Assembly (NCBI GenBank): GCA_017554405.1 | Contig: JAFZIK010000043.1 | Location: forward strand, 1 to 34,251 | Direction: 5' to 3' | Origin: Clostridia bacterium | Lineage (GTDB): Bacteria; Bacillota; Clostridia; Oscillospirales; Acutalibacteraceae | DNA length: 34,251 nt | Shown: piece after piece, positions 1 through 34,251 of the stretch | How the letters are laid out: each line of letters opens with the position of its first letter | How positions within the stretch are numbered: the stretch's first letter is position 1 | The notes under the pieces: model-generated | Database searches by the model: none | What the model was told of the DNA's origin: nothing | Seen by the model: the letters and a program-made list of their open reading frames with translations, nothing else | Position numbers and translations under genes: made by a program

Positions 1-6
1 GCCATA

Positions 7-82
7 TGGTGGGAACAATAGGGCTCGAACCTATGACCCTCTGCTTGTAAGGCAGATGCTCTCCCAGCTGAGCTATGCTCCC
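7..82 (-). tRNA. tRNA-Val (anticodon TAC)
   Basis: A full cloverleaf can be folded on the minus strand. The acceptor GGGAGCA pairs with TGTTCCC (one G-U), the D arm contains AGCTCAGCTGGGAGAGC, the anticodon loop is CTTACAA giving anticodon TAC (valine, GUA/GUG codons), and the T arm carries GGTTCGAGC. The 3' CCA is encoded at 7-9. A TTGACA/TATTAT promoter lies upstream at 129-157. Sequence continues past the window edge, so whether further tRNAs follow cannot be seen. Confidence 0.96.
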
Positions 83-128
83 ACAAAAAGCGCTGGTTTT
101 GCATTGCAACTCACCGGCGACAAGCAAT

Positions 129-157
129 ATAATATCATAAGCGCATATCAATGTCAA
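129..157 (-). promoter_or_regulatory. Promoter of tRNA-Val
   Basis: Reading the minus strand, TTGACA (152-157) is followed by exactly 17 bases and TATTAT (129-134). Transcription would start around 122, about 40 nt before the tRNA 5' end at 82. The -35 is a perfect sigma-A consensus and the -10 differs at one position. Confidence 0.8.
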
Positions 158-241
158 GTGTTTTTTTGATTTTTTTAGACTTGCTGACAGTAAGTCTATC
201 GTTATTATCCAGTATATTCAAAAACGGTTTTTTGTTGCGCC

Positions 242-979
242 TTATAGCTTTTTTGCAACGAAAATCTTACGTTCTTCGTTCCTTTGCGGCGGCGCATACT
301 TCATATCGCCGTAAACGGCGATTAGCTCAAGTCCGGCGGCTTTAAGCGCCGCTATAACTTCCCTATCGGTATATGCGCGTTCAAAAAAGTTTTCGGTGCT
401 TCTTATATAGCTATCGCCCGAGCGCTCGAAAAAATCAAGGGTTATTTCGGTAAGGCGCTCATCCGCGTAATAAGCGTTCTGCCAAACGCAATAGAGGTCT
501 CCCTCTTCTATCACAAACGTATTATCGCCAAGCACCTTTTTATGCTTATATGTGGTATTCATATCGAATATAAAAAGCGAATCCTTTTCAAGAAAAAGCG
601 ATACCTTTGCGATAGCTCTGCAAAACTCCTTGTAATCGGTTATATGGTTGAGACTGTCAAGGCAGCATACGGCGCCGTCCACCGTGCCGTAAAGATCAAG
701 CTCCGCCGCGCCTTGGCAAAGATACATAACGTCAAGCCCGGCCGCGCGCGATTTTTCCTGCGCAAAGCTCAACATTTCTTCCGAAATATCAACGCCTATA
801 ACGGATATTCCGCGGCTTGCAAACTCGTTTGAAATGCCGCCGGTGCCGCAGGCAAGGTCCAAAAGAAGAGTGGGCTTTTTTGAAAAGCGGCAAAAGATAC
901 CGTAGAAATAATCAACGCGCGCCTTATAATCAACGTCAGCCATCAGCACATCGTAGTATTTTGCAAAAGTGTTATACAT
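242..979 (-). CDS. Class I SAM-dependent methyltransferase
   Basis: A 245-residue cytoplasmic protein with a Rossmann-type methyltransferase fold. The SAM-binding motif I DLACGTG is at residues 41-47, followed by the acidic motif II region GVDISEEML; the N-terminal YNTFAKYYDVLM is typical of Methyltransf_25-type small-molecule or RNA methyltransferases. The substrate cannot be told from sequence. ATG at 979 is chosen because AAGGGTGA lies 6 nt upstream; the GTG at 988 falls inside that ribosome binding site. It overlaps the 3' end of the Gx-transporter gene by 8 nt and is probably translationally coupled to it, forming the last gene of a three-gene minus-strand cluster. No clear terminator is visible downstream of 242. 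Confidence 0.85.
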   Translation of the reverse strand: MYNTFAKYYDVLMADVDYKARVDYFYGIFCRFSKKPTLLLDLACGTGGISNEFASRGISVIGVDISEEMLSFAQEKSRAAGLDVMYLCQGAAELDLYGTVDGAVCCLDSLNHITDYKEFCRAIAKVSLFLEKDSLFIFDMNTTYKHKKVLGDNTFVIEEGDLYCVWQNAYYADERLTEITLDFFERSGDSYIRSTENFFERAYTDREVIAALKAAGLELIAVYGDMKYAPPQRNEERKIFVAKKL

Positions 980-1505
980 ATTTTTCACCCTTTTTTATTC
1001 GCTTTAAAACAAGCGCCGAAAGCGTTCCGACCGCGGCGCCGCAAAGCATACCGGAAATTAAGAGCACCGGCAAATAATAGATAACGCCGAAGCCGGTAAC
1101 GAACATACCGACCGCGCATTGCGCCGCATTGTGCAAAGCGCCGCCTGCAATGCTGACTCCTACAACCGAAAACCACCGGGATTTTGAAAGTATCGCCATT
1201 GCCGCCAGCGATAAAATGCCGCCGGCAAGCGCAAATACAAGCGCCACGGGCGAACCGAAAAGCAGGTTTGAAAGAAGGATACGCGATATATTGACCGCGA
1301 AAGCGCCCTTTATATCGCCGTAAAATATCAGCACGCAAGCCACAGCGTTTGAAAGACCGATTTTAACGCCCGGCGCGATAAAAGAAAGCTCGAAAAGGCT
1401 TTCGATATAACCGACTATCATACATACCGCGCAAAGGAGCGCCAAAAGGCAAAGCCGCCTTACTGTATCTCCAGAACTATGCTGTTTGGCAGGCATACGA
1501 TACAT
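972..1505 (-). CDS. Gx transporter family / heptaprenyl diphosphate synthase component I-like membrane protein
   Basis: A 177-residue polytopic membrane protein with about five hydrophobic segments. The pattern of small residues (SNAVACVLIFYGDIKGAFAV, GALHNAAQCAVG) is characteristic of the HepS component I / Gx transporter family, which structurally resembles ECF substrate-binding (S) subunits. Members occur next to NusG-domain-II proteins and ApbE in Firmicutes, including flavin-based extracellular electron transfer loci, where the equivalent membrane pair is, to my recollection, called EetB/EetA. A quinone-precursor or electron-transfer role is therefore inferred, not shown. The ATG at 1505 follows AAAGGGG closely; the second ATG at 1496 is an alternative. 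Its 5' end overlaps the NusG-domain gene by 46 nt, so the two are almost certainly co-translated. Confidence 0.8.
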   Translation of the reverse strand: MYRMPAKQHSSGDTVRRLCLLALLCAVCMIVGYIESLFELSFIAPGVKIGLSNAVACVLIFYGDIKGAFAVNISRILLSNLLFGSPVALVFALAGGILSLAAMAILSKSRWFSVVGVSIAGGALHNAAQCAVGMFVTGFGVIYYLPVLLISGMLCGAAVGTLSALVLKRIKKGEKYV

Positions 1506-1774
1506 TCACCCCTTTTTGATATTCTCCCGGTATTTACGCAGATCTGATTTTTGCAATCCGCACGGCTCATATAAACCTCGCCGCCGGATATAACAAAGGT
1601 GTTGTGCCCGAGGTCTACCTCGCGGTCGGAAGAAAGTGAATACTCGGCTATCACGCTGTTATTCTGCTTTACCACAACCTTTTTACCGCCCGACTTAAAA
1701 AGCAGGAACGCCGCCGCAAGAATCGCGGCAACGGCGCAAAGGATACCGCATATATAAAGATCGCCTTTTTTCAC
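1460..1774 (-). CDS. NusG domain II-containing membrane-anchored protein
   Basis: A 104-residue protein with one N-terminal transmembrane segment (about residues 6-26) followed by an extracytoplasmic NusG domain II (Pfam NusG_II). The hallmark C-terminal stretch has DCKNQICVNTGRISKRG followed by CIVCLPN, including three conserved cysteines. This is not the transcription factor NusG; the domain occurs alone in redox and flavinylation gene clusters. Start is GTG at 1774, preceded by GGTGGTGAT. It is the first gene of the minus-strand cluster, divergent from apbE, and the shared 128-nt intergenic region carries a hairpin repeat and the apbE promoter. No FMN-attachment motif (S/T-G-A-T/S) is seen in it. 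Confidence 0.85.
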   Translation of the reverse strand: MKKGDLYICGILCAVAAILAAAFLLFKSGGKKVVVKQNNSVIAEYSLSSDREVDLGHNTFVISGGEVYMSRADCKNQICVNTGRISKRGECIVCLPNSIVLEIQ

Positions 1775-1806
1775 TTAATCACCACCGCTTTGGGGAAACT
1801 CTGAGG

Positions 1807-1834
1807 ATCCCTCCACCCCCTTTAAAAGGGGAGG
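1807..1834. repeat. Short hairpin repeat with ATCCCTCCACC head
   Basis: ATCCCTCCACC at 1807-1817 runs into a C-rich/G-rich inverted repeat (CCCCTTT, AAAAGGGG, then AGG). The same 11-nt head occurs at 8059-8069, there followed by two hairpins and ending in AAGGGAGG. The two look like divergent copies of one dispersed intergenic element. Here it sits in the leader of the minus-strand NusG-domain gene. Confidence 0.55.
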
Positions 1835-1867
1835 AAAACAGGGAACTTTATTATAATATAACACATC

Positions 1868-1896
1868 TTTACAAAAAAGAAAAGTAGTAGTATAAT
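1868..1896 (+). promoter_or_regulatory. Promoter of apbE, giving a possibly leaderless mRNA
   Basis: TTTACA (1868-1873), 17-nt spacer, TATAAT (1891-1896). The predicted start site, about 7 nt after the -10, coincides with the A of the apbE ATG at 1903, and only six bases separate the -10 from the start codon. No ribosome binding site is present. Confidence 0.75.
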
Positions 1897-1902
1897 ACAC
1901 TT

Positions 1903-2850
1903 ATGAAAAAAGGTTTAACGCTCGGCACCGTTTTGATCTTTGCGGTGCTGTGTTCCTGCGCAAGCCCGCAGAGCACGGCTACCGAGATATATTTTGATAC
2001 CGCCGTGACCCTTACCGCCGATTGCAGCGAGGAGGTCTTATCCGGCGCTTTTTCGCTTTGCGCGGATTATGAAAAAAAGCTCAGCAGAACTAAAGACGAC
2101 AGCGAGGTCTCCCTGCTCAGAGCCGGCAAATCAAAGGTATGCGACGAGACCCTTTCGGTGATACGAAAAGGGCTTTATTACAGCGAGCTATCACACGGTA
2201 AATTTGATATAACCGCGGCGGCGCTTACCGATATCTGGGATTATAAAAACGAAGTGATCCCTACAAAGGATGAGATAGCCGAAGCTCTTAAAAGCGTTGA
2301 CTACGGGAGCGTAAGCATATCGGGCAACGAGGTTGACACCGGCGGCAGAGCGATCGATCTCGGCGCTGTTGCAAAAGGGTATATCGCCGATAAACTGCTC
2401 GAATATTTTAAAGCCAACAACACAAAATCAGGCATAATAAACCTTGGCGGCAACGTTACGGTTTTCGGTGATAAATACTATACCGTCGGTATAAAAAAAC
2501 CGTTTGGCGACGGTGAGCTTTCCGCAACGCTGCGCCTTAAAAACAAAAGCGTTTCAACATCCGGCATATACGAGCGTTGTTTTGAAAAGGACGGCGTTTT
2601 ATATCACCATATACTTGATACCGCCACCGGCTACCCCGCCGATACCGATATACTCAGCGCTTCGGTGATAGGCGACTGCTCGGCGGATTGCGACGCGCTC
2701 GGCACCGTATGCGTTTTATACGGTCTTGATAAAGCGCAGGAGCTTATAGAAAACACCGCAGGTTTTGAAGCGGTATTTATAGATAAGGACTACCGCATTC
2801 ATATAACGGGCGGACTGCGCAGCGTAAACGGCGTTATCGAACTTAAATAA
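1903..2850 (+). CDS. apbE: FAD:protein FMN transferase (ApbE), lipoprotein
   Basis: A 315-residue ApbE-family enzyme, which transfers FMN from FAD onto a threonine or serine of extracytoplasmic redox proteins (RNF/NQR subunits and FMN_bind proteins). A lipoprotein signal is evident: MKK, a hydrophobic core and lipobox LCSC with the lipidated Cys19, so it acts outside the membrane. Family motifs are intact: [40 protein letters not shown] and the late Asp-Ala segment CDALGTV. Length is normal. It is divergent from the NusG-domain/Gx pair, consistent with a flavinylation-linked redox function, though no FMN_bind target lies in the window. The start has no Shine-Dalgarno; the -10 box ends six bases upstream. 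Later starts would destroy the signal peptide. Confidence 0.93.
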
Positions 2851-2867
2851 ACTTGAGAGGTAATAAG

Positions 2868-5597
2868 ATGAATCTATTGCGAAAAATGTTTGGCGATTAC
2901 AGCCAAAGAGAAATCAAAAGAATAAAACCGCTGGTTGATAAGACCCTTGCGCTTGAAGAGCAATATAGGGGCCTTAGCGACAGCGAATTAAGGAACAAGA
3001 CCGACGAGTTCAAATCACGGCTCGAAGCCGGCGAAACGCTTGACGACATCCTGCCGGAGGCGTTTGCTACCTGCCGCGAGGCGGGCGACAGGGTGCTCGG
3101 TATGCGCCACTTCCCCGTTCAGATAATCGGCGGAATTATCCTTCATCAGGGCAGAATAAGCGAGATGAAGACCGGCGAAGGCAAAACCCTTGTTGCCACC
3201 CTTCCCGCTTACCTTAACGCACTTACGGGCAAGGGCGTTCATATCGTTACGGTAAACGATTACCTTGCCAAGCGCGACTCGGAATGGATGGGCAAGCTTT
3301 ACAGGTTTTTAGGGCTTTCGGTAGGTCTTATAATCCACGGTATGGATAACGACCAGAAGCGCGAAGCCTACGCCGCCGATATAACCTATTGCACCAACAA
3401 CGAGCTTGGCTTTGATTATCTTCGCGATAATATGGTAACGTATAAGGATCGCAAGGTCCAGCGCGGGCATAACTTTGCGATCGTTGACGAGGTCGACTCG
3501 ATACTCATAGACGAAGCGCGCACGCCGCTTATCATATCCGGTCAGGGCAGTAAATCCACCGACCTTTACACCACCGCGAACAAGTTTGCGCTCTCCCTTA
3601 AAATGGTAAAGGTAAAGGAGACCGACGACAAGGCGACCGATGAACAGCAGGCGTTTGACGGCGATTACGTTGTTGATGAAAAGGCGAGGACCGCCACCCT
3701 TACCCCATCGGGCGTGGAAAAAGCGGAAAAATTCTTCGGTATAGAGAATCTTAACGACAGTGAAAACATAGAGATCGCCCACCACATCAACCAGGCGATC
3801 CGCGCCCACGGTATAATGAAGCGTGACGTTGATTACGTTGTTAAGGACGGCGAGGTAATAATCGTTGACGAGTTTACCGGTCGCCTTATGTTCGGAAGGC
3901 GCTATAACGAAGGGCTTCATCAGGCGATCGAGGCAAAGGAGGGCGTTAAGGTAGAGCGCGAGTCTAAAACTCTTGCGACCATAACCTTCCAGAACTTCTT
4001 CCGCCTATACGGAAAGCTTTCGGGCATGACCGGAACCGCCATGACCGAGGAAGCGGAATTCCAGGAAATATATAAGCTTGACGTTATCGAAATACCCACC
4101 AACAAACCGCTTATCCGCTTTGACGATGACGACGCGGTATATAAGACCGAGCGCGGCAAATTCAGCGCGGTAATAGCCAAGATAATCGAAGCGCACGAGA
4201 AGGGTCAGCCGGTGCTTGTTGGCACCGTTACAATCGAGAAATCAGAGCTTTTATCGGCGCTTCTTAAAAAGCAGGGAATCAAGCATAACGTGCTGAACGC
4301 CAAGCACCACGAAAAGGAAGCCGAGATAATCGCCCAGGCGGGACAGTTCGGCGCGGTTACCATAGCCACCAATATGGCGGGGCGCGGAACCGATATAATG
4401 CTTGGCGGTAACGCCGAATACCTCGCCAAATCCGCTCTTAAAAAAGAGGGGCTTAGCGAAGAGATAATCGCCGAGGCGACCGGCTTTGCCGAGACGGATG
4501 ACGCCGATATAATATCCGCCCGCGAAAAGTTCAAGGAGTATTACGGCAAGTATAAAGCCGAAATAGCCCCCGAAGCCGAAAAGGTCCGCGCGGCGGGCGG
4601 GCTTTGCATAATAGGCACCGAGCGCCACGATTCACGGCGAATAGATAATCAGCTTCGCGGCCGTGCGGGGCGCCAGGGCGACCCCGGTTATTCCAAATTC
4701 TATATTTCGCTTGAGGATGACCTTATGCGCTTATACGGCGGCGAAAGGATATCCGCAATTATGGATACCATGCGCGTTTCCGAGGATATGCCGCTTGAAA
4801 GCGGTCTGCTTTCCCGCACTATTGAGAGCGCCCAGCGCAAAAAAGAGGGCATGAACTTTGCCGCGCGTAAAAACGTTCTTGAATACGATGACGTTATGAA
4901 CAAACAGCGCGAGCTTATCTATGAACAGCGCAACCGCGTTCTCGACGGCGAGGACTTAAAAGATATGGTAATTAAGATGATAGACGATACCGTGGACGTT
5001 TACACGCGTATCTATCTTTCGGACGATGAAGTTCACGATAACTGGGATATAGCGGGGCTTCGAGAGCACTTCTTAGGTATGATAACCGATCAGAACGATC
5101 TGCATTTTTCGCCCGAGGAGCTCGGCAATACATCGCGCGAAGAAGTAGCAGAAATGCTAAAAGAAAAAGCCCACGCCATTTATGAAAAGCGCGAGGCGGA
5201 ATTCGGCAGCGAGCTTATGCGCGAGATCGAGCGCGTAATGCTGCTTCGCAGCGTTGATACCAACTGGATGGATCATATCGACAATATGGATCAACTCCGC
5301 CAGGGCATAGGTCTTCGCGCATACGGCCAGCATAACCCGGTTGTTGAATACCGCAACGAAAGCTACGATATGTTCTCGGCTATGACCGACGCGATACGCG
5401 AACAGACCGCAAAGCTCGTTCTTACCGTGCGCGTTAAGAAAGAGGAAGAGGTAAAACGCGAAAAGGTAGCCGAGGAGACCTCTACCGGCGAAAAGGCGGC
5501 GACCGTGCGCGGCAAAGGCGTTGTAAGCCTTAACGCCCCCTGCCCCTGCGGCAGCGGCAAAAAGTATAAGCGCTGCTGCGGTAAGGGGCTGGAATAG
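2868..5597 (+). CDS. secA: Preprotein translocase subunit SecA
   Basis: A 909-residue motor ATPase that drives secretory proteins through SecYEG at the cytoplasmic membrane. Visible are Walker A MKTGEGKT (GEGKT at residues 103-107), the [13 protein letters not shown] Walker B/DEAD region, [16 protein letters not shown] and the arginine-finger region [12 protein letters not shown] of nucleotide-binding domain 2. The C-terminus ends in a zinc-binding SEC-C tail, [13 protein letters not shown], with cysteines at about 892, 894, 903 and 904, which binds SecB or ribosomes in other species. ATG at 2868 is preferred because GAGAGG is positioned 7 nt before it; an in-frame TTG at 2853 would overlap this site. 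It lies 17 nt after apbE and may be read from the apbE promoter. Confidence 0.98.
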
Positions 5598-5620
5598 GTG
5601 CGGATATTAAATATTGATAT

Positions 5621-5700
5621 ACGGCGTTCGCCGTTCGATATATGCGTTCCACGCATTAGATATAAACGCTTGCACGTTTTCGATATACGCCTTGCGGCGT
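5621..5700. repeat. Tandem array of four variable hairpins with TCGATAT linker
   Basis: Four stem-loops follow each other at 21-23 nt intervals: ACGGCG/CGCCGT (5621-5634), ATGCGT/ACGCAT (5642-5656), AAACG/CGTTT (5664-5679) and ACGCC/GGCGT (5687-5700). Stem sequences differ completely, but the linkers between them are nearly constant (TCGATAT, TAGATAT, TCGATAT), with related GATAT and AAGATTC at the edges. There is no T-tract, so this is not a simple terminator. It lies between secA and the next gene. The same architecture occurs at 11046-11277. Confidence 0.75.
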
Positions 5701-5741
5701 AAGATTCAAACAACAGTTATATAAATATCGGAGGTAATACT

Positions 5742-6326
5742 ATGCTCAATTTCAATAACGTCGGGAAGAGTATCAAGAGAATTATAAGTGTAGGCTACTA
5801 TATAGCCGTAGCCCTTTCGATAGCGTTTGGTATTGTTATTAACAGTATAATAAAGATACTGTTATCCGCTTCCGACTTAAGCGACGGTGAAAGAAGTGCG
5901 ATTGCATTTTTCTTTTCGTTGTTGATAACATTAGCAAGTATATATTTTGCATGGCTTGGCAGATTGCTTTTATACGGATATGCCGAAATGGCGGAAGCTT
6001 CAACTATGATCCAAAAAGTCATAAATAAAGAACACCCGGATCTGATTGAACCGGATTTGGCAGAAGAAGACGAACCCACCGAAAACGGCGGCACAACTTA
6101 TTCAACGGACAATGAGCCGACACCGCCGGAATATACGGGTAGCGGCAGTGATGGGTATGACACAAATCCACCAATTGATGAGTTCCCTGAAATAGATATC
6201 GAACAAGATAATGGACCATTAAGACCAATTATCATTTCTGAAAGTAAATGGAAATGTCCAGAATGTTCCAGAGAACACAATAATTCGGTAAACGTTTGCT
6301 CGTGCGGGTATAAAAAAGTATTATAA
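5742..6326 (+). CDS. Small membrane protein with C-terminal zinc ribbon, function unknown
   Basis: A 194-residue protein I cannot assign to a named family. Two hydrophobic segments near the N-terminus (about residues 18-40 and 52-75) form a hairpin in the membrane. Then follows an acidic, Pro/Thr/Gly-rich linker (about 95-165). The protein ends with a CPEC...CSCG pair of cysteine knuckles typical of a zinc ribbon; the tail is probably cytoplasmic. The ATG has a strong GGAGGT 8 nt upstream. Base composition looks more A+T-rich and codon use less GC-ending than in secA or the DUF1846 gene, which suggests a different history. It is flanked upstream by the hairpin array and downstream by a terminator-like hairpin, so it is probably monocistronic. 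Confidence 0.75.
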   Translation: MLNFNNVGKSIKRIISVGYYIAVALSIAFGIVINSIIKILLSASDLSDGERSAIAFFFSLLITLASIYFAWLGRLLLYGYAEMAEASTMIQKVINKEHPDLIEPDLAEEDEPTENGGTTYSTDNEPTPPEYTGSGSDGYDTNPPIDEFPEIDIEQDNGPLRPIIISESKWKCPECSREHNNSVNVCSCGYKKVL

Positions 6327-6358
6327 ATCCCAATCATTATTTCATCATATTTTCAAAA

Positions 6359-6397
6359 AAAATATCCGTTTCCCACTTGAAAGGAAGCGGATATTTT
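6359..6397 (+). terminator. Hairpin terminator overlapping the next promoter
   Basis: A 15-bp stem with one G-U pair (arms 6359-6373 and 6383-6397; core ATATCCG/CGGATAT) and a 9-nt loop, ending in TTTTGC. It lies 32 nt downstream of the zinc-ribbon membrane protein. The TTGAAA -35 box of the DUF1846 gene lies in its loop and start of its 3' arm. Confidence 0.6.
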
Positions 6398-6405
6398 GCT
6401 ATAAT
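6377..6405 (+). promoter_or_regulatory. Promoter of the DUF1846 gene
   Basis: TTGAAA (6377-6382), 17-nt spacer, TATAAT (6400-6405). Transcription would start near 6412, giving a leader of about 20 nt that contains the GGAGGGG ribosome binding site of the gene at 6432. The spacer doubles as the 3' arm of the upstream terminator. Confidence 0.8.
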
Positions 6406-6431
6406 ATGTAGGTTGATGCGGAGGGGATATT

Positions 6432-7916
6432 ATGGTCAAGGTAGGTTTTGATAACAACAAATATATCGAGCTTCAATCGCAGAATATTCGCGATCGGATC
6501 GCGATGTTCGGAGATAAGCTTTATATGGAGTTCGGCGGCAAGCTTTTCGACGATTACCACGCCTCGCGCGTGCTTCCCGGTTTTGCGCCCGACTCAAAGG
6601 TAAAGATGCTTTTGAATCTTAAGGACGAGGCGGAAATAGTAATAGTAATCAACGCCGACGCGATAGAGAAAAACAAGCGCCGCGGCGATCTTGGGATCAC
6701 CTACGACCTTGAAACGCTTCGCCTTATCGACGCTTTTCGCGGCATCGGGCTTTACGTTGGCAGCGTTGTTATTACCCGCTTTACCGGTCAGCCGCTTGCT
6801 ATCGCCTTTGAAAACCGCCTTAAAACGCTTGGCATAAAATCCTACCGCCATTATCCGATAGCCGATTATCCCGCAAATATCCCGCTGATAGTAAGCGAAG
6901 AGGGCTTCGGCAAAAACGATTACATAGAAACCGAACGGAAGCTTATAGTTATCACCGCCCCGGGTCCGGGAAGCGGCAAAATGGCTACCTGCCTTTCCCA
7001 GCTTTATCACGAGCAAAAGCGCGGCATAAAAGCCGGTTACGCGAAGTTCGAGACCTTCCCGATATGGAATATCCCGCTTAAGCACCCGGTGAACGTGGCT
7101 TATGAAGCCGCCACCGCCGACCTTAACGACGTTAACATGATAGACCCCTTCCACCTTGAGGCATACGGCAAAACGACCGTAAACTACAACCGCGATATAG
7201 AGATCTTCCCGGTGCTTGACGCAATGCTTCAAAAGATCATGGGCGCTTCCCCCTACAAGAGCCCTACCGATATGGGCGTTAATATGGCGGGCTTCGCGAT
7301 CTGCGATGACGAAGCCGTGCGCGCCGCCGCCAACCAGGAGATAATACGCAGATACTATTCGGCGATGTGCAACGTGCGCCAGGGGCTTGGCGAGCCCTCG
7401 GAGGTTTCTAAAATAGAGCTTCTTATGAATCAGCTTCACCTGACGGTCGATGACCGGCCGGTGGTAGCCGCCGCCCTTAAAAAGGCGGAGCTGACCGATG
7501 CGCCCGCGACTGCTATAGAGCTTAACGACGGCAGGATAATCACCGGCAAGACCTCTTCCCTTTTGGGCGCTTCATCCTCTATGCTTCTTAACGCGCTTAA
7601 GGAGATAGCCGGCATACCCGATGATATAGAACTGCTTTCCCCCACCATTATCGAGCCGATACAGCGGATGAAAACCGGCGTGCTCGGCAATCACAATCCG
7701 CGGCTTCATATCGATGAGGTGCTTATTACGCTTTCTATCTGCGCCGCAACGAACGGCACGGCGAAAAAGGCGCTTGACGGGCTTGAAAAGCTAAAGGGCA
7801 CCGAAGCGCATTCGAGCGTTATATTATCCCGCGTTGACGAACAGACCTTCAAGAAACTCGGCGTTAATATAACCTGCGAGCCGAAATACCAGACCAAAAA
7901 ACTCTATCACGCATAA
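6432..7916 (+). CDS. DUF1846 domain-containing protein (UPF0371)
   Basis: A 494-residue cytoplasmic protein matching the DUF1846/UPF0371 family along its full length, beginning with the typical KVGFDNNKYIELQSQNIRDR and containing the conserved TAPGPGSGKMATCLSQLYHE segment with a glycine-rich, phosphate-loop-like stretch. The family is common in Firmicutes and Actinobacteria; it has been structurally studied but has no established reaction that I can name. ATG at 6432 follows GGAGGGG. It is transcribed alone from the promoter at 6377-6405. No obvious terminator immediately follows; the next 267 nt are noncoding leader and repeats. Confidence 0.92.
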   Translation: MVKVGFDNNKYIELQSQNIRDRIAMFGDKLYMEFGGKLFDDYHASRVLPGFAPDSKVKMLLNLKDEAEIVIVINADAIEKNKRRGDLGITYDLETLRLIDAFRGIGLYVGSVVITRFTGQPLAIAFENRLKTLGIKSYRHYPIADYPANIPLIVSEEGFGKNDYIETERKLIVITAPGPGSGKMATCLSQLYHEQKRGIKAGYAKFETFPIWNIPLKHPVNVAYEAATADLNDVNMIDPFHLEAYGKTTVNYNRDIEIFPVLDAMLQKIMGASPYKSPTDMGVNMAGFAICDDEAVRAAANQEIIRRYYSAMCNVRQGLGEPSEVSKIELLMNQLHLTVDDRPVVAAALKKAELTDAPATAIELNDGRIITGKTSSLLGASSSMLLNALKEIAGIPDDIELLSPTIIEPIQRMKTGVLGNHNPRLHIDEVLITLSICAATNGTAKKALDGLEKLKGTEAHSSVILSRVDEQTFKKLGVNITCEPKYQTKKLYHA

Positions 7917-8058
7917 CAGGTGCGGCATTGCTGATATATAACTTTCTATTAAGCCTCAAGCCTTTAGGGAACCGGTGAACAAAGCGCGACTGGGTTGTTT
8001 CCCCGGCGATATGATTTTGATTTGCCTGTCAATTAAGTTGAGATAAATCCTACGGAAT

Positions 8059-8108
8059 ATCCCTCCACCAACATTATTGTTGGTCCCCCTCCCTTTAGGC
8101 AAGGGAGG
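8059..8108. repeat. Dispersed intergenic repeat with two hairpins
   Basis: Starts with ATCCCTCCACC (8059-8069, identical to 1807-1817). The first hairpin is ACCAACA-TTAT-TGTTGGT (8067-8084) and the second is CCTCCCTT-TAGGC-AAGGGAGG (8088-8108). The short relative at 1807-1834 retains the head and a C/G-rich palindrome. Confidence 0.6.
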
Positions 8109-8137
8109 TTATAAGGAAATGTTATTTAAATAGTTTT

Positions 8138-8161
8138 GGGCGAACAAAGTTCGCCCGCTTT
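8138..8161 (+). terminator. Terminator-like hairpin in the antiporter leader
   Basis: GGGCGAAC-AAA-GTTCGCCC (8138-8156) is a perfect 8-bp stem followed by GCTTTTT. It ends about 10 nt before the AAAAGAGG ribosome binding site of the antiporter. It could terminate DUF1846 read-through or act as an attenuator. Confidence 0.65.
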
Positions 8162-8183
8162 TTACGAAAAGAGGCATTATTTA

Positions 8184-9353
8184 ATGGGCGCGTATGATTA
8201 TTTACTCGCTATTGCTTTGATACTGCTTTTTACAAAACTGTTCGGCATCGCCTCGGCAAAGGTGCATATGCCGCAGGTGGTGGGCGCGCTTATCGCCGGC
8301 GTTCTTTTGGGACCGAGCGGGGTAGGACTTCTTAACGAATCTGATTTTTTGCTTAAAACCTCCGAAATAGGCGTTATTATGCTTATGTTCACCGCCGGTA
8401 TCGATACCGATATAGGTGAGCTTAAAAAAACCGGCGGCGCCGCGCTGCTTATAGCGATACTCGGTGTTTTTGTGCCTATTGTTTTCTGCGGCGGCGCATA
8501 TTATCTGTTCTTTGGCGGCTCCGATTTCGGAAGTGTTCTGAACGCCGCTTTTGTGGGCGTTGTGTTTGCCGCGACCAGCGTTAGCATAACCGTTGAAACC
8601 CTTACCGAAATGGGCAAGATAAAATCGAACGTCGGCGCCACCCTGCTTTCCGCTGCGATAATCGATGATATCATCGGCATAATAGTGCTAAGCGTGCTTA
8701 CGGGGATAAGCGATAAAAGCGTTAATCCGCTTATGGTAACTCTCAAGATATTGCTGTTCTTCGCATTCACCGCGGTGGTGGGCTTTGTTGTTTATCATCT
8801 TTTTAAGCGCATTGCCGTTAACCACGCGCACAACCGGAGAATAGCGGTATGGGCGCTTGCCTTTTGCCTTATTATGGCATACTGCGCCGAAACGATTTTC
8901 GGTGTTGCCGATATAACCGGCGCGTATTTTGCCGGGGTGATACTCTGCAACCTTACGAATATGCGGCAGTATGTTGCAAAAAAGATGACCGTGGCTTCCT
9001 ATCTTGTGTTTTCGCCGATATTCTTTGCCGGTATAGGGCTTCGCACCGATCTATCCGGTATTACGCCTAAAATACTGATCTTTGCCGCTGTTCTCTTTGC
9101 GGCGGCGGTAATTTCAAAAATCATCGGCTGCGGGTTTGGCGCGCGCGTCTTTAAGATGGGCAAAAGAGATTCGCTCCGCGTGGGCGTTGGTATGGTGGCG
9201 CGCGGCGAGGTTGCGCTTATGGTGGCGCAAAAGGGCATAACCTCGGGCAATATCGATCCCGATATACTGCCGGCGATCGTGCTTTGCGTGGTCCTCGCGG
9301 CGCTGATAACCCCTGTGCTGCTAAAGCTTACATACCGGGAAAAGAAAGCATAA
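8184..9353 (+). CDS. Cation:proton antiporter (CPA2 family, KefB/NapA-like)
   Basis: A 389-residue integral membrane protein with about 11-13 transmembrane segments spanning the whole length, matching the Na+/H+ exchanger (CPA2) fold. Features include the early LxPQVVGALIAGVLLGPSGVG-type segment, the core FAATSVSITVETLTEMG region and AAIIDDIIGIIVL, whose paired aspartates are the expected ion- and proton-binding site. There is no C-terminal TrkA-N/RCK domain, unlike KefB/KefC. The transported cation (Na+ or K+) is not determinable. ATG at 8184 is chosen because AAAAGAGG lies 9 nt upstream; an in-frame TTG at 8136 would begin inside the leader hairpin. The gene ends 9 nt before a strong bidirectional terminator. 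Confidence 0.9.
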   Translation: MGAYDYLLAIALILLFTKLFGIASAKVHMPQVVGALIAGVLLGPSGVGLLNESDFLLKTSEIGVIMLMFTAGIDTDIGELKKTGGAALLIAILGVFVPIVFCGGAYYLFFGGSDFGSVLNAAFVGVVFAATSVSITVETLTEMGKIKSNVGATLLSAAIIDDIIGIIVLSVLTGISDKSVNPLMVTLKILLFFAFTAVVGFVVYHLFKRIAVNHAHNRRIAVWALAFCLIMAYCAETIFGVADITGAYFAGVILCNLTNMRQYVAKKMTVASYLVFSPIFFAGIGLRTDLSGITPKILIFAAVLFAAAVISKIIGCGFGARVFKMGKRDSLRVGVGMVARGEVALMVAQKGITSGNIDPDILPAIVLCVVLAALITPVLLKLTYREKKA

Positions 9354-9362
9354 TAGAACGAT

Positions 9363-9400
9363 AAAAGACCTCTTGCGGAATGCTCCGCAAGAGGTCTTTT
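9363..9400. terminator. Bidirectional terminator between antiporter and manA
   Basis: A perfect 17-bp inverted repeat (AAAAGACCTCTTGCGGA and its complement) with a 4-nt loop. It has A-runs on one side and T-runs on the other, and lies between two convergent genes. Confidence 0.92.
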
Positions 9401-9419
9401 GTTATTCTTAAATATCCGA

Positions 9420-10376
9420 TTATACCTTTGAAACAAGTATTTTCGCCTTACCGCTTATACTTACTTTAAGCGCCGCAGGGATGAAAATGCTATCCGCCTT
9501 TCTGATATTTGTTTCACCGCCGCACCAGCTTAGCGCGGCTTCGCCCTCAAGAACGATGAGAGATACAAAACTATCGTTTTCGCGGATCTCGGTTTGCCCG
9601 TTAAGCTCAAGCTCCGAGACCTTAAAATACCGGCAATCCGCAAGCTGTTTTTCGGTAAACTCTTTACCCTTTATAGTTTTATGCTCGCTAAAAAGCGGGG
9701 TGGGCTTACGGTTTATGACCTGAAGCGCCTTTTCTTTATGGAGGGCGCGGGGCTTACCGTCGTTACCGAGTCTGCCGTAATCGGAGACCCTGTAAGTTAT
9801 GTTTGAATTCTGCTGGACCTCGGCTATGAGCATACCCTCGCCTATGGCGTGGACCGTGCCCGCCGGGATAAAGAACACGTCGCCTTTTTTTACCGGAACA
9901 AACCTGCAAAGCTCGGTTATTTTATCCGAGTATACGTATTCTTTGAGTATATCCTCGGTAACCTCGGTTTTCAGCCCGTAGATAAGCTGTGCGCCGGGAA
10001 GCGCGTCAAGCACATACCACATTTCGGTTTTGCCGAATTCGCCCTCGTGCTCAAGGGCGTAACTGTCATCGGGGTGCACCTGGACCGAAAGCTTATCCTT
10101 TGCGTCTATCAGCTTTATAAGGAGCGGAAAACACCTGAACGCCTCCGCGTTTTTACCAAGGCACCCGGGACCGAATTCCTCTATCGCGCAGGAGAGCGTT
10201 TTGCCGGCAAGCTCGCCGTTTAATACGAGCGACTGACCGTCAGCCCTGTTTGAAAGCACCCAAGCTTCGGCGATCTTTTGTTCGCTTTTAAACCCGTATT
10301 CGGTTTTGAGCCGCTCGCCGCCCCAGATATAATCCTTAAGCGGCGCCGATAGCATAAGCGGATAACAGTTTTTCAT
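9420..10376 (-). CDS. manA: Mannose-6-phosphate isomerase, class I
   Basis: A 318-residue cupin metalloenzyme interconverting mannose 6-phosphate and fructose 6-phosphate, at the length of the short Firmicutes-type class I enzymes. Expected metal ligands are visible: QVHPDD with His101, Glu118 in GKTEMWYVL, and the GTVHAIGEG histidine. The N-terminus YPLMLSAPLKDYIWGGERL is typical. Of two nearby ATGs, 10376 has the better spacing to AAAGG (9 nt); 10382 is the alternative and would add two residues. The long in-frame extension further upstream lies beyond the predicted promoter and is not coding. It ends at the shared terminator with the antiporter. Confidence 0.93.
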   Translation of the reverse strand: MKNCYPLMLSAPLKDYIWGGERLKTEYGFKSEQKIAEAWVLSNRADGQSLVLNGELAGKTLSCAIEEFGPGCLGKNAEAFRCFPLLIKLIDAKDKLSVQVHPDDSYALEHEGEFGKTEMWYVLDALPGAQLIYGLKTEVTEDILKEYVYSDKITELCRFVPVKKGDVFFIPAGTVHAIGEGMLIAEVQQNSNITYRVSDYGRLGNDGKPRALHKEKALQVINRKPTPLFSEHKTIKGKEFTEKQLADCRYFKVSELELNGQTEIRENDSFVSLIVLEGEAALSWCGGETNIRKADSIFIPAALKVSISGKAKILVSKV

Positions 10377-10412
10377 TTCCATACGCCTTTCGGTAAAATA
10401 ATTATCACATAT

Positions 10413-10441
10413 ATAATAATACAACGCTCTGAAAAAAACAA
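10413..10441 (-). promoter_or_regulatory. Promoter of manA
   Basis: Minus-strand TTGTTT (10436-10441), 17-nt spacer, TATTAT (10413-10418). The predicted start is near 10406, about 30 nt before the manA start. The surrounding sequence is A+T-rich, so a shifted -10 is possible. Confidence 0.55.
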
Positions 10442-10514
10442 TAGGAGAGGGTAAAAAAATACTATACGGTTCGACGAATGATAAAGCAAAAAGAACGCTC
10501 CGCCTCATTTGCAT

Positions 10515-10970
10515 TTAATATTTTTTGATAATATAATCGATTACCTGGGGTCTTACGGCAAACATAACGGGGTCCGGAACCGGATCGGATTTATAATCAA
10601 CCTTTCCCGCTCGGCGTTTTTCAAGCGGGTTGCGTTCTTCCCATCGAAAAAAATCCAATACGGTTTTCTTTATTCTTGTCTTATCAGTCCAATTATTATA
10701 AAAAGTATTCAAATCGGCAAAAATCTGCTCAATAGATTCCTGCGCGATTTCAGTATGAAAATGTCCGTAATAATCAGATATAGATGAAAGATCGTTAATG
10801 AATACTCCGGGACGAATATAATATGCTTCTCTATCCCACTGACTGCCCTGAATAAAGAATACAAGCGTAAAGTCATTTTTAGTTTTTGTCCAACGCTTTG
10901 CCTTTTTTCTGAAGCCCTGTCTTTTTAATTCATTTGTTGCATATTCGATAAGTTCACTTTGCGAAACCAT
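10515..10970 (-). CDS. DUF4304-like protein, function unknown
   Basis: A 151-residue soluble protein. The pattern GFRKKAKRWTKTKNDFTLVFFIQGSQWDREAYYIRPGVFI resembles DUF4304 (thickened GF-x-W-x(n)-Q-x-S-x-W-x(n)-Y-x-x-G motif), a family found in scattered single genes, some near immunity or mobile loci; function unknown. ATG at 10970 is preferred with AGGTGA just upstream; the GTG at 10979 is part of that site. It has its own promoter (10987-11015), lies next to the hairpin array and is more A+T-rich than its neighbours. It is separated from manA by 138 nt with the manA promoter between, so the two are probably independent. Confidence 0.65.
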   Translation of the reverse strand: MVSQSELIEYATNELKRQGFRKKAKRWTKTKNDFTLVFFIQGSQWDREAYYIRPGVFINDLSSISDYYGHFHTEIAQESIEQIFADLNTFYNNWTDKTRIKKTVLDFFRWEERNPLEKRRAGKVDYKSDPVPDPVMFAVRPQVIDYIIKKY

Positions 10971-10986
10971 AATAATCACCTATATC

Positions 10987-11015
10987 AGAATACCAAATAA
11001 GTTGCAAAAAAGCAA
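10987..11015 (-). promoter_or_regulatory. Promoter of the DUF4304-like gene
   Basis: Minus-strand TTGCTT (11010-11015), 17-nt spacer, TATTCT (10987-10992), giving a start close to 10980 and a very short leader containing AGGTGA. Confidence 0.55.
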
Positions 11016-11026
11016 TATAAAAGAAA

Positions 11027-11045
11027 AATCGGGCTGTGCCCGATT
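11027..11045 (-). terminator. Intrinsic terminator at the edge of the hairpin array
   Basis: AATCGGGC and GCCCGATT form a perfect 8-bp stem with a 3-nt loop. On the minus strand it is followed by TTTTTCTTTT. It would end transcripts coming through the array from the tRNA-His side before the DUF4304-like gene's promoter. Confidence 0.75.
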
Positions 11046-11277
11046 GAAATGATGTCGGCGCGAAGCGCAATACGTTTACGGCGGTAGCCGTAACATCGTT
11101 GCTCCGAAGGAGCACATCGTTTATGCCAAAGGCATAACATCGTTTGCCGTAGGCAACCTCGTTTTGTGTCCGCAGGCTGGTGTTTGCGCCGTTGGCGCAA
11201 AACGATGTCGGCGCTACGCACCGAACGATGTTTCCCCGCCTCCAGCGGGGAAAACGATGTTGTGTCCTGCGGACACA
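11046..11277. repeat. Array of about ten variable hairpins with constant 8-nt linker
   Basis: Successive stem-loops with unrelated stems include TTACGGC/GCCGTAA (11076-11093), GCTCC/GGAGC (11101-11113), TATGCC/GGCATA (11122-11136), TGCC/GGCA (11145-11155), TTTGCGCC/GGCGCAAA (11183-11201), an imperfect CGG...CCG stem (11209-11223), TTCCCCGC/GCGGGGAA (11232-11252) and TGTGTCC/GGACACA (11261-11277). The linkers are constant: ACATCGTT at 11093-11100, 11114-11121 and 11137-11144 and ACCTCGTT at 11156-11163 on the left; the exact reverse complement AACGATGT at 11201-11208, 11224-11231 and 11253-11260 on the right. The polarity flips near 11164-11182, where a broken half-hairpin lies. No protein gene is plausible here. 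This, with the flanking hairpins and the tRNA remnant, fills most of the gene-free stretch 10980-11494. Confidence 0.8.
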
Positions 11278-11281
11278 AACA

Positions 11282-11326
11282 CAACAAAGAAACCTCTTTT
11301 GGTAGACAAAAGAGGTTTCTTTGTTG
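11282..11326. terminator. 20-bp perfect hairpin next to the tRNA-like remnant
   Basis: Arms 11282-11301 and 11307-11326 are exact reverse complements (core AAACCTCTTTTG/CAAAAGAGGTTT) around a GTAGA loop. Its position relative to the duplicated tRNA 3' end is the same as that of the terminator at 11455-11495 relative to real tRNA-His, so it looks like a duplicated, diverged tRNA terminator. Confidence 0.6.
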
Positions 11327-11439
11327 GGGTGGAAGATGGGACTCGCTACGCGCCTTTCGGCGCTACACGCCCGCGGGCTCGGCAACCGTTCGCCGAAAGG
11401 TTGCCGTTTTGCGTTGCAAAACCGCCCTGTTCGAGTCCC
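11324..11439. repeat. Partial tRNA-His 3'-end duplicate enclosing four hairpins
   Basis: Positions 11324-11345 are identical over 22 nt to 11494-11515, which covers the encoded CCA, acceptor 3' strand and part of the T arm of tRNA-His. After that, sequence diverges: GCGCC/GGCGC (11350-11363), the palindrome GCCCGCGGGC (11369-11378), GGCAACC/GGTTGCC (11381-11405) and TTTTGC/GCAAAA (11407-11421). The block closes with CGAGTCCC (11432-11439), the complement of GGGACTCG at 11338-11345, so the whole block can fold as one large stem. No 5' half of a tRNA is present. Confidence 0.7.
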
Positions 11440-11454
11440 TTCATATATATACTA

Positions 11455-11495
11455 AAACAAAACAGCCACACCGCAAGGGTGTGACTGTTTTGTTT
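11455..11495 (-). terminator. Terminator of tRNA-His
   Basis: Arms AAACAAAACAG (11455-11465) and CTGTTTTGTTT (11485-11495) continue, after one mismatch, into CACACC/GGTGTG with a 5-nt loop. On the minus strand it begins directly at the tRNA 3' end and runs into TTTTAG. Confidence 0.75.
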
Positions 11496-11572
11496 GGGGT
11501 GGAAGATGGGACTCGAACCCACGATCTCTGGTGCCACAAACCAGCGCTTTAACCAACTAAGCTACATCCACC
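11495..11572 (-). tRNA. tRNA-His (anticodon GTG)
   Basis: The minus strand folds into a cloverleaf with the extra 5' G(-1) opposite C73 that identifies tRNA-His, acceptor GTGGATG/CTTCCAC (one T-T mismatch), anticodon stem CTGGT/ACCAG with loop TTGTGGC (anticodon GTG), T arm GTGGGTTCGAGTCCCAT, and an encoded CCA at 11495-11497. A promoter lies upstream and a terminator follows immediately. A 22-nt copy of its 3' end lies 170 bp downstream. Confidence 0.96.
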
Positions 11573-11585
11573 GAATGCAAGAGTT

Positions 11586-11613
11586 ATTATACCATAATAA
11601 GAGTTATTGTCAA
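11586..11613 (-). promoter_or_regulatory. Promoter of tRNA-His
   Basis: Minus-strand TTGACA (11608-11613), 16-nt spacer, TATAAT (11586-11591); both hexamers are perfect. Initiation near 11579 leaves a leader of about 7 nt. Confidence 0.85.
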
Positions 11614-11630
11614 GGGTTTTTTAAAAATGC

Positions 11631-11658
11631 AGCGGCGCACCGGTCGGGGTGCGCCGCT
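11631..11658 (-). terminator. Terminator of the ruvC-ftsH gene series
   Basis: An 11-bp GC-rich stem (AGCGGCGCACC/GGTGCGCCGCT) with a 6-nt loop, followed on the minus strand by GCATTTTT. It begins 5 nt after the ftsH stop and immediately precedes the tRNA-His promoter. Confidence 0.88.
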
Positions 11659-11663
11659 CTGTT

Positions 11664-13511
11664 TTAGTTTTCCATTATCTTGATAAAATCTTCGCCCGAA
11701 AGCTTCTCATTTTCAAAGAGCTGTTTTGCAACCTCGTGAAGCTTAGGCATAGCGGATTTGAGTATCTCGACCGCTTTTTTATACTGGGACATAACCACCG
11801 ATTCGATCTCATCGTCGATAGCGGCGGCGGTCTTTTCGGAATAATTAGGCGTTGAGGAGAAATCGCGACCTAAGAATACCTCGTTATTATCGTTACCGTA
11901 GGTAACAAGTCCTAACTTTTCGCTCATACCGAAGCGGGTGACCATTTTACGCGCAAGCTCGGTAGCCCGTTCGATATCGTTCGAGGCGCCGGTGCAGATA
12001 TCATCCTGAGTAAGCTGTTCCGCCGCTCTGCCGCCTAAAAGCGAGCATATCTGCTCAAGCATATTATTGCGGCTTACGTGACCCTTATCCTCCTCGGGCA
12101 GATACATAGTATAGCCCGCCGCCATACCGCGCTGGATAATGGATATCTGATGAACGGGGTCCTGCGTTGGCAGGAAGTAGGAGACCACCGCGTGGCCTGC
12201 CTCGTGATAAGAGGTGACCATTTTATCCTTATCGCTTACAACGTGGGATCTCTTTTCGGTGCCCATAACCACCTTGATCGTGGCTTCCTCGATCTCCTCC
12301 TGGGTTATCGCCTTTTTACGGTGACGAACCGCGAGGAGTGCCGATTCGTTAAGCAGGTTTTCAAGGTCGGCGCCGGTAAAACCGGAGGTCGATTTTGCAA
12401 TGGTTTTAAGGTTAACGTCGGGTCCTAAGGGCTTACCGCGGGCGTGGACCTTAAGTATCTCTTCCCTGCCCTTGACGTCCGGATAGTTTACGGTTATCTG
12501 CCTATCGAATCTGCCGGGGCGCAAAAGCGCCTTATCGAGTATATCGGGGCGGTTTGTTGCCGCCATAACGATAACGCCCTCGTTTTCGCCGAAACCGTCC
12601 ATTTCAACGAGCAACTGGTTGAGCGTCTGCTCTCTTTCATCGTGACCGCCGCCGAGGCCCGCTCCGCGTTGACGGCCAACGGCGTCTATTTCATCGATAA
12701 ACACTACCGCGGGGGCGTTTTTCTTGGCTTCATGGAAAAGATCACGAACGCGGGAAGCACCCACGCCTACATACATTTCAACAAAATCCGAACCGGATAT
12801 CGAGAAGAAGGCAACGTCCGCCTCACCGGCAACAGCGCGGGCAAGCAGGGTTTTACCCGTTCCGGGAGGGCCCACGAGCAGAACGCCTTTGGGAATACGT
12901 GCGCCGAGTTCGTTGAACTTTTTGGGATCCTTAAGGAAATCGACGATCTCCGCCATTTCCTCTTTTTCCTCATCGGCGCCGGCAACGTCGGCAAAAGTGG
13001 TCTTTTTGCGGTTATCCGCCTTGCGCGCCTTGGATTTGCCGAAGCCCATGGTTTTATCGGTGCCCATAGTGGCGTTCATACGCCGCATCATAAATATCCA
13101 GAATAGCGCCAGCGCGGCTATCAGGATAACGGTGGGCAGCATACTGAGTATCCAGGAGCCCTGACCGCCCTTTGTTACGTCGTATTCGATACGCTTTACG
13201 CCCTCTTCGCCGGCCTCCGCCTTGGCGTTTATTTCGAGGACCGCATCGTTAACGTCGTTATAGAACATCGATGGGTCGGCAACGGTATAATTGTAGGTCT
13301 TGCCGTCCTTATCGTCGCGCAGCTTATAGGTAAGCTGACCGTTATAAAGGTTAATATTGAATTCCGAGACCTTGTTGTTGCGAACAAGCTGAACTATCTC
13401 ATAATACTTTTTCTGACTGGTATCTTTGGCAAACCTGCTCATTATAAGATACGAAGCCACCAGTATCACCGGAATCGCAATATATAATATGCGTCTTAAG
13501 TTCTTATTCAA
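11664..13511 (-). CDS. ftsH: ATP-dependent zinc metalloprotease FtsH
   Basis: A 615-residue membrane-anchored AAA+ protease that degrades membrane and regulatory proteins. Order: TM1 (about 8-24), extracytoplasmic domain, TM2 (121-141), AAA+ module with Walker A GPPGTGKT (214-221), Walker B FIDEID (271-276) and second region of homology ending RPGRFDRQ, then the zinc protease domain with HEAGH (436-440). Length and all catalytic residues are normal. The start appears to be TTG at 13511, supported by AAGGGAG at the right distance; no ATG is available. It is the last gene of the minus-strand series, 18 nt after hpt, an ancient and common tilS-hpt-ftsH order in Firmicutes. Confidence 0.98.
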
Positions 13512-13529
13512 AAGATATGATCTCCCTTC

Positions 13530-14069
13530 TTATTTTTCGTATACCGCCGGCGAAAGTATGCCGATATACGGTAAATTTCTGTATTTTTCATCGTAATCAA
13601 GACCGTAACCCACAACAAACTCATCCGGTATTGTGGCGCCCACGTAATCCGCCCTGATATCCGCCTTGCGGTTATCGGGTTTATCAAGAAGGGTGCAGAT
13701 CTTAATGCTTGCGGCGTTTCTGTCCTTAAGTATATTCTTAAGATATGCCAGCGTAACTCCCGAATCGAGGATATCCTCAACTATGAGGATATCGCAGCCC
13801 TCGGGGCTTATATCGAGGTCCTTTTTGAATTTTACAAAGCCGGTGCTTTTTGCCCCGTCATAGGATGATACCGCCATAAAATCTATCCTGCAATCGCAGG
13901 TGATCTCACGCAAAAGATCGGATAAAAACACCACCGCGCCCTTTAAAACGCTGACCAAAAGCAGGTTTTTACCCTCATAATCCCGGGAAATCTCTTTTCC
14001 GAGCTTTTTGCAGATTTGTTTTAATTCATCCTCGGGTATAAGAACGCCGAGCACATCTTCTTTTTTCAT
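13530..14069 (-). CDS. hpt: Hypoxanthine phosphoribosyltransferase
   Basis: A 179-residue purine salvage enzyme that converts hypoxanthine (and often guanine) plus PRPP to IMP or GMP. The PRPP-binding motif VEDILDSGVT is at 97-106, with LLVSVLKGAVVFLSDL upstream and the base-contacting VGYGLDYDEKYRNLPYIG at the C-terminus. ATG at 14069 overlaps the tilS stop (ATGA), implying coupled translation. The tilS-hpt-ftsH neighbourhood matches Bacillus and many clostridia. Confidence 0.97.
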   Translation of the reverse strand: MKKEDVLGVLIPEDELKQICKKLGKEISRDYEGKNLLLVSVLKGAVVFLSDLLREITCDCRIDFMAVSSYDGAKSTGFVKFKKDLDISPEGCDILIVEDILDSGVTLAYLKNILKDRNAASIKICTLLDKPDNRKADIRADYVGATIPDEFVVGYGLDYDEKYRNLPYIGILSPAVYEK

Positions 14070-15376
14070 GATTTATTATTTCCCCCATAAACAGTTTCAT
14101 AAACAATTTTATAAACAGCTTTACTGTTTTCGCTCGCGGCGACCCTTTGGGCGGCGCCGAACCCGGCGACCCATATAACGCCCTCATCATCCGAAACAAC
14201 CGGCAGGTTCGCCCGCTCGTTTTGCGGGATCGCCTTTTCGTTATAAAGCTGCTTAAGCGTTTTTGTGCATCCGCGGCCGGCAAGGCGTATTTTATCTCCC
14301 TCGCGCCTTGTGCGCACAATTATTTCACCTGCTATTTTATCACAATCGATAAGGTTATTTAATAACAGATTATTAATTTTTTTGCTTTTTTTTATAAATG
14401 ACAGGTCTTCTTTTACGATTTTTACGTTAAAGGCGGTATCTTCGCCGGTATCTATTTTAAGTATCCCCTTTTGCCGATAGGCCACGGCGCCGCCCTCGAG
14501 ACTGCACCTGCCGCCGCCCACAGCTACGGCGAACAGATCGTCGGTATGCTTAAAGTCCGGCGAAATACCGGTTTTTTCCTTGCAGAACAGGCGAAGCACA
14601 CGGCTTGATACCGCCGGACCTTCATCGGTAAGGGTTTTTACGTCAAGCCCCTTCGGGGTTAACATACCGAGATACTTTTGCCTTGCGATATCGTTCAGTT
14701 TATCGCGGTCAATCATAAGCGAAAGCGCCGTGTTTACCGCGTTGCTTTCTGCCGCGGGGTTTATTTCTTTTAGAACCGGGATTACCTTATGGCGAATGCG
14801 GTTGCGGGCGTAATCGTCGGTCAGATTACTACTGTCGGTAACGTAGGTAAGACCGTTATCCGAGCAATACTTTTCGATCTCTTCTCTTGTGCAGAGGATC
14901 AGCGGGCGTATATAACGGTCGCGCTTTGGGGGTATGCCGCAAAGACCATCGAGCGCGCTGCCCCTTGTAAGGTTAAAGATGACCGTTTCAAGGTTATCGC
15001 TTGCGGTATGCGCCGTAGCAACGGCGTCCGCCGCAAGGCCTTCAAAAAAGGCGTATCGCATCTGCCGCGCGGCAAGCTCGATGCCAAGTTTATTTTGTTT
15101 TGCAAACGCCGCAACGTCGCCGTCGCCGGTAAAAAGCTTCACGCCGAGTTTATCGCAAAGAGCCTTTACGAACGACTCGTCCGCATCGGATTCCGCGCCT
15201 CTTAATCTATGATTATAGTGCGCCGCGAAGACCTCTATGCCGTATTCATCCTTTAAAGATAGCAAGCTATTGAGCAAGGCTACCGAATCAGCCCCGCCCG
15301 AAAGCGCCACGGCAACGGTTTTTACGCCATTTAAAAGGCAAAAATCATTTATTGCCGATCTTACTTTACCGAGCAT
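14066..15376 (-). CDS. tilS: tRNA(Ile)-lysidine synthase
   Basis: A 436-residue ATP-pyrophosphatase-family enzyme that attaches lysine to C34 of the CAU-anticodon tRNA-Ile, so that it reads AUA. The PP-loop ALSGGADS (SGGADS at 26-31) and the TAHTASDNLET segment mark the catalytic domain; the C-terminal part (about 360-430) contains the TilS C-terminal substrate-binding domain with a typical LPVVSDDEGVIWVAGF. Its ATG overlaps the dnaB stop (TAATG) and its stop overlaps hpt, so translation is probably coupled on both sides. Confidence 0.96.
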   Translation of the reverse strand: MLGKVRSAINDFCLLNGVKTVAVALSGGADSVALLNSLLSLKDEYGIEVFAAHYNHRLRGAESDADESFVKALCDKLGVKLFTGDGDVAAFAKQNKLGIELAARQMRYAFFEGLAADAVATAHTASDNLETVIFNLTRGSALDGLCGIPPKRDRYIRPLILCTREEIEKYCSDNGLTYVTDSSNLTDDYARNRIRHKVIPVLKEINPAAESNAVNTALSLMIDRDKLNDIARQKYLGMLTPKGLDVKTLTDEGPAVSSRVLRLFCKEKTGISPDFKHTDDLFAVAVGGGRCSLEGGAVAYRQKGILKIDTGEDTAFNVKIVKEDLSFIKKSKKINNLLLNNLIDCDKIAGEIIVRTRREGDKIRLAGRGCTKTLKQLYNEKAIPQNERANLPVVSDDEGVIWVAGFGAAQRVAASENSKAVYKIVYETVYGGNNKS

Positions 15377-16743
15377 TATCTCACCCTATCTACCGAGGTG
15401 AAGCGGGTATGCTTCGGATCCCAGTGAAGGTCTACCTTACCGGTTTCGCCGTGACGGTTCTTTGCAACGATACATTCGCTCTTGCTTTCTTCGCTGAGTT
15501 CCTCCTCGCCCTTTTCGTTGTTGTAGTATGCTTCACGGTAAAGAAGCAGAACAACATCGGCGTCCTGTTCTATTGAACCGGAATCGCGCAGGTCGGCAAG
15601 TCCCGGTTTATGGGATTTACCCTTGCCCTCCGGAGCACGCGAGAGCTGAGAACAAACCAGCACCGGAACGTTCAGCTCCTTTGCCATAATTTTAAGGCTG
15701 CGGGTTATCTCGGAAATCTCCTGAACACGGTTATCGGTTTTTCTTGCCGAGTGCATAAGCCCGAGATAATCTATCACCACGAGGTCAACCTTTTTCATAC
15801 GCAGGAGCTTGGCTTTCATCTCCGGCACGGTTATATCCGAGCTTTGATCGAGGAAAATTTTTGCCTTTGAAAGATGTTCGCCGGCGCTGGCGAGCATTGT
15901 CCATTCATCGGCGGTAAGTTCGCCGCTGCGAAGTTTAACGCTATCTACGCCCGATTCGCTTGCAAGCAGGCGCTGAGCCAACTGATCGCGGGACATCTCG
16001 AGCGAAAAGAAGCAAACCGTTTTGCCGGTATCGACCGCAACGTTGCGCGCGATGTTAAGAGCCAGCGAGGTTTTACCCATACTCGGTCTTGCGCCCAGAA
16101 CGATAAGGTCGGATTTATTAAGTCCGGTCATCATCGTATCAAGCTCGCCGAGGCCGCAGGGTATGCCGACGTAATCATCGTGGGTCTGCGGATCGGCGAT
16201 CTTTGAAAGCCGGACGTAGGTCTCCTGCTCGATAACCTCCTTAATAGCGGTAAGCCCGGTTTTATCCCTGCCCGTTCTAATATCGTAAATACGCTGTTCG
16301 GCGCTCTCAATAAGCTTATCGGTGCCAACGGCGTTTTCCTCGATATCCTTAAGTATACCCTTTGCGGCGGAAATGAGCGCGCGGGCATAGTAACGGTCGC
16401 GCAGGATATTTATATAGGTCTGAACGTTTGCCGATGAAGGGACCGTTTCAACAAGCTGGGTAAGATAGACCTTGCCGCCCGCCTCATCGTAAACGTTTTT
16501 ATCCTTGAGCTTTTCGAGAAGCGAAACAAAATCTATGACCTGGTTTATCTCAAACATCGTTATGATAACGGTATAGATCTCTTTATGCTGAGGTATGTAG
16601 AAAAACTCCGGGCGCACCTGCGTTACGACCTCGGCTATACATTCGGGGTCGATTATCATTGCGCCGAGCACCGACTGTTCGGCTTCTACCGAATAGGGGA
16701 CCCTGCCGCCCTCAACATCGTAAAGCAATTTTTCATCACTCAT
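15376..16743 (-). CDS. dnaB: Replicative DNA helicase DnaB
   Basis: A 455-residue hexameric 5'-3' helicase of the replication fork. The N-terminal domain (about 15-115) begins with the usual VPYSVEAEQSVLGAMIID; the RecA-like C-terminal domain carries Walker A GARPSMGKT (217-225), FFSLEMS, Walker B LVVIDYLGLM and the DLRDSGSIEQDADVV motif. No intein is present. It lies 2 nt after rplI; the rplI-dnaB pairing is very common in Firmicutes. The ribosome binding site is weak, consistent with coupling to rplI. Confidence 0.97.
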   Translation of the reverse strand: MSDEKLLYDVEGGRVPYSVEAEQSVLGAMIIDPECIAEVVTQVRPEFFYIPQHKEIYTVIITMFEINQVIDFVSLLEKLKDKNVYDEAGGKVYLTQLVETVPSSANVQTYINILRDRYYARALISAAKGILKDIEENAVGTDKLIESAEQRIYDIRTGRDKTGLTAIKEVIEQETYVRLSKIADPQTHDDYVGIPCGLGELDTMMTGLNKSDLIVLGARPSMGKTSLALNIARNVAVDTGKTVCFFSLEMSRDQLAQRLLASESGVDSVKLRSGELTADEWTMLASAGEHLSKAKIFLDQSSDITVPEMKAKLLRMKKVDLVVIDYLGLMHSARKTDNRVQEISEITRSLKIMAKELNVPVLVCSQLSRAPEGKGKSHKPGLADLRDSGSIEQDADVVLLLYREAYYNNEKGEEELSEESKSECIVAKNRHGETGKVDLHWDPKHTRFTSVDRVR

Positions 16744-16745
16744 AA

Positions 16746-17186
16746 TTATTCTTCAACCTTTACGTTAACTTTCGCGCTTATGCCTTTATAAAGCTTTACA
16801 TCCGCCGAATATTCGCCGAAGTTCTTTATATCGGCAACGGCAAGCTTTTTCTTATCTATATCTACCGAGAAGGCGCGGTTTATCTCCTCGGCTATCTCCT
16901 TTGAGGTTATACTGCCGAAAAGCCTGCCGGAAGAGCCCGCCTTTGCCTTTAAGGTAACGGTTTTGCCGTTTAACTTTTCGGCTATCTCCTTGGCGGCGGC
17001 TATTTCCTCGGCAACGCGGTGTTCTTCCGCTTCCTTACGGCTCTTCATTTCCGATAAGGCGGCGTTATCCGCCACCGTGGCAAGGTTTTTCGGGAAAAGG
17101 AAATTGCGGGCGTATCCGTCCGATACGTTTATAAGATCGCCTTTTTTACCCTTTGATTTTACGTCCTCAAGCAAAATAACTTTCAT
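16746..17186 (-). CDS. rplI: 50S ribosomal protein L9
   Basis: A 146-residue ribosomal protein with the characteristic L9 N-terminus [36 protein letters not shown], which binds 23S rRNA, then the long connecting helix and a C-terminal domain. ATG at 17186 follows GAGGTAG. In many Firmicutes a GdpP phosphodiesterase precedes rplI; here RNase J does, 24 nt upstream. Confidence 0.97.
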
Positions 17187-17210
17187 AGCTTTCTACCTCA
17201 CTTTAATAGT

Positions 17211-19079
17211 TTATATTTCCATTATGACCGGCAGGACCATCGGGCTCCGGTGCGTTCTCTGATAAAGGAATTTTGAAACGCCGTCCTTTATCTTTGTTTT
17301 TAAACTGTTCCAATCGCGAACGCCGTTTATGCGGCAGGATTCGAGCACGTCGCAAACAACGTAATCAAGTTCATCCATAAGCTCTTCGGATTCCTTAACG
17401 TATATGAACCCGCGGGAAACAACGTCGGGTCCGGAGACCACCTCGCGCGTCTCGCTGTCTATCGCGACCGTAACGATAATAATACCGTTATCCGAAAGGT
17501 GTTTGCGGTCGCGCAGGACTATGCTGCCGACGTCGCCGACGCCGAGCCCGTCAACAAGCACCCTGCCCGCCGGAACGCTGCCCGCGTTCTTAATACCGGA
17601 AGAGGATATCTCTATAACGTTGCCGTTTGCAGGAACGATAACGTTATCGGGCTTCATACCCATTGAGAGAGCCAGCGCCCTATGCTTATAAAGGTGCTTC
17701 TGCTCGCCGTGAACGGGTATAAAATACTTAGGCTTAACTATGCCGAGCATAAGCTTTTGCTCCTCGGCGCAGGCGTGACCCGAAACGTGAACGTCATACA
17801 TTTTTTCGTATACCACGTTTGCGCCGCGCTTCATAAGCTCGTTTACAACGCGGCTTACGAGTATCTCGTTCCCGGGTATCGGGGTAGCCGAAATAATTAT
17901 CATATCGCCGGGTATTATCTCGACCTGGCGGTGATCCGAAAACGCCATTCTGTGAAGAGCCGAAAGCGGCTCGCCCTGACTGCCGGTGGTTATTATGACC
18001 AGCTTATCGGGAGAATAGTTCTTTATCTGTTCTATCTCAACAAGCACACCTTTAGGCACCTTAAGATAGCCGAGCTGTTCCGCCATAGTAACAACGTTTA
18101 TCATACTTCTGCCGGATACCGCCACCTTACGCTTGCAGCGGTGCGCCTCATCAACTATCTGCTGGATGCGGTGGATGTTTGAAGAAAAGGTGGCAACTAT
18201 TATTCTATGCCCCTGCGCTTTTCTGAAAAGATTTGAAAAAGCTTCGCCGACTATGCGCTCGGAAGGGGTATAACCCGGTCTTTCGGCGTTTGTTGAATCC
18301 GAGAGAAGCGCCAAAACGCCGCGGCGCCCAAGCTCCGCAAATCGGGCGATATCGATCATCTTATCATCTATCGGGGTGGTATCTATCTTAAAGTCGCCGG
18401 TTTGGACCACCGTGCCCGCCGCGCAGGTCACGGCAAATCCGACCGAATCGGGGATAGAATGGTTAACGTGGATAAATTCTACGCTGAATTTGCCGAGCTT
18501 CACCGTATCGCCCGGCTTAACGACGTTGAGCTTTGCCGCTTCGGTAAGCTTGTGTTCAGAGAGCTTGTTTTCGATAAGCCCTACGGTCAGGCGCGTTGCA
18601 TAAACCGGTAAATTGAATTCCTTTAAAAGATATGGTATGCCGCCTATGTGATCCTCGTGCCCGTGGGTCACAACAAGCCCTTTTATTTTCTCTTTGTTTT
18701 CGAGAACATACGTGAAATCCGGGATCACGGCATCTATACCGGGGGTCTCCTCATCGGGGAAGCTCATACCGCAATCCACTAATATCATATCGCCCTCAAA
18801 CTCATAAAGGGTGATATTCTTGCCTATCTCACCGAGACCGCCGAGCGGTATTATCCTTATGGGGCTGACGCTCTTTTCCTGTTTGCCGTTTTTACCTGTT
18901 TTCTTTTGCCCCTGCGGGCGTTTGCCCGTATTCTTCTTCTCGGTTTTATGAGCGGGTTTGCTTTTCTTGTTAAAGCTGCCGCGGACTACGCTGTTAACAG
19001 CGTTCTTTGCACTTGAAACACCGCCGTTTCTTTTATTTGAACGGCCTTTTTCGGTTTTATTGGTTTGTGTTTCTCTCAT
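17211..19079 (-). CDS. rnj: Ribonuclease J
   Basis: A 622-residue metallo-beta-lactamase/beta-CASP ribonuclease with 5'-3' exo- and endonuclease activity, central to mRNA decay and rRNA maturation. The zinc motif HGHEDH is at 139-144, with IRIIPLGGLGEIGKN at the start of the catalytic domain and the beta-CASP histidine segment HVSGHA later. Residues 1-72 form a lysine/asparagine-rich, probably disordered extension before the catalytic domain, absent from Bacillus RNase J1. ATG at 19079 follows TGGAGG; an in-frame TTG at 19097 overlaps that ribosome binding site. It follows dut by about 100 nt with a hairpin between, so it may have additional initiation. Confidence 0.95.
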   Translation of the reverse strand: MRETQTNKTEKGRSNKRNGGVSSAKNAVNSVVRGSFNKKSKPAHKTEKKNTGKRPQGQKKTGKNGKQEKSVSPIRIIPLGGLGEIGKNITLYEFEGDMILVDCGMSFPDEETPGIDAVIPDFTYVLENKEKIKGLVVTHGHEDHIGGIPYLLKEFNLPVYATRLTVGLIENKLSEHKLTEAAKLNVVKPGDTVKLGKFSVEFIHVNHSIPDSVGFAVTCAAGTVVQTGDFKIDTTPIDDKMIDIARFAELGRRGVLALLSDSTNAERPGYTPSERIVGEAFSNLFRKAQGHRIIVATFSSNIHRIQQIVDEAHRCKRKVAVSGRSMINVVTMAEQLGYLKVPKGVLVEIEQIKNYSPDKLVIITTGSQGEPLSALHRMAFSDHRQVEIIPGDMIIISATPIPGNEILVSRVVNELMKRGANVVYEKMYDVHVSGHACAEEQKLMLGIVKPKYFIPVHGEQKHLYKHRALALSMGMKPDNVIVPANGNVIEISSSGIKNAGSVPAGRVLVDGLGVGDVGSIVLRDRKHLSDNGIIIVTVAIDSETREVVSGPDVVSRGFIYVKESEELMDELDYVVCDVLESCRINGVRDWNSLKTKIKDGVSKFLYQRTHRSPMVLPVIMEI

Positions 19080-19124
19080 TAAATAAAATACCTCCAAAAA
19101 TTTTCCTGATATAAATGTAAATTC

Positions 19125-19146
19125 TTAAGACCGTCTTTGGTCTTAA
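19125..19146 (-). other. Hairpin between dut and rnj
   Basis: TTAAGACC-GTCTTT-GGTCTTAA forms an 8-bp stem in the only gap of notable size (98 nt) inside the ruvC-ftsH series. No good T-tract follows on the minus strand, so it may be a weak terminator, a processing site or an mRNA-stabilising structure. Confidence 0.45.
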
Positions 19147-19177
19147 CTTAATTATTGACGCCGATCGGTTTTTGTAA

Positions 19178-19615
19178 TCATTTTGTGCCGGTCGAGCCGA
19201 ATCCGCCCGATGACCTTTCGGTCTCATCAAGGGTATCGCACTCGCAAAAATCGGCTTTTACGTAAGGCGCTATAACTATCTGCGCCACCCGTTCGCCCGA
19301 AGCCACCGTTTGCTCGGCGTTTGAATGGTTATAAAGCGATACCATTATTTCGCCGCGGTAATCGCTGTCGATAACGCCGACCTTGTTTGCGGGAGCCAGT
19401 CCCCTTTTGGTGGCAATGCCGCTTCTGGCGTAAATAAGCCCTACGTAGCCCTCGGGTATCTGCATACAAATGCCGGTATGGATAAGCGCCGTTTGGCCGG
19501 GTCTTATCACGGTATCGCCTTCGGGCAGAGCGTAAAGGTCGGCGCCGGCGGCGCTCTCTGTGCCGTAGGTCGGGACTATTGCGTTATCGTTTAACTTTTT
19601 AAACTTGAGTAACAT
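19178..19615 (-). CDS. dut: dUTP diphosphatase
   Basis: A 145-residue trimeric dUTPase hydrolysing dUTP to dUMP and pyrophosphate, which keeps uracil out of DNA. The five motifs are present: AGADLYA, RSGIATKRGL, GVIDSDYRGEI (catalytic Asp), the GERVAQIVIAP segment and the C-terminal P-loop-like SSGGFGSTG. Start ATG at 19615 has AAAGGGTGA upstream, overlapping the 3' end of the clp gene. Its position between a Clp ATPase and RNase J reflects genome packing, not an evident pathway link. Confidence 0.96.
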   Translation of the reverse strand: MLLKFKKLNDNAIVPTYGTESAAGADLYALPEGDTVIRPGQTALIHTGICMQIPEGYVGLIYARSGIATKRGLAPANKVGVIDSDYRGEIMVSLYNHSNAEQTVASGERVAQIVIAPYVKADFCECDTLDETERSSGGFGSTGTK

Positions 19616-19626
19616 TTTTTCACCCT

Positions 19627-21903
19627 TTAAAGAACGTCGATCTTTAACTTGCCTTTATCGTTTGTAACGGCTATACCGATCAAACCGTTTTCCTTTTCGA
19701 TAATGATATCAACTATTTTATCCTCGATATTGCGGCGGATAACGTTTCTGAGTTCCCTTGCACCGCTTTTCGCGGTATCGGCGTTCGATACCACAAAGTC
19801 GCAAACCGAGTTATCGTATTTAAAGGCGATATTGCGCTCCGCCAAAGAATCCTTAAGCTCATCGAGCATAAGCGCGGCTATCTTTTTAAGCGAGGCTTCG
19901 TCAAGCGGGTCAAACACGACCACCTCGTCTACCCTCGCGATAAACTCGGGACGCAGAAATTCCTTTAACGCTTTAAGCGCCTTATCGCGGGAAGCCTCCG
20001 CCGCGGTTTGGGCAAATCCCAAAAGGTTTGAGGTTTTTTCGCTTCCGGCGTTCGAGGTCATAACGATAACGGTGTTCTGGAAGTTGACCGTTCTTCCCTG
20101 GGCGTCGGTCACCCTGCCCTCGTCAAGGATCTGAAGCAGGATATTGAGCACATCCGGGTGCGCCTTTTCTATTTCATCGAGCAATATTACCGAATAGGGC
20201 TTGCGGCGCACCTTTTCGGTAAGCTGACCCGCCTCATCATAGCCCACGTATCCGGGAGGCGCACCTATAAGGCGGGATACCGAGTGTTTTTCCATAAACT
20301 CCGACATATCAAAGCGCAAAAGCGTTTCGGGAGTGCTGAAAAGCTGTTCGGAGAGGACCTTTACAAGCTCGGTCTTGCCCACGCCGGTGGGACCTACGAA
20401 TATAAAGGAAGCCGGGCGCCGGACGGCGCTTGTATGCACCCTTGACCGCCTGACCGCCGCCGCTACGAGGTGGGTGGCGTTCGGCTGACCTATTATCTTT
20501 TCGTTAAGCCGATCTTCAAGCTTTGAAAGCTTTGAAAGTTCGCTTTCAGCGACCTTTGAAGCGGGTATGCCGGTCCAGAGTTCTATTACCTTTGCCAGTT
20601 CCTTTTCGGTCACCGTATTATCGCTCGCCGCTTCATAAAGCCCGTTTGCAACGTTTTTATACTTTTCGATCTCGGCTTTTAGCATTGCCTGCTTTTCATA
20701 ATCGGTGTTCTCGGGGTCGGCGGTAAGCTCATCGAGTTCCTTTTGCGCGGCGGTTACGTGCCTGTTAGCAACGTAAAGCTCATCGATCGCCTTGTTTTCA
20801 AGACTGGTGCAGGCGCACGCCTCATCCAAAAGGTCTATCGCCTTATCGGGCAAATACCTGTCGGTAACGTATCTTTCGGACAGAGTGACCGCCTTATCGA
20901 TGATAGCATCCGGAACAACAACGCCGTGATAGCCCTCGTAATAAGACTTAACGCCCCTTAAAACGGTTTTGGCGTCCTCGATCGAAGGCTCCTCGATCAC
21001 TACCGGCTGAAAACGGCGCTCGAGTGCCGCGTCCTTTTCGATATACTTACGGTATTCCTTAAAGGTGGTGGCGCCTATTACCTGTATTTCCCCGCGGGAA
21101 AGCGCCGGTTTTAATATGTTTGCGGCGTTCATACTGCCCTCGGCGGAATCGCCCGCGCCCACAAGGTTATGGATCTCGTCTATGAAAAGGATGATATTGC
21201 CGGTCTCCTTTATCTCCTCAACAAGACCCTTTACCCGGCTTTCAAACTGACCGCGGAACTGGGTCCCCGCGAGAAGCCCGGTAAGATCGAGCAGATATAT
21301 CTCCTTATCAAGCAGGCGCGCCGGAGCATCGCCGCTTGCTATCCTTTGAGCGAGTCCCTCGGCTATGGCGGTTTTACCGACGCCCGGCTCGCCTATAAGG
21401 CAGGGGTTGTTTTTGGAACGGCGGGAAAGGATCTGAACGGTTCTGTAAAGCTCCTTTTCGCGCCCTACTATATTATCGAGCTTGCCTTCCTTTGCGCGGG
21501 CGGTAAGATTCGTTGCGTAAAGCTCAAGAAAGCGCTTACGCTTCTTCTTTTGTTTTTCGGCATTTTTGGTATCGGTCTTGCCGTTTTCGCCTTCGTTACG
21601 GCTCTGTGCGCCGCCGAAAATATTTTTAATAAACGGTATGGCGGGCGCGGTCCCGAGATCGAAGGTATCCTCGTTCAAGGCGGCGTCATCAGCATCGGGA
21701 TTCATCATCTCCATAAACTGATCGCTCATTTGCTCGATATCCTCATCGGTGATATTCATACTTTTAAGCATATCGTCGATCGGCTTTATGCCAAGCTCCT
21801 TAGCGCAAACGAGGCAAAGCCCCTCCGGCTCGGCGGAGCTGTTCATGGGGTTTGACATAAATACGACCGCCGGACGCTTTTTGCATTTTGAACACAGTTT
21901 CAT
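19627..21903 (-). CDS. ClpE-type AAA+ unfoldase, ATP-binding subunit of Clp protease
   Basis: A 758-residue double-AAA+ Hsp100 protein. It starts with a small zinc finger (CxxC at Cys4/Cys7 and Cys30/Cys33) instead of the Clp-N double repeat, as in ClpE. Domain D1 has Walker A GEPGVGKT (171-178) and [14 protein letters not shown]; a short coiled middle domain spans about 375-425; D2 has Walker A GPTGVGKT (504-511). An LGF tripeptide at 628-630 fits the ClpP-docking loop, so it probably feeds substrates to ClpP. ATG at 21903 has AGGAG 11 nt upstream. In other Firmicutes clpE is CtsR-regulated, but no CtsR operator is visible here; the gene is embedded in the housekeeping series 15 nt after cvpA. 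Confidence 0.92.
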
Positions 21904-21918
21904 TTTTTCAGTTTTCTC

Positions 21919-22605
21919 CTATACAAACGGTGAAATACCGTAGAATAATTTAAACAAATAGGTCGAATCGATATTCTCTTTTGTGAATATCCCCGGACCG
22001 TTATTGGTGAAAAGCACTATAACGCTTATTACCATACATACTATGAGCGCAAAGGCGGCGCCCTTCAAAATACCGAGTAAACCGCCGAGAACGGCGTTCA
22101 ATCCGCCAGCCACCGAAATATTCACTACCTTGTTTATCAGCTTTGCGAGCAATTTAAAAACAATAAGCAGAACTATGGCGATAACGGTTGAATAAATAAT
22201 GCTCAGAACCTTTGAAACTGCCGGTTTAACGGTTTTATCGGATATCTGCTCTATCACCTGCTCGGTGCTGCCCGAAGCGCTCTCGACCTCGGTCTTAAGG
22301 GTATCCCTCGAAATACCGAGACCTCCGGCATAGTTCTTGGCAACGTCCGGAAGCGAATCCCAAAGCTTATCCGCCGCGTCGGCGTTTTCGATATTAAGGT
22401 TCTTATCCACCGAAGAAACGATCGTGGATTTTATAAATCCCTCATAGGTCATATCGGCAAGCGGCGGGCTTACCGTAAAGGCGATAACAAACGCCGCGAT
22501 AAAGCCGACCACCTCGATAAGCGTTCGCACAAAGCCGTGCTTTGCGGAAAGTATCACCCACAAAACGATTATCGCGATTATTATCAAATCAAGCAGTATA
22601 CTCAT
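21919..22605 (-). CDS. CvpA family membrane protein
   Basis: A 228-residue integral membrane protein with about four transmembrane segments: two close together at the N-terminus (3-20, 27-45) and two after an extracytoplasmic loop (about 130-150, 175-205). The FSVSPPLADMT-like region and the glycine-rich GGLNAVLGGLLGILKG segment match CvpA (colicin V production) proteins, a family linked to envelope homeostasis. ATG at 22605 follows AAAGGGTGAT, which overlaps the end of the DUF5711 gene. Pairing with DUF5711 suggests a common envelope role. Confidence 0.88.
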   Translation of the reverse strand: MSILLDLIIIAIIVLWVILSAKHGFVRTLIEVVGFIAAFVIAFTVSPPLADMTYEGFIKSTIVSSVDKNLNIENADAADKLWDSLPDVAKNYAGGLGISRDTLKTEVESASGSTEQVIEQISDKTVKPAVSKVLSIIYSTVIAIVLLIVFKLLAKLINKVVNISVAGGLNAVLGGLLGILKGAAFALIVCMVISVIVLFTNNGPGIFTKENIDSTYLFKLFYGISPFV

Positions 22606-22609
22606 AGTA

Positions 22610-23881
22610 TCACCCTTTATCGATCACAACTTTTTTTATCTGACTGTCGGTCATAACGCAAACGGTATTGGAGCCGGTGACCGCGATCTTTACCCCGCCG
22701 AATCCGTAATTACAACTGCTGAGCTGACCGCCGTTTTTATCGTAGATCGTGATTTTATTATCGCCCATTGCATAAACTCTGCCCTTGGCAAATCTTATGT
22801 CGCTTATAGCGCCTTTAATCTCGAATTCCGATATTTTTTTGCCCGAATTTGAAATAAGCACCGCGTTATTGATACTTTTATCGTTGGTCTTATTGTAAAC
22901 CGCAAGCACGCCGGAGCTTGAATATCTCAAATAAGAAATACTGCCTTCAAAGCCGTATTCGGTAACGCTGCGATCCGACCACTTTATATACCGGACCTTG
23001 TTATGCGTGGCAACAAAGAAGCCGCTTCCCGTATTCTCGATATCGTAAACCGGGTCCTGCCCAAGATCAAGGCTGTATACCGGATCCGCCGAATTAAAAT
23101 CGTAAACTCTTACGCTTGAAACCATCTTGCCCGCCTCGGCGTTTAAGGTCGAAACGGCTATTTTTTTGCCGGATGAGGCGATATCAACGTTGTTTACCAT
23201 ATCCCTTGCAAAGTTGATATTGTAAAGCTGCTTACCGTTACGGTTGTTTACCGTGACCGTTGCCGCGGAAGAGTTTTGCTTTGTTACAAGCGCGTATTCG
23301 CCGTTTTTGGCGATATCCGCCGCGATTATAGGATAATCACTTTGGACCGTGCTTACCTCGCCCGCAAGGTTATAGATCGTCGCCGTGTTTTTGCCCTGGT
23401 CAAAAATTATCGCCCTGGTCTCGCTTGAAGCGATGATCGGAGAGGAAAACCCGTGAACGTAGGAAAACCTGCGCTTTCCGCCGTTTGTAAACGCCATTAT
23501 GCTGGTATCGGTAACGAGATAATAGTAATTATCCTTCGGCTCGCAATCTACCACGGCGTTGCCGGAAATATCTATCGGAAAACTGCCGGTTCCGAACGAA
23601 AGGAAAAAATTCTGCGCGCTTTCAAACAGACTTACCGGAAGTATTACCGAAAGGGTTATAAGCACGGCGGCTATGACCGCTACGCAACCGAGAAGAACGT
23701 ATATCTTCTTGCGCCTTTCACCCTTTTTGCCGCGGATGATATGTATCGGCGTTTGTTCGGCTTGTTCCTCCGGCTTATCCTTTTTGCGCCTGACCGGTAT
23801 ATTTATTTCATTTTTTTGTTTTTCGGGCTTTGCGCTCGGGCGCTTGCCCGTATGGACCTTTTTTCTCCTGTAATCAGGCAT
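22610..23881 (-). CDS. DUF5711 family single-pass membrane protein
   Basis: A 423-residue protein with a strongly basic cytoplasmic N-terminus (about residues 1-60), one transmembrane helix (about 61-82) and a large extracytoplasmic domain of repeated beta-strand units (for example the DIRFAKGRVYAMGDNKITIYD type), consistent with a beta-propeller. This matches DUF5711, which occurs widely next to cvpA in Clostridia. Function is unknown; a propeller facing outward suggests binding of protein or wall ligands. ATG at 23881 follows AAAGGGAT. It lies between truA and cvpA with gaps of only 4-12 nt. Confidence 0.82.
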   Translation of the reverse strand: MPDYRRKKVHTGKRPSAKPEKQKNEINIPVRRKKDKPEEQAEQTPIHIIRGKKGERRKKIYVLLGCVAVIAAVLITLSVILPVSLFESAQNFFLSFGTGSFPIDISGNAVVDCEPKDNYYYLVTDTSIMAFTNGGKRRFSYVHGFSSPIIASSETRAIIFDQGKNTATIYNLAGEVSTVQSDYPIIAADIAKNGEYALVTKQNSSAATVTVNNRNGKQLYNINFARDMVNNVDIASSGKKIAVSTLNAEAGKMVSSVRVYDFNSADPVYSLDLGQDPVYDIENTGSGFFVATHNKVRYIKWSDRSVTEYGFEGSISYLRYSSSGVLAVYNKTNDKSINNAVLISNSGKKISEFEIKGAISDIRFAKGRVYAMGDNKITIYDKNGGQLSSCNYGFGGVKIAVTGSNTVCVMTDSQIKKVVIDKG

Positions 23882-23893
23882 AATTTATCCCTT

Positions 23894-24625
23894 TCAGTAA
23901 ATAACTTTTTCCAAAAACAGACCCTGCGGCGGCAGAGTATCGCCGGCGAGCGAACGGTCTTTTTTTGAAAACACGTCCTCTGCAACGCCGGTATCAAGTC
24001 TGCCGTAACCCACGGCGAGCGCCGTTCCGGCGAGTATGCGGACCATATTGTATAAAAATCCGTTTGCTGTTATTCTAAAGTATATCTTGTTTTCCTGCGT
24101 ATTGACCGAGCACTCGCTCACCGTGCGAACGGTATCGGTCACCGTTCTGCCGGACGCGGAAAAACCGCAGAAATCGTGCGTGCCTACGACCGTTTTTGCG
24201 AAGCGTTCCATAAGCTTTATATCCGGGGCGCTTTCAAGATGCAGAAAATATCTTTCACGGAACGGGTCCTTGTTTCCCGTATACATGCCGTAAACGTAGG
24301 TTTTGCCGAGCGCGTTATACCTCGCGTGGAAATCGGGCGGCACAGACTTACACCCTATCACCGCTATATCATCGGGCAACATTGAATTAAGCCCCTTTAA
24401 AAATGCCGCTTCGGGTATGTTATCCTCACAGTCGATGTGAAAAGCGAATTCTCTTGCGTGAACGCCGGTATCGGTCCTGCTGCAGCCGGTAACGTCGGTT
24501 TTTTTGCCCAAAAGCTCATAAAGGCAGTCGTTAAGCACCTTTTGCACCGTAATACCGTTTTGCTGCACCTGCCAGCCGTGATACGCCGTGCCGTCAAAAG
24601 AGATCTTTATAAGATACCGTTTCAT
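23894..24625 (-). CDS. truA: tRNA pseudouridine(38-40) synthase TruA
   Basis: A 243-residue enzyme that isomerises uridines 38-40 in the tRNA anticodon stem. The catalytic motif is TGCSRTDTGVHA with Asp52; FDGTAYHGWQ at the N-terminus and the FLYNMVRILAGTAL segment are diagnostic. It directly follows ecfT (16 nt), the standard order ecfA1-ecfA2-ecfT-truA seen in many Firmicutes, there usually downstream of ribosomal protein genes; here it follows ruvCAB instead. Confidence 0.96.
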   Translation of the reverse strand: MKRYLIKISFDGTAYHGWQVQQNGITVQKVLNDCLYELLGKKTDVTGCSRTDTGVHAREFAFHIDCEDNIPEAAFLKGLNSMLPDDIAVIGCKSVPPDFHARYNALGKTYVYGMYTGNKDPFRERYFLHLESAPDIKLMERFAKTVVGTHDFCGFSASGRTVTDTVRTVSECSVNTQENKIYFRITANGFLYNMVRILAGTALAVGYGRLDTGVAEDVFSKKDRSLAGDTLPPQGLFLEKVIY

Positions 24626-24641
24626 ACCGTCACCGCCCGAA

Positions 24642-25454
24642 TCACAACAAAATATTTACGGCTATGACCCCACCGCAAAAGATCAGCATTACCGCGGCGG
24701 CGGTAATATCCCGCAAGCCGTATTTAAGCTCTTTCATACGCACCCTGCCTACGCCGCCGTTATAACAGCGGCACTCCATTGCCTCCGCCAGTTCATAGGC
24801 GCGGCGGACCGAGGATATAAGAAGCGGGATAAGTATGGGTATCAGCGCCCGTATACGCTGGAAAAGCTTTCCGCTTTCAAGATCGGCACCGCGCGCCTTT
24901 TGGGCGTTTATGATCTTTTCGGTTTCCTCTACGAGGGTCGGTATGAATCTTAACGCTATGGTCATCATCATAGCAAGCATATGCACCGCAGTCCTCAGCC
25001 CGAATATCCTTAAGAAGGATAAAAGCGATTCTATCGCATCGGTAATATCGTTGGGCGTTGTTGTATAGGTAAGGACCGAGCTTAAGAGGATAAGCAGGAT
25101 CACGCGCACCGCCATATAAACGGCGCGGTTAACGCCGCCGGTGGTAATCGTCACGCGCCAAAAGCTTAAAAGCACCTCGCCGCTGCCGTAAAACAGATTT
25201 ATGATCGTTGTAAGAACGATTATCGGCAATATCGCCTTTATGTTCTTTAAATACATCCGAAGCGGAACGCGCGAAAAAGCGATGATAATCGCCACCTGCA
25301 CGATACATACGAGCAATGAAAATAAGTTGTTGCTATCGGCTAAGAACAGAAAGACTATACCGAGTATCGTAAGCAGTATCTTGGTTCGCGGGTCGAGCCT
25401 GTGTATAAAAGAATTGCTCTCTACATACTGCCCGAAAGTGATATCCTTAAGCAC
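24642..25454 (-). CDS. ecfT: ECF transporter transmembrane subunit EcfT
   Basis: A 270-residue membrane subunit that couples the EcfA ATPases to vitamin-binding S subunits. It has about five to six transmembrane helices and the two cytoplasmic coupling-helix motifs with Ala-Arg-Gly (AQKARGADLESG) and the AMECRCYNGG segment. The start is probably the GTG at 25454, which gives MLKDITFGQYVE as in relatives and overlaps the ecfA2 stop by 8 nt; a GTG at 25463 is also possible. No S component is recognisable beside it, so this is the shared group II module. Confidence 0.93.
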   Translation of the reverse strand: MLKDITFGQYVESNSFIHRLDPRTKILLTILGIVFLFLADSNNLFSLLVCIVQVAIIIAFSRVPLRMYLKNIKAILPIIVLTTIINLFYGSGEVLLSFWRVTITTGGVNRAVYMAVRVILLILLSSVLTYTTTPNDITDAIESLLSFLRIFGLRTAVHMLAMMMTIALRFIPTLVEETEKIINAQKARGADLESGKLFQRIRALIPILIPLLISSVRRAYELAEAMECRCYNGGVGRVRMKELKYGLRDITAAAVMLIFCGGVIAVNILL

Positions 25455-26313
25455 CTTTTTCACCCGCGGCGTATGCGCACAGATATTCAGCCGCCGCTTT
25501 AGTGGTGAAAATATCCGTCCTTATGCTACTGTTCTTTTCGTTTATCCGCCTCAATACCTCGGCAGCCGCCGGCACCGCCAGCCCGATCTCCTTTAACCGG
25601 TCATATTTTGAAAAAACGTTATATACGGTATCGAACATTTCGATGCTGCCCTTATTCATAACGAGAAGCTTATCAGCAAGAAGCGCCATATCCTCCATAT
25701 TATGGGAAATGATTATGACCGTTGCGCCGTATGCCTTTCTATACTGCTTTATCATACTCACGGTATCGCGCCTGCCCTTGGGGTCAAGCCCGGCTATCGG
25801 CTCATCAAGTATAAGGACCTCCGGCCGCATAGCCATAACGCCGGCTATCGCAACACGCCGCTTCTCGCCGCCGGAAAGATCGAACGGCGATTTTTCATAG
25901 TATTCTTTTTTAATGCCGACTACCTCGCATATCTCGTTAACGCGCGCGGTAAGCTCTTCTCCCGAAAGCCCCATATTTTTAGGGCCGAAGGATATATCCT
26001 CAAAAACCGTTTCCTCAAACAGCTGATACTCGGGATACTGGAAAACAAGCCCCACCTTAAAGCGCACGTCTTTTATCTTTTTCGGCTCATCCCAGATGTT
26101 TTTGCCGTTAAGCAGAACCTCGCCGGAAGTGGGCTTTAAAAGACCGTTAAGATGCTGAACAAGGGTGGATTTGCCCGATCCGGTATGCCCTATTATGCCG
26201 ATAATATCGCCCTTTTCCACCGAAAACGAAACGTCATGAACGGCATATTTACCGTCTTTGTTGTTCGGGTCATATGAAAAGCAAAGGTTTTTGACCTCTA
26301 AAATACTTGACAA
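25447..26313 (-). CDS. ecfA2: ECF transporter ATPase EcfA2
   Basis: A 288-residue ABC ATPase, second nucleotide-binding subunit of the shared ECF vitamin/metal uptake transporter. Walker A GHTGSGKST, Q-loop FQYPEYQLFEETV, signature LSGGEKRR and Walker B ILDEPIAGLDPKG are intact; the C-terminal EcfA-specific extension is present. The start is TTG at 26313 with GGAGG 8 nt upstream, inside the end of ecfA1. It is translationally linked to ecfA1 (adjacent) and ecfT (overlap). Confidence 0.95.
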   Translation of the reverse strand: MSSILEVKNLCFSYDPNNKDGKYAVHDVSFSVEKGDIIGIIGHTGSGKSTLVQHLNGLLKPTSGEVLLNGKNIWDEPKKIKDVRFKVGLVFQYPEYQLFEETVFEDISFGPKNMGLSGEELTARVNEICEVVGIKKEYYEKSPFDLSGGEKRRVAIAGVMAMRPEVLILDEPIAGLDPKGRRDTVSMIKQYRKAYGATVIIISHNMEDMALLADKLLVMNKGSIEMFDTVYNVFSKYDRLKEIGLAVPAAAEVLRRINEKNSSIRTDIFTTKAAAEYLCAYAAGEKGA

Positions 26314-27174
26314 CTATTTTTCCTCCAAATGAAGCGCTGCGGTTATCCTGGCGGCTGTTTCTTCTACAGAAATAGCATCGGTATCGATATCCATACCGTT
26401 TTGTTTGAGTTCAAATAACAACTCGGTGGTCTGCGGAACGTCAAGCCCCGCCTTTTTAAGTGTCTCTATATCGGAAAATATCTCTTTGGGCTTTCCGTCG
26501 CTTATAATCTCGCCGTCGTTTAAAAGCAAGACCCTGTCGGCCGGTTCGGCTTCCTCCATAAAGTGGGTTATAAGCACTACCGTCATCCCGTTTTCACGGT
26601 TAAAGCGGGTGATTATATCCATTACCTCCGCCCTGCCCTTCGGGTCGAGCATCGCCGTAGGCTCATCGAGAATAAGGCATTCGGGGCGCATCACGATAAC
26701 GCCTGCGATGGCTACCCGCTGTTTCTGACCGCCCGAGAGGTGATGAGGGGTGGATTTGCGGAATTCGAACATTCCCACTGCCTTTAACGCCTCGTCAACG
26801 CGGGCGCGGATCTCTTCCCTTTTAAGTCCTAAATTTTCGGGACCGAAGGCAACGTCCTCCTCGACCACCGAAGCAACAAGCTGATTATCGGGGTTCTGAA
26901 AAACCATTCCAACCTTGCGGCGGATCTCGATCTCGTGTTCGCTGCCGCGGGTATCTATACCGTCGACCAGCACCTTTCCGCTCTCGCCCGAAGGCTTATA
27001 AAGCCCGTTCATAAGCTTTGCCACGGTGGATTTGCCCGAACCGTTATGCCCTAATATAACGGTAAAGCTTCCGCGCTCTATATCCAAACTGAAATTCTCC
27101 AGCACGTTGCGTTTCTCTTCGCCGTCACCGTAAGAAAAGGTCACGTTTTTAATCTCTATTTGCTTATCACTCAT
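26314..27174 (-). CDS. ecfA1: ECF transporter ATPase EcfA1
   Basis: A 286-residue ABC ATPase partner of EcfA2. Walker A GHNGSGKST, Q-loop FQNPDNQLVASVVEEDVAFGP, signature LSGGQKQR and Walker B ILDEPTAMLDPKG are all present, and the switch histidine follows in LITHFMEEA. ATG at 27174 overlaps the preceding methyltransferase stop (TAATG); another in-frame ATG at 27186 would start inside that gene. Confidence 0.95.
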   Translation of the reverse strand: MSDKQIEIKNVTFSYGDGEEKRNVLENFSLDIERGSFTVILGHNGSGKSTVAKLMNGLYKPSGESGKVLVDGIDTRGSEHEIEIRRKVGMVFQNPDNQLVASVVEEDVAFGPENLGLKREEIRARVDEALKAVGMFEFRKSTPHHLSGGQKQRVAIAGVIVMRPECLILDEPTAMLDPKGRAEVMDIITRFNRENGMTVVLITHFMEEAEPADRVLLLNDGEIISDGKPKEIFSDIETLKKAGLDVPQTTELLFELKQNGMDIDTDAISVEETAARITAALHLEEK

Positions 27175-28037
27175 TACTTCATCCAAACCGTTGTGTTGCC
27201 GCAGGGCAGCACGATATCCTTTTTTGTGACCTCTAAACCTATCTCATCGGTAGTTACCTGCCCTTTCATATGGGGGACAACGCAGGTGCGCACCATGAAG
27301 TTCAGTATCGTATGCGAAAGCCCGCCGGTATAGGAATTGAGCATAAAGAACAGTGGATCGTCGCTTAAAAGTTTGCCCGCGTCGCTCAAAAGTTCAAAGA
27401 GCCCCTGCTCAAGCTTCCATATCTCGCCCGAAGGGCCCCTGCCGTAGGATGGCGGGTCCATTATTATGGCGTCATACTTTTTACCGCGGCGTATCTCCCG
27501 CTTTACGAATTTTACGCAATCGTCAACGAGCCAGCGCACGTTGCCGCCATCAACGCCCGACGCCGCGGCGTTTTCCTTTGCCCAGGAAACCATCCCGCGC
27601 GAAGCATCAACGTGGGTCACCGCCGCGCCGCTTTTAAGGCAGGCAACTGTGGCACCACCGGTATACGCAAAAAGATTAAGCACCGAAACAGGTCTTCCCG
27701 CTTCATCTATGAGCCGCCGCGCAAGGGTCCAGTTTACCGCCTGTTCGGGGAAAAGCCCCGTGTGCTTAAAACCCATGGGCTTGAGATTAAAGGTAAGATC
27801 GCCGTAGCGGACCGACCAAACCTCGGGCACAAAGCCTTTTTTCTCCCAATATCCTCCGCCCGAGGAGGAGCGGTGATAGACCGCCGCCGCCTTTTGCCAG
27901 CGGGGATCGCTTTTGCCTTGCTGCCATATAACCTGCGGATCGGGGCGGATAAGAATTATATCGCCCCAACGCTCAAGCCGCTCGCCGGCATCCGCATCGA
28001 TTATTTCAAAATCGTCGAATCCTTCAACAGTTCTCAT
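27174..28037 (-). CDS. Class I SAM-dependent methyltransferase, RlmI-like (Methyltrans_SAM)
   Basis: A 287-residue enzyme of the Methyltrans_SAM/RlmI-like group. The SAM site is VLNLFAYTGGATVACLKSGA and the catalytic region is DAIIMDPPSYGRGP. The N-terminal PUA domain of full-length RlmI is missing; instead there is a short beta-rich region with VIWQQGKSDPRW and FPEQAVNW, as in the shortened family members of many bacteria. The likely substrate is rRNA, but this is inferred. ATG at 28037 is chosen because GGGG lies 9 nt upstream; an in-frame TTG at 28055 would overlap ruvB. The gene follows ruvB by 4 nt. Confidence 0.88.
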   Translation of the reverse strand: MRTVEGFDDFEIIDADAGERLERWGDIILIRPDPQVIWQQGKSDPRWQKAAAVYHRSSSGGGYWEKKGFVPEVWSVRYGDLTFNLKPMGFKHTGLFPEQAVNWTLARRLIDEAGRPVSVLNLFAYTGGATVACLKSGAAVTHVDASRGMVSWAKENAAASGVDGGNVRWLVDDCVKFVKREIRRGKKYDAIIMDPPSYGRGPSGEIWKLEQGLFELLSDAGKLLSDDPLFFMLNSYTGGLSHTILNFMVRTCVVPHMKGQVTTDEIGLEVTKKDIVLPCGNTTVWMK

Positions 28038-28041
28038 CCGA

Positions 28042-29079
28042 TCATACCCCGTCAAAGCTCTGCTGACCCATCGGTTTTATCCCTAAATGCTCATAGCAGG
28101 CGGGTGTAACGCATCTGCCGCGCGGCGTGCGGGCAAGAAAACCTATCTGCATTAAATACGGCTCGTAAACGTCCTCTATGGTGACCGCCTCTTCACCTAC
28201 CGCCGCCGAGAGGGTCTCAAGACCTACCGGACCGCCGCCGTAATTCGTTATTATGGTTTTGAGCATACGCCTGTCAAAATCATCGAGCCCGAGTTCGTCT
28301 ATCTCGAACCTCGCAAGCGCCTCTCTCGCCACCTGCTCGGTTATCCTGCCGTCAAACTGGATCTGCGCTATATCGCGCACCCGCTTTAAAAGGCGGTTGG
28401 CTATACGCGGAGTTCCTCTTGAACGGGAGGCGATCTCCAAAGCGCCGTCGTTATCGATCGGTATTCCGAGTATCCCCGCCGAGCGGGAAACGATCTGCCC
28501 TAACTGCTCGGGCGTATAGAGGTCGAGCCGCAACAGCACGCCGAACCGGTCGCGAAGCGGCGCCGTAAGCTGACCCGAACGCGTAGTGGCGCCGACCAGC
28601 GTGAAGTGCGGAACGTCAAGCCGTATCGAGCGCGCCGAGGGACCTTTGCCAAGGATAATATCAAGCGAAAAATCCTCCATTGCGGGGTAAAGTATCTCTT
28701 CAACGTTGCGGGAAAGCCGGTGTATTTCATCAATAAACAGAACGTCGCCCTCGTTAAGCGCGGTAAGTATGGCAACAAGGTCGCCCTGTTTTTCGATAGC
28801 AGGACCGGACGTTACGCGTATATTCACACCCATTTCACGGGCGATTATTCCGGCAAGAGTGGTCTTGCCGAGCCCCGGAGGACCGTAAAGCAAAACGTGA
28901 TCAAGGCATTCCTTTCGCTTTTTTGCCGCTTCGATATAAATGCTTAAGTTATCTTTGACCTTATCCTGCCCGATATATTCCGAAAAGGTTTTCGGGCGAA
29001 GGGTTATCTCGGCATCATCCTCAAAAGAGGCAAATTCCGGCGATACGATGCGGCTTTCAAAATCCATATCTTCGATCAT
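28042..29079 (-). CDS. ruvB: Holliday junction branch migration helicase RuvB
   Basis: A 345-residue AAA+ motor that drives branch migration with RuvA. Walker A GPPGLGKT is at 66-73, Walker B LFIDEIHR follows, the arginine-finger region is APLRDRFG, and the C-terminal winged helix includes [14 protein letters not shown] at 29079 follows AGGGGG. It lies 3 nt after ruvA. Confidence 0.98.
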
Positions 29080-29082
29080 TCT

Positions 29083-29688
29083 TTATATCCCCCTCGCTAA
29101 ATATTTAAGGGCTCCGCGTATAAGATCGTCCGTTTTAAGGGAGGTATCGAGCTTGCCCACCGCGAGCGACGCTTCGCTCTGCGAATAGCCGAGCGATACC
29201 AGCGCTTCTATCGCCTCTTTCGCCGGAGTTCCGGCGGTGGCGTTGCCAACGGCGCTGACGGCGGATAAATCGCTGTCCGCCGTGATCGAGCCGACCTTAT
29301 CTTTAAGCTCGAGCACCATTCGCTGTGCGAGCTTTATGCCAACGCCGGGCGCCGCGGTAAGGGATTTTGCATCGCCGCTTGCGATAAAAAGCAAAACCTT
29401 ATCGAAGTTTATTACCGAAAGAATGGCAAGCCCTATCTTGGCGCCTACTCCGCTTACAGAGGTTATAAGCTTGAAGACCTCAAGCTCGCCCGCTTCAAAA
29501 AATCCGAAAAGATCTATGGCATCCTCTTTGACCGACATATAGGTATTGAGGAACGCCTGATCGCCAACGCCGCCCAACTTACCGTAAGTGTTATCTGTAA
29601 TAAGGCATTTAAACCCCACTCCGCCGCATTCTATCACGACCGAGTTCTTATCCTTATAAAGTATTTTACCGTTTAATGACGCTATCAT
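29083..29688 (-). CDS. ruvA: Holliday junction DNA helicase subunit RuvA
   Basis: A 201-residue junction-binding protein: N-terminal OB fold (MIASLNGKILYKD), two helix-hairpin-helix motifs (SVSGVGAKIGLAIL; AAPGVGIKLAQRMVLELKDK) and the C-terminal RuvB-contacting domain EAIEALVSLGYSQSEA. ATG at 29688 gives the family's usual start and overlaps the ruvC stop (ATGA); a longer in-frame reading into ruvC is not coding. Confidence 0.97.
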   Translation of the reverse strand: MIASLNGKILYKDKNSVVIECGGVGFKCLITDNTYGKLGGVGDQAFLNTYMSVKEDAIDLFGFFEAGELEVFKLITSVSGVGAKIGLAILSVINFDKVLLFIASGDAKSLTAAPGVGIKLAQRMVLELKDKVGSITADSDLSAVSAVGNATAGTPAKEAIEALVSLGYSQSEASLAVGKLDTSLKTDDLIRGALKYLARGI

Positions 29689-30200
29689 TTTGCCGTTCCT
29701 CTCATATTCTGATTCATCTTTCCGTAAGCACTGCCCGCGCTGTGACCGTGGCAAACGGTGAGCGCCAGCGCATCGGCGGTATCATCCGGCTTGGGGATCG
29801 CCGAAAGCTCAAGCAGGTTTTTCACCATTTCCATTACCTGGTGTTTTTCCGCCCTGCCGTAACCGGTTATCGCCTGCTTCACCTGAAGCGGTGTGTATTC
29901 AAAGACCTCAAGCGATTCCGATTCGGCGGCAAGCAGGATAACGCCGCGCGCCTGGGCAACGTCGATAGCGGTTGTTGTGTTGGTGTTGAAATACAGGCGC
30001 TCTATCGCCATACAGTCCGGCTTGTATTTTTTAATGACCGTGACTATATCTTCGTAAATATTTTTGAGCCGCTTTGAAAAGGGTGTTCCGGCTTCGGTAG
30101 TAACGGCACCGTAACCCGCGGTTTTAAAGCGCAGACCGTTATAATCCACGATGCCGTAGCCCACTATCGCATATCCCGGATCGATACCGAGTATCCGCAT
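29685..30200 (-). CDS. ruvC: Holliday junction resolvase RuvC
   Basis: A 171-residue dimeric endonuclease that resolves Holliday junctions. The acidic catalytic residues are in place: Asp7 in GIDPGYAIVGYG, Glu67 in AIERLYF, and Asp140/Asp143 in the PDDTADALA motif. ATG at 30200 has AAGGGGGCG upstream. It is the first gene after the promoter at 30263-30291 and overlaps ruvA by 4 nt. Confidence 0.97.
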   Translation of the reverse strand: MRILGIDPGYAIVGYGIVDYNGLRFKTAGYGAVTTEAGTPFSKRLKNIYEDIVTVIKKYKPDCMAIERLYFNTNTTTAIDVAQARGVILLAAESESLEVFEYTPLQVKQAITGYGRAEKHQVMEMVKNLLELSAIPKPDDTADALALTVCHGHSAGSAYGKMNQNMRGTAK

Positions 30201-30262
30201 TTTGACCGCCCCCTTTTAAAAATAAAAGCGCAAAAAGGTATAATCACCCAATATTAGAAATT

Positions 30263-30291
30263 ATTATAGCATAAATATATATTTAGGGCAA
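30263..30291 (-). promoter_or_regulatory. Promoter of the ruvC-ftsH gene series
   Basis: Minus-strand TTGCCC (30286-30291), 17-nt spacer, TATAAT (30263-30268), with TG at the extended -10 position. The start near 30256 leaves a leader of about 55 nt before ruvC. No LexA box was recognised. Confidence 0.8.
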
Positions 30292-30308
30292 CAGTTTTTT
30301 AAAAGAAA

Positions 30309-30338
30309 ATGCGCAAAGCCGAAATCAGCCTTGCGCAT
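30309..30338 (-). terminator. Terminator of the Asn/Gly-rich lipoprotein gene
   Basis: ATGCGCAA/TTGCGCAT 8-bp stem, with two further inner pairs, followed on the minus strand by TTTTCTTTT. It lies 18 nt downstream of the lipoprotein stop and upstream of the ruvC promoter. Confidence 0.85.
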
Positions 30339-30356
30339 AGTTTTAAATACGGTAGA

Positions 30357-30851
30357 TCAGAACGAAACAACAGGTCCGTAATTATCGGTTTTATCGATCG
30401 CTCCGTCGTTTGCCGGAACGTTCTGTTCGCCGCCGTTTTGTTCATTCCCCGAGCCCTCGCCGGAATTACCGTTATCGGTATTATCGTTATTGCCGGTATT
30501 ACCGCCGTTATTGCCGGTGTTGCCCGTTCCGTTATTATCAACGGTATTGCCGCCGTTATTATTGCCGTTGTTATCGCCGGTTCCGTTTCCGTTATTATCG
30601 CCGGTATCGGTCTGACCGTTGTTATCGCCCGCATTGCCGCCGTTATTATCGCCGTCAGTGACCGCCGCGCCGTTCTGACCGTTTTTATCGGCGGCGGTGT
30701 TATCGGTTTTATTAGCGCCTGCGCCGTCCACGATATACTCCTTTGCGGAATCGGAAATCTCGGCGTCTATATCGCCGCAGCCGGCAAAACAAACAGCCGC
30801 AACAAATACCGCGACCAAAAGCGCCGTTGTTTTTAAAAACGTTTTGCCCAT
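30357..30851 (-). CDS. Asn/Gly/Asp-rich lipoprotein, function unknown
   Basis: A 164-residue putative lipoprotein. The signal peptide (GKTFLKTTALLVAVFVAAV core) ends in the lipobox FAGC with lipidated Cys25. After about 35 ordinary residues, roughly residues 60-145 are a low-complexity stretch built from DNNG, GNNGG and TGDNNGN units, followed by a short tail ending GPVVSF. No folded domain is visible. Such linkers usually tether a domain away from the membrane, but here nothing follows. ATG at 30851 has GAGGTG upstream. It has its own promoter and terminator, so it is monocistronic. The repeat-coding DNA also gives long open frames on the opposite strand that are not genes. Confidence 0.8.
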   Translation of the reverse strand: MGKTFLKTTALLVAVFVAAVCFAGCGDIDAEISDSAKEYIVDGAGANKTDNTAADKNGQNGAAVTDGDNNGGNAGDNNGQTDTGDNNGNGTGDNNGNNNGGNTVDNNGTGNTGNNGGNTGNNDNTDNGNSGEGSGNEQNGGEQNVPANDGAIDKTDNYGPVVSF

Positions 30852-30880
30852 AAAAACACCTCGTAAACTTTGTTATTATA

Positions 30881-30909
30881 ATAATACCAAACAAAGGATA
30901 AAAATGCAA
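30881..30909 (-). promoter_or_regulatory. Promoter of the lipoprotein gene
   Basis: Minus-strand TTGCAT (30904-30909), 17-nt spacer, TATTAT (30881-30886). The start near 30874 gives a short leader with GAGGTG. The -35 box lies 16 bp from the divergent tsaE -35 box. Confidence 0.7.
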
Positions 30910-30925
30910 GATGCAAATTTTGTGA

Positions 30926-30954
30926 TTGACATAATTTGCGGCTTATGATAAAAT
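30926..30954 (+). promoter_or_regulatory. Promoter of the tsaE-tsaB-rpiB-upp operon
   Basis: TTGACA (30926-30931), 17-nt spacer, TAAAAT (30949-30954). The transcript would start near 30961, just before the GAAAGGGGG ribosome binding site of tsaE. Confidence 0.85.
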
Positions 30955-30984
30955 CACATCAGGTAATGAAAGGGGGATTTTTTT

Positions 30985-31416
30985 ATGGAAAGCTATATTT
31001 CCTATTCCCCTGAATTTACCGCGGATATCGCCGCCGCCCTTGCAAAAAAGCTTTCGGGCGGTGAGATCGTTGCTCTTAAAGGCGATCTCGGTATGGGCAA
31101 AACCTGCTTTGTTAAAGGTCTGGCGGCAGGTCTCGGTTTCAAAGGTGAAGTTACTTCCCCCACGTTTGCTATCGTTAACGAGTATCTGGGAGGCAGACTT
31201 GACCTTTTTCATTTTGATATGTATAGAATTGCCGGTTGGGATGATTTGTATTCCACCGGTTTTTTTGAATACTTATCCTCCGGCGGCGTTGTTGCGGTAG
31301 AGTGGAGCGAAAACATCGAGGGCGCACTCGAGGGCGAAAAGGTCATAAACGTGGAACTAAGCCGGATATCGGATAACGAACGCAAAATCGAGATTTCGGG
31401 CGGTGATATCATATGA
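30985..31416 (+). CDS. tsaE: tRNA t6A biosynthesis ATPase TsaE
   Basis: A 143-residue P-loop ATPase that supports the TsaB-TsaD complex in making N6-threonylcarbamoyl-adenosine at tRNA position 37. Walker A is GDLGMGKT (33-40), followed by the family segments EVTSPTFAIVNEY and LDLFHFDMYRI, and VAVEWSENIE near the end. ATG at 30985 follows GAAAGGGGG. Its stop overlaps the tsaB start (ATGA). Confidence 0.96.
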   Translation: MESYISYSPEFTADIAAALAKKLSGGEIVALKGDLGMGKTCFVKGLAAGLGFKGEVTSPTFAIVNEYLGGRLDLFHFDMYRIAGWDDLYSTGFFEYLSSGGVVAVEWSENIEGALEGEKVINVELSRISDNERKIEISGGDII

Positions 31417-32126
31417 GAATACTGGCTATGGAATGCTCCGCCTCGCCGGTTTCAGCCGCCGTTATATGCGACGGAAAGGTGATCGGTTTTTCCTATTCAA
31501 ACATAAAGCTTACCCATTCGCAAACGCTTTTTCCGATAATAAAGAGCACCCTTGATTCCTGCAAGCTCGCTTTCAGGGATATCGACGCGGTGAGCGTATC
31601 GGTGGGGCCCGGCTCGTTTACGGGGCTGAGGATAGGCATAAGCTCCGCGAAAGGACTTGCCGAACCTAAAGGGTTAAAATGCGTAGGCGTTTCAACGTTG
31701 CTTGCCGCGGCTTATATGTTTTTGGGCGGCGACGCCGTTATATGCCCTGTTATAGACGCACGCCGCGGTCAGGTATATAACGCGGTCTTCGACGTTTGCG
31801 GCAAGAAGGTCAGCCGCATTACGGACGATCGCGCACTGATGATCGAAGACCTTAAAAATGAACTTGCCGCTTTGCGCGAAAAAACCGATAAAAGGATAAT
31901 CCTTTGCTGTGACGCGGCAAATGCCGTTTTCGATTCGGTAAAGGATATCGGCGGCATAAGGATCGCGCCCGAATCGCTCTTATATCAAACCGCGGTGGGC
32001 GTGGGGCTTTACGCCAACGCCGCAGTTATATCCGGCGAGTGGACCGATGCGGCGGGACTTGAACCTGTTTACCTTAAACTGCCGCAGGCGGAAAGAGAAC
32101 TAAAAGCAAAAAGGCGGGAGGACTGA
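31413..32126 (+). CDS. tsaB: tRNA t6A biosynthesis protein TsaB
   Basis: A 237-residue ASKHA-fold protein, the scaffold partner of TsaD in t6A synthesis. The N-terminus ILAMECSASPVSAAVI and the segment SVGPGSFTGLRIGISSAKGLA are diagnostic. The tsaE-tsaB pair is standard in Firmicutes; tsaD is not in the window. Its start overlaps tsaE by 4 nt, and rpiB follows 5 nt later. Confidence 0.95.
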   Translation: MRILAMECSASPVSAAVICDGKVIGFSYSNIKLTHSQTLFPIIKSTLDSCKLAFRDIDAVSVSVGPGSFTGLRIGISSAKGLAEPKGLKCVGVSTLLAAAYMFLGGDAVICPVIDARRGQVYNAVFDVCGKKVSRITDDRALMIEDLKNELAALREKTDKRIILCCDAANAVFDSVKDIGGIRIAPESLLYQTAVGVGLYANAAVISGEWTDAAGLEPVYLKLPQAERELKAKRRED

Positions 32127-32131
32127 TAAAT

Positions 32132-32569
32132 ATGAAGATCGCGATCGGTTGTGATCACGGCGGATTTGAGCACAAATGTGCTATTTCGGAGCACCTTAAT
32201 AATCGCGGATTTGAGGTTATCGACTGCGGGATATACGAAAAAGTATCGGTGGATTATCCCGATATTGCCGTTAAGGTAGCGGAAAAGATAACCGATAAAA
32301 CCTGCGAGCTCGGGATACTTGTTTGCGGCACCGGTATCGGGATGTCCATGGCGGCAAACAAGGTAAAAGGTATCCGCGCCGCCGCCTGCAGCGACCATTT
32401 TTCGGCAAAGTATACGCGCCTTCACAATGACGCGAATATCCTTTGTTTAGGCGGCAGAGTGATAGGTATTGGCACTGCGCTCGAGCTTGTTGACCTGTTT
32501 GTTGACACGCCGTTTGAGGGCGGCCGCCACATAAACCGTGTTCAAAAAATTTCAAATATAGAAAAATAA
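32132..32569 (+). CDS. rpiB: Ribose-5-phosphate isomerase B
   Basis: A 145-residue RpiB/LacAB-family isomerase interconverting ribose 5-phosphate and ribulose 5-phosphate. [10 protein letters not shown] at the N-terminus and [21 protein letters not shown], with the catalytic-base cysteine Cys65, are intact. GGGAGG precedes the ATG. The order rpiB-upp supplies ribose phosphate and then uses PRPP for uracil salvage. Confidence 0.95.
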
Positions 32570-32585
32570 AAAAGGGGATAAAAAA

Positions 32586-33221
32586 ATGGAAAACAAAAAC
32601 ATATTTATTATGGATCATCCGCTCATTCAGCACAAGCTGACGATACTGCGCGATGAGAGGACCGGCTCAAAGCAATTCCGCGAACTCGTAAGCGAGATTG
32701 CTATGCTTATGTGCTATGAATCCACCCGTGATCTGCCGCTTCGCGAGATCGAAACAAAAACTCCTATCGCAATGGCGAAAACCAAGGTGCTTGCCGGCAG
32801 AAAGATGGCGTTTGTGCCTATCCTCCGCGCAGGTCTCGGTATGGTAGAAGGCGTATTAAGTCTTATACCAGCCGCGAGAGTAGGACATATCGGTATGTAT
32901 CGCGATCCCGAAACGCATAAGCCGGTAGACTATTACTGCAAACTGCCCTCCGACCTTAACGAGCGTGACGTTTTCGTGCTTGACCCGATGCTCGCCACCG
33001 GCGGCAGCGCGATCGACGCGGTAACAAAAATAAAGGAATTCAATCCGAAGCGCATTAAGTTTATGTGCATTATAGCCGCTCCGGAAGGGCTTGAAGCCTT
33101 CACGAAGGTCCATCCGGACGTGCCGGTATTCTGCGCCGGGCTCGACGACCATCTGAACGAAAACTGCTACATCGTTCCCGGTCTCGGCGACGCGGGCGAC
33201 AGGATCTTCGGAACCAAATAA
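32586..33221 (+). CDS. upp: Uracil phosphoribosyltransferase
   Basis: A 211-residue salvage enzyme forming UMP from uracil and PRPP. The PRPP loop is [10 protein letters not shown] (133-142), with [12 protein letters not shown] upstream and the uracil-binding C-terminus [19 protein letters not shown] at 32586 follows AAAAGGGGAT. It is the last gene of the operon, before a strong terminator. Confidence 0.98.
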
Positions 33222-33240
33222 AACAAAACCGCAAAAAAAG

Positions 33241-33275
33241 AAAAGCAGGCTGATTTATTATTCAGTCTGCTTTTT
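33241..33275. terminator. Bidirectional terminator after upp
   Basis: AAAAGCAGGCTGA pairs with TCAGTCTGCTTTT (one G-U) around an A/T-rich loop. T-runs lie on the plus side and A-runs on the other; it separates the convergent upp and isomerase-family genes. Confidence 0.9.
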
Positions 33276-33294
33276 AATTTTTGAGTTTATTTAA

Positions 33295-34251
33295 TCAGCG
33301 ATCGGCATTATCCGCCTTCAAATTCGGGAAATACTTGCAGAATTCTTTTATTTCTTTGCGGCAGTCCCCTGCGATTTCTACAAAGTGGTGAATATAAGGA
33401 CCGTCAATAAGGCGGTCTTCTATTTTTTGGAGATTGTCAAATTCCGCCCAAAGATAGGTGCCGTGGGTCTGCGGTCCGGTTGTGGTATTTGCCAAAAGCG
33501 GCAGTATCATATACTTGCCGTCTTCGCGATCTATGCGCGCCACGGTGTATTCGCCGTCTTTAGCGCGAAACCACGAGCGCTGGTTTACAAGGCGGGCGGT
33601 GCTGTCTATACCGCTTTCGGCTTTTTGAGAAAGCGGGAACGGTCCGCAGTGCCAAAGAAGTTCCGCGTTTTTGTTTTCGGGATGGCGCACCGTAAACTCG
33701 CCGAAAAGGGGTTTCCCCTCGCCGAGCGTGGCACACTTTAAGAGCACCATTGTAAGCAGGGCGTGCATATCGCTCTCACACGATACGAGATACCCCATAT
33801 CGTTTAATATGCCGTATACCGTGCAGGGCGCAAGACCGTCAAACATAACCGGCGTCGCCGTCCAGCACTCGGCGGAAACGGCGTCCAAATTGAATTCATC
33901 AAACAGGCGTTTTAAAGTTACGGCATACGCCGCCATACGCTCTACGTATTGCGGGGTAAGATCATCGAGTTTATAGTTTTTAAGTATATAGTTTTCGATT
34001 TCCTTTTTCTCGGGCGGGTTTTCGGTCAGTACCACGTTCATCCGCTGTTCGATAAGGGCGAAGTTTATCGGTATCATCTTTACGCCGAATTTTTCGAGCA
34101 GGTCACCCTCGTTCCAGATGACCGAATAGAAAGGCGCGGGGCGAAGACCTATCTGACCGACGCGTATCCCCTTAAAATTTTTGACCATGCAGGCGACGCG
34201 AACGAAGCTTTCAAAGCCCTCTTTGAACTCTTCGCTTTCAACCCTGCAACA
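33295..34251 (-). CDS. L-fucose/L-arabinose isomerase family protein (5' end missing)
   Basis: The reading frame stays open to the window edge, so only the last 318 residues are visible; an internal ATG at 34188 is probably not the start. The segment AVSAECWTATPVMFDGLAPCTVYGILNDMGYLVSCESDMHALLTM matches the C-terminal metal-binding region of FucI/AraA-like ketol isomerases, with the Glu and Asp ligands (CESD) and a later PQTHGTYLWAEF histidine segment. Members interconvert deoxy- or pentose aldoses and ketoses in the cytoplasm; the exact sugar is not clear. It probably belongs to a carbohydrate operon that continues beyond the window. It ends at the terminator shared with upp. Confidence 0.78.
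   Translation of the reverse strand, partial: CCRVESEEFKEGFESFVRVACMVKNFKGIRVGQIGLRPAPFYSVIWNEGDLLEKFGVKMIPINFALIEQRMNVVLTENPPEKKEIENYILKNYKLDDLTPQYVERMAAYAVTLKRLFDEFNLDAVSAECWTATPVMFDGLAPCTVYGILNDMGYLVSCESDMHALLTMVLLKCATLGEGKPLFGEFTVRHPENKNAELLWHCGPFPLSQKAESGIDSTARLVNQRSWFRAKDGEYTVARIDREDGKYMILPLLANTTTGPQTHGTYLWAEFDNLQKIEDRLIDGPYIHHFVEIAGDCRKEIKEFCKYFPNLKADNADR

Follow-up and report, generated by a model that had tools for sequence, protein, structure and literature searches.

A chain of ten hairpins at positions 11027-11281 of a 34,251-nt stretch of DNA from a Clostridia bacterium (the window, i.e., the whole stretch that was analysed) is best explained, with a probability of about 70%, as the end by which a small mobile DNA element is recognized, the window copy of which would measure about 255 bp and lack a helper gene. 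We infer both the mobility and the mechanism of movement from sequence. The array appears to belong to a family of two-arm hairpin insertion elements of gut Clostridia that are associated with proteins of the PF05635 family.

Organization of the array and its dispersed copies

A preliminary description, made from the letters of the window, had reported an array of hairpins with a constant 8-nt linker at 11046..11277. This array is present and slightly wider (11027-11281): nine perfect hairpins with stems of 4-9 bp and a tenth with one mismatch lie between 11027 and 11278, as compared with a mean of 1.44 and a maximum of 4 hairpins in 261 other 256-nt stretches of the window. The 256-nt array folds with z = -7.3 as plus-strand RNA, z = -7.3 as plus-strand DNA and z = -8.9 as minus-strand DNA, and none of 200 shuffles was as low in any of these cases. 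The linker and its complement occur eight times in the window, six of them inside the array, against 0.72 expected, and none of 100 shuffles reached eight. The linker is constant, as described, but its orientation does not alternate freely, being fixed for each arm: ACATCGTT is found in the left arm (11093, 11114 and 11137), with one variant (ACCTCGTT) at 11156, and its complement AACGATGT in the right arm (11201, 11224 and 11253). Since the linker direction is ordered by half, the array consists of two inverted arms.

The left arm (11027..11163, plus strand) comprises six hairpins joined by ACATCGTT-type linkers, located at 11027-11045 (AATCGGGC), 11058-11068 (GCGC), 11076-11093 (TTACGGC), 11100-11114 (TGCTCC), 11121-11137 (TTATGCC) and 11144-11156 (TTGCC). 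The linkers occupy 11093-11100, 11114-11121 and 11137-11144, followed by the variant at 11156-11163, and a single AATGATGT is found at 11048, at the far left end. Both arms meet at a centre marker, TTTTGTGTCCGCAGG (11162..11176, plus strand), 14 nt of which (11163-11176) form a perfect complement to 11266-11279, at the right end of the array. The right arm (11183..11278, minus strand) comprises four hairpins at 11183-11201 (TTTGCGCC), 11209-11223 (CGGCGC-tac-GCACCG, with the one mismatch), 11231-11253 (TTTCCCCGC) and 11260-11278 (TTGTGTCC), which are joined by AACGATGT, the minus-strand reading of ACATCGTT, at 11201-11208, 11224-11231 and 11253-11260. The tRNA-proximal end is formed by a terminal motif common to the copies, GTTGTGTCCTGCGGACACAAACACAA (11259..11284, plus strand). 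Linkers of opposite arms are predicted in silico to pair, and this predicted pairing is indistinguishable from inverted binding sites for one protein.

Adjoining the array, a terminator-like, perfect 20-bp hairpin with a 5-nt loop (11282..11326), which may be host DNA or element DNA, separates the element from a 22-nt copy of a tRNA-His 3' end (11324..11345, minus strand). This copy is identical to 11494-11515, at the end of the tRNA-His gene (11495-11571, minus strand), and is apparently the neighbour beside which the array is located. On the other side, a DUF4304 gene (10515..10979, minus strand; PF14137 match, E 2.9e-10) reads away from the array. A known RNA family was rejected as a candidate, as an Rfam scan of the window at gathering scores returned two tRNAs and nothing else. 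Chance degeneration is ruled out by the fold z-scores, the hairpin density and the dispersed copies.

The preliminary description had taken a lack of further copies and of compensatory stem changes as the mark of degenerate intergenic sequence; both were found, the copies comprising a second one in the same genome and others on 63 contigs elsewhere. The second copy, identified by its linker-pair pattern in the 1.67 Mb assembly of 71 contigs, is located on another contig (C40), on the opposite strand and behind tRNA-Gly. Its left-arm hairpins follow the same order as in the window, one of them (GCTCC) being broken, and in its right arm TTTGCGCC/GGCGCAAA is replaced by TTTGCGGC/GCCGCAAA, so that both sides of the stem have changed. 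Within the genus, the linker-pair pattern was present in 8 of 70 genomes, in one of which (G004) the linkers enclose no hairpin. Named genomes, when scanned for the end motif, gave 64 matches on 63 contigs of metagenome-assembled gut genomes, titled Clostridia, Oscillospiraceae, Ruminococcus, Bacillota or uncultured bacterium and in many cases from ruminant gut samples, while no exact match to the end motif was found on viral contigs. Together with the window, these finds form a set of 65 copies, all recognized by the terminal motif. The 60 copies that carry the centre marker with at most three mismatches were parsed, and the other five, three of which are cut by a contig end, were left out. 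A promoter-like pattern directed outward, toward the neighbouring gene, was found in 25 of the 60 parsed copies and an inward one in none. Passenger genes other than PF05635 showed few mutual matches.

Paired stems and strand-specific loops

The 60 parsed copies yielded 252 segments between linkers, 180 of them distinct, when segments shorter than 9 nt were left out of the pairing counts. Among the distinct segments, 771 of 873 outer positions (.88) are Watson-Crick paired, as compared with a mean of 0.378 and a maximum of 0.430 in 500 trials in which the 3' arms were swapped between segments. The stems had been described as unrelated; across copies, however, many of them recur in different genomes, the left-arm and right-arm sets being largely different. 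By their first four bases, the commonest left stems are TGCC, TACA, GATG, TGTG, TGCG and GGGC, and the commonest right stems TGAC, TTGC, TTTC, TATC and TGCG. A TTGCNN-type hairpin was found in 36 copies. In the first such hairpin of each, one pair is never mismatched, being A-T in 20, G-C in 14 and C-G in 2 copies, and the next pair is C-G in 31 and T-G in 4, with one mismatch.

A further regularity concerns the loops. On the ACATCGTT-bearing strand of the window's linker family, GNA loops were counted 22 times in left and 13 times in right arms and GNNA loops 17 and 9 times, respectively, and their complements, TNC and TNNC, were absent from both arms. Loops of the G..A type thus account for 39 of the 76 hairpins in left arms and for 22 of the 66 in right arms, the remaining 37 and 44 having other loops, and they favour the plus strand on the left and the minus strand on the right. 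The same rule was found in the two-arm arrays upstream of PF05635 genes (described below), where 156 of 251 hairpins carry a G..A-type loop or its complement. In 50 of these 56 arrays, TNC-type loops prevail in the first arm (86 vs 1) and GNA-type loops in the second (50 vs 0); five arrays, one of them from the window's family, are reversed (8 and 8, none contrary), one of these (L286) being assigned by a single loop, and one array has no scored loop. As arm type was assigned by majority, ten arrays with a single scored loop agree by definition, and the fair count is therefore that of the 36 arrays scored in both arms, 35 of which are fully consistent, the exception being L217. An order test on 23 loci picked by eye gave 33 to 0, which was reached in none of 20000 permutations; 16 of these loci are among the 56 arrays, so that the two loop tests are not independent. 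Two loci with the same linker (L255 and L274) have the array in opposite orientations relative to the gene, and the loops change orientation with it.

The pairing of the outer positions and the loop class of each arm support the earlier proposal of either selection on structure or a copying process. In DNA, loops of the GNA and GNNA types have an unusual stability. Very stable DNA mini-hairpins are the subject of related work (PMC10527192, in excerpt). The strand rule of the loops points to the recognition of folded DNA.

The array might instead act as RNA, with read-through from the tRNA gene or the leader of the divergent gene folding into a chain of hairpins for use as a scaffold, a decoy or a processing substrate, an explanation that we regard as rather unlikely. 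In its favour are the strong RNA fold (z -7.3) and the RNA energies, which prefer the linker strand in 48 vs 15 hairpins; DNA energies prefer the same strand, and the energy models do not discriminate between the two readings. Interior wobbles, too, lie on the linker strand, with 9 G-T vs 2 A-C in the left arm and 0 vs 4 in the right arm, in window orientation. Edge mismatches, by contrast, show no clear strand bias: the left arm has 0 G-T and 3 A-C, against the linker-strand trend, and the right arm 3 and 6, with the trend. Nor are the tetraloops held to the GNRA form known from RNA, as the third base of GNNA loops shows no clear purine preference (R 14, Y 12 in the window's family; R 28, Y 20 in other linker families). 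The two arms have their G..A loops on opposite strands, so that no single transcript contains both sets. The scaffold RNA that the preliminary description had listed among its options consequently fits less well.

PF05635 genes, neighbouring genes and putative insertion junctions

By tblastn, a PF05635-like gene (Avd-like "23S rRNA IVP") adjoins the array in 23 of the 65 copies. It does not adjoin the other 42, the window included, five of which have less than 350 nt of contig on that side. The statement that no gene explains the array thus holds for the window copy, where tblastn gave no PF05635-like match and the DUF4304 gene occupies the position that the PF05635-like gene has in the 23 copies, but not for the family. 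An array-adjoining protein matches PF05635 in Pfam (E 5.7e-27), the closest solved structures by sequence being 2rld (E 1.4e-19) and 2gsc (E 0.009). PF05635 was detected in 57 of 70 genomes of the genus, 53 of 148 of the class and none of 14 control genomes.

Upstream regions of PF05635 genes were then taken regardless of their sequence, from 59 searched loci and 80 of the genus matches in list order. Removal of one of these 139 loci without a located start and of repeated or short upstream regions left 131 distinct regions. Fifty-six of them contain a two-arm array with at least three hairpins, arrays with mixed linker order or fewer hairpins having been excluded. Thirty-two different linker words were found, for example AATGATGT/ACATCATT, AGTGATAT/ATATCACT, AGCTAAAT/ATTTAGCT, ATGAATTG/CAATTCAT and GTTATGA/TCATAAC; as the search demanded at least two copies of a word and at least two of its complement, reverse complementarity between the arms is built into this result. 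In a first set of 55 regions, 20 exceeded all of 60 shuffles in hairpin number, whereas the loci scanned among L188-L200, from other genomes of the class, did not exceed all 60 shuffles.

On a tree of 61 PF05635 proteins, which is based on few alignment columns and on linker families labelled by eye, the linker label changes 11 times (minimum 9), as compared with 37.0 times for shuffled labels, none of 200 shuffles being as low. Six linker families form one clade each, and ACATCATT and ACATCAC, which are one base apart, are mixed. As linker type follows the protein tree, array and PF05635 protein are apparently passed on together as one unit. Four PF05635 matches were found in the window's genome, including a short one at a contig end, and the three full genes adjoin arrays with other linkers (L166, L217 and L257), so that the window copy is without a helper of its own family in this assembly. 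Given that a PF05635 gene adjoins 23 of 65 copies with the same end and is absent from the window, we take the window copy to be non-autonomous. Neither a recombinase nor a nuclease was recognized in the element, and PF05635 proteins are not known to cut or join DNA.

Several further arrangements were noted at these loci. Two groups of PF05635 genes bear short AT-rich repeats instead of hairpin arrays (AATGCGTAATTCG in L159, L161, L163, L164, L170, L175 and L177; TATTCATTATTCATT in L172, L178, L187, L206 and L215). These repeats lie after stop codons or tRNA terminators, and each group, plus a few similar loci, forms one clade in the protein tree. Two loci, L058 and L093, share similar passenger DNA (75% identity over 310 nt), which directly follows the array in the former and the PF05635 gene in the latter, as if a single element had lost or acquired the gene. 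Near ACATCGTT arrays, additional two-arm arrays were found that have a different linker (TATATCATCA, ATGTAATCA or ATATCACT), in the left flanks of L081, L082, L115, L116 and L075 and also at L043, which shows that elements of several families cluster.

The arrays are often located behind tRNA genes. A tRNA gene reading toward the array was found in 42 of 63 copies scanned, always in that direction and for many isotypes, and none was found in the other 21. For arrays with other linkers and at least 400 nt of upstream sequence, a tRNA gene was present in 26 of 53, each time in this orientation; where no array was recognized, 25 of 73 PF05635 loci had an upstream tRNA gene. At 81 tRNA-element loci, 68 of 71 hairpins between tRNA and element begin at -3 to +1 relative to the CCA end, and their median stem score is 16, as compared with 12 for hairpins of control tRNAs. 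Control tRNAs carry such a hairpin in 59 of 114 cases, 35 of the 59 starting in the same range; these sets were sorted by a k-mer rule that placed some element-bearing loci (for example L174, L226 and L296) among the controls. As control tRNAs also have a tail hairpin, this hairpin may be host DNA, element DNA or both, and it may be an ordinary host terminator. A run-off copy of processed tRNA trailer RNA, suggested by the frequent start of the tail hairpin beside the CCA end, was rejected, since the same pattern occurs in control tRNAs and no reverse transcriptase was found in the genome. In four loci (L243, L263, L283 and L295), PF05635 elements with several linkers are located at or in the 3' end of a gene that was identified by eye as an apparent RNA uracil methyltransferase gene, and in L243 the coding sequence forms the 5' arm of the hairpin.

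A second type of small element was observed between duplicated tRNA 3' tails, in the window at 11324-11515 and in L052 at about 4150-4400. Its order is tRNA tail, terminator hairpin, inverted T-arm copy, hairpin core and tRNA tail. By eye, the inverted T-arm copy matches the respective tRNA (GGGACTCGAAC for tRNA-His, GGGAATCGAA for tRNA-Gly), and the hairpin core is similar at both sites (GGGCGG...AACGGTTG...AGCCCGYGGGCGTGTAGCG). In L150, L151 and L157, tRNA-Gln-like genes adjoining tRNA-His have a T-loop that is split (GTAGGTTCG / TCGAAGT...) by a hairpin-rich insert, possibly related to this second type.

Three protein genes that are followed by an element were chosen, and their ends were compared by eye in 30 genus loci each. 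Inverted host sequence was seen in 4 of 30 loci at ilvE and in 6 of 30 and 1 of 30 at the two other genes. Behind ilvE, relatives with 97.5-98% identity (L328 and L329) are unoccupied, having a plain terminator with a T-run. An element end is present in L327, L330, L333 and L334, and none was seen in the other 26 of 30 loci, one of which (L341) is cut by a contig end. In L327, AATTTTTTTAAGTTTATAA stands between the terminator stem and the element; the last nine bases of AATTTTTTTAAGTTTATAA are the reverse complement of host sequence upstream of the stem (TTATAAACT) and are absent from L328. L333 shows nearly the same junction before the end of the same family and is therefore probably not an independent event; host sequence resumes there after about 730 nt, at a site that lies 45 nt past the stop codon in L328. 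The stem of L330 is adjoined by 12-15 nt that could pair with the host flank; as the middle of this stretch equals the native T-run, only about seven bases are new, and a truncated end resembling the one of the window's family comes next. At the junction of L334, a coding stretch of 15 nt that also exists in the unoccupied L331 precedes its own perfect inverted copy and the element, eight of the 15 copied bases being native in L331 and the rest new. At the second gene (that of L246), ACAAATAATC-nnn-GATTATTTG is found in 6 of 30 loci, in L311 as TCTTTGATTATTTGC, and is absent from 24, and at the third (that of L264) a palindrome was seen in a single locus of 30.

The overlap of the ilvE copies with the native T-run and the end shared by L327 and L333 leave few independent events. 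These junctions suggest that an insertion event can duplicate a short piece of host sequence in inverted form, the simplest reading being that a folded-back 3' end would be extended over upstream host DNA at insertion. Alternatively, the palindrome may already have been present in the ancestor, or the element end may match the target by chance. For the window copy, the tRNA-His/ftsH neighbourhood gave separate matches in the listed relatives and no empty site. The apparent inverted host sequence at some junctions lends further support to a copying process.

The arrays could also be a neutral by-product of quasipalindrome correction, i.e., of template switching during replication, with the linker as a leftover repeat. 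Freely varying stems would be expected from such a process, and the inverted host copies suggest that palindromes can arise at such sites; we nevertheless consider this origin improbable, as it leaves unexplained the loop class by strand and arm, the inverted linkers, the match between linker and PF05635 tree, the tRNA neighbours and the dispersed copies. A vertically inherited, non-mobile regulatory or terminator cluster of tRNA genes would account for the location behind tRNA genes with a terminator-like hairpin, but is very unlikely in view of the many tRNA isotypes and additional protein genes, the two copies at different tRNAs within one genome and a linker-pair pattern restricted to 8 of 70 genus genomes, one of them without a hairpin between the linkers.

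Proposed mode of action and relation to known systems

The dispersed copies, tRNA neighbours, shared ends, associated gene and unoccupied relatives thus favour the mobile hairpin family over the other options of the preliminary description, whose interpretation is thereby supported in part. For the mobile element proposed here, the PF05635 protein, probably together with host enzymes, would bind the linkers and the looped-out hairpins of both arms, in cruciform or single-stranded form, and thereby bring the element ends together, DNA rather than RNA being the form recognized. Insertion would proceed via foldback of the target strand, the 3' end of which would be extended over upstream host sequence and then joined to the element. 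The stems could diverge because mainly pairing, loop and linker would be read, and new stems might come from compensatory change, exchange at the shared linker and possibly foldback copying. More speculatively, and with clearly lower confidence, the elements might represent a mobile class that has neither a recombinase nor a reverse transcriptase and relies on hairpin-primed copying for its movement. G..A-looped DNA hairpins on a family-specific linker would then be read by an Avd-like four-helix protein, and the target foldback would copy upstream host sequence, resulting in an inverted, not a direct, target duplication, at which the element would be joined. The same foldback copying would mint new hairpins beside the linker, so that arrays could grow and replace their stems with loop and linker fixed.

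Comparable features exist in several known systems. REP and REPIN sequences with their RAYT proteins and miniature palindromic repeats share with the arrays the occurrence as short, dispersed, intergenic palindromes, including copies without a helper; REP stems, however, are conserved in sequence, whereas the stems described here vary (180 distinct in 252 segments) and linker and loop type are kept. The intervening sequences of 23S rRNA are hairpin-forming insertions and likewise share the PF05635 protein, but the elements described here are located behind tRNA or protein genes and carry two-arm linker arrays. A link of the PF05635 protein to 23S rRNA intervening sequences, as well as its resemblance to the Avd protein of diversity-generating retroelements (DGRs), is described in excerpts of PMC10053308. 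In the BPP-1 DGR, the structure of the target hairpin/cruciform stem matters while its sequence is free, and the sense-strand loop consensus is GRNA (PMC3240598, in excerpt). With its free stem, G..A loop and Avd-type protein, as portrayed in these excerpts, the BPP-1 hairpin is the best precedent for the proposed recognition. The arrays described here have variable, paired stems, and part of their loops are of the G..A type. In contrast to the DGR target, the arrays consist of two inverted arms with a constant linker, and in contrast to GRNA, the loops are often GNA triloops or GNNA loops with a mostly pyrimidine second base (39 of 48 outside the window's linker family).

Group IIC introns insert at intrinsic terminators or attC motifs (PMC4424553, in excerpt), and stem formation matters in their target (PMC3240598, in excerpt). 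Insertion at terminators is the feature shared according to these excerpts, but the element described here bears hairpin arrays of its own, no intron reverse transcriptase was found in the genome and Rfam recognized only the two tRNAs in the window. No RVT_1 reverse transcriptase was found in the window's genome, a 97.5% complete assembly, and RVT_1 matches occur in only 17 of 70 genus genomes; therefore, neither a DGR nor a group IIC intron fits. Among the literature matches listed, whose scope was largely outside subscription papers and bioRxiv, no account of such arrays was found. A preprint has reportedly linked "hairpin mobile elements" to Avd-like proteins, a name that would fit the arrays described here. 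If it exists, the class has already been named, and what is added here would be the polarity of the loops, the match between linker and protein and the inverted copies at the junctions.

PF05635 proteins are common but little characterized. To judge from the arrays, the nucleic acid with which they interact may be a chain of hairpins that combines a linker specific to each family with a G..A loop on a fixed strand; this would make the function of PF05635 directly testable. If the inverted copies at the junctions arise at insertion, they would represent DNA movement in which the target's own foldback serves as primer. This reading would also account for the hairpin-rich spacers behind tRNA genes in gut Clostridia.
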